Notes under the pieces: model-generated | Databases searched by the model: none | Seen by the model: only the letters and a program-made list of their open reading frames with translations | What the model was told of the DNA's origin: nothing | Source of the DNA: Porphyridium purpureum | Taxonomy: Eukaryota; Rhodophyta; Bangiophyceae; Porphyridiales; Porphyridiaceae | Length of the DNA stretch: 64,000 bases | NCBI GenBank assembly: GCA_008690995.1 | Contig: VRMN01000001.1 | Coordinates: 4,402,001-4,466,000, forward strand | Direction of reading: 5' to 3' | In this document: positions 1-64,000 of the stretch, piece by piece | Numbering within the stretch: position 1 is the first letter of the stretch | Layout: every line of letters begins with the position of its first letter | Position numbers and translations under genes: made by a program

Positions 1-448
1 CAGCGGAGAGCGCCTGCTTTTTCGAGTCGATCTTGACATCCTTGGTGGTGTCGCTCGCCACGGTCTCCTTGACGATCTTCTTCCTTTCTTGATTTTTCGC
101 CCACTCTGGGACCTCGAACTCGCCGGCAAACCTTTCCTCTTCAGCAGTAGGCACATATGTGGTGCCGGCCGCGGCCGCGGCGGCCTTCTTCATGCGCACT
201 TGCTCGACCATTTTCTGGTTATAGTTTTCCTTGACGCTCATATCGCCGTGCACGTCGACGATTGTGGTCTTCTTGACCTCCGTGTTGTACAGCCCTCCCT
301 GATCCCATTTGTTGCGCAGATTACCCAGCTCTGCCTGCCGCACCGCTTTCGCCTGATTCAGCACGTCGAGCTCCGCCAGCAACTTTTCCAGCTCCTCCTC
401 GCGTTCCGCGCACTGCTCGCGCAGGTTCGCTACCACCCGCCCCGCCAT
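1..448 (-). CDS. Coiled-coil protein, 3' part missing from window
   Basis: The ATG is at 448 and the frame stays open to base 1, so about 149 N-terminal residues are visible and the C terminus lies outside the window. The first 50 residues are rich in Glu, Leu, Arg and Gln with heptad-like spacing (REEELEKLLAEL), which predicts a coiled coil. A middle part has a short Lys-rich and poly-Ala run (MKKAAAAAAG) and then a charged, hydrophilic tail. There is no signal peptide or membrane segment. I do not recognise the family. A GTAC-type element at 617-625 lies about 170 bp upstream of the ATG, as for other genes here. That it is a real gene is supported by the long open frame, its ATG and its non-random composition; its function is unknown. 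Confidence 0.65.
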   Translation of the reverse strand, partial: MAGRVVANLREQCAEREEELEKLLAELDVLNQAKAVRQAELGNLRNKWDQGGLYNTEVKKTTIVDVHGDMSVKENYNQKMVEQVRMKKAAAAAAGTTYVPTAEEERFAGEFEVPEWAKNQERKKIVKETVASDTTKDVKIDSKKQALSA

Positions 449-1911
449 CGCGCCGCACAAATCACACACACTCACGCGCACAGATCCGCAAAACCACTCC
501 ACACCGCTCGAATCCTTTTCTTCTCTCTCGCTCTGACCCCCCGCCACAAACCTTTCCACTCCTCCCTCCTGCGCGTTTATAGCAGCTGACAGCCGCCCAT
601 ATCCGTTACATAGCGGCACTGTACTAAAACGTCCTTTCGCAAGGGTCAGTCTGTGCGTGTGTGCGTTTGTTGCCCGCATGGGACAGACTCGTCACGGCTC
701 ATCGCTTGATCAGCACGTATTCCTTCCTGCATTTCGCATCCGTATGCGGCCCTTCTGGGCTAGACCATCATGCGGCTGGCTCTCGACCTTGAAATAATTG
801 CCGCGTCCGCGCTACAGCACATTGCCACAAACCTGACGCGACGCTCGGTTTGGTCCTGCGCCGCGCGGACGGCTGGATTGTTGTGGGCGTGGTTCATGCG
901 GCTCATGGACCGTGCACATGCCAGCGCACGCGTTTCGCGGAGGAGCCCCATGTCCTTTCTGGTCGAGTGTACGAGACCCGACGCCCGTGCATCAGACCAT
1001 TGAACCAGAGCATGCGCCACGTGCTTTTACACCACAGCTGCATTGCCGTCTGTCACTACGATTGTGAGCATCTCTGCCGCATAACATGCGAGCGGTGCTG
1101 CGCGAGGACGCAATTGCCACTGCGTGCGGTGGGCCGAGATGAGGCCATCTCTCCGCGCGTCTGCGGCCAACTACGTCCGCACACACCCCCACCAACGTGA
1201 AGCCCAGCATCCAGAACATCCACGACGGCGACACGGGTTCGGCGTTCAGCTCGGTGCCGCCCGGATGCATGCACGACACGTTCGAGCGCGGCGTGTCCCT
1301 CATGCCGCGGCAGCCGCCCAGCGTCATCCGCATCGCAACACACCCTCCCGCTTACACTGGGTGTTCCCCGACACCGCGTTCTTGCCACGAAGCGGCTCCC
1401 TGAACAGTACCTCCACTGACACCATGGCAGTGTACCTCTGCGCCGCTGTGGTGCCACACAATGTAAGCCGCGCCCACATGCAATTAAGTTTAGACTGTCC
1501 ATTTTTGGCTGTGTGGCTCTTGATGATTTGTTTTTGTTAAGCGTTTGTATGGGGGGGCGGGGACACACTCAAATCATGATACACGGCGCGCGCGGGAACT
1601 GCAAACGCGACGTGTGGGTTTTGACAATTACATCGCACGCAAAGGCTAGCCCAGTGTATATATAGAAAACATGCGTGGGTGTGAGCTGCATCGGCGTCTG
1701 AACGGCCAGCCATCAACCAGGATCGTGTGGACGATTCGTTCGCGGGAGTTATTGCGCACAACACAACTCGACAGCCAGTGTCCGCGTCCTCGCCGCAAAC
1801 AATACAGGCAACAACGCGCTGAACCGGGCGTCAAAGCATTCGAGTTGGGGACGTGGACTCGTCGCGCGAGCTACGAACAGACCGTTTTGTGCGCACGTGA
1901 CGATCCAACGC
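449..1911. other. 1.46 kb gap without a recognisable gene
   Basis: This stretch holds the promoter of the minus-strand gene that starts at 448, including CACTGTACT at 617-625. The rest is GC-rich with overlapping short open frames on both strands, none recognisable. On the minus strand, two hydrophobic stretches (in the 1749-2162 frame, which starts with a real ATG at 2162, and in the frame near 1200-1260) could belong to a spliced membrane-protein gene. I could not connect them with convincing splice sites, so no gene is called. Confidence 0.4.
617..625. promoter_or_regulatory. GTAC element (CACTGTACT)
   Basis: A single copy of the recurring CACTGTAC element, 169 bp upstream of the minus-strand ATG at 448. 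Its role as a promoter element is inferred only from its repeated position upstream of unrelated genes in this window. Confidence 0.4.
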
Positions 1912-3351
1912 ATGCGGCGAGCGATGGTGGCGAGGGTCGTGTCTCCTACGGCCATGTACGGTGAAGAAATGACGCGGAGAGGCTCTTTGGCGCCGAACTG
2001 CGCCCGTACTGCATCCGCAGCAAGCAGATTCGTCTCGGTGGCGAGGAAGGAGTCTGACGTGCCGAACATCTCAGCCACCGTGACAAGAATCCCCAGCAGA
2101 AAAGGCGTGACGGCGAGCTTGGGTTTCACAGCGCTGCCGCATTCGAACTCCGGCACAATCACGGCAACTGCAGCGCCACAGGCCGGACTGGACTGTCAGG
2201 AGAGGACCAAAGCCGAGCCGTCAGAGCTTGCCGTGAGGAAGAAAATCCAGATTCGAAGGATTGAGAATGATCGCGCTCGGGCCGTCACCTTCTCCAAACG
2301 GAAGAACGGGCTTCTGAAGAAAGCCAAAGAGCTCTCGGTTCTGTGCGACTGCGAGGTGATGGTCGTCATTTTCACAAAGAAGGGAAAGCTCGTGGAGTAC
2401 TCCTCCGCACCGCAGGCGCGTATGCTCGAACAGTACGCCGCATTCTCTGGGACGGCAGAACGCAGAGACGCGTCCACGAGACCGGGCGAGCCCGTCGTGC
2501 GCCGAAAGGTGAATATGTCCGTGGATTTCCCACAGGCTGCGCTCGCGGCATCTAGCGCGGCAGTCCGTGTTCGTAACGGTGGTGACGGGGCTCATGCGGT
2601 CTTAGGGAAGAGAAATTCCGGCTCTTCCGCGAAGCATTCGCAGGCCCACCCGCCCGCAAAGAAGAGCAAGACGGGGAAGGACACGTCGGAGAAGCCGACT
2701 CTGAGCGAGTCCACAAAGCCCGCCCCACTGACCGAAGAGGGGCCGTGCGCTGCAGCGTGCCAAAGTTCCGTGCGAAGTTCAGGGAATGACCTGCGATCAG
2801 CGCTTTCTCGTGCGCTTGGGCCAGGTATCTTGACGACAAGGGAGTCTGACACAGCAGCTGTAGGCGCGCCAACGGGCCTATCCCACGGTACCAACGATAG
2901 GACACTGTCATCAGCCGCGATGCTGAGCAAGCTTGATAGCATCATGATGCAGAATGAGCTTAATTTTGCGCAACTCAATGACTCGATTTTAGGGCGCGTT
3001 CCAGAAGGTTGTGTAGGTGCCAGTCCGCGTGCAATTTCGCATCCAAGGCTATCTGCTCATCGTGAAGTCTGCCAGATCCACGATCACGGCGACGACCACC
3101 AAGCCACGACCGATGACGACAGCGAATGTGAGGAGCAGCCCACCATGACAGCGATGTGGAGCATGGATATGAACATCAGCGGCGAGGACGTATCGACCCA
3201 AGACGCTATTGATGACGACTCTTCAAACGAGCACAAGAGCAGCCGTGACCAAGACCATGACCACCACGACCTGAGCATTTTTGAAGCCGTCGTAGAGCAT
3301 GAAATACCGAGCCTATCTCGCATCCGGGCTCTCGAGCCGTTTAGCGGTTGA
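1912..3351 (+). CDS. MADS-box transcription factor, MEF2-like
   Basis: Contains a complete MADS DNA-binding domain at about residues 109-165 ([18 protein letters not shown], then [19 protein letters not shown]). The KKIQI start and the LSVLCDCEV core are typical of MEF2/type II MADS proteins, which bind CArG-like DNA as dimers in the nucleus. The C-terminal 300 residues are low-complexity, with a Lys-rich NLS-like patch ([10 protein letters not shown]) and an acidic, Ser/Asp/His-rich tail that may activate transcription. MEF2-type proteins normally begin MGRKKIQI, with the box at the N terminus. Here the first in-frame ATG (1912) puts 108 unremarkable residues before it. A short first exon spliced to the AG just before GAAGAAAATC (near 2238) would restore the usual form, so the start is uncertain. 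The MADS assignment itself is secure. Confidence 0.9.
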
Positions 3352-3486
3352 ATCAATCGCAGACTGCCAGCCATCCTTTCTTGTCGACCCGAAATGTTTG
3401 ACGCAAAGTAAACGTTACCAACCTGCACGCGTGCGAAAGTTCTTGTTCGGTGCGCGCTGCCTCATCGCACGTGCTCGTGAGTCGGA

Positions 3487-4755
3487 ATGGATCGCCTAAA
3501 GATGGTCAGCCTTGCGCCCGGCGGTGCGCCGCAGATGCAGACGGGCGAGCGCGTTTTGGCGCAGCTGCACGACGTGCGGATGTATGAAAAGGACAAGGAC
3601 AAAGCGAAAGTGGCAGGCGCCTTGCACGTCACAAATCACCGCCTCGTATTTAAAGCCGGTGGCGCGGCGCATGCGAGCGCCGTGTCCGGTGCAGAAATTG
3701 CCGCAGTCAATGACAAGAGCTCCATGGTGTCTGCACGGCTAGAGGTCGTGTGGAAGGACGCACGCGGCGCCGTCCGGTTTGAGCTTGCTCACAAGAAAGA
3801 GCGCACGGCATGCATGGATGCCATGAAGAGTCTGGTGACAGGAAAGGAATGGACAAAAATCCCAACGGCCACCGCAGTGGCCACAGGGACTTCCCAAGCT
3901 ACCCATACTGCTAATAGGCAAGTCGCGGCGCCCACGCAAACAGCACCTGGACAGGCGCCGACACAGGCGCCGACGCGGGTACAGCCGCAGCCGCAGCAGG
4001 CGAAGCCGACGACGGCCGTAGGAGTAGCCGCAGTCATCCAGCGCGAAAAGGCAAAGGACAGTGCGCGCCAGGCGACGCTGGACTCGTCCTTCGGCGACTT
4101 GGATGCGTTGATCTCGGGCGCAGCCGAGCTGGTGAGTGTGGCGCAAAAGCTGCAGGCGGCGTTGGCGCGGGACGAGCTGCACGCTGCGGAGATGTCACCA
4201 ACAGAGCTCGCTTTGCGAAATCAGCAGAATGAAGATCTGGGGCGCGTGCTGCAGGACCTGGGCATCGAAAGCCCCGTCGCTGTCGTGTCCAAAGGAATCA
4301 AGCGCAGCAAGTACCACGAGCAGCTCGCTCGAGAGCTCGCGCAGTTTCTTCCAGGCGTGCTAGAACGTATTGGTGGCGTAGCAACCAGTGTTGATGCATA
4401 TTGTCTTTACATTCGAGCAAGGTCGTCAATCGAGCTCGTCGCCCCTGATGATTTCCGAGCCGCATGCAAGCTCTTCGAGCCGCTCGCGCTGCCGTTGCGG
4501 AACGTGACGCTTTCGGATAATGTAGCGGCTATTGAGTGCAGCAGCGCGGCCGAACCAAGTGCACAGCGCCTACTAGCATTAGCAAAGCAGAAAGGCAGCA
4601 TCTCGCCAATGGACCTTGTACGCGAGTCCACCATGCCGATATCGCTCGCTTTGAAGCAGCTCGAGCAAGCAGAACAACTCGGCCGGCTGTGTCGAGACGA
4701 GCATCTCGACCACGGTACGCGCTTCTACCCAAACCTTTTTATGACATCATATTGA
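3487..4755 (+). CDS. VPS36: ESCRT-II subunit VPS36
   Basis: Vacuolar protein sorting 36, the ESCRT-II subunit that binds ubiquitin and phosphoinositides and helps sort cargo into multivesicular endosomes. Residues about 15-120 form a GLUE/PH-like domain (ALHVTNHRLVF is the typical strand pair). A Pro/Gln/Ala-rich linker follows (about 140-175), then the family signature around SFGDLDALISGAAELV (200-215). The EAP30 winged-helix region runs from about 240 to the end (YHEQLARELAQFL, then RFYPNLF at the C terminus). At 422 residues it has normal length. No NZF zinc finger is seen in the GLUE domain. The 3' end faces the eRF3 gene, leaving 107 bp between the stop codons. Confidence 0.9.
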   Translation: MDRLKMVSLAPGGAPQMQTGERVLAQLHDVRMYEKDKDKAKVAGALHVTNHRLVFKAGGAAHASAVSGAEIAAVNDKSSMVSARLEVVWKDARGAVRFELAHKKERTACMDAMKSLVTGKEWTKIPTATAVATGTSQATHTANRQVAAPTQTAPGQAPTQAPTRVQPQPQQAKPTTAVGVAAVIQREKAKDSARQATLDSSFGDLDALISGAAELVSVAQKLQAALARDELHAAEMSPTELALRNQQNEDLGRVLQDLGIESPVAVVSKGIKRSKYHEQLARELAQFLPGVLERIGGVATSVDAYCLYIRARSSIELVAPDDFRAACKLFEPLALPLRNVTLSDNVAAIECSSAAEPSAQRLLALAKQKGSISPMDLVRESTMPISLALKQLEQAEQLGRLCRDEHLDHGTRFYPNLFMTSY

Positions 4756-4862
4756 TGAAAGCAAGCAAAATACAAAGAGGTCGACTGGATGCGACCGTGT
4801 CTGAATGTCCAAAGCATCACAAGTCAACCTCGAGGGCTCCAATCCTCGAACTACCTGCGGAT

Positions 4863-6677
4863 CTACTCGCCAGCGCTATTGTTCTCTCTCACTTTGAGCA
4901 CGATTCCAACGCCGACCGTTCTTTGCTCGTCACGGATCATGAAACGGCCAAGCTGCGGAAACACCTTGAACTCTTCTACGCAAATTGGCTGGTTCAAGCG
5001 GATGCGCGCAATCACGGTCTGGCCCGGCTTGGCGAATTTCGGAAACTTCTTCGCGATTTGGCCTGTCTTGCGGTCGAGTTCGCCAATCAATTTTTCAATG
5101 ACAAACTCCTCCACGAGCGCATGAATGTGAATGACAGCCGAGTAGCCTGCCGTGATAATACTCTTGTGCTCGAGGATCATTAACCGTACGTCGAACACAT
5201 CTGTAACGGTCACCAGCGCGGTCGGCGTACACGCCACGAAACCAATCTTCACATCCTCTTCCTCGGCACCCTTGATGCGCAGTCGCACATTATCACCCGG
5301 CTCGGCAGTCGCCCGTTCAAATTCTTCGAGATGGATGGCTTCCACTGTGATCTCCGTCTTTTGTGGCATCAATACAAGCTTGTCGCCCACATTAATCGTG
5401 CCAGCTTCCAGCTTGCCCATCAACATGGTGCCGCCCATCTCCTTGTACTTCTCGTTCACGGGGAGCTTGACGGGGGCGTTCAGCAGACGCTCAGGCGGGC
5501 GCAAGTGCTCCAACAGATCCAACAATGACTCACCTTCGTACCACGGACAAGTTTGGGGGTCTACTTTGGTCTTGAGGTTAATTCCCGTGAGTCCAGAAAC
5601 CGGAATCCACGAGCAGTCACCAGGCTTCCAGCCCACCTGCTTAAGGAACGGCATCAACTTGGAGCAGCACTCATCGTAGCGCTCCTTTGACCACGTGCCG
5701 TCTGGATTCACGATCGACGGGTCGTCTAGCTTATTGATTAAAATGACGAGCTGCCTCACTCCGCTCGTCTTGGCCAACATGGCGTGCTCCCGTGTCTGGC
5801 CGCCCTTTTCAAACCCCGTTTCGAATTCGCCCTTTCGCGCTGAAATGACCAGCATTCCCACGTCGGCTTGAGACGCGCCCGTGATCATGCTCGGCACGTA
5901 ACTCTTGTGTCCCGGCGCGTCTAGCAGCACAAATCGACGGGTCTCGGTCACAAAGCTCGCCCTGCCACACTCCTCGGTCTTACCTTTGTCACGCTCGCTG
6001 TCCGCCAAGTCCATCGCCCACGCGTACTTCCAGCTCTCCCGGTTCTTCGCTTTGGCTTCACGTTCGAATTTCTCCATAGTGCGGTCGTCCACGCCGCCGG
6101 TCAAGTACAGAATGTGGCCGGAGATTGTGCTCTTGCCAGCATCCACGTGCCCAATAAAAACGATGTTCACCGTCTTGCGACCGTCACTTTCTTCTGAGAT
6201 TGCGGCAGACTCTACTTCTCCCAACGCATCATCGTCTACGTCCTCCTCGGCCGGTGGCGCCGCCACAGCTTCCTTGCCAGAGTCGTCTGTTGGCTCGGTC
6301 GCCACAGGCACGGACGCTGCAGGCGGCTCTTTGGTAGTTTCCTTAAGCACAGCTGATTCCAGCTTGGCTGAGATATCGCTGGTCTCGTCCGGCTTGCTTT
6401 GGACCTCAGGCGGCGGCGCAGAGTCCTGCGGCGCCTCCTTCGCCTCGGGAACATCAGTCGCTGGAGCTGCGGCCGGAGCTGGGGCGGCTGGCTTCGCACC
6501 GATCACCACGGCGCTCTTCTTCTTGGACGGTAGGCCAAAGTCGACGACTAGCTTAGGAGCGGCCGCGGCGCCGCCCGCGGAGCCTCCCGCCGTTTGTGGT
6601 GCTCGGCCCTTCTTGTCGTTTTCAGCTCCCGGCTTGGCCATCCAGGACGGCACAAACTCGTCTGCCCCGGTATTCAT
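4863..6677 (-). CDS. Translation release factor eRF3 (GTPase)
   Basis: eRF3/Sup35/GSPT1 is the translational GTPase that works with eRF1 in peptide release at stop codons. The start is set at the ATG at 6677 (604 aa) because this Met begins MNTGADEFVPSWM. This fits a PAM2 motif (x-N-x-x-A-x-x-F-x-P) and matches the N-terminal poly(A)-binding-protein contact of animal GSPT. The longer frame upstream has no conserved content. An Ala/Pro/Glu-rich linker follows to about residue 165. The GTPase domain has G1 GHVDAGKS (176-183), G3 DAPGHK (253-258) and G4 NKLD (315-318). The ERDKGKT segment followed by ECGRA separates eRF3 from HBS1 and EF-1A. Domains II and III follow. Confidence 0.93.
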   Translation of the reverse strand: MNTGADEFVPSWMAKPGAENDKKGRAPQTAGGSAGGAAAAPKLVVDFGLPSKKKSAVVIGAKPAAPAPAAAPATDVPEAKEAPQDSAPPPEVQSKPDETSDISAKLESAVLKETTKEPPAASVPVATEPTDDSGKEAVAAPPAEEDVDDDALGEVESAAISEESDGRKTVNIVFIGHVDAGKSTISGHILYLTGGVDDRTMEKFEREAKAKNRESWKYAWAMDLADSERDKGKTEECGRASFVTETRRFVLLDAPGHKSYVPSMITGASQADVGMLVISARKGEFETGFEKGGQTREHAMLAKTSGVRQLVILINKLDDPSIVNPDGTWSKERYDECCSKLMPFLKQVGWKPGDCSWIPVSGLTGINLKTKVDPQTCPWYEGESLLDLLEHLRPPERLLNAPVKLPVNEKYKEMGGTMLMGKLEAGTINVGDKLVLMPQKTEITVEAIHLEEFERATAEPGDNVRLRIKGAEEEDVKIGFVACTPTALVTVTDVFDVRLMILEHKSIITAGYSAVIHIHALVEEFVIEKLIGELDRKTGQIAKKFPKFAKPGQTVIARIRLNQPICVEEFKVFPQLGRFMIRDEQRTVGVGIVLKVRENNSAGE

Positions 6678-7579
6678 CGTGGCGCAAACTCGCGTTCTGT
6701 TCCTCACCGCAAGAACCCCCTTTGCCAACCTCCCACTCCACGCCGCAACGCCGTGCAGATGCTTCGCTTGTATCTGCTTCGGTCCCCGCGCCACCCTCTC
6801 GTTCGCTGCAGCGTCTCACTAGTCTGGAGTCGAACTGGAGGGGCGAACCTGAGTGGCGTAGGCCCCGTCGGCAGCGCGTCGTATGAAGGTCACGTTGACG
6901 GCGTAGGTAGGGTTCGAAACGCGCGGCGATAGGGGTTTGAAGCGTGACTGTGAATGTGACCGCTCCCTCTGTTCGTGAGCGAAAGGAAGTCGTGCTCTTG
7001 ACGAAGAGCGAATTCGAGCCACTCCTCCCACGCTTTCGACGAGCAAGCAAGTCTCAAGAGTTTCCGCACGGAACGACAATACAAACCGCGTTAATCTTAA
7101 TTTCCTTTTACATCTGCCACACCATCTACCTTTCGCCGGCTTCAAGACCGACAAACCACGCGTGAGCTCGCGAGACACAGACGCGCAATAAGAACTAATC
7201 GACACACAGACGGCTTTGCAACGATACGCATGCAAACATTGAGGGCAAATGAGTAGGCAAATCGCTCAAGTAAGCAAGAGTGGGACACCAGTACAAGCGA
7301 TCTCCGGATTTTCCAACCCTTGTTTCAGGCACAAGACGCCATGGCAGACCGCGAATGCAGAACCATTCAACCGCAAGTCGTTCGCGTTTGAGCGAAACTG
7401 CAGCTACCCGCCTTCGCCATACTCCATGTGCACATCGCCGCCACTCTCGGATCCACCCGACGCATTCCAAAGCTCATCCCGGATTCCATTCTTTCTCTCG
7501 CTTCCCTGCTGCCTCGCCCTCTCTCTGGTCGCGAAAGACTTGGCGTTGCGGCGGACTGACGGCTGTGGCGCGTGCGAAC
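6678..7579. other. 0.9 kb gap: eRF3 upstream region and eL43 3' side
   Basis: Lies upstream of eRF3 (minus strand) and downstream of eL43 (minus strand). Open frames here are short, overlap on both strands and resemble no family. No GTAC element, tRNA or repeat is seen. It probably carries the eRF3 promoter and 5' leader. Confidence 0.4.
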
Positions 7580-7858
7580 TTATACCTCGACGGTATCACG
7601 TAGACGGCGAATGGTCGATCTAACCGTGGCGGCCGCCTGAGTGTTGACCGACCAGGCGCCGCCAGCAATAACTTTTCTGCAACCCTTGCACTTCCAGATC
7701 CCCACCGCGTCGCGCTTCACTTGATCCTTCCCGCAGAACGCGCACGTGTACTTGGCGTGCTGCGAAATCTCAATCTTCTTGATCATCTTCCTCAGCGATG
7801 CGCCATACCTCGTGCCATACTTGCCCACCACTCCAACCTTTCGTGTTCTCTTGCCCAT
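7580..7858 (-). CDS. RPL37A: 60S ribosomal protein eL43 (RPL37A)
   Basis: A small basic zinc-ribbon protein of the large ribosomal subunit. The frame begins [19 protein letters not shown], the conserved N terminus of eL43, so the ATG at 7858 is preferred over the upstream extension; this gives 92 aa, the usual length. A C-x2-C...C-x2-C zinc site is present (CAFC, then CKGC), followed by the conserved GGAW segment (AGGAWSVNT). It is transcribed divergently from uL22, another large-subunit protein, and the two share a 511 bp upstream region, so co-regulation is likely (inference). Confidence 0.96.
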
Positions 7859-8369
7859 CTTCCCACTCTCCTCCCAATCCAAACCTCTCCTCCCTCCTTT
7901 CCTGTCTCTCGCCCTCTCTCCCCCGCTCTTCTCACACGCTCCGCCCCCTCGGCGCTCACATCGAGCGCCCTCGTCCTCCTAGCTTTCATTCCCCCTCCGG
8001 CGTACCGCAGTCGCCCCCTCGTCGACGAGTCTTCCGTAAAACCCTAAATCTAACCCACCCAAACCCTCATTCTAACCGCGCTGCACACGATTCTGGCCAC
8101 AGTACATGCGAGCTGTACACCGAACACTTGCAGGAGTACAGTGCACAGGACGTTCGGTCGACGGCGGAAGGGGCGATCGAAGGTACTACTGATTTGGTCA
8201 TGTTTTATTATGAGAATAAGCGAGAGGGGCGTGGGTGGGGTTAATGAAACGTGGTAAAGGGACTCCGCAGCTTGTGTAGAGCCGGAATTGCGGGGACGAG
8301 CCGTGGGGAAGGGAACCGAGACAGAGAGACAGAGAGACAGAGGAAGGGACAGGAGCTCGCGCAGAGAAC
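7859..8369. promoter_or_regulatory. Divergent promoter between eL43 and uL22
   Basis: This 511 bp region separates two head-to-head ribosomal protein genes. It contains an AAACCCTAAA telo-box-like sequence at 8038-8047, followed by related CTAACCC and AAACCCT repeats to about 8077. Telo-boxes are a known element of plant ribosomal-protein promoters. Next comes a cluster of GTAC elements: CACAGTAC at 8098, GCTGTAC at 8112-8118 and AGTACAGTGCAC at 8135-8146. A purine-rich leader with ACAGAGAG repeats (about 8315-8350) immediately precedes the uL22 ATG. The eL43 side is pyrimidine-rich on the plus strand, so its transcript leader is also purine-rich. Confidence 0.55.
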
Positions 8370-8930
8370 ATGGTGCGTTACTCGAGGACTTTGGAAGTCC
8401 CGCACGCAAAGGCGCGCGGAAGTGATTTCCGAGTGCACTTCAAGAACACCCGCGAAACGGCGTTTGCGATTCGCGGAATGACAGTGGAGCGCGCGCGCAA
8501 GTACTTGAACAACGTGATTGAGAAGAAGGAGATCATTCCGTTCGTGAGGTACCGATATGGCGTGGGCAGAAAGGCGCAATTGAAGAACCTCAAGATCAAG
8601 TCGTCCGTCGGTCGCTGGCCAAAGAAGAGTGCAGAGTTCCTGCTCGGCATGCTCACCAACGTTGAGAGCAATGCAGAGGACGAGGGCCTCGAGACAGAGA
8701 ACCTGGTGATCACGCACATTCAGGTCAACCGAGCCATGTGCGGCCGCCGAAGGACGTACCGTGCTCACGGCCGCATCAACGCGTACATGAGCCACCCGTG
8801 CCACATTGAGCTGATGGTCGAGCCACAGGCCAGTAAGGTCGAGAAGGCTGCAGAAGAAGAAGGGGCTGCGGTGGTCAAGTCGTCTCGAAAACTTCGTGCC
8901 CCGCGCTTAAAGTCGGGTGCGACGGCATAG
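8370..8930 (+). CDS. RPL17: 60S ribosomal protein uL22 (RPL17)
   Basis: A large-subunit ribosomal protein that lines the peptide exit tunnel. The frame starts MVRYSR and contains family-typical stretches: [15 protein letters not shown], then ARKYLNNVI, the internal [12 protein letters not shown] and the C-terminal loop sequence [20 protein letters not shown]. At 186 aa the length is normal for the eukaryotic protein. It shares a divergent promoter with eL43. The C-terminal 35 residues are a charged, Ala/Glu/Lys-rich extension that varies among eukaryotes. Confidence 0.96.
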
Positions 8931-9108
8931 GAGTGTACCACTCACCGGAGGACGTGCGCCAGTCACTTTGGCTCTTCTCAAAACTGTCGTTGCCCTTCAG
9001 CTCGACGCGCGTGGTGCGAAGAATAGCTTTGACAGGGCTGTTTGGTTTCTGAGAGAGACAGTAAACACCCATCATTTTATGAATTGCGGAACCAGGGTAG
9101 GCGTCGGC

Positions 9109-10443
9109 TCAGGCCACTTTGCTTTTCCACGACAAACGGACTTTTGGGTCCTCACCTGTCTCCATCTTTTTGAGCTCCACGCGGTACCAAGCGAACGCGA
9201 GCACGCTCACAACAAGCACTATGCCAAGAGCAATAAGTAGAGCCGCCCACCACGGGAAAGGCGCGCTTTCACTGGTCCTGGGAAACTCAAAATCAGCGAG
9301 TTCAACAGTTATTCGAAGCGTGCAATTCTTGTTCACCTTAGCAAGCAGTCCGTCGTCTGCATTGAGCGTGGCTTCGATATAGAGCAGCCCGCCAGGCGCA
9401 AAACTTTGCACAAGGGCTGGCTCCAGCGCAGACGATGCATCGATTTTCATTTGTAGACTGCCGCCACTCACGATATCCTGCGCCTGCACACTCTGCACGA
9501 ACGTCAAGCGCCGGTCTGAAAATGGTAAATCCAGGTTATAAATTTTGATCTGCAAGCGAGCATTGAGCTCCTCAAGAGAATCACTCGACACTAAGGCTCC
9601 GACTGGCGTCTCGACTGCGAAATGATATCTATCAGGGTCACTTATATTCTGCAAGTTGTCCGTTGTGACTCCGAGCGTCGCACATGCGTATGAAACGGGA
9701 AGCAACAGGGGTGAAAGGTCTGGTGCATTCAGCCGAATGCAAAGGTCGTTCGCCAAAAAGTTGCCGCGAAACCTGACGTCCTCGGAGCACGGTGTGCGTG
9801 AACGTGACTCGGCCCAACGCAATTCACAGTAAAGTGGACGCTTGCTGCACTTTGTACCGTCCATGACCTCTACGTAATCGAGAGGGCACGAACCGTTCTG
9901 TGAGTCCAGAAGAAGGCGTCTCGAATCCGAGGTAGTCATGGCCTCGCGGGCCTCGTGGGCCTCGTGGGCCTCGTGTTCATGTATGTCGGGTGCGGAGCTG
10001 TAAGGAACGCCATTCCGGTACCCATCTTTCTTCCCAGCTGTATCATCGTGTACCTTAAGCCTGCTCATTTTCGTCCTACTGTCCGGCCCCCACTGGGAAC
10101 GCGGCTCGTCATCGCAACGGACAAGCGCACACAGCTGCTTAGCCCAATGCGTCACAACCACATGTCCCACGCGGGCCACGAAGCGATGAGCCCAAGGCGC
10201 GGCCGCATCATCATGTGCGACGTTGCGTTCCGCCACCAGCTCGAGAAAGTGCGCCACTTCGCGCGCACTTTGTGCAAAGTCACCCGCTCTCGAGTTCATT
10301 GTTAGCGTCTTGGCCCATGCCGAGGCGCTGCGCTGGACGAGTGCCGGATTGAGCTGCGACGCATGCGCCCCACCCTCGACGCTCGCCGACAGCAGAAGGG
10401 CTGCTGCCAGACCAAGCACCCATACCGTCCGCACCGACGCCAT
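9109..10443 (-). CDS. Orphan type I membrane protein with signal peptide
   Basis: 444 aa, not recognised. The N terminus is a clear secretory signal (VWVLGLAAALLLSASVEG), with cleavage probably near residue 24-29. A single transmembrane helix lies near residues 402-424 (WWAALLIALGIVLVVSVLAF) and is followed by a short basic cytosolic tail. The lumenal or extracellular part is about 375 residues and has several Cys pairs (CPLDY, KCSKRPLYC, TPCSED), two N-glycosylation sequons (NGS, NIS), and a His/Glu/Ala repeat (about residues 155-168). The second half looks beta-rich. It may be a secretory-pathway or plasma-membrane receptor-like or cargo protein, but no domain supports a specific role. The 3' end faces the uL22 3' end. 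Confidence 0.75.
   Translation of the reverse strand: MASVRTVWVLGLAAALLLSASVEGGAHASQLNPALVQRSASAWAKTLTMNSRAGDFAQSAREVAHFLELVAERNVAHDDAAAPWAHRFVARVGHVVVTHWAKQLCALVRCDDEPRSQWGPDSRTKMSRLKVHDDTAGKKDGYRNGVPYSSAPDIHEHEAHEAHEAREAMTTSDSRRLLLDSQNGSCPLDYVEVMDGTKCSKRPLYCELRWAESRSRTPCSEDVRFRGNFLANDLCIRLNAPDLSPLLLPVSYACATLGVTTDNLQNISDPDRYHFAVETPVGALVSSDSLEELNARLQIKIYNLDLPFSDRRLTFVQSVQAQDIVSGGSLQMKIDASSALEPALVQSFAPGGLLYIEATLNADDGLLAKVNKNCTLRITVELADFEFPRTSESAPFPWWAALLIALGIVLVVSVLAFAWYRVELKKMETGEDPKVRLSWKSKVA
9942..9975 (+). repeat. 9-bp tandem repeat inside the membrane-protein gene
   Basis: Nearly perfect head-to-tail copies of the 9-mer GGCCTCGTG, in frame with the minus-strand gene, encode the HEA repeat (Glu-Ala-His units). 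Because the unit is a multiple of three, copy-number changes keep the frame. Confidence 0.8.
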
Positions 10444-10597
10444 CCCGGTTTCTCAACCTTTCACACGTCACGTTGTGTCTGTGCGAACACATAATTGGCA
10501 CAGATTTCGAACCAGCTCCGAGAGAATTCGACATTCTCCGATGATTCTGTGCCGGAAAACTCTACGTAGACATGCGCAACTTCAAAGAGCGACTGAT

Positions 10598-13246
10598 TTA
10601 TTTACCCTGCGCCTTCCGCGAGCCGTTCCCTGTCTTCACGGTGGACGAGTTTTCGCCACCAACAGCTCCCACACCGGGGCCACTGGCCGTGGACGGGCCA
10701 GTCGCACCTTTTTGAGCAGCTCCGGTTCCAGACGAGCCAGCACGCTTTGCTGAACTCGGCGGGACGCGACTGCCCTTGCCACCCGCACCAGATCTCGCCT
10801 TTCCATCGCCAGGGCTCTTCTTCGTGCTACTTGCCCCCGCCGCGCCGGGCAAGTTGCTCGCATGCGCGCCGGCGCTCGGGCCGCTCCGGACGCTTCCGGC
10901 AAGATACTGCTCGTACTCTAGTCGCCCCTTGCTGGCGAGCAAGTACATGAAACGGCGGCGCTCAATTTCGGCCTGGCGCTGCCACTCCGCCGTTTCCAAT
11001 TCTAGCGTGCGAATCATGTTGATCAGTTGCGTACGCTCCGCAGATAGCGCCGCGATCTGCTCTCCCAGCTTCGCTCCAGCCCCGGATGCAGTCACACCTG
11101 ACACCGGCGGTGTGTTTGCAGCAGCAGGACTTTCGGGCGTGTCTGTCGCAGCCGCAGTGGTGCTGGGCGACCCGACTAAGTCCACAGCACTTTCCAAGTT
11201 GATTCCGTCGACCGTGCTTGAGATCATCTCGCCCTTCATGGCGGCAATTTTCATGCGTGCCCGGTCTAACCGACGCCGAGCCTCCAATTCTTTCAACTTG
11301 AAGCTCTCCAGCTCGTCCTCCACAAGTTGGCGAGCGATAGCTTCCTTGTCCAAGCCGCGCTTTGCTTCTTTCAGTTGTACGTCAAGAACGCTTTTCTCGA
11401 GCTCGAGATCGCGTCGCGCATTCATTTCTACATCGAGGCGGTTTCTCAACTCGTCGTTTTCCTTCTTCAGCTTGCGCTTGTGCTTCTCCACCTCCAGCGT
11501 TTCCTTTTCGACTTTGCTTTGCAAGTGAGACCCCTTTGCCGAAGCATTAAGCGTTTCGGCAGAAGGCGAGCCCCGCTCCGTCGACATAACCAATTTGGAC
11601 GCATGTGCGGAGCGCATCGTGGCAACTTCGGAGGCAAGATATGCGGTAACTTCTGCTACGGTACAATTCGACATCATACCCGCTTCGCGCATACGCTCCT
11701 GCAGATCGCTCATGAACTCCTCCACGATGTTCTCACCCCGAGAAAGAAATTTGGACTCATCCTTCAACGCCTTGCTGTTTGAGAGCCTCTTCACCCCAAT
11801 CGTACGGTCTTCACGAATCGCTCGAAGCATCAATTCACGATCCTTGAGGCTCCATGTTTCGTTGTCAGTTTCGTGTTCAGCTGCATAATCCTTCGTGGTC
11901 TCGTCGTGAGCCTTGTCGTCCCGGTTCTCATCTCCAGATTCTTCAGCCTCATCATCTCCGTCGTCATCTGCGCCCGATCCGGCTTTACCGTTGTTCGGCT
12001 GAGATTCCTCGGATTCATCTACAGGTAGAGAAGACGCCGACGAACCGGCATCCGCTTTCTTGACTGATCCTTCGTCAGCATCAGACCCGCCAGACCCATC
12101 GGCGTCTTTCGCATTATCACCGGCTGTCTCATTCGTGCTCGATTTCTTTCCACGCTTATCCCCAGTTTCACCGCTGCCGCTCTCGACGTGTTCGTTTTCA
12201 CCAATCTTGTCGTCTTTCGTACTGCCCGCGAATTCTTCATCCTCCTCTTCGCCGTCTAGTTCTTTCACCATGTCTTCGGTGTTGAACGAGGTAGTTGGGC
12301 TGACGCCGGCATTTGCAGGAGCGCTCTTCGCATCGTTCTCACTACGTTCCGCCGCAGTTGCGGCAGGTGAACGACCGGTGGCACGCGACCCCGGCTTGGT
12401 GGTATTCTGCGCGTCTTCGTCACTGTTACTGCTTGTTTGCTGGGTGTCTGACCGCTTTCGCCCTGAACGAGTTGCGGAACGACCGCGAGACGGCTGTTCG
12501 TCGCCCGACCGCGGGGATTCCTCAGGCTCTCTGCCTTGCTCGACCAGCTTTCCGCGCTTGGCTGGGGTTGAAACATAAGTCGTTGGCAGTTCATTGGGTG
12601 AATCTGAGTTGGGTGCGCGCTTTCGCTTTCTAGTCGATGCAGGAGTACCTCCATCATCTTCGGCGGCCAGCTGGGCACGCAGCGCTGCCAGCGTTGTTCC
12701 TGTCGACACAGTTTGACACAAACTCCATCCCTGAAGGTTGAGCTTTCGCGGGGTGCGAATGCGATATGCGAGGTTGTAGCGCTTCACCATGAGGTCGACA
12801 AACTCATCCGGGGAGGCAAAGCTCTCGACATCTGATTCATCTCCCGTATCGTACTTTGTGCCTGTTCTTGGGTTATACTTTGGAATCCCCATGCTCGGCG
12901 GGGCCGCGCTCTTATGTCCGAGATACAAATCGCGCGCAAACTGGACATTCTGCGCATTTTCCGGGTGCGCATGCGAGTAGATGATGCGCCCGTCCCTGGT
13001 CACGTTCGCCGTGAATGTGTTGCTCTTATGCTTGAACAGAATCTCCTGTCCGTGCTTGAGCAACTGCGCCTGCACGAGGCGCTCCAAGGTGAGTCCATCC
13101 TCCGAGAATTCCTTCTGAGCCGCAGGCTCGCGCGGCGCGTGCGGGGCGCCGCTGCTGCTGTTCTTCGCGGCCACGCTCACCGCTCCACTTCGACCCCTCC
13201 CCACCCTCGACGCACCATCCGATCCATTCTCCTCGTCGCTCCCCAT
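10598..13246 (-). CDS. RAMA-domain protein with long coiled coil
   Basis: 882 aa from the ATG at 13246 (MGSDEENGSD); the upstream part of the frame is low-complexity translated CA repeat and is excluded. Residues about 52-193 match the RAMA domain pattern: LTLERLVQAQLL, HGQEILF, FTANVTRDGRIIY, then after an insertion FASPDEFVDLM and the typical GW...L..LR ending (LQGWSLC, TLAALRAQL). RAMA domains occur in eukaryotic chromatin proteins such as MPND and in bacterial restriction systems, and are thought to sense DNA or its modification. A 300-residue acidic, Ser-rich stretch with basic NLS-like patches follows, then a long Glu/Lys/Arg/Leu coiled coil (about 560-760) and a Gly/Ala/Ser-rich tail. 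A nuclear chromatin-associated role is inferred. Confidence 0.7.
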   Translation of the reverse strand: MGSDEENGSDGASRVGRGRSGAVSVAAKNSSSGAPHAPREPAAQKEFSEDGLTLERLVQAQLLKHGQEILFKHKSNTFTANVTRDGRIIYSHAHPENAQNVQFARDLYLGHKSAAPPSMGIPKYNPRTGTKYDTGDESDVESFASPDEFVDLMVKRYNLAYRIRTPRKLNLQGWSLCQTVSTGTTLAALRAQLAAEDDGGTPASTRKRKRAPNSDSPNELPTTYVSTPAKRGKLVEQGREPEESPRSGDEQPSRGRSATRSGRKRSDTQQTSSNSDEDAQNTTKPGSRATGRSPAATAAERSENDAKSAPANAGVSPTTSFNTEDMVKELDGEEEDEEFAGSTKDDKIGENEHVESGSGETGDKRGKKSSTNETAGDNAKDADGSGGSDADEGSVKKADAGSSASSLPVDESEESQPNNGKAGSGADDDGDDEAEESGDENRDDKAHDETTKDYAAEHETDNETWSLKDRELMLRAIREDRTIGVKRLSNSKALKDESKFLSRGENIVEEFMSDLQERMREAGMMSNCTVAEVTAYLASEVATMRSAHASKLVMSTERGSPSAETLNASAKGSHLQSKVEKETLEVEKHKRKLKKENDELRNRLDVEMNARRDLELEKSVLDVQLKEAKRGLDKEAIARQLVEDELESFKLKELEARRRLDRARMKIAAMKGEMISSTVDGINLESAVDLVGSPSTTAAATDTPESPAAANTPPVSGVTASGAGAKLGEQIAALSAERTQLINMIRTLELETAEWQRQAEIERRRFMYLLASKGRLEYEQYLAGSVRSGPSAGAHASNLPGAAGASSTKKSPGDGKARSGAGGKGSRVPPSSAKRAGSSGTGAAQKGATGPSTASGPGVGAVGGENSSTVKTGNGSRKAQGK

Positions 13247-13341
13247 CGACTCCACACCCACATCCACGCACACGTCCACCACCTTTCCACTCTCCCAAAT
13301 CCCACTCCAAACCACACCATCAAACTCACTCCATATACAAG

Positions 13342-13360
13342 CACACACACACATACACAC
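13342..13360. repeat. CA microsatellite
   Basis: Short interrupted (CA)n tract in the upstream region of the RAMA-domain gene. Confidence 0.9.
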
Positions 13361-13480
13361 ATGCGCCCTTCTCTTCTTCCCCCCCCGCCCACAAAAACGA
13401 TACCTGACCGCCCTTGTCCTTTCCAGGAACAAAACAAAAAACACGACTCGCGACTTCAAACCAAAACGACCTTGCGTCTG

Positions 13481-13486
13481 CTGTAC
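13481..13486. promoter_or_regulatory. GTAC element (CTGTAC) upstream of RAMA gene
   Basis: GCTGTACAC, 235 bp upstream of the minus-strand ATG at 13246. A single copy, so weak on its own. Confidence 0.25.
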
Positions 13487-13495
13487 ACGCCCCAT

Positions 13496-13496
<1 letters not shown>

Positions 13497-13526
<30 letters not shown>
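13497..13526. repeat. (AC)15 microsatellite
   Basis: Uninterrupted run of about 15 AC units between the divergent RAMA-domain and F-box/LRR genes. On the plus strand it could form Z-DNA, but nothing shows that it is functional. Confidence 0.95.
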
Positions 13527-13530
<4 letters not shown>

Positions 13531-13688
13531 CCGCTCCCCCCACTCAAAGTCCCGCCACCTCCGTCTGGTCGCTCTCATACTCAAACAGCCCCGTTTCATC
13601 ACACAAATCAGCGCTTACATCGTTCATGAACCGCGCGCGTGACCAAGCCGGAACTGAACTCTAAGGTATAGTGGGTTCAGTAAGCTGA

Positions 13689-13715
13689 GTACAGCTTGAG
13701 CGTCTCGAGCTGTAC
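13689..13715. promoter_or_regulatory. Inverted GTAC pair with perfect 8-bp arms
   Basis: GTACAGCT and AGCTGTAC are perfect inverted arms separated by 11 bp. The pair lies about 180 bp upstream of the F-box/LRR ATG at 13897. It may be a dimeric factor site; a small RNA hairpin is a less likely alternative. Confidence 0.45.
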
Positions 13716-13896
13716 CGCGGGCATGCGCTGTTGATTGGCGTGTGTCCGCGCTGCAGAGCTGAGAGAAGGCCGCCAGCGAGTCCGAGTCACGGATGGGGTG
13801 CATGCTTGGGAGAAGGGCTGGTTTGGACGCACGCCTTGTGTAGCGCAAGTCGGGAGGGCGCTGCTCGCGCGCCAGGGATGTGCTGGTGACACGGAT

Positions 13897-15264
13897 ATGG
13901 AAAGTCCTGTCGATGCCGTCCCGGTGGAGGTCTGGCGTTTGATTTACGAACGCTTGATTGCGCAGCGCTTCGATGACGAGCGCGCCGCCCCGCTGGACCA
14001 TGAGAGCTGGTCGAGCGCAAGCGGCCTCATGATGACGTGCCGTAGCGCGTACCGCGCGTTTCTGCAGCTCGTGCAGCGGCTGGATATTTCACACAGCGTC
14101 GTCTCGGACACGCTGCTCGGCTTGCTGGCCAAGTGCGTCAGCCTGCGCGTGCTCACGCTATCGCGCACATGGAAGCTCACCGACGCCGCGCTCGTCTCGC
14201 TGTCTCGCTGTAGGAATCTGCAGGCACTGTCTGGTTCGAATTGTGAAGGACTCACCGACGCAGGTGTACAAAATCTCACACGGTGCCCGCACCTCACCTC
14301 GGTGTGCTTCCCGCGCAGTCAGGTACTCACGGACGCGTCTGTAGCGTACGTGAGTCAGTGCACACGGCTGCGCCACCTGTCTATCGCAGGATGCCGCGGA
14401 CTCACGGATCAGAGCTGCGAGTATCTTCAGAAATGCCCCGGTCTTGTCTCACTCAATTTGTCAAAGTGCTACCAGATTTCGGACCGAGGAATCGAACAGC
14501 TAGCGTCCGGCTGCACGCGCCTCGCATCTGTGAATGTATCGTGGTGCACACGCCTAACTGATGCTAGTTTACGCGCGTTTGCAAAACTAACCGAGCTCCG
14601 TTCGCTGAGCCTAGCTATGTGCCACAAAATTGGCAACTCGGCGCTGCCAACACTGCTAGATGAGTGCCGCGAGCTCGAGGTACTTGGTTTGTACGGCTGT
14701 CGCTCTGTGACTGGGCTCGGCCTTGAATGCACACGCCAAAGCCTGAGCTTACGTGTTTGCATTTTTTCGCACTGCAGCTCAATATGCGTGGACGATTTTG
14801 TTTCGTTCTTTACGAAATGTCCCAAGCTTTCTGTACTGGACCTGTCGAATTGCCACCAAGTCAATGACACCCTCTTGGTAGAGCTCAGCAAGCGCTGCCG
14901 CAACCTAACCATCTTATCGATTGCGCAATGCTCAAACGTGACGAGTCTGGGTATCGGCGCATTGGTCGTCAACTGTCCAATGCTGACCACACTCAACTTG
15001 AGCGGTTGCAGCCTGCTGGACGACTCGGTTGCGATGCTTATGCGCAGCTCACTTCCGCGCCTTCGCGTGGTCGACTTATCTGGCTGCGAGCTCATCAGCG
15101 ACCTGTCGGTACTGGAGCTCATTCGGTGCCCACAAATCCAGATGATCGACGTCGCTGACTGCGAGCAGATCTCGCGCGAGGCGCTGTCTTTACTCTGTGG
15201 GCTGGAGGTCAACGTTGACCGAATCCAGACCACGTGGCTTGTGCCGGGCTCCTATTTATGTTGA
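13897..15264 (+). CDS. F-box/leucine-rich-repeat protein, FBXL type
   Basis: 455 aa from the only in-frame ATG near the conserved part. The N-terminal 60 residues contain an F-box-like segment (DAVPVEVWRLIYERL, then MTCRSAYRAF). About a dozen Cys-containing LRRs of the AMN1/FBXL type follow, with the recurrent pattern L..L.LS.C..lTD..l..L...C (for example LSIAGCRGLTDQSCEYL and LDLSGCELISDLSVLEL). Such proteins are substrate receptors of SCF ubiquitin ligases, and the LRR arc would bind the target. The F-box is degenerate, so Skp1 binding is inferred rather than certain. It runs nearly to the C terminus with no extra domain. Confidence 0.85.
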   Translation: MESPVDAVPVEVWRLIYERLIAQRFDDERAAPLDHESWSSASGLMMTCRSAYRAFLQLVQRLDISHSVVSDTLLGLLAKCVSLRVLTLSRTWKLTDAALVSLSRCRNLQALSGSNCEGLTDAGVQNLTRCPHLTSVCFPRSQVLTDASVAYVSQCTRLRHLSIAGCRGLTDQSCEYLQKCPGLVSLNLSKCYQISDRGIEQLASGCTRLASVNVSWCTRLTDASLRAFAKLTELRSLSLAMCHKIGNSALPTLLDECRELEVLGLYGCRSVTGLGLECTRQSLSLRVCIFSHCSSICVDDFVSFFTKCPKLSVLDLSNCHQVNDTLLVELSKRCRNLTILSIAQCSNVTSLGIGALVVNCPMLTTLNLSGCSLLDDSVAMLMRSSLPRLRVVDLSGCELISDLSVLELIRCPQIQMIDVADCEQISREALSLLCGLEVNVDRIQTTWLVPGSYLC

Positions 15265-15409
15265 ACCGGCTTGTCTTCACTCGCAAGGCTTCTTCGCGCG
15301 CACGGAATGAACAGGAACCTTTGCAGACAACAAAAGTCCTCCCCACCCCAGACCCGGCACTAGAACGTCGTCAGTCCTTCAGACAAATACACAGCTTCCA
15401 TTATACAAG

Positions 15410-15425
15410 GGTACTGTGCTGTACC
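15410..15425. promoter_or_regulatory. Inverted GTAC pair upstream of TAF7
   Basis: GGTAC and GTACC flank a 6-bp spacer (TGTGCT), ending about 90 bp upstream of the TAF7 ATG. This is the closest spacing to a start codon of any GTAC element in the window. Confidence 0.4.
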
Positions 15426-15515
15426 TTCAGCCTGTGTGCCTGGACGTCAATGAGGAAGACAACATGATGTTGGGCAGTTGAAGGGGCACTTCGCCGTTGC
15501 CGGTGCGCCGACGGC

Positions 15516-16820
15516 ATGGATGAGGAACAGTTCATTCTTCGGCTGACACCTAAACTCGCGCAGCGCATGCGCGTGTTGCTAGGAAAGACCGGTACTGTGC
15601 CGAGCTCGTCGTTGTCGGCTAGCCCCACGGGAGCGCCCGATGAGGTCAGGAACGACGCGCCGCCGCTACCGCTTCCGCCCAAGTTTGAGATTCAGTTCTT
15701 GAGTGAGCGACATGCGGCAGTTACAGTAGATGGAGAGGCGTACCCGGCGACTTTGATGGACTTGCCGTGTATCGTAGAGAGCCATAAGAGCCCAGACAAG
15801 AGCCTGCTGTTCAAGTCTTGCGATATTCACCAGGTATTGGTGGTGCGCGAGCACAGTGAACCGGCCCCCGAAGACTTTCAGCTGCAGAATGGACTCACGA
15901 TGGCATCGAAAGGTGCCCGCGAGCGCTTTCGTGTGCCGGATCCACCCTTCACACATGATCAAGTCTCGTCTGTCGAGGTCAAGATCAAGTACGTAACTGA
16001 CCATCGCGTGGCGTTTGTGCAGAAGCCGGCAGAAACACCAACACCAGCGCCAGTTTCCGCTGCTAAGCCCAGTCGTCCGACACCTGATCCGCAGAAAGGG
16101 TCCGCTGCTATTGCTTCTACCGCTGGTACCGGAGCTCCTGCTGCTGCGTCCAAGAAACGGAAAACAGAGTTGACGCCTGCCGCACCAGTGCCACCCAAGC
16201 CACCCAAGCCGCCAGTACCGTCAGGGGCAGGGGTTCCATCGCGCGTACCGGCAAGACCAGCAGAACCGGCAGCACCAGCTGCAAGTACCGGTACCGAAAC
16301 ATCTGCTGTGAGCCCGCCTGCTGGCTCTTCCGCGAACGCAGGCGCTGAGCAGGTCGCCATTGTTGCACCAGAAGCTGAACCTGAAGCTGAAGAAGTGATT
16401 GACGAAGAGACGTTCGATTTCGCAGATATGCTAGGTGCGAGTCTTGCCAATCCGGAAGCGAAGAAAGACGGAGCAGAAGATGCGCGCAAAGAAAGACGTG
16501 AAAAGAGCGGTCAGGAAGCACCGCAATTTCCGTCAGGCCCTTCCTTGATGCCAGTGGATGCTGGAGTCCAGGGGACCGCCGTGCAAGCTGTATCGGGCAC
16601 TATGGCACCGTCGTTTCCTTCCTCCGTGGCTAAAAGTCAGTCTCTGTCAGAAAGCGAGCGAAGAAAGTTGCGCGTCGAAATAGAGGACCTAGAGAAAAAA
16701 GTGGCGGCCCACAAGGCTCAGATCGCGCGTATGACTAATCCGATTATCAAGAAGAATCTGGAAAAGAAGACTCAGGAATTGCAGGCCCAAATTGATACAA
16801 AGAAGCGGATGCTCGGCTGA
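15516..16820 (+). CDS. TAF7: TFIID subunit TAF7
   Basis: A TFIID component that contacts TAF1 and helps control its activity during transcription initiation. The N-terminal TAFII55 domain (about residues 1-150) is clear: EEQFILRL at the start, YPATLMDLPCIVESHKSPD, then LFKSCDIHQVLVV. A long Ala/Pro/Lys-rich linker (about 170-290) follows, then an acidic segment (EEVIDEETFDFADML). A C-terminal coiled coil (about 375-430, LRVEIEDLEKKVAAHKAQI) resembles that of animal and fungal TAF7. At 434 aa it is in the usual range. An AATAAA at 16931-16936, 110 bp past the stop, may be its polyadenylation signal. Confidence 0.92.
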   Translation: MDEEQFILRLTPKLAQRMRVLLGKTGTVPSSSLSASPTGAPDEVRNDAPPLPLPPKFEIQFLSERHAAVTVDGEAYPATLMDLPCIVESHKSPDKSLLFKSCDIHQVLVVREHSEPAPEDFQLQNGLTMASKGARERFRVPDPPFTHDQVSSVEVKIKYVTDHRVAFVQKPAETPTPAPVSAAKPSRPTPDPQKGSAAIASTAGTGAPAAASKKRKTELTPAAPVPPKPPKPPVPSGAGVPSRVPARPAEPAAPAASTGTETSAVSPPAGSSANAGAEQVAIVAPEAEPEAEEVIDEETFDFADMLGASLANPEAKKDGAEDARKERREKSGQEAPQFPSGPSLMPVDAGVQGTAVQAVSGTMAPSFPSSVAKSQSLSESERRKLRVEIEDLEKKVAAHKAQIARMTNPIIKKNLEKKTQELQAQIDTKKRMLG

Positions 16821-17076
16821 ACGAAGCGTCAGGTCGTTTTCTTTGCCCGTCGCCTTTTGGGTGGTAGCCATTTTTTGCACCCCTTGATTTCTCTAGCGCG
16901 GGGGAAAAGCACTTTGACATAATTGTATCTAATAAAGGCTCTTCTAACTTACTGTAATACTTGCATTTCCTGAAGTTCTAGTCCTCCGTTTGAGTTGGAC
17001 GATGGCTTGTGGCCCAAGCTGTGCTTCCGTTTTTTCCAACAGAGCGAGCAGACGGTCGAATCTTCAACTTTCACGT

Positions 17077-18171
17077 CTACTGCGATGCTTTGGAGTCAGA
17101 CTCAGCCGCCGCAGCGGCTTCCTGCTCTGCTTGTTTTTCGGCCTGATAGGTATCAAAGCTCTGGTGCATCTCCTTGACACCGTTCTGCAATTCAGAGATC
17201 GCTGTGAGAATGCGGCGCTTCGTATTCATACTCTTAAAGAGTTCAACACGTTGCCCTTGTCGAAGCCCGAGCTGATCGCACGCAAAGAAGCTCAGCGACT
17301 CGCACAGACGGGCTCGCGACTTGAGTTCCGCGCGCACCAGCTTATCGAGAAGTTCCTCGAACACCTTGATTTCGCCGGAAAAGTCGAGCGCGTCAAAGGT
17401 AAGCCCAAACTCATCACCGAGTTTCTTGCTGAGTGCGAAGTATTCTCGCAACCGGTCTATCAGCTCGTCAAGAAGCTCCTGTTCGATCTCAGTTTGCTCA
17501 TTGTCCCAGACCGCCTCAACAAGCGCCCAAGGTGAGCCCTCGTCCGAGCCCTCCATGAGACTGAGGATCTGAATCCGACAGATCCCCTGGTACTGGAAGA
17601 GCACGGGCGACTCTGCGTCCTTCTGATTAAGATACGTCGCTAGTGCCAGCGTGCCGAGCGAAGGCGGGACGTCGCTTCCTTCGCTGACATCAGAAGACGT
17701 TTCGGATCCTGGAGCGGGCTCCGACGCGATCTTGCTTTCCTGAACAACCAGGAAACCAAACAAGGGCGCCATTGGCACCGACTCTTCATACAGCCCGCGT
17801 ATCGTCCTTTGTGGCGCCTTGCACACATGAATTAAGCTCTTCAACGCATTTTCGTTCGGCACCGCGTAGGATCCCATCGCACCGCCCGGCAGGAGCACCT
17901 CGGCGAAGTCATCGCCAGCAACACTGAACAACTCGAGCAGAAACGGCTCCGTCAAATCAATGTCTGAGGTCAAGAACTTGCTTCCATTCACCGTGGTATA
18001 CGCATCTGCAGGTGTCCGATACCCCATACGCACCACGCTGCGCGCAGCGGACGCGCGCCGTACGCGCGGGAACGCCGACTCGACCCTTGACGCATGACGC
18101 CGCACAGCGGGTCGTTCAGCGCTTGCCCACGGCGACCCGGGCACGCCGCCCACCGTGAATCCAAGCACCAT
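17077..18171 (-). CDS. LON substrate-binding-domain protein, probably plastid-targeted
   Basis: 364 aa from the ATG at 18171. The N terminus (MVLGFTVGG, then an Arg/Ala/Ser-rich stretch without acidic residues) has an early Phe, as usual in red-algal transit peptides, so plastid import is inferred. From about residue 65 the sequence matches a stand-alone LON (PUA-like) domain: LFSVAGDDFAEVLLPGG, PLFGFLVV, LGTLALATYL, FQYQGICRIQIL. The helical C-terminal half (DELIDRLREYFALSKKLG) ends in an Ala/Glu-rich tail. There is no AAA or protease domain, so this is not Lon protease itself. Similar LON-domain proteins occur in plant and cyanobacterial plastid lineages, with poorly known roles. Confidence 0.8.
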   Translation of the reverse strand: MVLGFTVGGVPGSPWASAERPAVRRHASRVESAFPRVRRASAARSVVRMGYRTPADAYTTVNGSKFLTSDIDLTEPFLLELFSVAGDDFAEVLLPGGAMGSYAVPNENALKSLIHVCKAPQRTIRGLYEESVPMAPLFGFLVVQESKIASEPAPGSETSSDVSEGSDVPPSLGTLALATYLNQKDAESPVLFQYQGICRIQILSLMEGSDEGSPWALVEAVWDNEQTEIEQELLDELIDRLREYFALSKKLGDEFGLTFDALDFSGEIKVFEELLDKLVRAELKSRARLCESLSFFACDQLGLRQGQRVELFKSMNTKRRILTAISELQNGVKEMHQSFDTYQAEKQAEQEAAAAAESDSKASQ

Positions 18172-18911
18172 GGTGAAAAACCCCCGGCCAGTCTTCGCTT
18201 CCCCTGCGCGCTTTCCCCTGCGACTGCAGGTCAGCTGTACCCCGACTTTGCTGCCGCGCCGCGCCGCCACGCGCTGCACCGCGTAGAATCAGATCGCGCA
18301 GGGTTGCTGGTGAAGACGCTCGCGTCGCACATTTACAGAGCCGGAAAGAGCTGCTGAGGGGATGTTCACTGCATCCCGCTGTCCATCCGGCAGAAGCTCG
18401 CTCCGTCAACGCTCATGGCGGCGCAGAACTCCACTTCCACAAACCAGCCGCACGGCGTTCGCTTCCGTTCAGTACGCCACCGGACTTCTGCCGACGTCCG
18501 ACTGACCTGTGATCGTGTGCGCCCCTCCAGATAGAGACGCGAGAAAGCGCCACAGAGAGCGCGTGCGACGTCGAGCGGAACGCCAAACACGGCGCTGGCT
18601 CATGCGCATCGTGCAGCTCGGCCAGCGCAAACCCATTCGGACTGACCGTGTGTCCACTTCGTTCCGCGCTGACTGTACCACAGTACGTTCTGAGAGGTCT
18701 AGTGTACACCCTGCACTGAACCTTCGGGGATCCGGGTTGCCAGCACAGCCGCGCGGCTTGGTATCAAGCTGCTTGGAAGGAAGCAGGATCGGCAGAGCGT
18801 GTGACGACTTGCCTAGTAAAAGCACAGCGTTTTAGTAGAAAGTCGCAATGATGCGTCGTTTTGTAGGTCGCGTTTGTTGAAGAAAGTGGGTTGGTGGTGG
18901 CTGACGCGTAG
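18172..18911. promoter_or_regulatory. Divergent upstream region of LON and RPN2 genes
   Basis: 740 bp between divergent starts. A GTAC cluster at 18672-18710 (ACTGTACCACAGTAC, then GTGTACACC) lies about 200-240 bp before the RPN2 frame. Other open frames are short and unrecognised. Confidence 0.4.
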
Positions 18912-21900
18912 ATGAGAGGGGAGGAGCGGAGCAAGAGGTGGAGGAGGGAAGGGAAGAATACCAGGCGGGAGAGAGGGGAGAGTGCTGTTTGCTTTGGATT
19001 GCTCCTTGTGCGGGAGGGGTCCAAGGCAATCTGCGTGATAGGCATCATTCCGAGGGGAACGAGGTCGCAGAAGCGGGGGCGCGAGAGCAGTTCCAGTCCG
19101 GCGGCCCCTGCGGCGAAAGCCAACAAGCGCACGCGGAAAGGGTCGGACAGTGCCGAGGAGCCGAATACAGCGGCGGGGCCTCGTGCGGCGCGGCGCGGCA
19201 GCGATCCAGATCCAGATCTAAGCGACCGTACAGAAGACACAAACAAGGCCACAGCGGCGGCTACGACGGCTTCCGACGTTTCACCTGCTGCAGACAGAAA
19301 GTCGACGCGGTCGACGCGCAAAAGGGAGCGTGAGGAACACGACGACGAAGCACAGTCTTCGCGATCTACGCCAGTGGCAAAGCGAGCGGGGAAAAGTGCA
19401 GGCTCAAAACGGATTCCACAAGGAACGAAAAGTCCGTCGCCGCAGGCATCAAGACAGCGAAGAAAAGTCGCGGAGGACCAGACTCACACATCTGAAAGCC
19501 ACAAGAACCCCAAGCCCGCTTCAGACATGGCTTCGGCAGCAGTCATGATGCCGAACTCGGCGGCATCGGCTCTCTTCCTGTTGGACGAGCCGGAAGCCGC
19601 CTTGCAGGTGCACGCCTTGCAGAAGCTCAATATTATGGCGGATAGCTTTTGGCACGAAATTTCTCCAAGTGTAGTGAAGCTGCAGGCTCTTTCAGAAGAT
19701 CAGTCGTTCGAAGGCGCGCAGCTCGCGGCTCTGGTAGCGGCCAAAGTGCTCTTCCATTTGGGCGACCTAGATGAGGCACTCGAATATGCACTCATGGCTG
19801 GGTCACTGTTTGACGTCAAGGCGAACACGGTTTTCGCACTGACCCTGCGTGCGCGGTGCATTGACGAATACATCACTTTACAGGTTCGTCGTGCTGAGGA
19901 ATCGGCGAAAGCGTCGGAGCCCGGACCGTCGCTGTCCAGTGGAGGTGTTGCACCATCGTCATCCTTGGAGCAGGTGGTCGAAAAGATCTTGGACGATTGC
20001 GTGGTTCGCGGCGAGGTACGCGAGGCCCTTGGCGTCGCAATCGAAGCGCGGCGGCTGGATCGAGTTGAATACACGATTCTGCAGGGTTGCAAAAGTGTCA
20101 AGGCGCGCATGGCTGGGCTACAGTACTGCTTTGAGTGCGTGCAGACGCTCGTAGCGAGCCGCTCGTATCGTGCATCGGTGCTGCGCCTAGTAGCAGAGCT
20201 ACACCGACGCGAGCAAAAGCCGGACGAAATGGCGATTGCGCGTTGTCTCACATTCGTCGGCGACGCTCCAGGCGTCGCCGGCTGTCTGAGGCGATTGCTG
20301 GATCATGCCACTCACGAGGCATGCTCTGCATCGGAACTCACGGCACTTCAGATCGCCTTTGAGATGTACGAGAATGACATCCCTAGCTTTTGTCGCGCAG
20401 TGGCCGACCTAATGCCTATCCCGGCCGCCCCCGCGGTGGCTGAAGTGGCGATGAAGGAAGACGGAGAAGAGGACGAGGAGGAGTCAAGAATGGACCAAGG
20501 AGAGGATGCTCCTCTGCTAGCGCCAAAGACGGAGGAAGCTCCCGCAGAAAGTCGCGGATCAAGTAGCGCACTGGCTCCGGTGATTACGAACGAAATGCGA
20601 CTGTACGCGAAGATACGGTGCATATTATTCGGGATTGCGCCCGCGGCGCTGTGGTTGGAGTTTTTGTGTTCGGAGAACAAGGCAGATATGTACGTAGTCA
20701 AGTTGACCAAGGCAAGCGTTGACTCTCGCTCGTCTGTTTGCCATACGGCGCTCATTTTTGCTAACGCCCTGATGCATGCCGGAACGACCGTCGATACATT
20801 TCTTCGCGAAAATCTCGACTGGCTTGCGCGCGCGACGTCCTGGGCCAAGTTTTCGGCAACGGCGTGTTTGGGTGTTATCCATGCCCGTCACTCTTCCGCC
20901 GCAATGAACATTTTGTCGCCTTATCTCTCGAGTAATCCGAATGCATCTTCGTCAGCGTACGCAGAAGGCGGCGCGCTGTTTGCGCTGGGTTTGATTTCGG
21001 CAACGGGCGGCGGCAACGCTCCAGAGGATGACCGCGCGCTGACGTACCAAGTGCTGTCCGGTCCGGAGTACCAGCTCACGCCCGCGAACGACACGCAAGC
21101 GCCACCAACACAGTATCTATTGGAAGCGCTGCGAAATGCGTCCAGCAATGAGATCATCCAACATGGTGCTTGTCTGGGGCTGGGCCTGGTATGCATGTCA
21201 TCTTGGCAAGGTGAAGGCGAAGAAAGCGAGGTCTATGAAGAGCTGAAGAGTGTTCTGTATACGGACTCTGCGGTAGCTGGTGAGGCCACAGGCGTGGCAA
21301 TGGGTCTCGTGGCCATGGGCTCTGGTTCGGCGCGCGTGGTAGAGGAGATGCTTGCCTACTTGCGCGAAACTGAGCATGAGAAAATCAAGCGTGGATTGGC
21401 CATGGGCGTGGCCTTGGTCTGTTGTGGCTGCGAATCTGACGTTGATGATCTGATTACTCGCGGGATGCTCCGTGACGCAGACGCGGTCGTTCGTTACGCT
21501 GCGATGTACTCGCTGGGTCTGGCGCATGCCGGCACGGCTCACAATGCTGCCATCCGTGCGCTGCTGCACGCCGCGGTGTCCGACGTTTCGGACGACGTGC
21601 GCCGTGCGGCTGTTGTTAACCTCGGCTTTGTTCTGCTTCGACACCCTCATCAGGTGCCCAAAACGATTGCACTGCTCGCGGAATCGTGCCACGCTCACGT
21701 GCGGTATGGTGCTGCGATGGCGCTGGGTATCTCGTGCGCCGGGACCGGGTTGCCTGCCGCGGTGGACATACTAGAACGTCTTGTTACAGATGCGTCAGAT
21801 TTTGTGCGACAAGGCGCGCTCATGGCGCTAGCCATGGTGCTGATGCAGCAGGCGGAGGCGAAGAATCCAAAAGTCGCCGACGCGCGCAAGCTCTTCCAAA

Positions 21901-22781
21901 AGCTGGCGTCTGATAAGCACGAGGACGTCATGTCCAAGTTTGGTGCCATCTTGGCGACAGGTCTGATTGATGCAGGCGGTCGTAATGTTGCCCTTAGCCT
22001 TGTGTCGCGCTCGGGCCACTTGCGCAAGTCAGCACTCGTTGGCATGGCCCTCTTCTCGCAGCTGTGGTTCTGGTTTCCGTACGTGCATTTCCTTTCGCTG
22101 TCGCTCAAGCCGTCGTGCCTGATGGCTCTCACGTCTGAGCTCAAAATTCCGAAGATGGATGTTAAGTGTAATGCGCCAGCTTCGCTCTTTGCATACCCGC
22201 GTATTGGGCCTCCGGAGAAGCCAAAGGAGGAGAAGAAAGTTGCGGCTGCGGTTTTGAGCACGACGATAAAGACGAAGGCCCGTCTTGCGAGGAAGCATCA
22301 CGCCGCGGCTACTACCAGCATGGAGATTGATGCGACGGCCGCGCCGGGATCTAAAAGCAAGGAGAAGGACGCATCTGCGACCGGGGCGGACGTGCTGGAA
22401 GGCCAGCTTGCGTCCGTGGAGATCGCGGGTGGAGCGGCTGAGCCAGAACCAGCAAAGGAGACAGAGCCGTCGTCCTATGTGTTTGTGAATCCCAGCAGGG
22501 TCACAGCTGACCAAGAGAGGTACATTTCGTGGATGTCTGATGGTCGCTTCCAACCGGTACGTGCCAATTTAACTAGTGGATTTGTCATGCTGCGCGACAC
22601 AACACCAGGCGCGCCACCTGCCGCTTGTAAGGAGATGAAGACGTGGCCGCGCGCACCGGCTCCCCCGCCTCCAGCACAGCCACCGCAGACATCTGAATCA
22701 TCCCCTCAGCCGCCGGAGGCGGCAACGGGCACGTCCATGCAACCGCCACCAGCTCTGGCAGCGGAAGATGACGATGAATAG
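18912..22781 (+). CDS. RPN2: 26S proteasome regulatory subunit RPN2 (PSMD1)
   Basis: The large scaffold subunit of the 19S proteasome base. The conserved part starts at Met206 (ATG 19527): SALFLLDEPEAALQVHALQKLN, then FWHEISPSVVKLQ. The PC-repeat toroid follows at roughly residues 650-1040, with repeated GxA.ALG/GL units (YGAAMALGISCAG, RRAAVVNLGFVLL). The C-terminal domain has RYISWMSDGRFQPV and a Pro-rich tail. RPN2 is normally about 950-1000 aa; from Met206 it is 1084, and from the first ATG 1289. The 205-residue extension is basic, Ser/Ala/Lys-rich and open throughout, with no other Met. However, its first about 25 codons coincide with a purine-rich tract like the leaders of other genes here, so the true start may differ. 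Confidence 0.9.
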   Translation: MRGEERSKRWRREGKNTRRERGESAVCFGLLLVREGSKAICVIGIIPRGTRSQKRGRESSSSPAAPAAKANKRTRKGSDSAEEPNTAAGPRAARRGSDPDPDLSDRTEDTNKATAAATTASDVSPAADRKSTRSTRKREREEHDDEAQSSRSTPVAKRAGKSAGSKRIPQGTKSPSPQASRQRRKVAEDQTHTSESHKNPKPASDMASAAVMMPNSAASALFLLDEPEAALQVHALQKLNIMADSFWHEISPSVVKLQALSEDQSFEGAQLAALVAAKVLFHLGDLDEALEYALMAGSLFDVKANTVFALTLRARCIDEYITLQVRRAEESAKASEPGPSLSSGGVAPSSSLEQVVEKILDDCVVRGEVREALGVAIEARRLDRVEYTILQGCKSVKARMAGLQYCFECVQTLVASRSYRASVLRLVAELHRREQKPDEMAIARCLTFVGDAPGVAGCLRRLLDHATHEACSASELTALQIAFEMYENDIPSFCRAVADLMPIPAAPAVAEVAMKEDGEEDEEESRMDQGEDAPLLAPKTEEAPAESRGSSSALAPVITNEMRLYAKIRCILFGIAPAALWLEFLCSENKADMYVVKLTKASVDSRSSVCHTALIFANALMHAGTTVDTFLRENLDWLARATSWAKFSATACLGVIHARHSSAAMNILSPYLSSNPNASSSAYAEGGALFALGLISATGGGNAPEDDRALTYQVLSGPEYQLTPANDTQAPPTQYLLEALRNASSNEIIQHGACLGLGLVCMSSWQGEGEESEVYEELKSVLYTDSAVAGEATGVAMGLVAMGSGSARVVEEMLAYLRETEHEKIKRGLAMGVALVCCGCESDVDDLITRGMLRDADAVVRYAAMYSLGLAHAGTAHNAAIRALLHAAVSDVSDDVRRAAVVNLGFVLLRHPHQVPKTIALLAESCHAHVRYGAAMALGISCAGTGLPAAVDILERLVTDASDFVRQGALMALAMVLMQQAEAKNPKVADARKLFQKLASDKHEDVMSKFGAILATGLIDAGGRNVALSLVSRSGHLRKSALVGMALFSQLWFWFPYVHFLSLSLKPSCLMALTSELKIPKMDVKCNAPASLFAYPRIGPPEKPKEEKKVAAAVLSTTIKTKARLARKHHAAATTSMEIDATAAPGSKSKEKDASATGADVLEGQLASVEIAGGAAEPEPAKETEPSSYVFVNPSRVTADQERYISWMSDGRFQPVRANLTSGFVMLRDTTPGAPPAACKEMKTWPRAPAPPPPAQPPQTSESSPQPPEAATGTSMQPPPALAAEDDDE

Positions 22782-22902
22782 AGGAAGCCAAGGTAGGAAG
22801 CGGAATGAAGAAAGGAACAAACAAAAGCAGAAATAGAAACCGGTGTTTCGTCGTCATATTCAAAACTTGGCTGGCTTGCGTCTACGCGTGACATTTTACC
22901 TT

Positions 22903-24813
22903 TTATCGATGAGCATCGGCGGCGCAAAGCCGCTCTTCAAACAGCGCTGCGTTCGCAGCGCACCTTAATGCGCTCCGGTACAACTGATGCGCGCGCACGG
23001 CCTGACCAGACTTGCGCAGCAGTATGATGTAGTCGACACTAAGCGCCGGGTTTTCCACGGAGCGGGGGAGCAGCCTGAACAGCTCGTCATACACTTGAAG
23101 AGTAAGCTTTCTCAGCGTCGCCTCCACAATCCTCGGTGACTCGAGATTTTCTTGATTCCGTAAGAGCTCGAGTGCACCAAGCAGCACAGCTTCCGTTGCT
23201 GTGCTTGAGAGGCTGTTCCCTGCAACGTGATGGACGACATTTATAAATGAGACGTCGCCATCACCACCATCGACAGCAGCCTGGGCGTTGCTGGAGAGTT
23301 GGCTTCGAAGCTCCCATTCGAGCCACGCGCGCACAAGCTCGCACTGGCTCGAGAATTCACGCGCGGCGTGATGCAGACCAGAGCAGAGAACGCGCAAAGC
23401 GTCTCGCAAACGTGTGCACAAGCTTGCGGGTAGCGACGGAGGTATAGCGCCGAGATGAGCCTTCCACCTTTCTAAGATAGTTGTCACTTCCACGTGCGTA
23501 TGGACGCCATTCCGGCTCAATCGAAAGGACTCGGGTGACCACTGATCTAAAGACTCTCTGAGCTCATTCTCCGCGATGTGTCGGAGCCTTTCTTTCTCCT
23601 TTGCGTCACACTCCTCTGTGGTTTCAAGCATGAGACCCGACACATGAATGTTATCAAATCCGTGCTTGTCGCTCGCTTCTTGCACCAGAGCGCGCACGTC
23701 GGGGAGGACATCGGCCGCCCCATGTTGTGGCGCACTAAAGCGCTGGATAAACTCAATAAATTCCTCGTACAGGTCGCTCGAAGCATGCTTCACGAGACTC
23801 GCTTTGAAATGCTCGACACCGCGCTGGATCGCAAGGACAGGAGAGAGTCCCTGTGCAATCTCATCGCGACGCACAGATTCGGCCACGGCTGCATGCACTG
23901 CCGCACTGCCGGCAAAATTCTGAAGCAGGATTGCGCGTAGCTGAGCAGCTAGCTCCGGAATGCAATACGGCACAGTGTTCACGAAGTTTAGATACGACGC
24001 AAAATAGCGCGCCCGTGTACCAGCCTCGTTCCCATTCTCGTCATTGAACTCTTGGCGCAGATCCACATTCTCCGTGGCCTGCTTAAACACCGCTAAGGGA
24101 ACCGCACCCTTCCAGAAGTCTGTCTCTTGTGCCAATGCGAGCAGTTCATCCTCGTGTTTGCCATTCCCTACCTCTGTCGGATCCTGACGTGCATTGTCGC
24201 CAAGAAGACCCAGCGTCTTGCGTCGCGTGAAGAGCTTGACGAAGAAAGCCACCTCCAGGTCAAAGTATGCCTTGTAGATGAGCGCAGACGTAGGAAGCAT
24301 GCGCATGGCGGTGAGCGCAATGGAACGCGCATGGCTGGAATCGGGGCTGTGGTCCATGTGCCAAGAGAACGATGCGACCCAGAGTTTCTCGCTGAGCGGA
24401 AGCACGGCAAGCGCTCGCGAGAAGATTCGCGAGGTCGCACGCGTACTGCCCGTGGTCGCGCAATGCCGCAAAAATTCAAGCCACAGCTGCTCGTCTGCAG
24501 GAAAGCGCCGCAGCGTGCGGTTGAAGAGGTAGATCACGCGGCGGCGCCAGAGCCCGTCGAGCTTTGCGGATACCTTGGGATGCACGGACTTTTTTCTGCA
24601 GCGCCGCTGAATTAAGCGCTGGAGCGCCTTTTCGTACTCGACGTAGTCCAAGTACTGCTGCGGCTGGACATCGCCACGCAGCAAGCGCTGCTCGTGGCCA
24701 CGCCGCTGGCGCACGACCTGTCGGATCTCGGCGGCATCCAGCACTCGCCGCTTCTCCAGCAGCTTCAACTCGACGACGCCCTTCTCGAGCAGCCGGTTCA
24801 CAACGTCGCCCAT
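22903..24813 (-). CDS. UTP6: U3 snoRNP / SSU processome protein UTP6
   Basis: A HAT-repeat component of the small-subunit processome, needed for 18S pre-rRNA processing in the nucleolus. The ATG at 24813 starts MGDVVNRLLEKGVVELKLLEK, the conserved UTP6 N terminus; the longer Gly-rich upstream frame is excluded. The family signature continues with RLLRGDVQPQQYLDYVEYEKAL and LIQRRCRKK. HAT repeats with W/L-F-F spacing follow (EQLWLEFLRHC, SEKLWVASFSW, LIYKAYFDLEVAFF). At 636 aa it is of normal length (human about 597). It is divergent to the complex III core gene, and the upstream region carries three GTAC elements. Confidence 0.88.
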   Translation of the reverse strand: MGDVVNRLLEKGVVELKLLEKRRVLDAAEIRQVVRQRRGHEQRLLRGDVQPQQYLDYVEYEKALQRLIQRRCRKKSVHPKVSAKLDGLWRRRVIYLFNRTLRRFPADEQLWLEFLRHCATTGSTRATSRIFSRALAVLPLSEKLWVASFSWHMDHSPDSSHARSIALTAMRMLPTSALIYKAYFDLEVAFFVKLFTRRKTLGLLGDNARQDPTEVGNGKHEDELLALAQETDFWKGAVPLAVFKQATENVDLRQEFNDENGNEAGTRARYFASYLNFVNTVPYCIPELAAQLRAILLQNFAGSAAVHAAVAESVRRDEIAQGLSPVLAIQRGVEHFKASLVKHASSDLYEEFIEFIQRFSAPQHGAADVLPDVRALVQEASDKHGFDNIHVSGLMLETTEECDAKEKERLRHIAENELRESLDQWSPESFRLSRNGVHTHVEVTTILERWKAHLGAIPPSLPASLCTRLRDALRVLCSGLHHAAREFSSQCELVRAWLEWELRSQLSSNAQAAVDGGDGDVSFINVVHHVAGNSLSSTATEAVLLGALELLRNQENLESPRIVEATLRKLTLQVYDELFRLLPRSVENPALSVDYIILLRKSGQAVRAHQLYRSALRCAANAALFEERLCAADAHR

Positions 24814-24967
24814 GCTGAGTGTTCGCCTCCCATGCACGCCGCGCGCTATACCCACACCAATCCGTGCACCACCCTCCCCCGACGTCCGTACACCACCGCG
24901 GCCCAACACCCCGACATGCCCACCGCGAACGCCACCACCCCGCGACGAACCGGTAGGGTTGCAACAC

Positions 24968-24994
24968 ACTGTACCCTGGTGTACCTGGGTGTAC
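24968..24994. promoter_or_regulatory. Three GTAC elements at exact 10-bp spacing
   Basis: GTAC occurs at 24971, 24981 and 24991, the first within CACTGTACC, so all lie on one helix face. They are 155-180 bp upstream of UTP6 (minus) and 235-260 bp upstream of the complex III gene (plus). A GA-rich tract at about 25128-25190 then precedes the plus-strand ATG. Confidence 0.45.
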
Positions 24995-25229
24995 AAGCCG
25001 GGCGCTTCGTTAGTGGTTCGGTTCGGTTTCACGCGCAACGGCTTGTGGCGCGGAGGTTTTGGTAAGTGCGGACGAGTTGGAGACAATAAGACCGTTCTTA
25101 TGAGTTCGTGGTGAGGTTGAACAGGGGGTGAGGAAGAGACGGAGACAGGGAGAGGGGGAAGGGGAGAGAGAGGGAGAGAGGGAGAGGCACGGCGGGGGCC
25201 AGAACGTGGGGTAGGCTGTGCGGGTTGGG

Positions 25230-26783
25230 ATGGCGGGCTTGCGTCGGGTGTTTGGCGTCGGGCGATGTGAGTGGGGCGCGTCGCGGGTCATGGGGTGTGG
25301 CCGCGTGGCCGCGCGCAGCGCAACGGGCGTCTCGATCAGGCCCATGTCGTCGCTGTGGAAATTGACGCACGGATCGTTCGATTTTGAGACAGACATGCAC
25401 ACCGAAATGGCGGGCATTGCGCGGCCAGACTCCGAGCGTGCAAAGGTGCGGATTGGCGCAGAGGGCATGAGGGTGTCGCGGCTGGCAAACGGCGCCAAGG
25501 TCTGCTCCTTCGAGCTGCAGGGCACCGACGCGTGCGTGGCGCTTGGTGTGCGCGCAGGCACGCGATGGACCAACGCCGTATCGGGTGGCATTCCGCATAT
25601 CATGTCGGCCATGGCGTTCCTCGGCAGTAAGGATCTGTCCAAGGTCAGGGCCGTGCGCTCCCTCGAAAACATGGGCGTGCGCACGCACAGTCACGTGGAG
25701 CGTGAGAATATTTTGTACAGTCTTAACAGTCAGCGCTCGGCCTCGTCGTTGCTGGACGGCACGCGCATGATGATCGAATCCGCGTTGAATCCACTCTTTA
25801 TGCATGCGCTCGATGAACCCGGCGCGAGCGACTCGATTCGCGCCTACGCCAATCAACTCGCACAATTCTTCCTTGATCGACGCCACGTGAGCCCGGCCGA
25901 CGCCGTGATTGACTCGCTGCATGCCGTAGCGTACGGCGACTTTGCGTTAGGGGTCCCCCTGTACGCAGATGCTCGCCAACTGATGACCGCCGCAGACAAT
26001 CTCGACCACTTGCTGGAATACAGGAACGCATGGATCTCAGGGCCTCGTCTTGCTCTTGTCGGCGTCAATGTTCCTCACGAAGAGCTCGAGAGCTGCGCCA
26101 AGGAGTCGGCGCTCGTTGGTGCGCCGAGTGCAGATTCTTCCGTGTCCGAGCCGTCAAGATGGGTCGGCGGGAGCCGAAAAGTGTCGAGTGGCGCGGGTGC
26201 GAGCGTCGCCTTTGGCTTTGACGTTGAGGTGCTAGCATCGTCAAAGGCGAAACCCGCAGATATTGCGCCGGTGCTTGTTCTCCAGGCGCTCATAAACAGT
26301 GGAAAAGCCGGCGCGCTTGCGAGCAGCGTGTGTGGGGCCAGCGACTCGCTACTGAATGACGGCGTGACCACGTCGGCGCATCTGGGATCGTACGCGGATG
26401 CTGGAATATTTTCCATGGTCGCGCAGTCGCGCTCAGCGTCGAACACGAATGCGCTCGTGAGCGGTATGGGCTCGGCGGTGCGTGCCCTGTCTCTGCCGAG
26501 TTCAGAGACAATCGAGGCCACGAAAAAGCGCGTCGCCTGCTCGCTGTACAGCAGTAGAGAATCGTCTACGACGGTCGCGAGGGAAGCGGCGTCGCTGCTG
26601 GCGGCCGGAGTGCCGTTCACCGCCACGAATGAGCTTGTTTCTGCAGTCAAGGCGGTCACCGCACCTCAGTTGGAGGGTCTTGTGGGCTACTTGAAGTCCC
26701 AAACATTCCCTGCCATTGCAGTTCATGGTGAGACTTTCAATTCCATTACGTACGATGAAGCCAAAGCTTTGCTTGTGGCGTGA
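25230..26783 (+). CDS. Mitochondrial complex III core protein 2 (M16-like)
   Basis: 517 aa from the first true ATG. The N terminus is Arg-rich and lacks acidic residues (MAGLRRVFGVGRCEWGASR), a typical mitochondrial presequence. The protein matches M16 peptidase-fold core proteins of the cytochrome bc1 complex: VRAGTRWTNAVSGGIPHIM, AFLGSKDLSK, and the second-half VLQALINSGKAGALAS. The HxxEH zinc site of active processing peptidases is replaced by HIMSA, so it is catalytically inactive and fits core 2 (UQCRC2/QCR2) better than MPP-beta. MPP-alpha is an alternative but normally has a glycine-rich loop that I do not see clearly. AATAAA at 26785-26790 lies just after the stop. Confidence 0.82.
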   Translation: MAGLRRVFGVGRCEWGASRVMGCGRVAARSATGVSIRPMSSLWKLTHGSFDFETDMHTEMAGIARPDSERAKVRIGAEGMRVSRLANGAKVCSFELQGTDACVALGVRAGTRWTNAVSGGIPHIMSAMAFLGSKDLSKVRAVRSLENMGVRTHSHVERENILYSLNSQRSASSLLDGTRMMIESALNPLFMHALDEPGASDSIRAYANQLAQFFLDRRHVSPADAVIDSLHAVAYGDFALGVPLYADARQLMTAADNLDHLLEYRNAWISGPRLALVGVNVPHEELESCAKESALVGAPSADSSVSEPSRWVGGSRKVSSGAGASVAFGFDVEVLASSKAKPADIAPVLVLQALINSGKAGALASSVCGASDSLLNDGVTTSAHLGSYADAGIFSMVAQSRSASNTNALVSGMGSAVRALSLPSSETIEATKKRVACSLYSSRESSTTVAREAASLLAAGVPFTATNELVSAVKAVTAPQLEGLVGYLKSQTFPAIAVHGETFNSITYDEAKALLVA

Positions 26784-26820
26784 AAATAAATACCCGTCAA
26801 AGACATTTGTGCGGAGGGAA

Positions 26821-26845
26821 TTTTTTTTTTTTTTTTTTTTTTTTT
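26821..26845 (+). repeat. Poly(T) run of 25
   Basis: A pure T tract in the 104 bp between the convergent 3' ends of the complex III core gene and the kinase gene. Confidence 0.95.
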
Positions 26846-26887
26846 AATCGAAAGCATCTGGATCCATTGTTCTTTGCAAGGCAAGCT

Positions 26888-29293
26888 TTACTCATCGCTG
26901 CGCTCGCTGCGAGCGTGCTCGATAAGAAGAAAGGCTTGAAGTATTGACATGAGTAGTGATATCCGAAAAGATTGGGATCCTGCCTCTCGGTCAAAGGAAG
27001 AGTCCAAAGACCACGACCAGCTGCCTGCAAGCACAATGAGAGCGATCTGGCACGACAGCCACCAGGCAGCGCCCGTGTTTCGCTTTAAGCTCCACGTATC
27101 CATGCGCCACAGCAAGACGGACAAGAGTGCACAAGAGGACTCGACGCTGGATACCTTTCGACGCTCGGCGCCGACAAGCCAGTCCATGAGCAGTGATCGA
27201 GCCATCCAGACAAATGTCCACAAGACCCAGCGAATCGTTCGGCGGCGGCCCGTCGATGGCCTTATCGTTGGGCTGTACTCGGTATCATACGTTTGACGTT
27301 GAGCAAAGACACCGCGATTCTGCGCCAGCTGGATGACTTTTTTCGAATGCCGGTTGACCTCGCGACGAATGCCCGGTTCTGCGATGCCTAGACGCAAAGG
27401 CGCTGTCCGGCTTGCAAAATCAGGGCTCCGTGTGGTCAAATCCTTCCCATGACTTCTAATGACTAAGCGCTGCTCGTCCTTACCGGACTGGCGAGGATTC
27501 CCTCCCATTTCGCTACTCCGACCGACAAAGCCCGGTCGATTTCGTGATGCTCGATTAAGGTAAGGAATTTCCAGCACTTCATCAATGTACGGTCTTTGGT
27601 CTGGGTCTGGGTCCATCAAGCGGTAGATTAGATTGCGCAGCGCTTCCGGACGTTCCGGATAATTCGGTGCTTGTACGCGATCACTGGTACAGATTCTCGC
27701 CACGACATCCTCCTCGGCATCCACCATCACGGCATCACCTGACTGGTCTATCCCGCGGGTGGTCGGAAAAGGCGCAACTCCAAACGACATTGCGAATAGG
27801 CACGCACCGAGCGCCCAAATGTCTGCCTTCTGGTCCCACTCGAACGAGGCCTCAAAGTTGGCCGAGCTCCGTAGCTTGCAGATGACTTCGGGAGCCATCC
27901 ACTGCAGGGTTCCGCTGGCGCCGCTCCGGCGCGCAAGCACAGCTTCTGAGTTGAACAGCGCCGATGTGCCAAAATCGGACAAGAGAAGCCGGGAGAATTG
28001 GGTCCGAGTGATCGAATCCATCGCCGTTTTGATCAAAACATTCTCTGGTTTCAGATCATGATAAATCACGCCAGCATGATGCAAGTGCTGTAAGCCAAGC
28101 GCGATCTGGAGGAAAAAGTCAACGACCTCGTCGTCCGTCAGTGTCCGGCCGTGACGAAAAATGAGATCCGCAAGGTTGCCGCGATCTGCGTACTCCATGA
28201 GAATGAAGCAGCACGGCACGTCGCTCGGCCCGAACGGAGTGGGCTGGTCTTTTTCCAGCCACGAATGCTTGTAGTCTACCACGTTTGGATGCTTGACTGC
28301 CTCAAGGGCACGGACTTCTCTCAAAACCTTGACCAACCACTCGTGGTTGTCGCCCACGGGAATCTTCTTGACTGCGTACGTTCCCAGCGCCTCGCCATCC
28401 AGCTCATGCTGACAAAGGTACACAGACCCAAATCCGCCTCGCCCGAGCTTCCGAATCTCTCGAAAAAAGTTCTTGTAGTAGCCATCGTTGAGGCTTGTTT
28501 CTCGCAGCCTCGAGCTCGACTTTCTCTGCAATTCAGTTTCGTGCCCGAGCTGCTCGTGGTCCGGTGTTGTCCATGCGAGCGACGGCCGACGCTCATGAGC
28601 GACTTGACTGACTGGAAAGCGGGGACGCAATGTCTCCAAAAGCTCAAAGTAGCGCTTTTCCATATCCAGCGATATGGAGTTGCCGCCGTTTCCGTCCGGT
28701 TTGACAGGACTGCCCAGGTCGAGGCGCTCCAGCTCACTTGGTGGACCGAAGAACGCGTCCTCCCCCTCCAGAAAGCTTTGGTCATGATGCCGCGGCAGCG
28801 CCCGGCCGCATTCCCGGCAAGCCGACCCGTCGCCGGCGGAGCGTAGCATCCGCTGCTGCCTTTGACGATGCAATTCATCGAGAGTAGTTGTGCGCATGAA
28901 TGCAGGAGGTGAATGCCCTGAGGAAGGAACCGCAGAATCTTCTATGGTCACTCTGGTTTGAGCGACCGGCGAGTTCGACTGGTCGGCCGGGCGCCATACC
29001 GCCAGCTCGGCGCGCGGCTCCGAGTACAGAACCACGGCGCCTGACGCGTCTCGCAGTACCATACGCCACTCGCCTTCCGTCTGGGCATCTCCATTCAATG
29101 CCGAATCCCGATCCGTTCGCAGCGTCGGCTCGCAGCTTTGCTGCACGGCTAAACTTGCGCCCGCCTCATCCGCGCGCGGCTGCTGCGGCACCGCCAGCTC
29201 ACGCGACGAATTCTGGCTGTGCTCGTCTGCCGTGGGATGCCCTGTTGTCGTTGGCAGTGCATGCTCCCGTTGCTTGTTTGCGCGTGTCTGCAT
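26888..29293 (-). CDS. IKS1-like protein kinase with hydrophobic C terminus
   Basis: 801 aa. The kinase domain spans about residues 274-600: glycine loop GRGGFGSV (284-291), lysine in YAVKK (309), catalytic loop YHDLKPEN (411-418), DFG (440-442) and APE (467-469). The sequence before and within the N lobe (YYKNFFREIRKLGRGGFGSVYL, YAVKKIPVGDN, HPNVVDYKHSWLE) is that of the fungal IKS1 family, related to PEK/eIF2-alpha kinases. The HRD motif reads YHD, so the catalytic Asp is kept but the Arg before it is His. Residues 1-270 are mostly disordered with one CxxC (CRECGRAL). The last about 110 residues include Trp-rich hydrophobic helices (WWLSCQIALIVLAGSW) that could anchor it in a membrane. Its substrate is unknown. 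Confidence 0.85.
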   Translation of the reverse strand: MQTRANKQREHALPTTTGHPTADEHSQNSSRELAVPQQPRADEAGASLAVQQSCEPTLRTDRDSALNGDAQTEGEWRMVLRDASGAVVLYSEPRAELAVWRPADQSNSPVAQTRVTIEDSAVPSSGHSPPAFMRTTTLDELHRQRQQRMLRSAGDGSACRECGRALPRHHDQSFLEGEDAFFGPPSELERLDLGSPVKPDGNGGNSISLDMEKRYFELLETLRPRFPVSQVAHERRPSLAWTTPDHEQLGHETELQRKSSSRLRETSLNDGYYKNFFREIRKLGRGGFGSVYLCQHELDGEALGTYAVKKIPVGDNHEWLVKVLREVRALEAVKHPNVVDYKHSWLEKDQPTPFGPSDVPCCFILMEYADRGNLADLIFRHGRTLTDDEVVDFFLQIALGLQHLHHAGVIYHDLKPENVLIKTAMDSITRTQFSRLLLSDFGTSALFNSEAVLARRSGASGTLQWMAPEVICKLRSSANFEASFEWDQKADIWALGACLFAMSFGVAPFPTTRGIDQSGDAVMVDAEEDVVARICTSDRVQAPNYPERPEALRNLIYRLMDPDPDQRPYIDEVLEIPYLNRASRNRPGFVGRSSEMGGNPRQSGKDEQRLVIRSHGKDLTTRSPDFASRTAPLRLGIAEPGIRREVNRHSKKVIQLAQNRGVFAQRQTYDTEYSPTIRPSTGRRRTIRWVLWTFVWMARSLLMDWLVGAERRKVSSVESSCALLSVLLWRMDTWSLKRNTGAAWWLSCQIALIVLAGSWSWSLDSSFDREAGSQSFRISLLMSILQAFLLIEHARSERSDE

Positions 29294-30491
29294 ACTGGCA
29301 GATACACATCATGCGTTGGCTCTTTGACCACTGCCTCGCTCCTTAACTCGCGCGCGAGCAGTCAAATCCGAAAAAATCCTCACTTTAATGTGCGCGTCTT
29401 CTTGACGAGCAGATGTTTTGTTTGGCAGAACGTTGAAGACTGGGTGAAAATGTGAAGGCTGGTCGACATGCTTCCGAGTCGCCGTCGGGTCTCTCTCTCT
29501 CTCTCTCATTGTCAGACTGTTGTCGCCTGCACGTCAGAGACACTCAAGCAGCGGGGCACGTACCTCGCGTCGGTGCCTGTCATCCGACTCGAATGCCGCG
29601 GCTGCGTGTCGCCGATGTAAAGCAGACTTCTCTGTGGGCTCGACTTTTGTCGCGAGCGATTCTGTATTTTCCTTGCATCTCATGGTGCTTGAAGTGGTGG
29701 ACACCTTGTTGTTGCGGCGCTCGCTAGGATCCCACGCGAGCGCCTCCATTTCATGTGCCGACTCGCTGCGCACTGTGACAGAACGAGCCTTGTCCAATGA
29801 CGGCGCTACGTCGTCGGCACAAGACGACATACGCTCGGAATTTCGGGGAGCGTTTAGGTCATGTTCCGGCTGACGCACACGCACACGCACGAGACAACGA
29901 GGCAGACATTCCGTCGTCGCAGACAAGCACGCAAGTGCGTCCTGTACATGTACACGAAGAGACGCACAGACCGAGATGAACTGGGGGAATGTGGTGCTCC
30001 ATCAGTTAAGATCTGCGAGCATGTGCTGCGCAATGACGCCGGAATCACTCATGCCGCGTGTGCTGGCGTGGAATTGGGGGCGGTTCGTCGTGTGTGTTTG
30101 TGGCTTGGGGGAGGCGTCTCTCGCTGGATAATTGACTGGCACGACGCTCATCAATCCAGCGCAAAAAGCGCGATTTTTTGTGATGGGAATGCAGAAGGAA
30201 TGCGCGGGGGGAAGGGCGCGCAGAGGAGGGGCATTCCGTGAGGCAAGAAATTCACACTGAAGCTTGCCGCGGTGTGTTCGCGTGGGCGTCGCTTGTGCGC
30301 ATGCGAGCTTGGTTGCTGATTGGCCACGGTCCACAAGTGTGACACGCGGTGGCATGGGAACTTGGATTGCGTCGGGCTCGGCTTATTGTGGACGCGTATA
30401 TGTATATGTGTGTGTGGGTAGATGGCAAAGATTGGGCTGCATGAGAGAGATACAGACCGAGTGAGAGACACACTAGGCGAGAAAGAAAACC
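29294..30491. other. 1.2 kb gap upstream of the kinase gene
   Basis: Contains a (TC)n tract at about 29490-29506, CA-rich repeats near 29873-29890 and a CCTGTACATGTACACG GTAC pair at 29941-29956. A 98-codon minus-strand frame from an ATG at 29830 to 29534 is hydrophilic and unrecognised; I do not call it. The purine-rich stretch at about 30445-30490 directly precedes the next plus-strand ATG and looks like its leader. Confidence 0.4.
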
Positions 30492-30776
30492 ATGACATCG
30501 TCGTCGGAAAGGTGGGAGAATGAGGTGAAGGAAAGTGATGGCGAGAGTTTGATGATGGACGCGGTGGCGGAGGGCGAGTTGATTGCCGCTGGACGGACGG
30601 ATAGTGTCCAAAGACAAGGTCGGTCACGCACGCGCGATTCGCACGCCTCGAGAAAGGCGCGCTCACGCGTCAAGAAGCACGCGCCTTTGAAGACGGTGCG
30701 GTGTACTTTGTGTAGGCAAGCGCAGCCCGTCGTTCCCAGATGTCAATCGCAGTACGCTGTGAGTACCGAGCGTTGA
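30492..30776 (+). CDS. Small basic CxxC protein, possibly spliced
   Basis: 94 aa if unspliced; not recognised. It is hydrophilic, with an acidic first half and an Arg/Ser/Lys-rich second half (RKARSRVKKHAPLK). It then has CTLC and a further Cys (PRCQSQYA), like half of a zinc site. A strong GTGAGT donor at 30759 falls exactly after a codon. A candidate acceptor (TTTGCTAG) ends at 30794, followed by an open frame to 30986. Another nearby frame contains CQMC, which would complete a zinc site, but I found no splice pair that joins it in frame. Expression data would be needed to choose. It converges on CutA (stop at 30910). Confidence 0.45.
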   Translation: MTSSSERWENEVKESDGESLMMDAVAEGELIAAGRTDSVQRQGRSRTRDSHASRKARSRVKKHAPLKTVRCTLCRQAQPVVPRCQSQYAVSTER

Positions 30777-30909
30777 TTTGTTGCACTTTGCTAGAAAATA
30801 TTCTTGTCAAATGTGTATGACAGCGGCCGCGGATTGCCGCTGCGCCCTTTTAATTTCGGCGCTGTGTCTTCTTGCATCCGTTCAGTATGGTGCGCTAGCA
30901 GCTGCGATG

Positions 30910-31484
30910 TCAGTACGGAGGTCTTGTGGATGTGCGAACCCACTCCAAGTACTCGAAGAGGCCCTTGTCGACAGATACCCCAATAATCTCTGGAAGCTCC
31001 GCAGGATGGAGCTGCCGAATATGCTGGGACACGTCATGGAACAAACTGGCGCGCGTCTTTATGAGCATCAGCAGCTCAGAACTCTCCTTGTACTCACCAT
31101 CCCATCTGGGGCATCACGGATGATGATTGGAGTCAAAGAACAGAGAATAAAAGAAATGAAACAAATGCCATATTGTCTCCATGTTAGTCGGTTTTCGTCC
31201 TTTGCAACTTTCTGGTCAGGAGCGCTCCCGCTAGAAAGGCAAACAGCTGGCGCAGAAACAACATACCTATACTTGCTCTGAACCGGCAACACATTGATGC
31301 ATGCCGCGAGTTTAGCATCTATCAATTCTCGCGCGATCTTATCCGAGGTCTCCGCATCGGGCACGGTCACATGCACCAACAGATATCGGGTGGGAAGACT
31401 GAAAAAGACCGAGAATGCCAACGCCAGCAAGATCATCCCCACGAGCAAAAGAAGAAACGGCGTCCGTACTTGAAAAGACGCCAT
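30910..31484 (-). CDS. CutA1-like protein with one intron
   Basis: 137 aa, joined from exon 1 (31484-31267) and exon 2 (31105-30910). Exon 1 carries a membrane or targeting segment (FLLLLVGMILLALAFSVFF), then LLVHVTVPDAETSDKIARELI and LAACINVLP, the CutA core. Exon 2 begins at the conserved W (YRWDGEYKESSELLMLIKTR) and continues with HPAELPEIIGVSV and YLEWVRTST, the standard CutA C terminus. The splice is phase 2 and restores the Arg codon. CutA proteins form very stable trimers of ferredoxin-like fold. They are linked to metal tolerance in bacteria and lie in organelles or the secretory pathway in eukaryotes; the molecular role is unsettled. Read without splicing, the frame ends within the intron. 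Confidence 0.92.
31106..31266 (-). other. Spliceosomal intron of the CutA gene
   Basis: 161 nt; donor GTATGT, acceptor CCCCAG, with GACTAAC matching a branch site about 70 nt before the acceptor. Removal joins two parts of a conserved family without loss or gain of residues. It is the only intron in this window that homology confirms. Confidence 0.9.
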
Positions 31485-31811
31485 GCTGGATGATCCACTC
31501 CTTCCCTCACTTTGCGTGGTTCCGAGACACCTGGCTCGTTACCGGACAACTAATAAATGCTACCAGTTCCTTCCTTTTTCTTCTGAAGCTGTTTCCGGGA
31601 AACTATTTCAGACGGCATAGAAGACGTCGAGGAGAAGGACGTTGCAGATTCCCAAGATCATCCTATACTGCCGTGGAGTGACCATGCAAACGAAAGATTT
31701 CCTCTTGCACCGGACGACGGAGGAATGCCGAAGGTAAGCGTCGCACTGAACATTTTAACGCAGCAGAATGCCGGACGGAAGGAACTCCATGGAGCGATCG
31801 AAGAAACGCCA
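31485..31811. other. 327 bp upstream region of CutA
   Basis: Between the CutA start and the stop of the first DFR-like gene, both on the minus strand. No gene, repeat or GTAC element is seen. It should hold the CutA promoter and the 3' end of the reductase transcript. Confidence 0.4.
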
Positions 31812-32876
31812 CTACGCTTTAATAGCTTCAGGGTACTTGGCCTTGTACGCCTCTGTGGCGGGAATCTCGCCGTCGGCAATCATGCAATGCAATGCCGAAA
31901 CGAGTGCCTCTCTCCAGTCATGGAATTGAACGCCCAGGTGTTGTTTGGTCACCGAGTTGTCGAACAATGGATTTGTGTTCCATGACCTAACGGCTGACGC
32001 TGCGTCTGCCGCAAAGAAGGACAGCAACTTGACGAGGAAGTATGGTGGCTTATGCGATGGGATCTTCGTGTACCCTAGGGAGCCCAGCTCCGCGCGGCAT
32101 ACTTCTGCGATATCCGCGACCCACGCGCTGCCATCAACAACTAAGTAGCGCTGGCCTGGCACGCCATTGGTGATGGCCGATACGTGTGCAGCTCCCACGT
32201 CCTCCACGTCTACCAGCGGCGTACCCACCGGCGGCAGAAATGAAAGTTTGCCTGTGGCAATATTGCCCACGAGTTTCAGCGAGGCGGATACACTGCCCCG
32301 GAAGCGGCCAACCACCAGCGCTGGATTGATGGTACAAAGTTCGAACTGGTTCTCCTTGTTTTCCTTGACAAAGTCCCACGCGGCCTTCTCTGCCAGTGTC
32401 TTGCTTTTGTAATACGGATCTGGGAACACGTCTGACCAATCGTCTGGCCCATTTACATACTCGTTGCTGTTGTGCGAGTGCCAGCCCACGGCAACCAGTG
32501 ACGACGTGAAGATGACGCGCTTGACCGAGGGCTCCTTTGCGGCCGCACGCAACACGCGAAGCGTGCCTTCACGCGCTGGAATCATGAGATCGTCCTCGTT
32601 CTGCACGTTCATGATGACTGGAGACGCTGTGTGCAGGATGTAGGAGACGCCTGTGACCGCCTCAGCCCAGCCCTCATCGCTCGTCAAGTCCGCTTTTACG
32701 AGCTCTACGGGGTACTTTGGGTTTGGATATACTTCTCGAATGGGCCTGCACTTCTCCTCATTCGCCACATCTCGCACCGTACCGCGGACCTGGTACTGCC
32801 CCTGCTCGTGAAGCTGATACAGGATCTCCAGCGCGATGTACCCGGACGCACCGGTGAGCAGCACTTTCTCAACCAT
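31812..32876 (-). CDS. DFR-like extended SDR reductase, copy 1
   Basis: 354 aa from the ATG at 32876. An NAD(P)-dependent extended short-chain dehydrogenase of the dihydroflavonol-4-reductase/cinnamoyl-CoA-reductase group. The Rossmann start is VLLTGASGYIALEIL, with GTVRD as the cofactor-selecting Arg region, VSYILHTASPV, the Ser motif IFTSSLVAVG, and the catalytic YYKSK (Y-x3-K). Fungal and algal members act on varied aldehydes or ketones (for example methylglyoxal or sterol-like substrates), so flavonoid metabolism should not be assumed. A close paralogue lies upstream at 35442-36515 on the same strand, so this is a local duplication. Confidence 0.88.
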   Translation of the reverse strand: MVEKVLLTGASGYIALEILYQLHEQGQYQVRGTVRDVANEEKCRPIREVYPNPKYPVELVKADLTSDEGWAEAVTGVSYILHTASPVIMNVQNEDDLMIPAREGTLRVLRAAAKEPSVKRVIFTSSLVAVGWHSHNSNEYVNGPDDWSDVFPDPYYKSKTLAEKAAWDFVKENKENQFELCTINPALVVGRFRGSVSASLKLVGNIATGKLSFLPPVGTPLVDVEDVGAAHVSAITNGVPGQRYLVVDGSAWVADIAEVCRAELGSLGYTKIPSHKPPYFLVKLLSFFAADAASAVRSWNTNPLFDNSVTKQHLGVQFHDWREALVSALHCMIADGEIPATEAYKAKYPEAIKA

Positions 32877-35441
32877 TCTTCCAATGGCGTGTTGTCCTGC
32901 GGTTCCAGATGCGTTTGCCTTCTTCAACGCACTCTGCTGCTGCTGAACCAGGCACGGACGATCTCATTGTCGTCACGTGTTTTGTATCCGGTCACAGAGA
33001 GGGACATGAGTTAAACACCTGCAACGGGACTTCACATGGCATCTCGAGCAAGAAATGGAATAAATGAATGCGGCCTGTAGTGTGGGGTCTGGCGATCTGT
33101 GGTCGAAAGTACCGCTGCACCCTCGCTTCTCTAGGCCAACCAGCGAGAACGCGCGCAGGCGTCCCAGACACGTGAGGCTTAGGGGTGGGTGAGCGGGTGG
33201 GAGAGCGCGGTGCCGCCACATTGGCATGGCCTGATTTCTGTGGCCGGGGAAAATGAATATCGTGTACAATAGTCGTCATCCAAATTTTGCTGAGAGGCGA
33301 GGTTCAATTGGAATGATCGACTTGACTCACCGCGAGTAAATCCGGGAGTCGCTGACACCGATCTGTCACGACAGAAGCTGGTCGAAACGAAGGAGTGTAA
33401 AGAGCTTGGACAGCGCCGGTCGAATACCTTGTTCTCCGATATTTCGAGGCTTAGCAGTGAGTCCGCGCCTTCGGGCTTCCCGTGCAGCTGGTGTATTGTC
33501 AGAATTTCGTGTGGCAGGAATGTTGGGACAAGGAAATTCATGGCTTCTTTCGATGCAAACAACCTGCCACTCAAGTACTCCCTTCAAGTCTATCATTTCA
33601 CCTTCCATTTATGTACAAAACCAGGCAGTCCGCATGTCGGGCACCCTTCTTAACCTACACTACTTGCAGACGCGCGGTCTGGCGTGTTGCGTATGTGCAA
33701 CTCAAGAGACGTCCAACCTGCGGATGTTCCGATGCGGACCACGTATTATCATTCGACCAGGGCCTGTGATCCTTGTCTCCTGCTATTCACATTCCTCCTG
33801 ATTTTCCTCATCCTGCTCCGGAATCGGCGCTAGAGAAGGCTGGAAGCGAGGCATTCGCTGCGATATGCCTTGAACCGCGACGTCGAAAACTCGGAACTTG
33901 ATCTCAATGTTCTGCGCAGAGCTACTAATACATCTCTCGCTTTCGTATCCGCTACTGCTGCTGCTGCTACTGCTGCTTCGAGTGAAGCACGAGCCGCAGC
34001 CAACTGGCGTAAAACTACCTTGTGAGGTCATCTTCGGCTGCGAATGTATGAAAGAGCTTCACTTGTCAATAGCGACGTAAAGCAGTCAACTTGCTGAGCA
34101 GCCCACTATCGTACCCTTGGGCTGCTGTCGTAACTGTCGGCTTTTCTGGGAACTAATCTACTCCTTTCACCCGGTAGCGTCCGTGACCCGGACGACATTA
34201 TATGCACATCTTCGCGAATCATGGCGTATGAATTATTTTCGTGCAAAGGAGCACTCAACTTGCATCTGTCCCGCCGCCTTGCACAATGGATCGCGAATAC
34301 ATTCGGCGCAGCCACGTCTCAAGATATTGACCTTGCAAGTTTCGATGCGGGGAAAGAATCCACTGACCGCATGAGCTGTCGATAATGAGGCAACGCGCTT
34401 TCTCCAGCATTGTGTCGCACGTGCAGCTTCCGTTCGTACCCTCACGGGCGCTCACTCGTGGTCGAAACGAATGTCGACAGATACGCGTGTAATTAGACGG
34501 CTTTTCAAACCCTCCAGGTCTTCTGGTGTGAGCTGCGGGCGAGTTTCTTCCCCCGCGCCAAGCAACAGCATCAGTTCAGGATTCGTATCAGTGCTTCGAC
34601 ACGCCGCTTTCTACGATGCGTGTTTCTGCGCACCAGAATTCAGGATTCAAATGTCACCAAAGTCCTTGGTGCAGACCACAGCTCTCGTTGCATTAATTGA
34701 AGAACGTCCTCGCTCACGGTTCAACGAGAATCCATCCACTCATCCTGCATTTCGTGAGCTCGCCCTCTCAAGTTTCCGATCAGACGTAAACCGGTTTCGC
34801 GGTTCACTCGGCTACCGCTAACCGTTTTGACGGTCTTGGCCATTTTCGACAGGGACCTTGTGACAAGGGTAAAGGCCATCGGGATCGAGCTGTGAGACAA
34901 ATTCGCGGGCCTTGATTCTGGCCTGCGTCTAAAACAATGAGCGCCAGACCCATGGTTGAGACACCTTCTCGCGATCAGACGCACACTTTCGTTCGCCTTT
35001 TCCACAACGTTTCGGCTTTCATGCGGTTCTCAAGACGGTCATAATTCCCGGGCACGTAGCGCGAGCCAAGTGCAAGCTTCTGCGTTCTACGGCGTGCAGT
35101 GCTTGTTTTGGTCGCCCACCAGCTTCACCGGCGGCTGCCCTTTTGTAAAAGAAGGACGAGCTGCGCAGCGTCAAAATCAAACGTCGAATCATCTTCAGCT
35201 AGAAATCCTTCCCGACGCCGAACCCGTGTTCGAGGACACCGATGACATGCAAGCGCTGAACGCGCCGAAGTGCACAGTATCTTTTACAAGGTGAATGCAC
35301 CAATTGAATTCTTCAGGAACGGCGGGGGGCCCTTATACACTGACCTTCGCCGCCGGACAAGCGACAACAAACGATTCAAAGAAAAACGGCGGGAAAAAAA
35401 AAGAAAGAAAAGAAGCGAACCACACACTTAACACGTCCACA
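32877..35441. other. 2.56 kb gap between the two DFR-like genes
   Basis: No recognisable gene. The composition is less GC-rich than the flanks. An 82-codon minus-strand frame with an ATG at 34031 (stop at 33783) has a Ser run encoded by a CTG/CTA-type trinucleotide repeat (33951-33980 on the plus strand) and an acidic C terminus; it may be a small orphan gene or an exon. Other frames are short and overlapping. I saw no leftover DFR sequence, no transposase and no terminal repeats. Confidence 0.4.
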
Positions 35442-36515
35442 CTACGCCTTGACTAGGTCAGGATACTTCGCCTTATACCCCTCTGTGGCCGGAATCTCTC
35501 CATTTCGGATCAAACAGTGAACAGCGGCAATCACGGCCGCCTTCCAGTCGCGGAACTCGAGACCAAGATCTTGCTCTGTCTTGGAGTGATCGAACATTGG
35601 CTTTTCGCCCCATGTCAAGACCACCGACTTTGCATCCGCGACAAAGAAAGATGCCAGCTTAACCAGCCAAAACGGCGGCTGAAACGAAGGTATTTTTGTG
35701 TACCCAAGAGGTTCAAACTCGGCTCGACATACTGCAATGATGTCGGCGAACCACGCGCTGTCCGCCGCCAAAATATAGCGTTGGCCAGGCACACCTTTCG
35801 TCATGGCAAGTATGTGCGCAGCCCCAACATCCTTCACGTCAACCATACCAATCCCAATAGGGGCAACGAAAGGAAGCGCGCCGGTGACAATGTCGCGCAT
35901 CATGTTCAGAGACGTACCCGCGCTGCCTCGAAACTCGCCAACAACAAGGGCTGGATTAATGGTACAGAGTTCAAACTGGTGATCCTTGTTGTCCTTCACA
36001 AAGTCCCACGCAGCTTTCTCGGCGAGCGTCTTGCTTTTTGTGTAAGCATCCACGTTTGCCGGGACGGACCAGTCGTCGGGCCCGTAGATGCGTTCGTTCT
36101 TATGGTCCGGATGCCCGTATCCGATCGACGCACAGGACGAGGTCAGAATCACGCGCTTGACGGACGGCTCCTTTGCGGCCGCGCGCAAGACGCGCAAAGT
36201 GCCCTCTCGCGCCGGAACAATCAGGTCGTCCTCGTGCTTCACGCGCATGACAAATGGTGACGCCGTGTGCAAGATATACGTCACACCCTTTACTGCTTCC
36301 TCCCATCCCTTGTCACTGCTGAGGTCTGCCTCCACCAGCTCCAACGGGTACCTCGGATTCGGAAAGACCTCTCGCACGGGCTTGCACTTCTTCTCGTTCG
36401 ACGCATCGCGCACCGTTCCTCGCACTTGATACTGGCCTAGCTCTTGCAGCTGGTACAGAATCTCCAGTGCAATAAACCCGGACGCGCCGGTGAGCAGCAC
36501 CTTCTCTGAAGGCAT
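35442..36515 (-). CDS. DFR-like extended SDR reductase, copy 2
   Basis: 357 aa from the ATG at 36515 (MPSEKVLLTGASGF). It has the same architecture as copy 1: VLLTGASGFIALEILYQLQ, GTVRDASNEKKC, VTYILHTASPFVM, LTSSCASIGYG and the catalytic YTKSK. Most of the two proteins align residue for residue without gaps, including a shared tail (GEIPATEGYKAKYP). Differences cluster in the substrate-side loop after the Ser motif (GHPDHKNERIYGPDDW against WHSHNSNEYVNGPDDW in copy 1), so the copies may differ in substrate. The 5' side faces the hydrolase gene, with 227 bp between the divergent starts. Confidence 0.88.
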   Translation of the reverse strand: MPSEKVLLTGASGFIALEILYQLQELGQYQVRGTVRDASNEKKCKPVREVFPNPRYPLELVEADLSSDKGWEEAVKGVTYILHTASPFVMRVKHEDDLIVPAREGTLRVLRAAAKEPSVKRVILTSSCASIGYGHPDHKNERIYGPDDWSVPANVDAYTKSKTLAEKAAWDFVKDNKDHQFELCTINPALVVGEFRGSAGTSLNMMRDIVTGALPFVAPIGIGMVDVKDVGAAHILAMTKGVPGQRYILAADSAWFADIIAVCRAEFEPLGYTKIPSFQPPFWLVKLASFFVADAKSVVLTWGEKPMFDHSKTEQDLGLEFRDWKAAVIAAVHCLIRNGEIPATEGYKAKYPDLVKA

Positions 36516-36742
36516 GTTTCCTCTTTCCCTTCCCGCGTTCCCTTCCGTTCCGCTGCAGATATTTCCCGGTCCACGGTCTACACCGGTCCGACCCACCGGC
36601 CACCAAGTACATCAATTCAAATAATGAGTTAGGAGATTCAGACCGTTGTTATCGGTTTACTGGTTTCCGATACTCCCGGAACGGATAGGGTGAAAGGACC
36701 GACGCGAAACAGAGTCTAACAAAGAGAGATAGTGATAGAGAG

Positions 36743-37702
36743 ATGGAGAACACATGGACCTTTAGATGTGCGAAGTCCGGTCGGTCTGTGGCAGCATACG
36801 CATGGATGCCGGGCATTGACACGGGCGACAGAGCGTCGACGAATGCCGATGAGTTCGGTGCAGCAGGCGTGGTATTTCTGCTTCATGGCTTTCGATCACA
36901 CGCCGAGTTCAACTTTTTGCTGTCGTTTCCGCCCGATAAGTATGAGGTGTACCATGGCTCGCTGGTCCAGAAATTGAACGAGCGCGGCTACATCGTGTTT
37001 GCGCATGACCATCCGTATCATGGACGCACAGAGGGTGAGCCACGCGGCTTGTTTGAAGGGCACGAGATTATGATCGACACCTTCCTGCAGTTTGTGCGCG
37101 AGGCAATGACCAAGTACAAACTGCGCCCAGACCTGCAAAAGTTCTGCGTGGGACACAGTCTTGGGGGGGCTCTGGCCATTGGTACATGTCTGAGAGAGCC
37201 AGAATTGTTCCGCGCCGCTGTTTTCTCGTCCGCTGCCGTATCTGCACCAAAGAATATGCTGGGGTGGAAAGGATGGTTTCTCATGCAGATCGCATGGGCT
37301 GCCGCAACGCTTGTGCCTCAGTGGGAGTTCATGGGGATGGCAGAAAATCACGTGTTTCCGGAGCGCCACGAATTATTCCTCAACGACCCACTCACCGTCA
37401 AGATTGGCGTCATGGCGCGCTCCGGCTACGAGTTTGTTCGCTTGTATCAGATGATTGCGGCGGGGGCGTCTGAGCTCAGTACGCCGTTTCTAATCACGGA
37501 CGGTAGCGAAGACACCCTGGTGGATAAGGACGGGGTGGAGGCATTTCACGCCAAGGCGCCCGTCGCTGACAAGAGTTGCAAGATTTATGAAGGCATGTGG
37601 CACAACTTGCTTATCGAGCCAGGATATGAAGGCGTGATCGAAGACTATGTTCAGTTTATCGTGGACCGATCTGAAGCTTGCTCGAGTCTCGAGAAAGACT
37701 AG
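36743..37702 (+). CDS. Monoglyceride-lipase-like alpha/beta hydrolase
   Basis: 319 aa, serine hydrolase of the S33/MGLL group, which release fatty acids from monoacylglycerols or lysophospholipids. The oxyanion motif is FLLHGFRSH (46-54), the nucleophile elbow GHSLGG has Ser139, the acid is Asp257 in DGSEDTLVD, and the base is His287 in GMWHNLL. All three catalytic residues are present and correctly ordered. The cap region (about 175-235) has hydrophobic helices that may rest on a membrane. There is no signal peptide. A GA-rich leader (AGAGAGATAG, AGAGAG) immediately precedes the ATG. The 3' end is 46 bp from the stop of the next, convergent gene. Confidence 0.87.
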   Translation: MENTWTFRCAKSGRSVAAYAWMPGIDTGDRASTNADEFGAAGVVFLLHGFRSHAEFNFLLSFPPDKYEVYHGSLVQKLNERGYIVFAHDHPYHGRTEGEPRGLFEGHEIMIDTFLQFVREAMTKYKLRPDLQKFCVGHSLGGALAIGTCLREPELFRAAVFSSAAVSAPKNMLGWKGWFLMQIAWAAATLVPQWEFMGMAENHVFPERHELFLNDPLTVKIGVMARSGYEFVRLYQMIAAGASELSTPFLITDGSEDTLVDKDGVEAFHAKAPVADKSCKIYEGMWHNLLIEPGYEGVIEDYVQFIVDRSEACSSLEKD

Positions 37703-37748
37703 TTGCACAACATATCACAAAATCTATTGCCGTCGCCATGCGGCAAAT

Positions 37749-37976
37749 TTACTCGTCCTTTTGCGTGGTTGCCTGCCTGTCCACTTCGGCTGTACGCGCA
37801 CGAACTTGTTCCATGCGCTGATTCTGGTCGTAGATTTCCTTATACTGCACGCTCTCCCGGAGTCGCTCGTTATATTTGGCTGGATACAATGACGGCAAGA
37901 TGACACTTGGTGTGATCCATATCACGACGAACGCGATGGCGCCTCCCACGACCAAGTTATTTTTCCAACGCGCCAT
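37749..37976 (-). CDS. Single-pass small membrane protein
   Basis: 75 aa from the ATG at 37976 (MARWKNNLVVGGAIAF). One transmembrane helix at about residues 8-28 is followed by a conserved-looking Pro/Tyr hinge (PSVILPSLYPAKYNERLRES) and a charged, Gln/Arg/Glu-rich tail that may be a short coiled coil. The size and layout resemble small mitochondrial assembly or ER subunits, but I do not recognise the family. It is called a gene because of the sharp hydrophobic/charged pattern, the clean ATG and a perfect inverted GTAC pair 160-180 bp upstream. Confidence 0.6.
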   Translation of the reverse strand: MARWKNNLVVGGAIAFVVIWITPSVILPSLYPAKYNERLRESVQYKEIYDQNQRMEQVRARTAEVDRQATTQKDE

Positions 37977-38134
37977 GACCACGCGCAGGAGATGATGCAA
38001 GCCCTGGGGCAGCCGCTGTTCGCTCCCTGCTGTTGAGCGCAGGTGATGATGTTCCACGAACGATGTACGTGACGAGGGCTGCGCTCAGTTCGCTGCTTGT
38101 GCTTTGACCGCGATGCCGGTGCGAAACCTGAGGC

Positions 38135-38156
38135 GGTACAGCGTTGATGCTGTACC
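38135..38156. promoter_or_regulatory. Inverted GTAC pair, perfect 8-bp arms, 6-bp spacer
   Basis: GGTACAGC and GCTGTACC are exact inverted arms around GTTGAT. The pair lies between the small membrane-protein gene (start 37976) and the stop of NUP50. Its upstream position suggests it serves the small gene. Confidence 0.5.
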
Positions 38157-38211
38157 TTTCCGGTGTGTAAACGTGATGGCTGGTGAGGGAGACAAAGCAC
38201 GCGATAGAATT

Positions 38212-39435
38212 TTACTCCTGGGTCGGTTTATCGGCGACCTTCTTGACATCGCTATTCCCAGCTCCTGCTCCAATGAGGCTATTTACGGCGGCCCTGAAGT
38301 TCGACATGTCGTCAGCAGAAGAGAACTTGACGAGGAATGATTTGACCTCGCGCTTTTCGCTCCCGGCCTCGTCCGGGACGCTGTCCACCACCGCGAACCG
38401 CGCCGACTTCTCCGAAGCTTCCACGAGCTTGAAATCCTTCCAGAGCACAAAGTTAAGCACCAGGCGCATGCTGCCTTCCGCGCGCATGATTATACGACTG
38501 ATCTCGGTCTCACTGTTCTCATTCACTTTCAAGGAGCCCACTCCCCGCTCTTTCCAAGCCTTCCCTTCCAATTGATACACCTTAGCACGCGAACGGAAAC
38601 GCTCCACATCCTTCTCTTCCCCGGTGATCACTTCAGCTTCGGGTAGGATGGGTTGGCACGGCCCTATGGGCACTTCCATTTCGGGATTCTCGTCGCCGTC
38701 CGCGCCGGCATTTTCGCCAGCCACCCCTTCAGTTCCTGCCGACTTTGCCGCACCATCCTTGGATGCAGCGCCGAATGTCCACGTGGGAATCGTTCCAGAG
38801 CCCAACCCGCCGGTAGTGCCGCCAAAGCTAAACGTGGCGCCACCGGTGGGAAATGTTGAGGGGGCAGCAGCTCCCGCCGCCTGGGAAGCCAGGCTGCCAA
38901 ATGTGAACGAAGGCGCAGTGCCAAAATTAAACTTTGGTGCTGGGTCGTCGGCTTGAGGTGCGGTGCTTTCTTGCTTGGCGCTAGAACCCTCCGCCGTTTT
39001 GTCTTCCTCCGTACGTTCAGAGTGCTTCTCCTTCGGCTCCGCGTCGTCGCTTTGCTTGTCGTTTTTCTCAGCTTGGTCTGGAGTGGGCAGAGCGGTGTGC
39101 GCTTTTGCCACGGCCTCGTCCGTGGCAGCGGCGGGAGCCGCAGCGGGATCGGAAGCCGCGGCGCTCTGCGCAACGGATGCGAACGGACTTTGCTTCTGAG
39201 CGTCCGCAGCAATCGATGCGAAAGGAGACGGACTTTTTGAGTCTGCCGCGCTCACCGGGGCGTGTCCGCTCGATCGCCTGGCGGCCTTGACAATGCGGCG
39301 CGAGGCGATCACTTCATCTGACGCGCGCTGAAACCCAGTGCCGTTTCTCTCCTCGCCGTCGCGCCCCGCATCGTCCGCTGCCTCGCGCGCCTCGAACGCA
39401 TCCTTTGTCAACTGCTCCTCCGACGCGCGCTTCAT
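38212..39435 (-). CDS. Nucleoporin NUP50-like (RanBP2-type)
   Basis: 407 aa. The N terminus MKRASEEQLTKD, then the EVIASRRIVKAARR region, matches the NUP50 importin-alpha-binding segment (KR..E.ELT....SEEVL..R..KKAKRR). The middle has FG-type repeats (FNFGTAPSFTFG, TFSFGGTTGG, PTWTFGAA), and the C-terminal 130 residues form a Ran-binding domain (FRSRAKVYQLEGKAWKERGVGSLKV, MRLVLNFVLW). NUP50 helps release cargo and recycle importin-alpha at the nuclear basket. RanBP3 is the main alternative, but the N terminus favours NUP50. It is divergent to the NblA-like gene, with 558 bp between starts. Confidence 0.85.
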   Translation of the reverse strand: MKRASEEQLTKDAFEAREAADDAGRDGEERNGTGFQRASDEVIASRRIVKAARRSSGHAPVSAADSKSPSPFASIAADAQKQSPFASVAQSAAASDPAAAPAAATDEAVAKAHTALPTPDQAEKNDKQSDDAEPKEKHSERTEEDKTAEGSSAKQESTAPQADDPAPKFNFGTAPSFTFGSLASQAAGAAAPSTFPTGGATFSFGGTTGGLGSGTIPTWTFGAASKDGAAKSAGTEGVAGENAGADGDENPEMEVPIGPCQPILPEAEVITGEEKDVERFRSRAKVYQLEGKAWKERGVGSLKVNENSETEISRIIMRAEGSMRLVLNFVLWKDFKLVEASEKSARFAVVDSVPDEAGSEKREVKSFLVKFSSADDMSNFRAAVNSLIGAGAGNSDVKKVADKPTQE

Positions 39436-39993
39436 CACGCTGCGTGCCTTCCCGCTCGACTATGCGCAGTCCAAGGCGCTCCAACCCTCACGCCAACCTC
39501 AACCTCTCTCAGTCGCTCTTCGCTCCCGTCTCTCTTACCTGCCGTGCGCTTTCGCGCCCGCGCTGTGGTAACGCGTTAAAAAATGCGTGAAAATAAACTG
39601 TAAGCGCCAACGCCTGTTCCTCCTCGTTTTGAAGTACAGGTTCAGACGGGTGTACAGTTAATTTTAGACATGTGTTCAGTAGACGCGCTGAAAGGTACAG
39701 TGAACTCTTAGTTTATTTATTTTTTCTCAGGAGGTGAAGATCGCAGCGGCTTCTATAGTAAGATGCGTGAGTTTGGTATGAAACGAGATGGAGGGGGAGG
39801 GGGGCAGTGTTTAGTAGTAGTGGGGTTGCGTGCGCGTGGTGCAAGGCTGCAGATGTGGGAGAGGGGAGTGCGGCATTCGAGTGGCTGGCGAGTAGATTTT
39901 TGAAGAGGTGTGTTGAGTGATCGGCGCGTGGCGATTGGATGCGTGGAGAATCACGGCGCGGCAGGGAGAGGTGGGTGCTGCGGCGCAGACAAT
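39436..39993. promoter_or_regulatory. Divergent region of NUP50 and NblA-like gene
   Basis: Holds three GTAC elements: GAAGTACAGG at 39631-39640, GTGTACAGTT near 39650-39659 and GGTACAGTGAAC at 39694-39705. They lie 195-270 bp from the NUP50 start and 290-360 bp from the NblA-like start. A GA/GT-rich tract follows at about 39780-39880. Confidence 0.45.
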
Positions 39994-40617
39994 ATGAGGC
40001 TGGCGTTCTGCTGCGCGAGCGGCGGCTGTGGTAGCCGCCTGCGCGAGCGGACGGCGTGGCAGCCGCGCGCTGCCGGATCCAGCACATGCGCAGATGCGCT
40101 CAGCGCGTGCGCCGCTCGTCGTACGGAGCCTGTATCGCTGCCGTGCTTCGTGCGTCAGAGCGTAAGCTCAAGAGCTCTGCATTTGTGCAGGATAAGTCCA
40201 ACGCCTTTGGGTGGCGATGACAACGAAGATGCCAGCGGAAGCGGACGCGACGGCGACGCAGAGGAGACGAAGGAGACTGATGCCAGTTCTGCAAATCGCG
40301 AGCAGCCAGAAGGCTTAGGGCCAGAGGATCGCGCTGCAACGGGCTTTGGCGAAACCTACAATCCGGCGGAGCTGACGCTGGAACAACAATTGCAGCTCAA
40401 GCGGTACCAGGACGAAATTGCGACCATGCCCCTGGACGACTGTCTTGACATGATTATGGAGATTATGCGTCAATTCTATCGCAAGCAAAACCTCATTTCC
40501 AGCATGCTGAATCAAGACATCGATACGGGGGACGCCGAGATCCCGAACCCGCGCGACTTCATGTCTGAAGCTGCGAGAAAAAAGCTCGAAGAGCAGGAAA
40601 AGCCGGAGGACACCTGA
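39994..40617 (+). CDS. Nuclear-encoded NblA-like protein, plastid-targeted
   Basis: 207 aa from the only usable ATG. The N-terminal 65 residues are basic, Cys/Ala/Ser-rich and nearly free of acid, with an early Phe (MRLAFCCASGG), consistent with a red-algal plastid transit peptide. An acidic, disordered linker (about 70-120) follows. Residues about 123-174 match NblA: NPAELTLEQQLQLKRYQDEI, then MPLDDCLDMIMEIMRQFYRK, with the LTLEQ start, helix turn and the aromatic/basic end of helix 2. A 33-residue charged tail follows. NblA (Ycf18) binds phycobiliproteins and recruits Clp chaperones to dismantle phycobilisomes. In red algae it is known as a plastid gene of about 55-60 codons. The match is by eye over about 45 residues; a generic helical hairpin is the alternative. 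Confidence 0.7.
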   Translation: MRLAFCCASGGCGSRLRERTAWQPRAAGSSTCADALSACAARRTEPVSLPCFVRQSVSSRALHLCRISPTPLGGDDNEDASGSGRDGDAEETKETDASSANREQPEGLGPEDRAATGFGETYNPAELTLEQQLQLKRYQDEIATMPLDDCLDMIMEIMRQFYRKQNLISSMLNQDIDTGDAEIPNPRDFMSEAARKKLEEQEKPEDT

Positions 40618-40891
40618 AGAATCTTTCCGTTTGTGAGTATCGCGCATAGTAAATGAAAAAGCTGGTGAAAAGTAACACAGAGCGCATTCGCTTCCTTAGC
40701 AGATATGTTTCAGTCGACGATTCGCAAGAGCTTACATGACGAATGGTTCGCTTGAGCCATGGGCCCTACCTGTGAGGCTGGAGCATCAGCGTAGAAGCAT
40801 GCATGTGCCCGTGTGCATGTGAGGGTATGCCAAGTACGACTACTCCCAGAATTCAGGCCGTGCGACGCAGGCGCGCAGGTACATGGTTCAC

Positions 40892-41896
40892 TCATCGCGC
40901 AATCTCCTCTGCACCTTCCTCATACTCGTTCCTGGCCTTCCGCACAGCAATAGCACGCTGCACTGTGCGTTTATCAACCTCCATGATGCCTCGCCTCGCG
41001 ATCTGCACCACACGATCTGCACAAAGCAGAATCTCCCCCGGTTCGTGACTAACAATCACCATGGATTTAAATTGCTTCAGCTGCGCAAATAATGCGACCA
41101 TTTCGCGCCGCGTGCGGAAATCAATACCCACAAGGGGCTCGTCCAGCAAAAGTAGCTGCGGTCTTGATTCCCGACAGAGCTGGTTTGCCAGCGCTAATCT
41201 ACGTTGCTGGCCGCCACTGAGCCGGCGCGGATCTGCTCGAAGTGAAATGTTGCTCAGCCCGACTGCTTCCAAAACGGCGCGCACGTTTGCGGGCGTGACA
41301 GAGCGGCAGAAGCACAATTCTTCAAGCACCGTATTCGTGAAAAAAGCACGCCCAGGCTCCTGCAACACAGTACCCACTTTGCCGCGTAGCTCAGCCGTGC
41401 TTTTAACCTGCTCGCCACTGAAATAGATCCAGCCTTCCAGTGGCTCGGCGTACCCGCCGCACAACTTTAACAGTGTGCTTTTGCCACACCCGTTTGCGCC
41501 GATGAGCACGACGAGCTCATTTGGGAAGATCTTCAAGTCCAGCTCGTGAAACAAGTAGTCGTCCAACACACCTCTGACCTGGTATTGCACCTGCCTCAGC
41601 TCAAGCAGCGCGGGCTGCTTAGTAATTTCATCGACGTATGGCTCCGGAGCTGGCCGCGTCTCCTTCCCCAGCCACCATCTCCAGAGGTCACGAAAGCCCC
41701 GGATCGTCCGGGGCTGGTCACCGCGTGCTTTGTCTTCATTGGCACTCCTGCGGATTACCTTCGAACCCAAGCCATATCGCGGCGCTGGCGCACGTTTCTG
41801 ATACTGGATAGGGAGTAGCCGTCGCGCATACCAGCGCTCTCTTCGCGCCGTGAAAGCAGGAGAGTGTGCGAACGCCGCCTGCTCATGAAAGGCCAT
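40892..41896 (-). CDS. Plastid ABC transporter ATPase, ABCI10/11-like
   Basis: 334 aa from the ATG at 41896; the longer frame is rejected because it would overlap the divergent dioxygenase gene. The N-terminal 80 residues are basic and acid-poor (transit-like). The ATPase domain has Walker A GANGCGKST (133-141), the Q loop (VLQEPG), signature LSGGQ (226-230), Walker B LLLLDEP (248-254) and the H-loop VSHEP (282-286). It is a stand-alone nucleotide-binding subunit close to CbiO/ECF-type ATPases and to plant NAP14 (ABCI11), which is linked to plastid transition-metal homeostasis. The membrane partners are not in this window. Its start is only 85 bp from the start of the divergent PHYHD1-like gene. 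Confidence 0.85.
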   Translation of the reverse strand: MAFHEQAAFAHSPAFTARRERWYARRLLPIQYQKRAPAPRYGLGSKVIRRSANEDKARGDQPRTIRGFRDLWRWWLGKETRPAPEPYVDEITKQPALLELRQVQYQVRGVLDDYLFHELDLKIFPNELVVLIGANGCGKSTLLKLCGGYAEPLEGWIYFSGEQVKSTAELRGKVGTVLQEPGRAFFTNTVLEELCFCRSVTPANVRAVLEAVGLSNISLRADPRRLSGGQQRRLALANQLCRESRPQLLLLDEPLVGIDFRTRREMVALFAQLKQFKSMVIVSHEPGEILLCADRVVQIARRGIMEVDKRTVQRAIAVRKARNEYEEGAEEIAR

Positions 41897-41981
41897 CACG
41901 CGCACTCGTCCGTTCAAGAACGCGAACAGTAGATGTGAAAGGTTGGCGGCGACGACTTTAGTCTGACATAGCAGAAGGAGG

Positions 41982-42923
41982 ATGGCAGGGTCAGAAGCAT
42001 GGCGACTGAGCCCCGCAGAAGTGGCACAGTTTGAGCGGGACGGCTTTCTTGTCATTCGAAAGCACGCGAGCGCAGAAGAATGCGACGTGCTTGTGGCGCG
42101 CGCGAAGGAAATCGCAGCGCTGCACAACGTGGCGCGTGACGGCGCAGGGACCTTCGAAACGGCGTCCCGTACGGACCGAAGTCGAGATGCGTATTTTCTG
42201 GGCTCGGCATACACCATGCGAGTCTTTTTTGAACCCGGCGTGTCACCTCTTGCGGCGGAACAATCTGATGAATCTGGGTCGCTGTCAAGAGTGAACAAGA
42301 TTGGACACGCATTGCACGAACTCGACCCCCAGTTTGAGGCATTTTCGTGCAGCAACAAAGTGCAGCAGGTGGTACACAGTCTTGGGCTCACAAGCGCCGT
42401 CATCCCACAGTCGATGTTTATTGTCAAGGCTCCACGCATTGGCGGCGCGGTGAATGTTCATCGTGACTGCACTTTCCTGCGCACCGAGCCTAGAAATACG
42501 TGCTTAGGCCTGTGGTGGGCGCTTGAGCCGGCAACGCGTGACAATGGATGCTTGTGGGTACTTCCTGGCTCGCATGTGGACCCGAACTCGGGAGAACGCA
42601 TTGCAGACCTGCAGTTTGTGCGCGTGTGCGCCTCTGGGAAAAAGGGTGAATACAATGCGGAGCTTGATCGTACTGAGATGCGTGGCTCTGCTAAGCACGC
42701 CGATTCAGATGTGGCTGATGCGGGCTGGGTTGCGCTGGAGTGTGAAAAAGGTGATTTAGTGTTGATTGATGGATCAGTGTTGCACAAGTCGGCTCCCAAC
42801 ACGTCCGAGCGTAGCCGCTGCGCGTACTCAATCCACGTCTTCAATGACACGGAAAGCTCCCGGTGGAGCGATTCGAATTGGCTTCAACGCGATCCTAGGG
42901 CGCCTCGGTTTCGTGCGTTGTGA
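41982..42923 (+). CDS. Phytanoyl-CoA dioxygenase family, PHYHD1-like
   Basis: 313 aa, an Fe(II)/2-oxoglutarate-dependent dioxygenase. The metal ligands are His160 and Asp162 in NVHRDCTF and His268 in VLHKSAPN, and the 2-oxoglutarate-binding Arg is probably Arg279 in RSRCAYSIH. The stretch LGLWWALEPATRDNGCLWVLPGSH is very close to animal PHYHD1. PHYHD1 acts on 2-oxoglutarate, but its physiological substrate is not established. No PTS2 or PTS1 peroxisomal signal is visible (the C terminus is RAL), so it is probably cytosolic. Confidence 0.9.
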   Translation: MAGSEAWRLSPAEVAQFERDGFLVIRKHASAEECDVLVARAKEIAALHNVARDGAGTFETASRTDRSRDAYFLGSAYTMRVFFEPGVSPLAAEQSDESGSLSRVNKIGHALHELDPQFEAFSCSNKVQQVVHSLGLTSAVIPQSMFIVKAPRIGGAVNVHRDCTFLRTEPRNTCLGLWWALEPATRDNGCLWVLPGSHVDPNSGERIADLQFVRVCASGKKGEYNAELDRTEMRGSAKHADSDVADAGWVALECEKGDLVLIDGSVLHKSAPNTSERSRCAYSIHVFNDTESSRWSDSNWLQRDPRAPRFRAL

Positions 42924-42977
42924 AAATTGAGCGTGGGCCAGCGCCCCGAGCCTGTCCGTGGCACAGTTTGCTTAACA

Positions 42978-44717
42978 TTAGACGAGGCCGAGATCTGTCA
43001 GCGAAAGGCGCTGGAGTCGGAATTGAAGAGGTGTCTGGAACGACTTGAGCTGTCTCCACTCGGCCCACGAAAGAATCGAGACCACGGTGCCGCTTCTATT
43101 GCTACGCCCTGTTCGGCCCGCAGCATGTTGGTACTCCTCCATGGTCGGCGCGGCCTGCAACAAAAAGACGTGATCTAGTCCGGCTAGGTCGATCCCGCGA
43201 GTTGAACCGTACGTGGTTAAGAAAATGCGCGCAGCGTTATCTAAGCCGACTGCGTCCTGCGCATACAGTTGCTGGGTGCCTGCCAAAACGGATGTTTGCG
43301 AGTAGTTACCGCTTTCAAAGCCATAAGCCGATGACAAGAGATCGCAATGCTTCCAACCCAGAGAAACAAGATCGGCCTGGACAGACAGGATCGACTCGCT
43401 CGGTTGAAGTACCACAAGACATCGTTTCACCTTAAAATGCATCAGCAGTGAGTGCAACACTGCGATGCGTTGTGACATGTCCGGCTCATCGTCTTCTACT
43501 GGAACGGCAATGTGACATATCTGGTTTGGCATGACAACTTTCAGCATGGGCGGCGACGAAGACGTCATCTCCTCGCTGTTTGCGGTGGAAACGGTTCGCG
43601 GGATTCGATCCATGTCGCGAATGTGCATGATGTTTGCGAAAAGACGCTTAAATGGACGTCCCATGGTGGCAGACGCCGCAATGACCTGCAGACGGCGCTG
43701 CTCAGGCGGTAGGCTACCCTCTGAATATTCCGTCAAATAGTTCAGAATCTGAACGGCCGGGTTCTTGTACAGGTAAAATGAGCTCTTGCTTTTTTCGTGG
43801 CTTGTGGCGTACTTGCTTGGCGCCCGCACCATCCGGTCACACTCGTCAAAAACCGCATATTTGACGCATCGCTTGAGCGCGAAGCGAAAATTGTCGTTTG
43901 TGTCCATCAGCTGAAAAAGCGCTCCGCTCGTCGCGATCAGAATGTGGTCATCAGAAGCAATCCCTCCGCCGTCGTCGATGCCAAAAAGTACTCGCGCAGA
44001 GATTGGCGTCTCGCCAAGCGAACATGAGTTCAGCAACTTGGTACAGACATGATGTATCTGTAAAGCGAGCTCCCGACTTGGGCACAGAATGAGCCCGTAC
44101 CATTTCAAATCAACATCACCGGCGGACACGTGCTGGAGGCGCAAGAGCTGGAGACACAGTGGCAGGAGAAATGCAAGCGTCTTACCACTGCCCGTCTCCG
44201 CATTCATAAATATGCTCTCACCCATGTACACGCTTCGAATGGCGAGCCGTTGGATAGGACTCGGGGCGCGCACTCCGAGCTCTTCCAGCCCATTGCGAAT
44301 GCTTGAGGGCACGCGAACGTCTGCAAAGCAAAGTTCGTCAGCATGCTGGTGAGACGCGTGTGCATCAAACGGATCCGCTGGTTCTTCTGGACGCATGCGC
44401 GGTGGCACAAAAACGCCGTTCGCAGACGTGTCTAGTCGTGGTGGCTCATCTCTTTGCCTGCTGTCGGCGTGCTTTTGCCCCCTGCTGTTCAGTTGTGGCC
44501 GCGCGTTTCCTTTTCGACCGGGCGCCGATCGTGGTTGCGAGTAGCCTTTCCGGGCCCCAGGCTTCCGATTTTCCGAGCCGGATTTGGATTCGCCAGCGAG
44601 TGCCCGCACATCGCAAGACGCCGAGCGACCTCTCGCACCGGGTTGGCCAGAGACATAGGCAATGTGCACGAAGAGAGGCATCAACTCCTTTTCGTAACCC
44701 GCACCAGGCACCGCCAT
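42978..44717 (-). CDS. Divergent DEAD-box RNA helicase
   Basis: 579 aa. The Q motif (PSPIQ), motif I AETGSGKT (173-180), motif Ia PSRELALQ (213-220), motif II DECD (291-294) and SAT are present. In the second domain, motif V is TRGID and motif VI HAAGRTGR, so the usual first Arg of HRxGRxxR is Ala. Motif II reads DECD rather than DEAD. The N-terminal 100 residues are basic and Ser/Arg-rich, either an RNA-binding tail or a targeting peptide. A role in ribosome or organellar RNA metabolism (DDX28-like) is possible but not shown. The protein ends 55 bp from the PHYHD1-like stop (convergent). Confidence 0.85.
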   Translation of the reverse strand: MAVPGAGYEKELMPLFVHIAYVSGQPGARGRSASCDVRALAGESKSGSENRKPGARKGYSQPRSAPGRKGNARPQLNSRGQKHADSRQRDEPPRLDTSANGVFVPPRMRPEEPADPFDAHASHQHADELCFADVRVPSSIRNGLEELGVRAPSPIQRLAIRSVYMGESIFMNAETGSGKTLAFLLPLCLQLLRLQHVSAGDVDLKWYGLILCPSRELALQIHHVCTKLLNSCSLGETPISARVLFGIDDGGGIASDDHILIATSGALFQLMDTNDNFRFALKRCVKYAVFDECDRMVRAPSKYATSHEKSKSSFYLYKNPAVQILNYLTEYSEGSLPPEQRRLQVIAASATMGRPFKRLFANIMHIRDMDRIPRTVSTANSEEMTSSSPPMLKVVMPNQICHIAVPVEDDEPDMSQRIAVLHSLLMHFKVKRCLVVLQPSESILSVQADLVSLGWKHCDLLSSAYGFESGNYSQTSVLAGTQQLYAQDAVGLDNAARIFLTTYGSTRGIDLAGLDHVFLLQAAPTMEEYQHAAGRTGRSNRSGTVVSILSWAEWRQLKSFQTPLQFRLQRLSLTDLGLV

Positions 44718-44929
44718 GTTGTCGTGTTGTTACGCTGTCGTATTTGAGCTTTCACGGAAGGGACGTTGCGCGTCGGCCGTAACCTTCGGCGTCGCAACAG
44801 CCAGCCGGTTTAATGAACAAAAGAAACTCTTTTCTGCAGACGAGCGGCGACAAGGATGGAGTGTTTTGTACTAGTTTAGGTGGATGCGGAAGGCGACTGC
44901 GAAGCAAAGCGAGTTGCGCTGTTCGAATG

Positions 44930-46074
44930 TCGTGTGGCATGCCGCGTCTTGGACCAGTCTACCAAGAAGGCATCGCCAACAGGTTTGCGCGGGGCGGCAA
45001 TCTGGTGCTCGATCGACTCTGACGTATTTGTGGGTATCGTAGCAGCAAGGATCCGGTTTGTTGCTACCCGTTTCGAGGAGGTGTAGTGCATACCACTGCA
45101 GTCGTCGTGCTCTCTTCCGCAGGAGCGCAGCATAGCCTACCCAAGAGGGCGGTGCCCGATGACGGTCAGATGCCGAAGAACGAGGATGAGTAAGCTGATG
45201 ACGGCAACAAACCAGTTCAAGTCATCTCTCAACCCAGCGCCTATCGCCACCGCTCGTGCATGCAGCGGGAAGTAGCATGCCGTCAACATGCAAAAGAAGT
45301 GAATGCACAAGTCATGGAGTGGCTGATCATGCACGCCGTCGAACGCGTAAGATTGAGGCGCGGACATCGAGTATGTCGCTGATGAGTGCGTTTGCCATCA
45401 GAGCGTGGGTTTTGATCTCATCGATCGTGGTACGGAATTATTCCCCCCATTGCCCAAGTTTCCGGCTCGTCATATCGTGAGCACCCTGATTCCATGTCAA
45501 TGGTCACAGTGCGAGAAATTTCTTCATCCGTCATGAAGACCATCTCCTCATTCAACGATAGAAAGAAGCTTTGGAACAGATATTTCTGGGGGAAAAGCCC
45601 GCATGTTTGGCAATGTGTCGGACTATCACGTTTCGAACCAGACGGAGCGCGCGGTATTGAGCCATTTTTCGGTTGCAATGGTCGCCACGTTGTGCGTCTT
45701 TCCCTACGCGATTATGGTCTGAAAGTAAGACGATGAGAGATTTTAGGGCATCGTGCTCACAAAACGTGCGGTAGACAATGAGAAGGCTGCCGGTATCTTC
45801 CGTGTCCCACGCGTTCGCTATGACAGACAAGTACTTCGTCACAATTCCCACCTAGAACATGATACGCAGAAGAGACACGCAGTGACCCAGAAAGACTCCC
45901 ATCCTTCAGACGCATGCTCAAACACGTACCCTTGAAGTGCAGGATCACATGTCGGAACGGTTCCATGTTGGCGGAGCGCTGAAGAATTACTCTGCGGCGT
46001 TTGTCGGTTTTCACAATATCAGCAAAGCTTGGTGACAAGTTCGTGTCAGGCGCCGTCCCACCTAAATCGACCAT
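44930..46074 (-). pseudogene. Decayed bestrophin-like paralogue
   Basis: Pieces in several frames match the intact bestrophin-like gene at 47121-48410 in order. The ATG-side piece (46074 downward) has FADIVKTDKRRRVILQRS and ILHFKGTCL. Later pieces have YRALRLVRN, FFLSLNEEMVFMTDEEI, DGVHDQPLHDLCIHFF and VATNRILAATIPT. At least four frame changes separate them and no splice sites would repair them, whereas the intact copy needs no introns, so decay is more likely than splicing. The YGDDDED acid cluster is reduced to GREHDD. Divergence from the intact copy is substantial, so the duplication is not recent. Confidence 0.8.
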
Positions 46075-47120
46075 TCTGGCCCTTCCACGTTCCCATGTCT
46101 TTTCTCTTTTCTCCCGGTCTCGGTCCTCTCTCGTCTGTGCACATACCTCGTCAGAATCTCACGCGGCTGAAGTACGCGACAGAGGTTCATTTGTGCCCTG
46201 CGTCGTGGCTGCCATCGCCGAGACACGCCTACCTTCCCAACAAATGCATACCACTCGTGCACTTTGATACCTCTTATTCATGCCTATACGGGTATTGCCA
46301 CGCCAGATGCCTGCTCGCATCTGTCGCACGACCCTGGCGTGCATGCCCTGCGCATGCGCTCTCGTGGGACAGAAGTGAACCGAACCCATTCAAGCCGATT
46401 TCGCGAGGAATGACTAATTTTCGTGGTTCTGTTCGGTCTTGCCGCGCCACATGCAAAATAATGTATGGTTTGAAGAAGTGAAGCGCGCTTGGATCGAAGA
46501 AAAAGAGGGTTGAGCAAATTTCTTTCTCTGGTTGAGGGCGTCAGCCGAGGCCGCATCGCGCTGCAGTTGGCCTCGCGCACCTGACTGGCCGTTGTGTCAC
46601 GATTGCACAACAGTTTGTGACTGCTTGGCGATGGATTCAGGACAGACCGCCAGCATCTCGGCTCCTTTCGCCTGGTGACCGCGCACGCACAGCACCCTTT
46701 AGCAGCCAAAGTGACTAAGCAGTCGCGCGTCAAATTTTTAAGGGGCTTGTTTGATGCCGAGGACGGGAGCAGCAGTGCTCCGCTGCAATTTCGCAAAGTA
46801 GTGCAGAGACGTGCTTCAAGGTTGCTCGCGTGACACATTTTCAACAATCTTTCACAATGTTTGCAAGTTACACAACGACAAAGAGAGACGGAAAAGGGAA
46901 CGCCTACGGGAAAACTCTAGTCTAACACACAAGCTCCAGGAAAACGTGGTCCACACGAATTCATCAACTCCGGCATCTCTTGAAAGCCGGTCGGAAGGAC
47001 GGACTGCACACCGGAGAAAAAGAAGAAGCGAGCGCAAGGTCGGGTCTTTTCTTTCAGCAGCTCCGTGTAATACGTGCCTGTCACTGGAAGAGCGCACAAG
47101 TACACATGGGCCCCACACGA
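46075..47120. other. 1.05 kb gap between bestrophin copies
   Basis: No recognisable gene. A 187-codon minus-strand frame (46284-46847) is Arg/Ser/Cys-rich with the look of non-coding sequence. No repeats or GTAC elements are seen. Confidence 0.4.
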
Positions 47121-48410
47121 TTACTCAGCCTTGGCGTCTCCCGCATTCACCTCTGCTGCGGCTTCCTTTGCGGCCCTTTCTGCCATGAAAACCTCCGTTT
47201 GCTCGTTGGTCTGCGCAATCGTCAACGCCTCTGGGTCACCATCACCTGCCGCAAGGGACTTCCCCGTCTTCTGCACCGCAACCATGAATGCATCACCGAC
47301 GGCCTTGCGCTTCGCAACAATCTGGCTTTCCACCGAGTCAGAAAGCTTCGTCGGAAACGCGGCAGCAATGATGCGGTTAGTCGCAACCCACGTTGAGGCA
47401 ACGTAGTGAAGGACACTGAGGTCCTCGTCATCATCGCCATACGGTCTCGCCATGCGGGCCCCGAGAAGTCGAAGCCCGATGACAAAGATGTCTTGCAGGA
47501 GCAGAATCAAGAAGGTGACCACGTCAACGAGCCAGTACTTGTTCGAGCCCGAACCCGCCCCGATGGCCGCCGACAAAGCATAGAGAGGTAAATACATTGA
47601 TGTCAGAATGCACAGGAAGTGAATGTAGAAAAAGTGGAGCGGCTGGTCGTTCGTTCCATAGAGCGCGTCCCACGAGGATCGCACTTCGAGAATGTTACCA
47701 TTGAGCGCGGCCGCCGTGAGCGCGTCTGTGATGATGCCATCATTTACCGCCATTCCAACTTCTCCCATCGCCCACACGCACAGTTCCTGATAGCACGAGC
47801 CGCCCGACTGCATGTCAATATGCTCCATGCGCTCGATCTCTTCTTCCGTCAAAAAGCACATCTCCTCGTTAAGAGTCAAAAAGAAGGTCTTGTACGGATA
47901 CTCATTTGGCGAAAGACCGACGTATGCCGCAGCATGTGCGGCGTTCAAGAAGCGCACCAGACGGAGAGCTCGGTCTTGCGGCAGTGCGTTAGCGGCGACG
48001 CTAGCCACGTTAAACATCTTTGCCTCGGCATTCATGCTGTGCCCATATTGCGCCGAGAAGTTGCCGTACATTTGGCCCACGTAGTACGTGAGGAAAAACG
48101 TCAAAAATCCGCCAATCACGGCTACGTCACCAGCGCTCGCAATGGATGCAAGAAAGTCGGGCACATCGCCGACCCAGAATCCAATGCGCACACCCCAATA
48201 TAGCGCTACGGTGAGCCAGAAGACGCCATCTTCGATGATCAAGCGCAGACACGTTCCCTTGAAGTGCAGTAGAATGCGCCAGAACGGCTCCTCATCCTTC
48301 GACCTCTGCAAGATGGCTCGGCGCCGCTTCTCTGACTTGACAATATCATCAAAGCTGCGGTCCGGACGTCCCGCTCTCATAGACTTATCGGGCTTCAGGT
48401 TCTCAGACAT
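47121..48410 (-). CDS. Bestrophin-like anion channel
   Basis: 429 aa from the ATG at 48410. Four hydrophobic segments fit the bestrophin fold: VFWLTVALYWGVRIGFWVG; VAVIGGFLTFFLTYYVGQ; LHFFYIHFLCILTSMYLPL; WLVDVVTFLILLLQDIFVIG. After the last comes ARPYGDDDEDLSVLHYV, then WVATNRI, which corresponds to the PFGxDDxDFE calcium-clasp region of bestrophins. Bestrophins are pentameric chloride/bicarbonate channels; in other algae some supply bicarbonate to the thylakoid or pyrenoid. No plastid transit peptide is obvious here, so the membrane is uncertain. The C-terminal tail is Ala/Glu-rich. Other families with four helices are less likely given the acid cluster. Confidence 0.75.
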   Translation of the reverse strand: MSENLKPDKSMRAGRPDRSFDDIVKSEKRRRAILQRSKDEEPFWRILLHFKGTCLRLIIEDGVFWLTVALYWGVRIGFWVGDVPDFLASIASAGDVAVIGGFLTFFLTYYVGQMYGNFSAQYGHSMNAEAKMFNVASVAANALPQDRALRLVRFLNAAHAAAYVGLSPNEYPYKTFFLTLNEEMCFLTEEEIERMEHIDMQSGGSCYQELCVWAMGEVGMAVNDGIITDALTAAALNGNILEVRSSWDALYGTNDQPLHFFYIHFLCILTSMYLPLYALSAAIGAGSGSNKYWLVDVVTFLILLLQDIFVIGLRLLGARMARPYGDDDEDLSVLHYVASTWVATNRIIAAAFPTKLSDSVESQIVAKRKAVGDAFMVAVQKTGKSLAAGDGDPEALTIAQTNEQTEVFMAERAAKEAAAEVNAGDAKAE

Positions 48411-49477
48411 GGTTTCCAATCAAAGCTCCTTATCACGTCCCACCACTCTGAGAGTCGGGCTGCGTCTTTCCTGCTCGAACAATGTACCTTGCCGTGCTCC
48501 CCGCCCACGGGCCGGCGAGGTATGCAGCCAAACCTGTCTGAGGCTAAATAGTCCCACGCGTCGCCGCGAGCCCGGTCGTGCTCCCAAGCGCACTGGCTCA
48601 ATTTGCCAGATACGCGTCTGCAGCGCGATTTTTCCGCAACCCTCTGAGCGTCCGACGAGAGGCCCTCGTTGTCGCTCCACACACCCACACAACGGTGGTC
48701 GCACGCGTTTGTGCGCGAATCCGATGCAAGAAAGACGTGCCGGAGTGTCGCGCCGTGATCACTACCAGAAGGAACTCGTAGATTCGGAACAAACAACGCG
48801 CCATCTCGCGCGGCCTGCATTAAACGCATGACACCGAGCCACTGCGTCCCACCACCACACGCCACGGTCGCACAGCAAAGCCAAGCGAAGATAAGATAGC
48901 ATATTTCTCAAGGGCACCTGGCAAACATCCACATAACCCTGCTGCGAGCGTTAATGTAGCAACGGAACTGCGCTTGGTCGCACGGAACGGAGAGGCTTTG
49001 CTCACGTCTGCGATCTCCGTGGAAGAACGTTATGGCGCACAAGGTAGAAACGAGATCCATGCTTGATAGAATCGTGAGGCCGAGCACGACGTTCGCCGCA
49101 GTGTACCTTTGTGGTGAAGCATACACGTGTACCCCTTGCGAAAGTACAGCGGGACGCTGTAAACGTGTACACCTTGTGAAAGTACAGTGCGGCGCTGCTC
49201 ACATGTACCTCTTGCCCAAGTACAGTGCGGCGCACGGCGGCGACGTGCGTGCGCACGCGACCAAGAACACGCTCGCGGTTGTTGCCCTTGTATGAAAAAC
49301 AGGGCCAATTTAGTATGCGATGCCGGAGCTTATTTTGACCAAGTGTGGTTTGGCGCTTTGCTACGGGCGAGCGGGAGGAGGGGTAGGTGTGAAAGGGGGA
49401 GGGACGGACGGCGTGGGGTTGAGGGCAGGGACGTAGGTTGGACGTGTGTTGGGTGGAAAAGGGGTGGAGCGGGGATC
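48411..49477. other. 1.07 kb divergent region of bestrophin and eL36
   Basis: No recognisable gene. It holds the 38-bp tandem repeat at 49126-49239 and, at 49098-49107, a further GTAC element (GCAGTGTACC). A G/A-rich tract at about 49368-49412 precedes the eL36 ATG. Confidence 0.45.
49126..49239 (+). repeat. Three tandem copies of a 38-bp GTAC repeat
   Basis: Copies at 49126-49163, 49164-49201 and 49202-49239. Each begins CRTGTAC, has CTTG in the middle, AAGTACAG about 16 bp later and a GC-rich end. Each copy therefore carries two GTAC cores in inverted orientation. Copies 1 and 2 differ at about five positions; copy 3 is more diverged. They lie 240-350 bp upstream of eL36. Confidence 0.8.
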
Positions 49478-49765
49478 ATGACGGCAGGGCAGGCCGTGGG
49501 CCTTACGAAGGGCCACATTGTGACCAAGAAGGCGCTGGTGCCCAAGGTCTCGCACAGGAAAGGCGCGCTCGGCAAGCGCACGCAGTTTGTGCGCTCGCTG
49601 ATCCGCGAGGTGGTCGGCTTCGCGCCGTACGAGAAGCGCATCATCGAGTTGCTGCGCATCGGCAAGGACAAGCGCGCGCTCAAGTTTGCGAAGAAGAGAC
49701 TCGGCACCCACCTGCGCGCAAAGAGGAAGCGTGAGGAGATGGGCGACGCGCTCAGGAAGAAGTAA
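49478..49765 (+). CDS. RPL36: 60S ribosomal protein eL36 (RPL36)
   Basis: 95 aa, small basic protein of the large ribosomal subunit. Family features are the N-terminal [11 protein letters not shown], the central [17 protein letters not shown] with the conserved APYE, and the C-terminal [19 protein letters not shown]. The ATG at 49478 gives the usual length, and the upstream frame has no conserved content. The upstream region has GTAC repeats and a purine-rich leader, the same arrangement as for uL22. Confidence 0.95.
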
Positions 49766-50081
49766 AGCGCTCACGTCTTGTGGCCACCTCTGCACCTGGG
49801 CTTTCAGCGAGAACACGAAACAGGGCTCGATGGCGCGCGGACGATCCGGCTGCTTGAGAAGTGGTCAGAGATGCGAGGGACCACGTAACCCGTGAAGGTA
49901 TTTCGTTCGCGCGCAAACTGTACGGAACGGCATGTGTCGAAAGACTTACGACGGGGATGTGATTCGCGCGCTGTGCCAGACAAGCCTAGATAGAGAGATA
50001 TGGTCGCATAGAATTAAACATAAAGTCATGTTACCGCACTCGAAGCACACGTGGATACGTTATGGTGCAATGTGAAAGTAT
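49766..50081. other. 316 bp between convergent eL36 and glycosyltransferase
   Basis: The 3' regions of two convergent genes. Nothing else recognised. Confidence 0.4.
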
Positions 50082-53012
50082 TTATACAGGACTCGCCAGA
50101 AAGCGCTGCAGGTCGGCCGTAGCCTGTATTCCAGGCACGTCCACAAGCCTCTCGTCCTCGCCGCTGGCTGGAAATATGGTGCTGCAGGAGCCCACGATGA
50201 TCGCGTTGGCAACCTGCAGCTTGGTGCACGCGACGCGAAGAAGGTGGTTGGTGCTTAAAAGCAGTGCGGTCGGGTCCTCGCTCGACACGAGCGAGTCGCA
50301 CGGCACCCGGCTCATTTCGCTGCCCAGAGGGCGCATCATGTCCGCTTCCGGCGTGTACAGCTTGTCATGGAGTGCGCGCGCGGCACGCAGGTCGGAAGCC
50401 GCAACTACGTACCGCTTTTTGCCATTCCGCAGCCGCAAAACGGGACCGCGCTTCGCACGCAAGGCCGCGACAAAGTCCTCAACCTCAGTGGCCGGATTCC
50501 CAAAGTACAGGCCCGTCTTGCGACCCAGTTCGTCCTCTGCTGCCACCGTGATTCGGATATCGGGTGACCAGCTCATCACGCGAAAAGCTTCCTGAATCTC
50601 TCGCAACAGCAGCTCAGAGACAAACTGACTCGACTGCCGAGACCAAGAATACATGCGCAGCAAAAGGTGTCGCCGCGGTGCAACCGGGAGTTCCCCGTCT
50701 AGAGCATCAATCCAGAACTCATCAAACTGTGCATACGCTTTGTCCCATTGGATGCACATGTCCACAGAGCTTTCGCACTTCCAGCGGTCCAGACCAACGA
50801 TGCGCGTACTCAGGCCGTCCTGTTCGAGCCGTTTGTTCGTTTTTTCCGCATCAACAACGTCATCAAAGCGGACGCGGCCTCTGGCGTCCACATCCGGGGG
50901 CAAATACCCGCCCTCCCACACTACAACAAGGCCACGGTCGTACGTGAGCGCGACACCTAGCGCAAAAGCGAGACCGGCAAGACGGTCTGCGATGACGCCA
51001 TTCAGGACGATAAACACAAGCTTACCTGTTGGAATTTGCCTGATCCCGCTGTCAAGTTGGGCGATACTCGCAATTTCTAGCTGAACGAGCACGTCCCAAG
51101 GAACGGCATACTCGTCGTGCAACACAATTTCGTACACGTGCCGCAAAAGGCTGGCCTCGACCGTTTCATTGAGTGTGGCGCTGATTGCCTGCGCACGACG
51201 CGTCGCTCGCACAACAAGTTCATTATCAAGGCCATCCAAGTGAAGCGAGGCAGTGTCCACGGCTCGGTGTCTCTTGAGACTTACATCAGGCTGTTCGAAA
51301 GCATCGTCAGCTGTGTGCTCATGCACTTGCGGTGCGAGACGCAGCAGGTATTTGTAAACGCTTTTGGACGCTTCAGAGGTCGAGCGCCACGCTTCGACCT
51401 CCTTAAGAGCCATCATGTTGAAGCGACTGCTTACGCGTGGGCTCAGTTGCTGCCAGAGCAGTGGAGCACGGGCCCGAAGTCTCGCGCGGGACGATGATGA
51501 CTGAGCGGCCTTAGATTGGCCGCTAACCGCAGACGTGTCGCCTACATCATTCAATGCCCTAGGGTCCATGTCGAGAAGCATCGCCTTGTCGTCGGGCAGG
51601 ATATGCGTCACGGTGTCCAGATCTATTGGTACTTCGGACAGACCTAGCTCGCCCTTCATGCGACTGTACAAGTCGTCCTGCTCATGCCCGTATCGGTGCA
51701 GGCGCTCGTCGTAACCACCCAGCTGAAGCACGTCGCCAGTGCGGGCCAAAAAGACACCGCGCAGCGCCTCTTCATTTTCATTCCGAAATGTGCCCAGCAC
51801 GCCTGTAACAAATGTATCGGACGGCAACGGATTCTTTTCCACAAAGTCCACGCTCAGGATGGTATCACAATCCACTTTCAGAATCCGCTTCGACCGGACG
51901 AGGCCGAACGCCAGATTGTATGCGCGCGTCAGCGACCAATTCGGTTCGTCTAGGACTCGAACGAAAAGCAACTTGTCCCGTTGTACCGGGGGCAAGCTCA
52001 CAAACTCGTTGGCGACAGTACTGCGCATGAGCTCAGCGCGCGAGCTGCTCCAATCCACAATAACGAACTCTGCAATGCCGTGTGCGTAAAACCATGACAT
52101 GGAGGCCATATGAAACGTGTGCTCTGCGTTCTGACATGCAGCCACGAGTGCCACTGTTTCGTGCTCCTCTATCGCTGGTGAGTCTTGCTGTGTGTGGCGA
52201 TATGCTGCACCGCGCCGCAGCAAGGAGTCTCTCCAACGATGTACATGTTCTAAGGATTTTTCTTGCAAGAGTAAAGGAGACTCTGGCGTGCCGCTCTGTT
52301 CTGATGACAACGACGACAACGACGACGAAACCGCGGCAAAGTCGGGCCCTATTCTGTGCTCCAGCCCGAGGCTGGTCATGCTGGAGCGTGAGTTCACCGG
52401 AGCTGAGGACAGAATGCCCACAGTTTCCAGCGCGTAAAGCAGCACAGCGAGCAGAAACGGAAATGCAATGAAGCCCAGCGCAACCCGTTGAGGGTGCTCG
52501 TTGTAGACTCGGCGCACAGAAGACACGAGCGCTAAGCAAATCGATTTGAGCAAGGAGAAATACGCCTGGATGTACCCGACCTGCTTAGCCCGCGTGTGTG
52601 TCGACCTTACTCGCCGCCTCACATCTATCCAAGCCGAGTTCATCCATTGCGTGACACTTTGCGCACCTTTCCAACTGCTGGTCGCGAACGCATTAAAACA
52701 GGACACGTCGCTGCTTTCCAGATCGGTCGCGTCCACATCATACGGTGTAGAGGTCGCTGAATGGGAAAAATCAGACCTGACCTTTGGTGAGGGGCGAATC
52801 CTGAGTCGGGTCGGGGTAGACATGCTTGGCTGCGGAAGAGTGACGACATTTGCGACGTGGTGTTCCGGCGCGGCGCCCGCGGCAGCCTCAGCACTGCTGT
52901 GCTCTGGCCTCAAGCCAGGCGCTTGGCCCACCCCAAACGCCGCCGCCGCAGCTGGCACCTCCTGCGGCACCGGCGCGGCCGCCTTGTTCAGCGACGTCAC
53001 CCGGATTTTCAT
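50082..53012 (-). CDS. Large type II membrane glycosyltransferase, two catalytic-like halves
   Basis: 976 aa from the ATG at 53012 (MKIRVTSL). After a 175-residue cytosolic part, one signal-anchor helix (about 176-199) implies a Golgi type II protein. Residues about 285-470 are a GT-A domain: AEFVIVDWSSS, EPNWSLTRAYNLAFG, the metal site DCD (381-383) and GGYDERLHRYGHEQDDLYSR, which corresponds to the GW/YDE...GHEDxDLY motif of galactosyl- and GalNAc-type transferases. From about 680 to the end is a second Rossmann-like domain (KLVFIVLNGVIADRLAGLAF, then AIIVGSCSTIFPASG near the C terminus), recalling fucosyltransferase-fold enzymes. Sulfated cell-wall galactan or glycoprotein synthesis is plausible for a red alga (inference). 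Confidence 0.78.
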   Translation of the reverse strand: MKIRVTSLNKAAAPVPQEVPAAAAAFGVGQAPGLRPEHSSAEAAAGAAPEHHVANVVTLPQPSMSTPTRLRIRPSPKVRSDFSHSATSTPYDVDATDLESSDVSCFNAFATSSWKGAQSVTQWMNSAWIDVRRRVRSTHTRAKQVGYIQAYFSLLKSICLALVSSVRRVYNEHPQRVALGFIAFPFLLAVLLYALETVGILSSAPVNSRSSMTSLGLEHRIGPDFAAVSSSLSSLSSEQSGTPESPLLLQEKSLEHVHRWRDSLLRRGAAYRHTQQDSPAIEEHETVALVAACQNAEHTFHMASMSWFYAHGIAEFVIVDWSSSRAELMRSTVANEFVSLPPVQRDKLLFVRVLDEPNWSLTRAYNLAFGLVRSKRILKVDCDTILSVDFVEKNPLPSDTFVTGVLGTFRNENEEALRGVFLARTGDVLQLGGYDERLHRYGHEQDDLYSRMKGELGLSEVPIDLDTVTHILPDDKAMLLDMDPRALNDVGDTSAVSGQSKAAQSSSSRARLRARAPLLWQQLSPRVSSRFNMMALKEVEAWRSTSEASKSVYKYLLRLAPQVHEHTADDAFEQPDVSLKRHRAVDTASLHLDGLDNELVVRATRRAQAISATLNETVEASLLRHVYEIVLHDEYAVPWDVLVQLEIASIAQLDSGIRQIPTGKLVFIVLNGVIADRLAGLAFALGVALTYDRGLVVVWEGGYLPPDVDARGRVRFDDVVDAEKTNKRLEQDGLSTRIVGLDRWKCESSVDMCIQWDKAYAQFDEFWIDALDGELPVAPRRHLLLRMYSWSRQSSQFVSELLLREIQEAFRVMSWSPDIRITVAAEDELGRKTGLYFGNPATEVEDFVAALRAKRGPVLRLRNGKKRYVVAASDLRAARALHDKLYTPEADMMRPLGSEMSRVPCDSLVSSEDPTALLLSTNHLLRVACTKLQVANAIIVGSCSTIFPASGEDERLVDVPGIQATADLQRFLASPV

Positions 53013-53387
53013 CCTCGCATGCTTGTTCACACAACTGGCAGCACACCAAAACCACTGCGCCCGGCTGCACTCGCCACGCAGCAGCGCTGTTCCCCGCAAA
53101 ATAGGGTTCGCGTCAAAAGTACTGTAGCGCCACTGTACTCTTTGCACTCACTGTACTCTACGCTGGAAGCGAGGCCTTTCACTGTACCTCCTCCGAGGAG
53201 CTGCGTTTTCGAAATTTCGAAAAGTGCGACTGTGCGCCCGTGTCAGACACGCACAGAAGCAGGTCAGTGAGGTCACGCGCGGCATCTTTGACGTGGATGC
53301 GGTGGAATGCCGCACGGTGCGTGAGGAGAAAAGAAAAGCGACTGCGACACTCCGCGGCTCGACGGCGTTGTGATAAGCACAGCCGCC
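53013..53387. promoter_or_regulatory. Divergent promoter with four GTAC-type elements
   Basis: Between the glycosyltransferase (minus) and the CBM20 gene (plus). It contains AGTACTGTAG (53119-53128), CACTGTACTC (53131-53140), CACTGTACTC (53149-53158) and CACTGTACC (53180-53188). The last three are in the same orientation. This is the densest non-tandem cluster in the window. Confidence 0.5.
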
Positions 53388-56300
53388 ATGTTGCATTTGC
53401 GCTTCCGCGTCCATTTCGTGGGCGACCCGGGCGAACACCGGGTGCCGCCTTTGCTGACGCGCGCCGAAACGGTGTGTGCGCCGCCGCCTGTACAAGTGGC
53501 GGTGTTGGGTTCGCGGCCCGAACTGGGCGGTGGAGATATTGACTGCGCGCCGCGGTTGCGCCGCATGCCGGTCATGTGGGCGCCCACCATGTGGGAGTGC
53601 GTGGTGTTTCTGAGCGACACAAGGCGTGTCGACGCGCACGCACTCGAAGATCATCATCGGATAAAGGCTTCCACGTCACTTGGCCCCGCATTGAGCGCGG
53701 GACAGCAACTGGACTACAGATACGTCCCGCTTTTCTATGGATACACGCTCGAAAGGTACCGGCAGCTCTGCTACCCGCACGATTCGGAGATTGATGTGCT
53801 GAGCCGCTTTGGCATGAAGTGGCGCATCGACTATCCGCGCTCGCTTATCATCAGCAGAGATCATATTGAGAGCCAATCTATAACCATTAACGACCACTTC
53901 CAGCGCGCGCGCGTCCGCATTTCGATGCGGCTTTTGAAGACATGGGGGTTCGACGCGACACTGAAGTGCAGAGTACCGGGCCACGTAGATGAGACTTCCG
54001 CGCTCGAAGCAGACAATAATGACAATGCCGTGCAGGTCTGTGAACTAGTAATTTCGCGCGAGAGCGTCGTGGTTTCGGTACCCATGACCGAAGAAGGGGC
54101 GCAGATTTTACTCCCTTTAGTGGCTCAGGACGTCGCGGGTCTTCCAAGCGCGCAACAAAGCGCACGAATGAATCATGTGCAGCAGAAGCCGTGGGCGTCA
54201 GACTCTGAGCCCGTACTATTTGTGTGTGAGCCTGTGCGGCTCCGCGGCATTTACATCGATAGCGGCGTCCCCGCGCTGGTGCGCTTGCGTTGCAACGCGT
54301 GCCGAAGCACGGGCAAACGACAAAGTAGCGCGGACGCGATACCGGGTTCCCCAATCTCCGAGCGCGAGGTCACGCTGACCCTTGACGAGAATATTGAGCT
54401 GGTTGTACCTTCCTTAAACAAGGAAGCTCCAGGAATGGCACCGTCCACACCGAGTAAGTCGAGCCAGCCGGCGCTCGGATCAATACACTCACTACCACCG
54501 TCGCGACTACCATCGTCGCCGCCGGAAGACACAGTGAACGTACTTCTCGATGGGCTGCGCAATCAAAGTGGGCGCGACAAACAGCTTTCAGCGGAGCGCG
54601 AGAGGTACCGCCGCGACCTCCAGCGACAGAATGCTAGTGTTAAGGAATTGCTGGTCAAGGTTGTGCAGATTCAGGAGGCTTACGATGCGGTTATCGAGGA
54701 AAAGCTCAAGTGCGAGCGCAGGCTTGAAGACGAGCTTGCGCTCATTCGCGTGGCATTTGAAATGCAAAAGAGCCAAGAGAATGACCGGCGGGCGCTTGAG
54801 GTTCAGCGGGGCGAAGAGACGCAAACGGTGCTCGACAGGTGTCAGAGTCAGCAGGATCAGTTTATGGCTGCATCCGCCGATTTTGAAAGGCGCTTGAATG
54901 ATGCAATAAGCAGAAGCGATGAGTATCGTGAGGCTCTGGATCAGAGCAAGTGCACTATCGCTAACCTGCAGGCCGAAAAGAAATTGCTGGAAGAAATTGT
55001 CGCCAGGACGGCTGAAGAGATCCGCGTGCTAGGAAGAGAGCATGAGACTTTGCTCTCTGGACGCAAGAGCTCCGAAGAAGCACTCGACCAGTTGCAAAAT
55101 CTACGGCGTGAACTAGAAGCGGCGCAGCGCATCGCGAACGAAAAGCAGATACAGCTCGAAGAGCGTCAAATTGAGCTTTTCAAGCTAAAAGCTGAAATCC
55201 AGGGCGTGAACAACGACGCCGTACAGATGCGAAATGAGCAGGCTGGAGCAGACTTAGAAGCGTCCGTGTGGACGGAAAACCTTCAAATTGCCAAGGCACG
55301 CTTAAGGCATCTGGAGTCGGAGCTACCGGAAAAGCAACGAGAAATCGATCGACTTGCGGAAAGCTTGGATGAGCACAAGGCTATTATCAAACGCCTCGAG
55401 CATTGCCAAGACGAGGACAATGCAAGTACGACGGAATTGAAGGCTAGACTTGCACAAAGTGAACTGCAGCTACTTGAACTTGCGGTTAAAGTGGAGGCTA
55501 AAACCCAGCAGCTTGCTGACTGTGAGAGGAGCACGTGCGAACTGCGCGCCAAGAATCGGCACCTGGAGGAGCAGATTGCAGCACTTGAGTCGCGGCATGG
55601 GGAGGAAGCCGAAGTGAACCGGCGAGATACAGAGGCTGTGCGTGTTCAGCTGCTGGCCGCGCTGGAGGCGGCAGCACATGAGTGCACTGGCATTCAGAAA
55701 GAGGCCGACACAAAAGAGCGCGAGCTACGTCTGCAACTTGAGCATGTCACCACGAAACACAGCAACCTCGAAGCGCGTTTCGTGCAAGAGGATGATCGCG
55801 CGACCGAACTCGAAAAAACGCTGGCAAGCGTGCGTGAAGGTGCAGAGAGGAGCGCGCGCGAGCTCGCAGAGTTGGTGGGCGAGCGCGACGCGTTGATTGC
55901 TGAGCAGTGCGCAATGCGTGAGAGCATGCAACAACTCACTGACGATGTCGTGGCACTAAAGAAGCAGCTCGACAGTGCTCAGATCGAGCACTGTATTGCT
56001 ATGGAATCGCTTGTCGGGGCAAAGCAGATGGAGCAAGACGAATTACAGCACGAAATCAAAGCGATGCAAGAAAAAGCAGCCGCGCGCGATGTGGCCCTTG
56101 AATCGCTTGAACTGCAGCTGCAAACGCGTGATGACGACTGCACCCTGCTGGAACAGAGGGTGCGTGACAAGGAAATTGCCCTTCAATCGGCTCTGGATGA
56201 GCTCCTCACTTGCCGCGAAGCAGACGCCGGAGTACGCTGTGAGTGTCAGGCCCTGCGGTCGCGCGTCAGAAGCATGGAATGTGTGATTGTAGACCTGGAG

Positions 56301-57116
56301 ACGAGCAAACTGGCCATGCAGGCTGAACTTGTCCGCACGGATAAGATCAAAGAAGCAGTGGAAGCACAGGGCCTGGCGTCTTTGCGCGAAGTACGTGCCG
56401 AGCTCTCCCAATCACACGATGCGCGTAAACATGCTGAAACAGCGCAGACGATGCTGGCGCACAAGCTCGAGGAGCTTGAGCGTAGCTGCTCTGATTGCGT
56501 CAAGTGCAGCACCAACTCGAGTCGCGACCCTCGTCCTGTAGCAGGCTGTGATCAGCATAATGAGCTGCAGAATGATAATGAGGTCCGGTTGAGCGATTTA
56601 ATGGAGGTGATGAGCGGCCTGAGCCGGGGAGTGGATACCATCAGGACGGTTCTAGACGGATTGTCAAAGGAAGACACAGGTGCGAAAGGAGAGCTTCCAC
56701 AGTGGTGCAGCACGTCCACATTGGCCGATCTCGAGCGCCTCCAGGACGATCTCTCGATTGCAAGCGGCCAGTTCACGCTCCTAAACATGGACACGCTCAT
56801 GCAGGCCATGGAAGTCTCGGGCGCGGCCGCGAACCAGTCTCGGCACCGCAGTTCCAACCAAGGGCTCCGTACCATCGACGCCGACACATTTTCCAACGGG
56901 GTCAATGATGACCCACGACACGAGCTAGAGCGCCTGCGTTCGCAGCTTCGCGCCGCGCAACGTCAGAATCGTCGTCTCAGCTCGATGATCGCGGAATCAC
57001 ACGGCACATACGCGGCCACGGCGGCCAATGCTGTCGCCTTCAGCGCGCAGGCACGAAACCTGGCGGCCATACTTCTGGAGAACGGCGGTCAACTAGGCTC
57101 CGCCATGGAAAGCTAG
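53388..57116 (+). CDS. CBM20 starch-binding protein with very long coiled coil
   Basis: 1242 aa from the ATG at 53388. The first about 110 residues fit a CBM20 module: LRFRVHFVGDPGEH, VAVLGSRPELGGGD, MWECVVFLSD, and LDYRYVPLF (the vGs.peLG, W and Y+Y strands typical of the family). A 230-residue region without known domain follows, then about 750 residues of nearly unbroken coiled coil (Glu/Gln/Arg/Leu/Ala; for example LEQRVRDKEIALQSALDEL). The C terminus (about 1040-1242) is less regular and has a final short coil (LERLRSQLRAAQRQNRRL). There is no catalytic domain or transit peptide. A cytosolic scaffold on floridean starch granules, comparable in design to plant PTST proteins (coiled coil plus CBM48), is inferred. 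Confidence 0.72.
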   Translation: MLHLRFRVHFVGDPGEHRVPPLLTRAETVCAPPPVQVAVLGSRPELGGGDIDCAPRLRRMPVMWAPTMWECVVFLSDTRRVDAHALEDHHRIKASTSLGPALSAGQQLDYRYVPLFYGYTLERYRQLCYPHDSEIDVLSRFGMKWRIDYPRSLIISRDHIESQSITINDHFQRARVRISMRLLKTWGFDATLKCRVPGHVDETSALEADNNDNAVQVCELVISRESVVVSVPMTEEGAQILLPLVAQDVAGLPSAQQSARMNHVQQKPWASDSEPVLFVCEPVRLRGIYIDSGVPALVRLRCNACRSTGKRQSSADAIPGSPISEREVTLTLDENIELVVPSLNKEAPGMAPSTPSKSSQPALGSIHSLPPSRLPSSPPEDTVNVLLDGLRNQSGRDKQLSAERERYRRDLQRQNASVKELLVKVVQIQEAYDAVIEEKLKCERRLEDELALIRVAFEMQKSQENDRRALEVQRGEETQTVLDRCQSQQDQFMAASADFERRLNDAISRSDEYREALDQSKCTIANLQAEKKLLEEIVARTAEEIRVLGREHETLLSGRKSSEEALDQLQNLRRELEAAQRIANEKQIQLEERQIELFKLKAEIQGVNNDAVQMRNEQAGADLEASVWTENLQIAKARLRHLESELPEKQREIDRLAESLDEHKAIIKRLEHCQDEDNASTTELKARLAQSELQLLELAVKVEAKTQQLADCERSTCELRAKNRHLEEQIAALESRHGEEAEVNRRDTEAVRVQLLAALEAAAHECTGIQKEADTKERELRLQLEHVTTKHSNLEARFVQEDDRATELEKTLASVREGAERSARELAELVGERDALIAEQCAMRESMQQLTDDVVALKKQLDSAQIEHCIAMESLVGAKQMEQDELQHEIKAMQEKAAARDVALESLELQLQTRDDDCTLLEQRVRDKEIALQSALDELLTCREADAGVRCECQALRSRVRSMECVIVDLETSKLAMQAELVRTDKIKEAVEAQGLASLREVRAELSQSHDARKHAETAQTMLAHKLEELERSCSDCVKCSTNSSRDPRPVAGCDQHNELQNDNEVRLSDLMEVMSGLSRGVDTIRTVLDGLSKEDTGAKGELPQWCSTSTLADLERLQDDLSIASGQFTLLNMDTLMQAMEVSGAAANQSRHRSSNQGLRTIDADTFSNGVNDDPRHELERLRSQLRAAQRQNRRLSSMIAESHGTYAATAANAVAFSAQARNLAAILLENGGQLGSAMES

Positions 57117-59640
57117 ATCGGTACCTGCCTGTCTGTTTGGGGTAAAGGAGAAAAGAAATAGTAGGTATCACGTTAGCATCCTGTATACCTTTCTGCAAAA
57201 CGACTCTCTTCCAAATCTGCTTCCATCATCTGATGCTTCGCGATCATCTTCGATCAGTTCTTCGGTCAATTCTGTACATCACACATCCGCTCGAACGGCG
57301 AATTATAGGCAAGAAGTTCAGAAGTATCCATTTGGTTTTTTTGCTTCCATCCTGAAGAAATCACCAAGCATCATGCGATGTCTGGCGGGCTGATCCCACC
57401 GAGCCATCTGCCACCGATTTGAGCGATAGAGTATTTCCCTTACCTTTTCCTTGCCCGTACGCCCGTGACGAAAGGGTCTTCCTGTTCCAAGTTGTCTCCT
57501 CCGCAACGACCCAACGCACGTCTCCTGCCGGCGCGCAACACCGCCGCCGCTCTCGAGCCGGCGAGCGAGCACGCGCGTTCCAGGCGTAGTGAAAGAACCC
57601 CACGGCAGCAGTACAGTCCAACTGTACCGTCCCCGTGAATTCGGAATTCGGCGGTTTTTTGATGCACGCCCTCTTTGCAATTGAGCGCCGCCAAACTGCT
57701 GGCGTCGCGCGATCGTGACCATTTCGCTGTCACGCCAGGTGTGACAAAACGAAAAACGCCGGCTCGTGTCCCAGCGTCTAGCGCTGATCCAGCGCAAATT
57801 CAGTACGCGACATACCGCCCTGCGGCAACTTTCATCTTTCGGCCTTGCTCATGCCGTACACCCAGATCGGCGTCACGTGTCTCGCTCCCGAGTTTGGCAA
57901 ACGATGCAGCATTCGACCGCACGCAGACTCTACCAGCTTGAAATCGGTGTCGTGCGCTCGAAATCGCAGCTCCACTGGCGTCGCTAACGCCGCTCCAAGT
58001 CCGTCCCTCCTGGGCTCGGTGGTCACGTCTTCCTCGACGCGGTGCGCCCATGCACCATCGGCTGGCGCAGCGCTGAGCTCGCGGGAACAGCTTGCGGCTT
58101 CAATCGCGAAAAGATGACACTCTCGTCGTGCGAATGAGACGTGGCGCACGCCCCACCTAACTTCCGGCTCACGTCAAGTTGCTTCCTCGACGGATTCGGC
58201 TCCCCTCGGAATTCCACAGACGACGACGCTTCGACATCAAGCGGACGTGCACGATGACACGCGTTCGCATCATCTTGCATCCAAGCTATCGCAGTCTTCC
58301 CTTGCTCCCAATCAATCCTTCTCAGCGATATGCTGACATGGCTCCTTAGTCAGCGGCGTGCAGCCGTTTTTTCCCCCTTCTCTTCCTCCCCGCAAACACA
58401 AAAGTGGCACCCTCACGACCGCCGCATCGAGTTGTGTTGTGATCACGAATCTCACAGCCCGGTGCGTGGAGCTTGATGACAACGGTAGATGTCCGTCTCA
58501 GTTGCCAATCCTCCCCGCTCCTCCCTTCGACACATTGCGCACTGCTGACGCAGCAGTTTGCTGCCTCCGCCTTGCGCCATCCCTCGACGAGCGTTGGCTC
58601 CTCAAGTCACCATCGCTCCGCATCGCGGCCCTTGCATTCCGTCACTTGGTACGTTCTGCCCGCTCACCTTGATTACACATGCACCAGCTATTGCGTGCCG
58701 CCCCGTGCGCTTCTTCCACTGCCCATTGTCCTTCACACCCCCTGATCAAGCACCAGGCCGCGCGTTAAGTTAGAGAACAAAAACGAGGCTGCGCTTTGTG
58801 GTGAAACGGTGCCGATTGAGTAGGACCGAAGCTCAAATAAAACCCACGCAACATCAACCACCACAACCCCCCGCGCTGTTTTTTTTTGTTTTTGTTTTTG
58901 TTTTTTTTAGCCTTGAGGCATTGAACACCCACTTGAACGATACGCACTTGATTATTGATTTTTGCGCTTTTGAAATTCAGGGTGTGTGATATTCTGGGAC
59001 GTGTGGGCTCTCGATCGAAATCAAAATCACACGTGTAGGGCGTTGATGTGTGTTCGCAGAACAAACGGAAATGCGTGTGGGTACGCAACAACTGGGCGCG
59101 CACGCATAGAGACCGACGCAAGCCACGCGATCATAGCATGTCATTATCACCGTTTGAAATAAATCCGACAAGGACTCGGACACGGTTGCATTGACGTTTT
59201 TTTTTTGGGTTTTGGTTCTTCTTTGTGTGTAAAGGCTGAGGCAGGGTCAAGGTGATGTACGGTTAGATACGATGCACACCAGGAGCGAACGAGTGCAACC
59301 CAGCACCGCAATAGCACCACGCAAGCACGGAAAGGATAGGACGCTTGTATGACTTGCGCGAGTGTGGAAGAGGACGGCTTGGGTGCGACGCGCGTACGTG
59401 GCAAGAGAAGCGAGGGGTACTTAATGCGGAGCAAGGCGCGACGGGTTGCCGACACTCACAGCACGCCACGCGGACAAGCAGCAAGCACAAGGGAAGAAGC
59501 AGCGATCGAGTCTGGCTGATAGGGGGCTGCCGAAAGGGTGAACGAGGGATCCAAGGAGGAGAGACGTGATCTGCTGGAAAGCCGTGTGGTTATCGTGTTG
59601 CGCACTGGTCTTCGTTTTCTGGAAAGCAGCATCGAGTGAC
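57117..59640. other. 2.5 kb gap upstream of zinc-finger gene
   Basis: No recognisable gene on either strand. Contents: a perfect inverted GTAC pair at 57611-57627; short overlapping frames of GC-rich non-coding type; homopolymer-like T tracts interrupted by G (58879-58908, and 59197-59206 on the plus strand). The region probably holds the 3' end of the CBM20 transcript and an unusually long upstream region of the zinc-finger gene. An unannotated non-coding RNA cannot be excluded. Confidence 0.4.
57611..57627. promoter_or_regulatory. Inverted GTAC pair, perfect 7-bp arms, 3-bp spacer
   Basis: GTACAGT and ACTGTAC around CCA. It is about 2 kb upstream of the zinc-finger ATG and 500 bp after the CBM20 stop, with no called gene nearby, so it may mark an unrecognised transcript. 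Confidence 0.4.
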
Positions 59641-60384
59641 ATGGAGGACGGAAATTTTATCGCGATGTTTGAACCGACCTTCTTCGAGGAACTGCCGCCA
59701 CTGGATATTCTATTTGTCGAGGATGGCGTCGAGCATTCACTGGCATCCACCGAGAGTCAAGGGTTCATGGAAGAGTACACCGATGAGCACGTGAGCTTGG
59801 GCGACGGCTCAGACGCGACGTCCGCGTTTTATGATTTGGGCAGATCTCACATCCAGCTGTCTGAGGCCACCACGCTCAGCGAGATTAGCTCGGGCTCGTG
59901 GACGGTGGACAACGGCAAGGGTCCAGTTGCACCGCTCAAGGCAACCAAGGGCAAAATCGCAAAGAAGCCGGCAGCTCCGCGTGCGCCAAAGAAGGGCGTG
60001 ACGCCAAAGGCGGCCGCTGCTTCTGTTGCTGACGCGGGAGCGAACAAGTCGGCGCCCAGCTCGCCGATCAGCGTGGCGTCGAACCACGGCAAAAATCTGA
60101 ACAGCATGGATGAGGACGACGACGAAGAAGAGATTGAAGTTGGAGAGGGTGCAGTACGCCACTCCATTCATCAATGTACTATTGACGGATGCGGCAAGTT
60201 TTTCTCCCGACGACACAACCTCAAAGTGCATATGCGCAGGCACACCGGCGAGACACCGTACTCTTGCCCGCACGAAGGCTGTGACAAGCAGTTCAAGTGG
60301 AAGAGCTCCATGAAGTATCATGATCGCCTGCACAAGAAGCAAGCAGGCCTGCTCGCCATCCCAACAACAGGCGAGGCCGTGTGA
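59641..60384 (+). CDS. C2H2 zinc-finger transcription factor
   Basis: 247 aa from the ATG at 59641 (MEDGNFIAMFEPTFFEELPP). The N-terminal 60 residues are acidic and aromatic/hydrophobic and may be an activation domain. A Lys/Ala/Pro-rich middle (about 100-140) and an acidic run (DEDDDEEEIEVGEG) follow. Two tandem C2H2 fingers lie near the C terminus: CTIDGCGKFFSRRHNLKVHMRRH and, after the TGETPYS linker, CPHEGCDKQFKWKSSMKYHDRLH. Both have the complete Cys2His2 set with a C-x4-C spacing. An upstream in-frame ATG (59566) would add a hydrophobic, signal-peptide-like 25 residues, unsuitable for a nuclear factor, so it is not used. DNA target unknown. Confidence 0.85.
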   Translation: MEDGNFIAMFEPTFFEELPPLDILFVEDGVEHSLASTESQGFMEEYTDEHVSLGDGSDATSAFYDLGRSHIQLSEATTLSEISSGSWTVDNGKGPVAPLKATKGKIAKKPAAPRAPKKGVTPKAAAASVADAGANKSAPSSPISVASNHGKNLNSMDEDDDEEEIEVGEGAVRHSIHQCTIDGCGKFFSRRHNLKVHMRRHTGETPYSCPHEGCDKQFKWKSSMKYHDRLHKKQAGLLAIPTTGEAV

Positions 60385-60782
60385 GCCGCGAAGACAGACG
60401 TATGACAGAAAGAACATCGGAATGTGCGAGTGTACATGTGAACGAGAGAACTGGACAGGAATTTTCTTCGGACATCGAAGAGCCAGAGTAGACGTTGGGA
60501 ACGAGTCCGTTTGCCACTACAGTGCATGTTTTTCGGCCTTGGTCGCAGAGCGCTCTCCTCCGAGTCGGAGAGGCGCACAAACGAGTTTCTTGCTGATCTG
60601 CACGTCGGAAGCCTGTGGCCGCTGCGTATTTGACTGTAACTGGAATCTATTTTTATAAAAGCTTTAACTTGAGAAGCAGGCTATTTTTAACTGTGCGCTT
60701 CGCACAAACCGATGCGCAGCGCGCCCCTGAAGTACAGTGAACTGTGCTTGTCGGTCTGGTGGCGGACCGGACCACGAGGCCG
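60385..60782. other. 398 bp between convergent genes
   Basis: The 3' regions of the zinc-finger and GCFC genes. AAGTACAGTGAACTG at 60730-60744 is a GTAC element in an unusual place, as no gene start is near. Otherwise nothing recognised. Confidence 0.4.
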
Positions 60783-62978
60783 CTACGAGACACGTTTTAG
60801 AATCTCGCTCAGTTTCTGCACAGCCGGCGGCGCCGACAGAGCGCCAGACGTCTCGCATGGATGGCCATGCCCGCTGATGCTGCGATCCCATGCAGCGCAC
60901 GTTGTCCGAACCGCCGACCAGTATGGAGCGCCAGACTGGGGCCACAAGGAGATGAGACCGCGTACGATCACCGCGTGCAGGCACTCGAGTCGATATTCCT
61001 GGGCTCCAAACTCGTCCCGCATTAGTAATGGAAGCATGCCCTGGGCCACGCCGCGCTCGGCCACTGCGCGGCTGAGGCGCGAGTCATAAGCAGTTAGGCT
61101 GAGCGACAGAAAGTGCAAGTGCAAATACCCGCCCACGCGTGATGCGAGCACGACGGCCTTGGACACGTTCCAGAATGCCGCATGTACAAACAGCGGGCTA
61201 GGAACAAAACTATCGCTGTCCATGCACTCCCGCACGCGCCGCGCAAAATCTTCAAACAGGCTTTCGACACTTTCGCACACGACGTCATAGATCATCCTGA
61301 GTGTCTCGCGGCATTCCGAAGTGGCACCCGACGCGACGAGTGCGTGCAACCACGGCCGCACAAGTTCCAGCTCATTGATCAGGCGATCAACGTCTCGCTT
61401 GCTCGCCCAATTGATTTGAATCATGAGCGAGCAGAATTTGCCAAGCAAAGAGGAGCCTGACAAAATGCGACCCAGCAGCAATTGCACGCGCTGCTTGGCA
61501 TTTAGACCCTGCTCCCGTTCTTGAGCCTCGCAGAAATGCATCAGCGAGGTTAGTGTCGTGGACTTTGAGAAACTGCTCTCTATTGGGTTCCAGGAGAATG
61601 CATCAAACGAGGCGAAGACTTTGCCAACTATGACGAGCGCCGAATCACCACATGCAGCGTCATAATCATCCGGCAGACGCGCCTTCCATCTCTCAAACTC
61701 ATCCAAAATTTGACGAAAGTCCTCGTGCTCCTCCGACACGTCTGATGCCTTTTTGCGTCGCGACTTCTCTTTGCAAGCGTAGGGCACGGCAATTTCATTT
61801 TCCAAGTCGGAGTTGCTCCATTCACTCATAGACGGCGCCTCATCGGTGAGAGAGCGATGTCTTCCTGTGGGGAGCGCACACCTTAACGCCCAGTACCTGT
61901 ACGTACTTTGCAACCTATCCGCATGGACAACTTTTTCGTCGCCCACCATTGTGTGTTGGTCGGCAAAAGCAGCGACGATTTCCGCCTTGAAGGGTGCATC
62001 CCAGGATGCCAAAGCCGCCTCACGCAGCCACATGGCCCGGGTGAGATACTTCTGCTTTCTTCGCAAGCGGCATACGCGTTCGAAGTCGGAAAGGTGTTGA
62101 GGCATTTCATTCTGCACACGCGTGCGCTTGCGGCCCTCGGCTTCCGATATCGCCGCAAGGTACGGTCTCCATGTATGCTCGTACCACTCTGCGCGCTCGC
62201 GCTCCGCATTCACTCGTAAGTCATGGGCCGCTCTTGCGCTGGTCTGCTCCCTGATCTGCACCTTGCAGTCACGCTCCACCTTCTGAGCGTGGTCGATTTG
62301 GGTACGCAACTTTTCACTCAAAGCTGTAGCTGCGCGCAGGCACGCATCCAGGAGCTGCTGACGTCTTCCTTCAAACGACTCTTCTACGCCCGGCGCTATT
62401 GCCAAGCAGTCTCTTTGAAAAGGCTGGAGGTCTGCACGGATGCTGCGTTGCGCCTCTGTCTCTGCTTCTCGCTCTCGGCCTGCGCGACGCATGAGTTCGA
62501 GCTCCCATTCGCGTGTGCCAGACACGTCTGAATCCGACTCTTCGTGTTCTGGTTCATGCCTCTGCTGCATGAAGACGTTATCTACCGCAGTGCCGGTCCT
62601 CTCTTTGCCGATCAAGTTAGTCCTGTCGGTCTGATCGCTGGATTCCACGCCGCGAGCTTTCGCCCACCCCACCGACCTGCCGCCGCCAATTCCATGCACG
62701 TCTTTCTTGTGCTGAAAGTCGTGCTGCTGCTCGAATGCAACCCACTTGGCACGCCGCCTTTCCAGTCGGCTCTGCACCGGTAAAGACATGTCGTCTCTGC
62801 TATGGTCGTCAGCGTTCAAGCGGTCCCGCACCGTGTGAACAGCATCGTTGGATGGTGACGGACTTCGTGTCCCTGTCTCCGACACGGAATCTTCGTCCGA
62901 GTCATTCAGCGTGGGACGCCGCGCCTTGCGAGACGCGCGGCTCGCCAAAGATTTACCATTGAAGGTGCGTTTTCTCAT
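60783..62978 (-). CDS. GCFC/PAXBP1-type splicing factor
   Basis: 731 aa from the ATG at 62978 (MRKRTFNGKSL). The N terminus is Arg/Ser/Asp-rich (RKARRPTLNDSDEDSVSE), as in PAXBP1/ILP1. The central TREWELELMRRA segment corresponds to the conserved WE.EL...G helix of the family, followed by coiled coil. The C-terminal 300 residues fit the GCF C domain: FERWKARLPDDYDAACGDSA, VFASFDAFSWNPIE, and downstream helical repeats. Human PAXBP1 and GCFC2 and plant ILP1 take part in spliceosome disassembly or lariat turnover and were formerly described as transcription factors. Similarity is low outside these blocks. Its start is 101 bp from the divergent DTD1 start. Confidence 0.75.
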   Translation of the reverse strand: MRKRTFNGKSLASRASRKARRPTLNDSDEDSVSETGTRSPSPSNDAVHTVRDRLNADDHSRDDMSLPVQSRLERRRAKWVAFEQQHDFQHKKDVHGIGGGRSVGWAKARGVESSDQTDRTNLIGKERTGTAVDNVFMQQRHEPEHEESDSDVSGTREWELELMRRAGREREAETEAQRSIRADLQPFQRDCLAIAPGVEESFEGRRQQLLDACLRAATALSEKLRTQIDHAQKVERDCKVQIREQTSARAAHDLRVNAERERAEWYEHTWRPYLAAISEAEGRKRTRVQNEMPQHLSDFERVCRLRRKQKYLTRAMWLREAALASWDAPFKAEIVAAFADQHTMVGDEKVVHADRLQSTYRYWALRCALPTGRHRSLTDEAPSMSEWSNSDLENEIAVPYACKEKSRRKKASDVSEEHEDFRQILDEFERWKARLPDDYDAACGDSALVIVGKVFASFDAFSWNPIESSFSKSTTLTSLMHFCEAQEREQGLNAKQRVQLLLGRILSGSSLLGKFCSLMIQINWASKRDVDRLINELELVRPWLHALVASGATSECRETLRMIYDVVCESVESLFEDFARRVRECMDSDSFVPSPLFVHAAFWNVSKAVVLASRVGGYLHLHFLSLSLTAYDSRLSRAVAERGVAQGMLPLLMRDEFGAQEYRLECLHAVIVRGLISLWPQSGAPYWSAVRTTCAAWDRSISGHGHPCETSGALSAPPAVQKLSEILKRVS

Positions 62979-63079
62979 CGGCAAACATGTGAATCAAGCC
63001 TTCTCATTCTGTCGCTCAAGTCTCGGGCTTTCCCTCGAAGTGGACGCGGAAAGGCAACCTGCAGGCCGGAATACAGGAA

Positions 63080-63631
63080 ATGCGCCTGGTCGTTCAGCGC
63101 GTGGCGCAGGCGAGCGTCACGTGTCATAATGTGGCGTCGGGGGCTGGCAGTGGCGGCAGTGGTGGCGGGAGAACAGAGAGTATTGCGCACGGCGTGATGT
63201 GCCTAGTCGGCATTGAGAAGGAGGACACTCAAGAAGACGCGGCTTTCTGCGCACAGCGGCTGCTGCAGCTGCGTCTCTTCCACCACAGCGAGCCACAAGC
63301 GCCATCGGTCGACACCGACGTCGGCGACAGCGATGGTGGCGGATCGCCTGTGCGATGGGTAGGCCGGATTGAGGACGTGGAAGGCGAGATACTGTTTGTG
63401 TCACAATTTACGCTGCATGCCGTGTACAAGGGCGGGAGGCCGTCTTTCCACCGAGCCATGCCACCGGCGCAGAGCGAGGCGTTCTTCTACGACTTTGTTG
63501 AGTCTGTCCGTGCAGCGTACGTGCCGCAACGCGTCAAGTGTTGTGTGTTTGGCTCATACATGAACGTGAGCCTTGTGAACAGCGGTCCCGTTACAATGAT
63601 CATTGACTCCAGGAACCCGAAAGGCGGCTAA
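63080..63631 (+). CDS. DTD1: D-aminoacyl-tRNA deacylase DTD1
   Basis: 183 aa. A proofreading enzyme that hydrolyses D-aminoacyl-tRNAs (and Gly-tRNA-Ala) after mischarging. The start MRLVVQRVAQASVT is the canonical DTD N terminus. The two active-site motifs are present: SQFTL (in ILFVSQFTLHAVYK) and the cross-subunit Gly-cisPro motif NSGPVT (in SLVNSGPVTMIIDS). FHRAMPP and FGSYMNV also fit the family. Compared with bacterial DTD (about 145 aa) it has two Gly/Ser/Asp-rich insertions (about residues 20-32 and 75-92), probably surface loops. No targeting peptide is seen, so it is cytosolic. Confidence 0.94.
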   Translation: MRLVVQRVAQASVTCHNVASGAGSGGSGGGRTESIAHGVMCLVGIEKEDTQEDAAFCAQRLLQLRLFHHSEPQAPSVDTDVGDSDGGGSPVRWVGRIEDVEGEILFVSQFTLHAVYKGGRPSFHRAMPPAQSEAFFYDFVESVRAAYVPQRVKCCVFGSYMNVSLVNSGPVTMIIDSRNPKGG

Positions 63632-63686
63632 TCCAATCTTGACCGTTATCTTCATAAAAGCAGACGTGAAAACTAAGCTGATCGGT

Positions 63687-64000
63687 CTAGTACTCGCGCG
63701 TCACAACATGGTCAGTGGCCATGGACGGAAACTTTGTGCTGTACTCTGGCAGCTGGAGCGTCTGACGCAATTGGATGATTTTGATCCCGAGCTCATGCGC
63801 AACCTTCTTGCGCACGCGGTCGCTCCCGATACTATCAATAAACTTGGGATAATCCTCCAATGCAGACGTGGCGTCGGCTAGCAGCTGCTCTTTCGGCGGC
63901 CGCGCTTCGCCAAGCCAGCCCGTCGAGTACAAGTTCATCCGCATGGTCCAACGCACAAACTCGGCGTAGTGCGCCGTGATGACCGACGCGTGGCGCGCGG
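63687..64000 (-). CDS. 3' end of an unrecognised gene
   Basis: The frame is open from the window edge to a stop at 63687, giving about 104 C-terminal residues. The visible part (YAEFVRWTMRMNLYSTGWLG, then PKEQLLADATSALEDYPKF) is helical and amphipathic with several Trp and Tyr. A following helix (VRKKVAHELGIKIIQL) precedes a short tail. It could be the end of a helical-repeat or enzyme protein. The 5' part is outside the window. It converges on DTD1, with 55 bp between stop codons. Confidence 0.55.
   Translation of the reverse strand, partial: ARHASVITAHYAEFVRWTMRMNLYSTGWLGEARPPKEQLLADATSALEDYPKFIDSIGSDRVRKKVAHELGIKIIQLRQTLQLPEYSTKFPSMATDHVVTREY

Follow-up and report, generated by a model that had tools for sequence, protein, structure and literature searches.

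The locus and its neighbours

At positions 39994-40617 of the window, by which we mean the whole stretch of 64,000 nucleotides that was analysed, an open reading frame on the forward strand translates to 207 residues and a stop, exactly as had been claimed for it. The features on which the following discussion depends are listed here.

39994..40617, + strand: single-ORF coding sequence, 207 codons plus a TGA stop
39994..40191, + strand: residues 1-66, basic, Ser/Ala/Cys-rich, transit-peptide-like, with Phe5 (from composition)
40192..40353, + strand: residues 67-120, acidic linker of low confidence (from composition and pLDDT)
40369..40515, + strand: NblA domain (PF04485), residues 126-174 (from Pfam, phrog, NCBIfam, PDB and cyanobacterial HMM matches)
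40372..40386, + strand: LxxEQ motif of NblA, L127-T-L-E130-Q131 (from conservation in 74 cyanobacterial domains)
40378..40425, + strand: predicted helix 1, residues 129-144 (AlphaFold2, block pLDDT 92-97)
40432..40533, + strand: predicted helix 2, residues 147-180 (AlphaFold2, block pLDDT 97, 96, 94 and then 76 over 171-180)
40510..40512, + strand: Asn173, aligned with Lys53 of Anabaena NblA, 1ojh (from the alignment register)
40516..40614, + strand: residues 175-207, a charged tail of 33 residues in which a short helix is predicted at about 192-201 (from the extension comparison and AlphaFold2)

The Pfam families found in the neighbours of this frame are RPN2, NUP50/RanBP1, TAFII55, U3_assoc_6, EAP30 and SRF-TF (MADS). 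Judged by these neighbour genes the contig is eukaryotic nuclear, and the earlier claim of a nuclear gene stands. GC content is 52-62% per 2-kb block of the window, which also holds long single-ORF genes, e.g., RPN2. Both features fit Porphyridium purpureum (55.5% GC, 235 introns; PMC10866757) or Cyanidioschyzon (genes of 54-56% GC; PMC6629376). No tRNA was returned by ARAGORN with the bacterial code and no Rfam match at gathering score, and the three neighbours without a Pfam family had no PDB match at E up to 0.001.

A minus-strand ABC ATPase ORF (40892-42439) has an energy-coupling-factor ATPase model as its best match, though far under cut-off. It shares DNA with the 5′ part of a plus-strand PhyH dioxygenase gene (41982-42923), and the true start codon of the ATPase is probably further in than the start of the ORF. 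Two epimerase/3beta-HSD-like genes are likewise on the minus strand, at 31812-32927 and 35442-36596, and their closest NCBIfam model is HpnA, a hopanoid-associated sugar epimerase, again far under cut-off. The sole match of a 981-residue ORF at 10598-13543 is RAMA, weak and under the Pfam cut-off.

The frame of the 207-residue protein is closed upstream by an in-frame stop at 39901. If no intron is assumed, the ATG at 39994 is the sole in-frame ATG upstream of the NblA domain, as the next one, at 40426, is Met145 within the domain itself; a GTG at 39910 also opens the frame. Inside the transit-like region, a 28-bp unit occurs twice in tandem at 40011-40066 with copies 82% alike and, 28 not being a multiple of three, the two copies are read in different frames. 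An acceptor-like TTTGTGCAG is present at 40182, within the stretch coding for residues 1-66.

The NblA domain and its predicted fold

An NblA pattern near the C terminus was the core of the original prediction, which called for an HMM search of residues 120-175 against the NblA/Ycf18 family. A Pfam search matched NblA (PF04485) to residues 126-174 over profile positions 1-49 of 50 (E 1e-6), with 29.5 bits over a curated cut-off of 25, and no other Pfam family was matched by the protein at E up to 1. The same residues match phrog_23930 (E 4.7e-8) and NCBIfam NF045916 (E 6.7e-6). The latter match, at 26.2 bits, is below the equivalog cut-off of 100, and for this reason we do not call the protein an equivalog of the cyanobacterial NblA. 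In a phmmer search of the PDB with E up to 10, four distinct sequences were obtained and all of them are NblA (3cs5, 2q8v, 2qdo, and 1ojh; E 0.001-0.095). By profile evidence, residues 126-174 are an NblA domain, and the predicted pattern is thereby borne out.

A cyanobacterial sample was assembled from 194 genomes drawn from the phylum, with a match in 78 of them and a match over the cut-off in 76. From 79 loci, 86 matching frames and finally 74 distinct domains were obtained for an HMM, against which the 207-residue protein scored 36.5 bits (E 1.4e-9), whereas none of 5000 shuffles exceeded 7.2 bits. No other clear match exists among the 1002 frames of at least 40 codons, read from stop to stop, that the window contains; the next best has 4.7 bits. 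Profile comparison with 42 of the cyanobacterial domains gave a probability of 96.8 (E 2.8e-10), and a profile of these 42 strongly recovers the same four NblA entries from the PDB. Identity to the 74 domains is 19/48 = 40% at best (L065), 25% in the median and 6/48 at the lowest. In a tree of these domains, the branch to the protein is 2.7 changes per column long and leaves an open fork, from which no origin is claimed. Among the cyanobacterial matches, two (G150:C1:706453-706590 and G186:C1:665048-665182) contain several in-frame stops and are perhaps decayed nblA genes, while eight genomes (L049, L051, L052, L053, L056, L057, L071, and L077) carry paired, adjoining matches on the same strand. 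Such a side-by-side arrangement is known for NblA1/NblA2 pairs.

NblA, a small cyanobacterial protein by which light-harvesting antennae are tagged for degradation, is not known outside organisms with phycobilisomes, so that the source of the window is most likely an intron-poor red alga. Relatives of the full protein were confirmed neither in genomic contigs nor in viral contigs, neither of which is a collection of red algal nuclear or plastid genomes, and the short exact peptide patterns employed in the contig scans restrict this result to close relatives. In tblastn of the full protein against phages, two records of one Lactobacillus phage (E 0.03, residues 32-129) were taken as chance. The domain alone had no match in plasmids; in phages it found seven records at E 2-6, of which four are annotated as Microcystis phage NblA. 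No match in plasmids was obtained with the DNA of 38000-43000 either.

LxxEQ, the motif found close to the domain's N terminus, is intact, and its letters are nearly invariant in the cyanobacterial domains (L127 and E130 each in 73/74, Q131 in 72/74). A conserved N-terminal motif of NblA binds ClpC according to the accessible part of PMC4103541, which does not state the letters of the motif; we take LxxEQ as the ClpC-side motif on account of its conservation. Gln160 and Asn166 are kept, the same letters occurring in 55 and 53 of the 74 domains, and so is the basic residue at position 164, which is Lys here and K or R in 69/74. Position 133, occupied by Phe in 70/74, is Leu in the 207-residue protein.

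A feature unanticipated by the original prediction is Asn173, which falls on Lys53 of 1ojh in the register of the PDB phmmer match as well as in that of the 42-domain profile. The column contains K in 56 of the 74 cyanobacterial domains, R in 7, Q in 4, a gap in 7 and Asn in none, i.e., a basic residue in 63 of the 67 rows with a letter. Helix 2 thus ends without this basic residue, which is not strictly invariant among the 74 domains either. Lys53 of Anabaena NblA we take to be part of phycobilisome binding; no paper on the roles of Leu51 and Lys53 was found in a literature search.

AlphaFold2 models were computed for the whole protein with the 42 domains as alignment (overall pLDDT 68, pTM 0.37) and for residues 121-207 with 31 domains (pLDDT 86.7, pTM 0.46). 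Both predict much the same helices, the second of which covers residues 147-176 in the shorter model. In the full model, block pLDDT is 92-97 over residues 121-170, 76 over 171-180 and 39-66 before the domain (39-55 over residues 1-66 and 41-66 in the linker). The tail helix at 192-201 has blocks of 93 and 87 in the full model, and the tail is predicted less confidently in the shorter one (74, 86, and 74). Foldseek against the PDB found no match for either model, and 17 viral matches of the shorter model, all with E of at least 0.56, were taken as chance. In the comparison of folds that had been proposed, a helix-loop-helix is thus predicted but a Foldseek match in the PDB is absent for both models, and the tie to the NblA fold is one of sequence and predicted secondary structure.

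Added regions and codon evidence

The protein has 125 residues ahead of the domain and 33 past its Pfam end (34 if counted as in the cyanobacterial rows). For comparison, 72 of the 74 distinct cyanobacterial NblAs were considered with the nearest ATG as start, two of less than 44 residues being dropped; in these, the nearest ATG precedes the domain by 1-10 residues (median 5), and a tail of 0-18 residues (median 6) follows it. With the nearest ATG as start, both the N-terminal extension and the tail are longer than in all 72, in support of the claim that these regions were added, while with the farthest possible start one cyanobacterial NblA reaches 98 residues. The tail at residues 175-207 is as it had been described. 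So is the acidic linker, with 15 D/E vs. 4 R/K in the 54 residues from 67 to 120. At 207 residues the protein departs from the small size of about 55-65 residues typical of the family. We hold that its length and extensions describe a variant of NblA, the domain of which is still within the family.

Codon scoring was trained on the 17 genes of the window itself, and each segment was compared with windows of the same length from real genes and from shadow frames. Total codon content is gene-like for the linker (0.21), the domain (0.27) and the tail (0.31), with none of 895, 880 and 1550 shadow windows, respectively, scoring above. Their synonymous choice exceeds that of 38/179, 134/176 and 100/310 real windows, with 207/895, 25/880 and 359/1550 shadow windows above. 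Residues 1-66 behave differently: their total codon content of −0.13 is below all 145 real windows and 210/725 shadow windows exceed it, while their synonymous choice is at the real-gene median (71/145 real windows below, 57/725 shadow windows above).

The original prediction described the N terminus as transit-like. Composition agrees, since residues 1-66 contain 10 R/K against 3 D/E, together with 12 S/T, 11 A, and 7 C; total codon content speaks against it. A transit peptide would be in keeping with this odd amino-acid make-up and ordinary codon choice, but is not proven by them. The 28 codons upstream of the ATG (total 0.07, with 88/356 real windows below; synonymous choice with 291/356 below) look no less gene-like than the codons after it. 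The low score of residues 1-66 and these gene-like upstream codons make the start at 39994 a tentative one.

A probable second nuclear NblA in red algae

The novelty attributed to a nuclear red-algal NblA does not hold, as one has been in print since 2013. According to the accessible part of PMC3594237, the nuclear genome of Pyropia yezoensis contains a second NblA (gene g3612), which is distinct from the plastid Ycf18, has two exons, is expressed and spliced, and is not predicted there to be plastid-located. A literature search on NblA in red algae, in which the papers were partly checked inside, gave no further report of a nuclear red-algal NblA among the matches listed. The ORF at 39994-40617 is most likely the second such case. 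It resembles g3612 in being a nucleus-encoded, probably red-algal homolog distinct from plastid Ycf18, and in a GC content like that of the nuclear genome; unlike g3612, with its two exons and no predicted plastid location, it is one ORF. With the cyanobacterial proteins (1ojh, 3cs5, 2q8v, and 2qdo) it shares a domain of about 48 residues, LxxEQ and a helix-loop-helix that is predicted here, whereas the 125 residues before the domain, the 33-residue tail, Asn at the Lys53 position and an identity of at most 40% set it apart. Ycf18, the red algal plastid NblA, belongs to the same family by name and literature and, unlike this nuclear ORF, is plastid-encoded.

On balance, we find it probable that the gene encodes a second, nuclear NblA, which is imported into the plastid and feeds phycobilisome proteins to ClpC, perhaps together with Ycf18. 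A precursor of 207 residues would be made in the cytosol and directed into the plastid by its basic N-terminal stretch (about residues 1-66). In the mature protein, an acidic, flexible linker would be followed by the predicted helix-loop-helix of NblA. By analogy with NblA, the LxxEQ end of helix 1 may dock on plastid ClpC (the accessible part of PMC5217408 gives clpC among the genes of a red algal plastid), while the end of helix 2 may touch phycobiliproteins, so that phycobilisome subunits would be passed to the Clp protease. The NblA domain with its intact LxxEQ, the nuclear context, the precedent in Pyropia, a total codon content that is gene-like from the linker onwards and the gene-like synonymous choice of the N-terminal codons argue for this account. 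Against it count Asn173 and Leu133, the NCBIfam score under the equivalog cut-off, the absence of PDB matches in Foldseek, the codon evidence around the start, and the Pyropia nuclear NblA for which no plastid location was predicted.

With Lys53 replaced by Asn, pairing with Ycf18 may be how the protein works best, and one might speculate that it functions as such a pair in the manner of NblA1 and NblA2, which reportedly form a heterodimer in Synechocystis, if the title of a reference is to be trusted. Such pairing could make antenna breakdown dependent on both genomes. In its strictest version, the nuclear protein would be the ClpC-docking half with a regulated linker and tail, Ycf18 the phycobilisome-binding half, and the mixed pair alone would start breakdown; this two-genome switch we regard as unlikely. 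If true, it would explain why Ycf18 expression, taken by itself, fails to follow bleaching in red algae.

Red algal NblA may not have the role known from cyanobacteria, as expression of the Cyanidioschyzon NblA CMV052C drops when nitrogen is depleted (PMC9794624, in the part accessible) and nitrogen loss does not induce Pyropia Ycf18 (PMC3594237, likewise). The protein could also have kept the NblA fold and changed its job, either by acting as plastid ClpC adaptor on a different substrate or by competing with Ycf18 and blocking it, which we consider possible, if rather doubtful. This reading draws on the survival of the presumed ClpC-side motif alongside the loss of the basic residue towards the other end: LxxEQ is intact, yet K/R at the Lys53 position has become Asn and Phe at position 133 has become Leu, the branch is very long (see above), and linker and tail have been added. 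It is weakened by the retention of Gln160, Lys164, and Asn166, by a role of Lys53 that is presumed here, and by the weak evidence that one substitution in a 50-residue domain can provide. The loss of the basic residue at 173 beside an intact LxxEQ makes both a Ycf18 partnership and a changed substrate worth testing.

A functional transfer, in which the plastid ycf18 was lost and the nuclear copy replaces the only NblA gene, would agree with the transit-like N terminus in a nuclear context, but is quite improbable. In the accessible part of PMC4810238, nblA/ycf18 shares its red algal plastid distribution with apcA, cpcA and other phycobilisome genes, and Pyropia yezoensis keeps both the plastid Ycf18 and the nuclear NblA in the corresponding part of PMC3594237; on these grounds a second nuclear NblA is likelier than gene transfer. 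There is an equally slim chance that the ORF is plastid or cyanobacterial DNA decaying after insertion into the nucleus, or that the gene model is wrong, an intron having gone undetected or the start lying elsewhere. The low total codon content of the N-terminal 66 codons, the tandem repeat within them and the acceptor-like sequence all point that way. Against it stand the open frame of the domain, the gene-like total codon content from linker to tail, the synonymous choice of residues 1-66 at the real-gene median, and the intact state of the most conserved NblA residues.

We therefore return to a second, plastid-imported nuclear NblA as the preferred reading. A nuclear NblA with added regions, in what is probably a second red alga, agrees with the suggestion made in 2013, in the accessible part of PMC3594237, that the nuclear copy takes part in dismantling of the phycobilisome, and the ORF at 39994-40617 is a gene to delete and tag for the study of this process in red algae.
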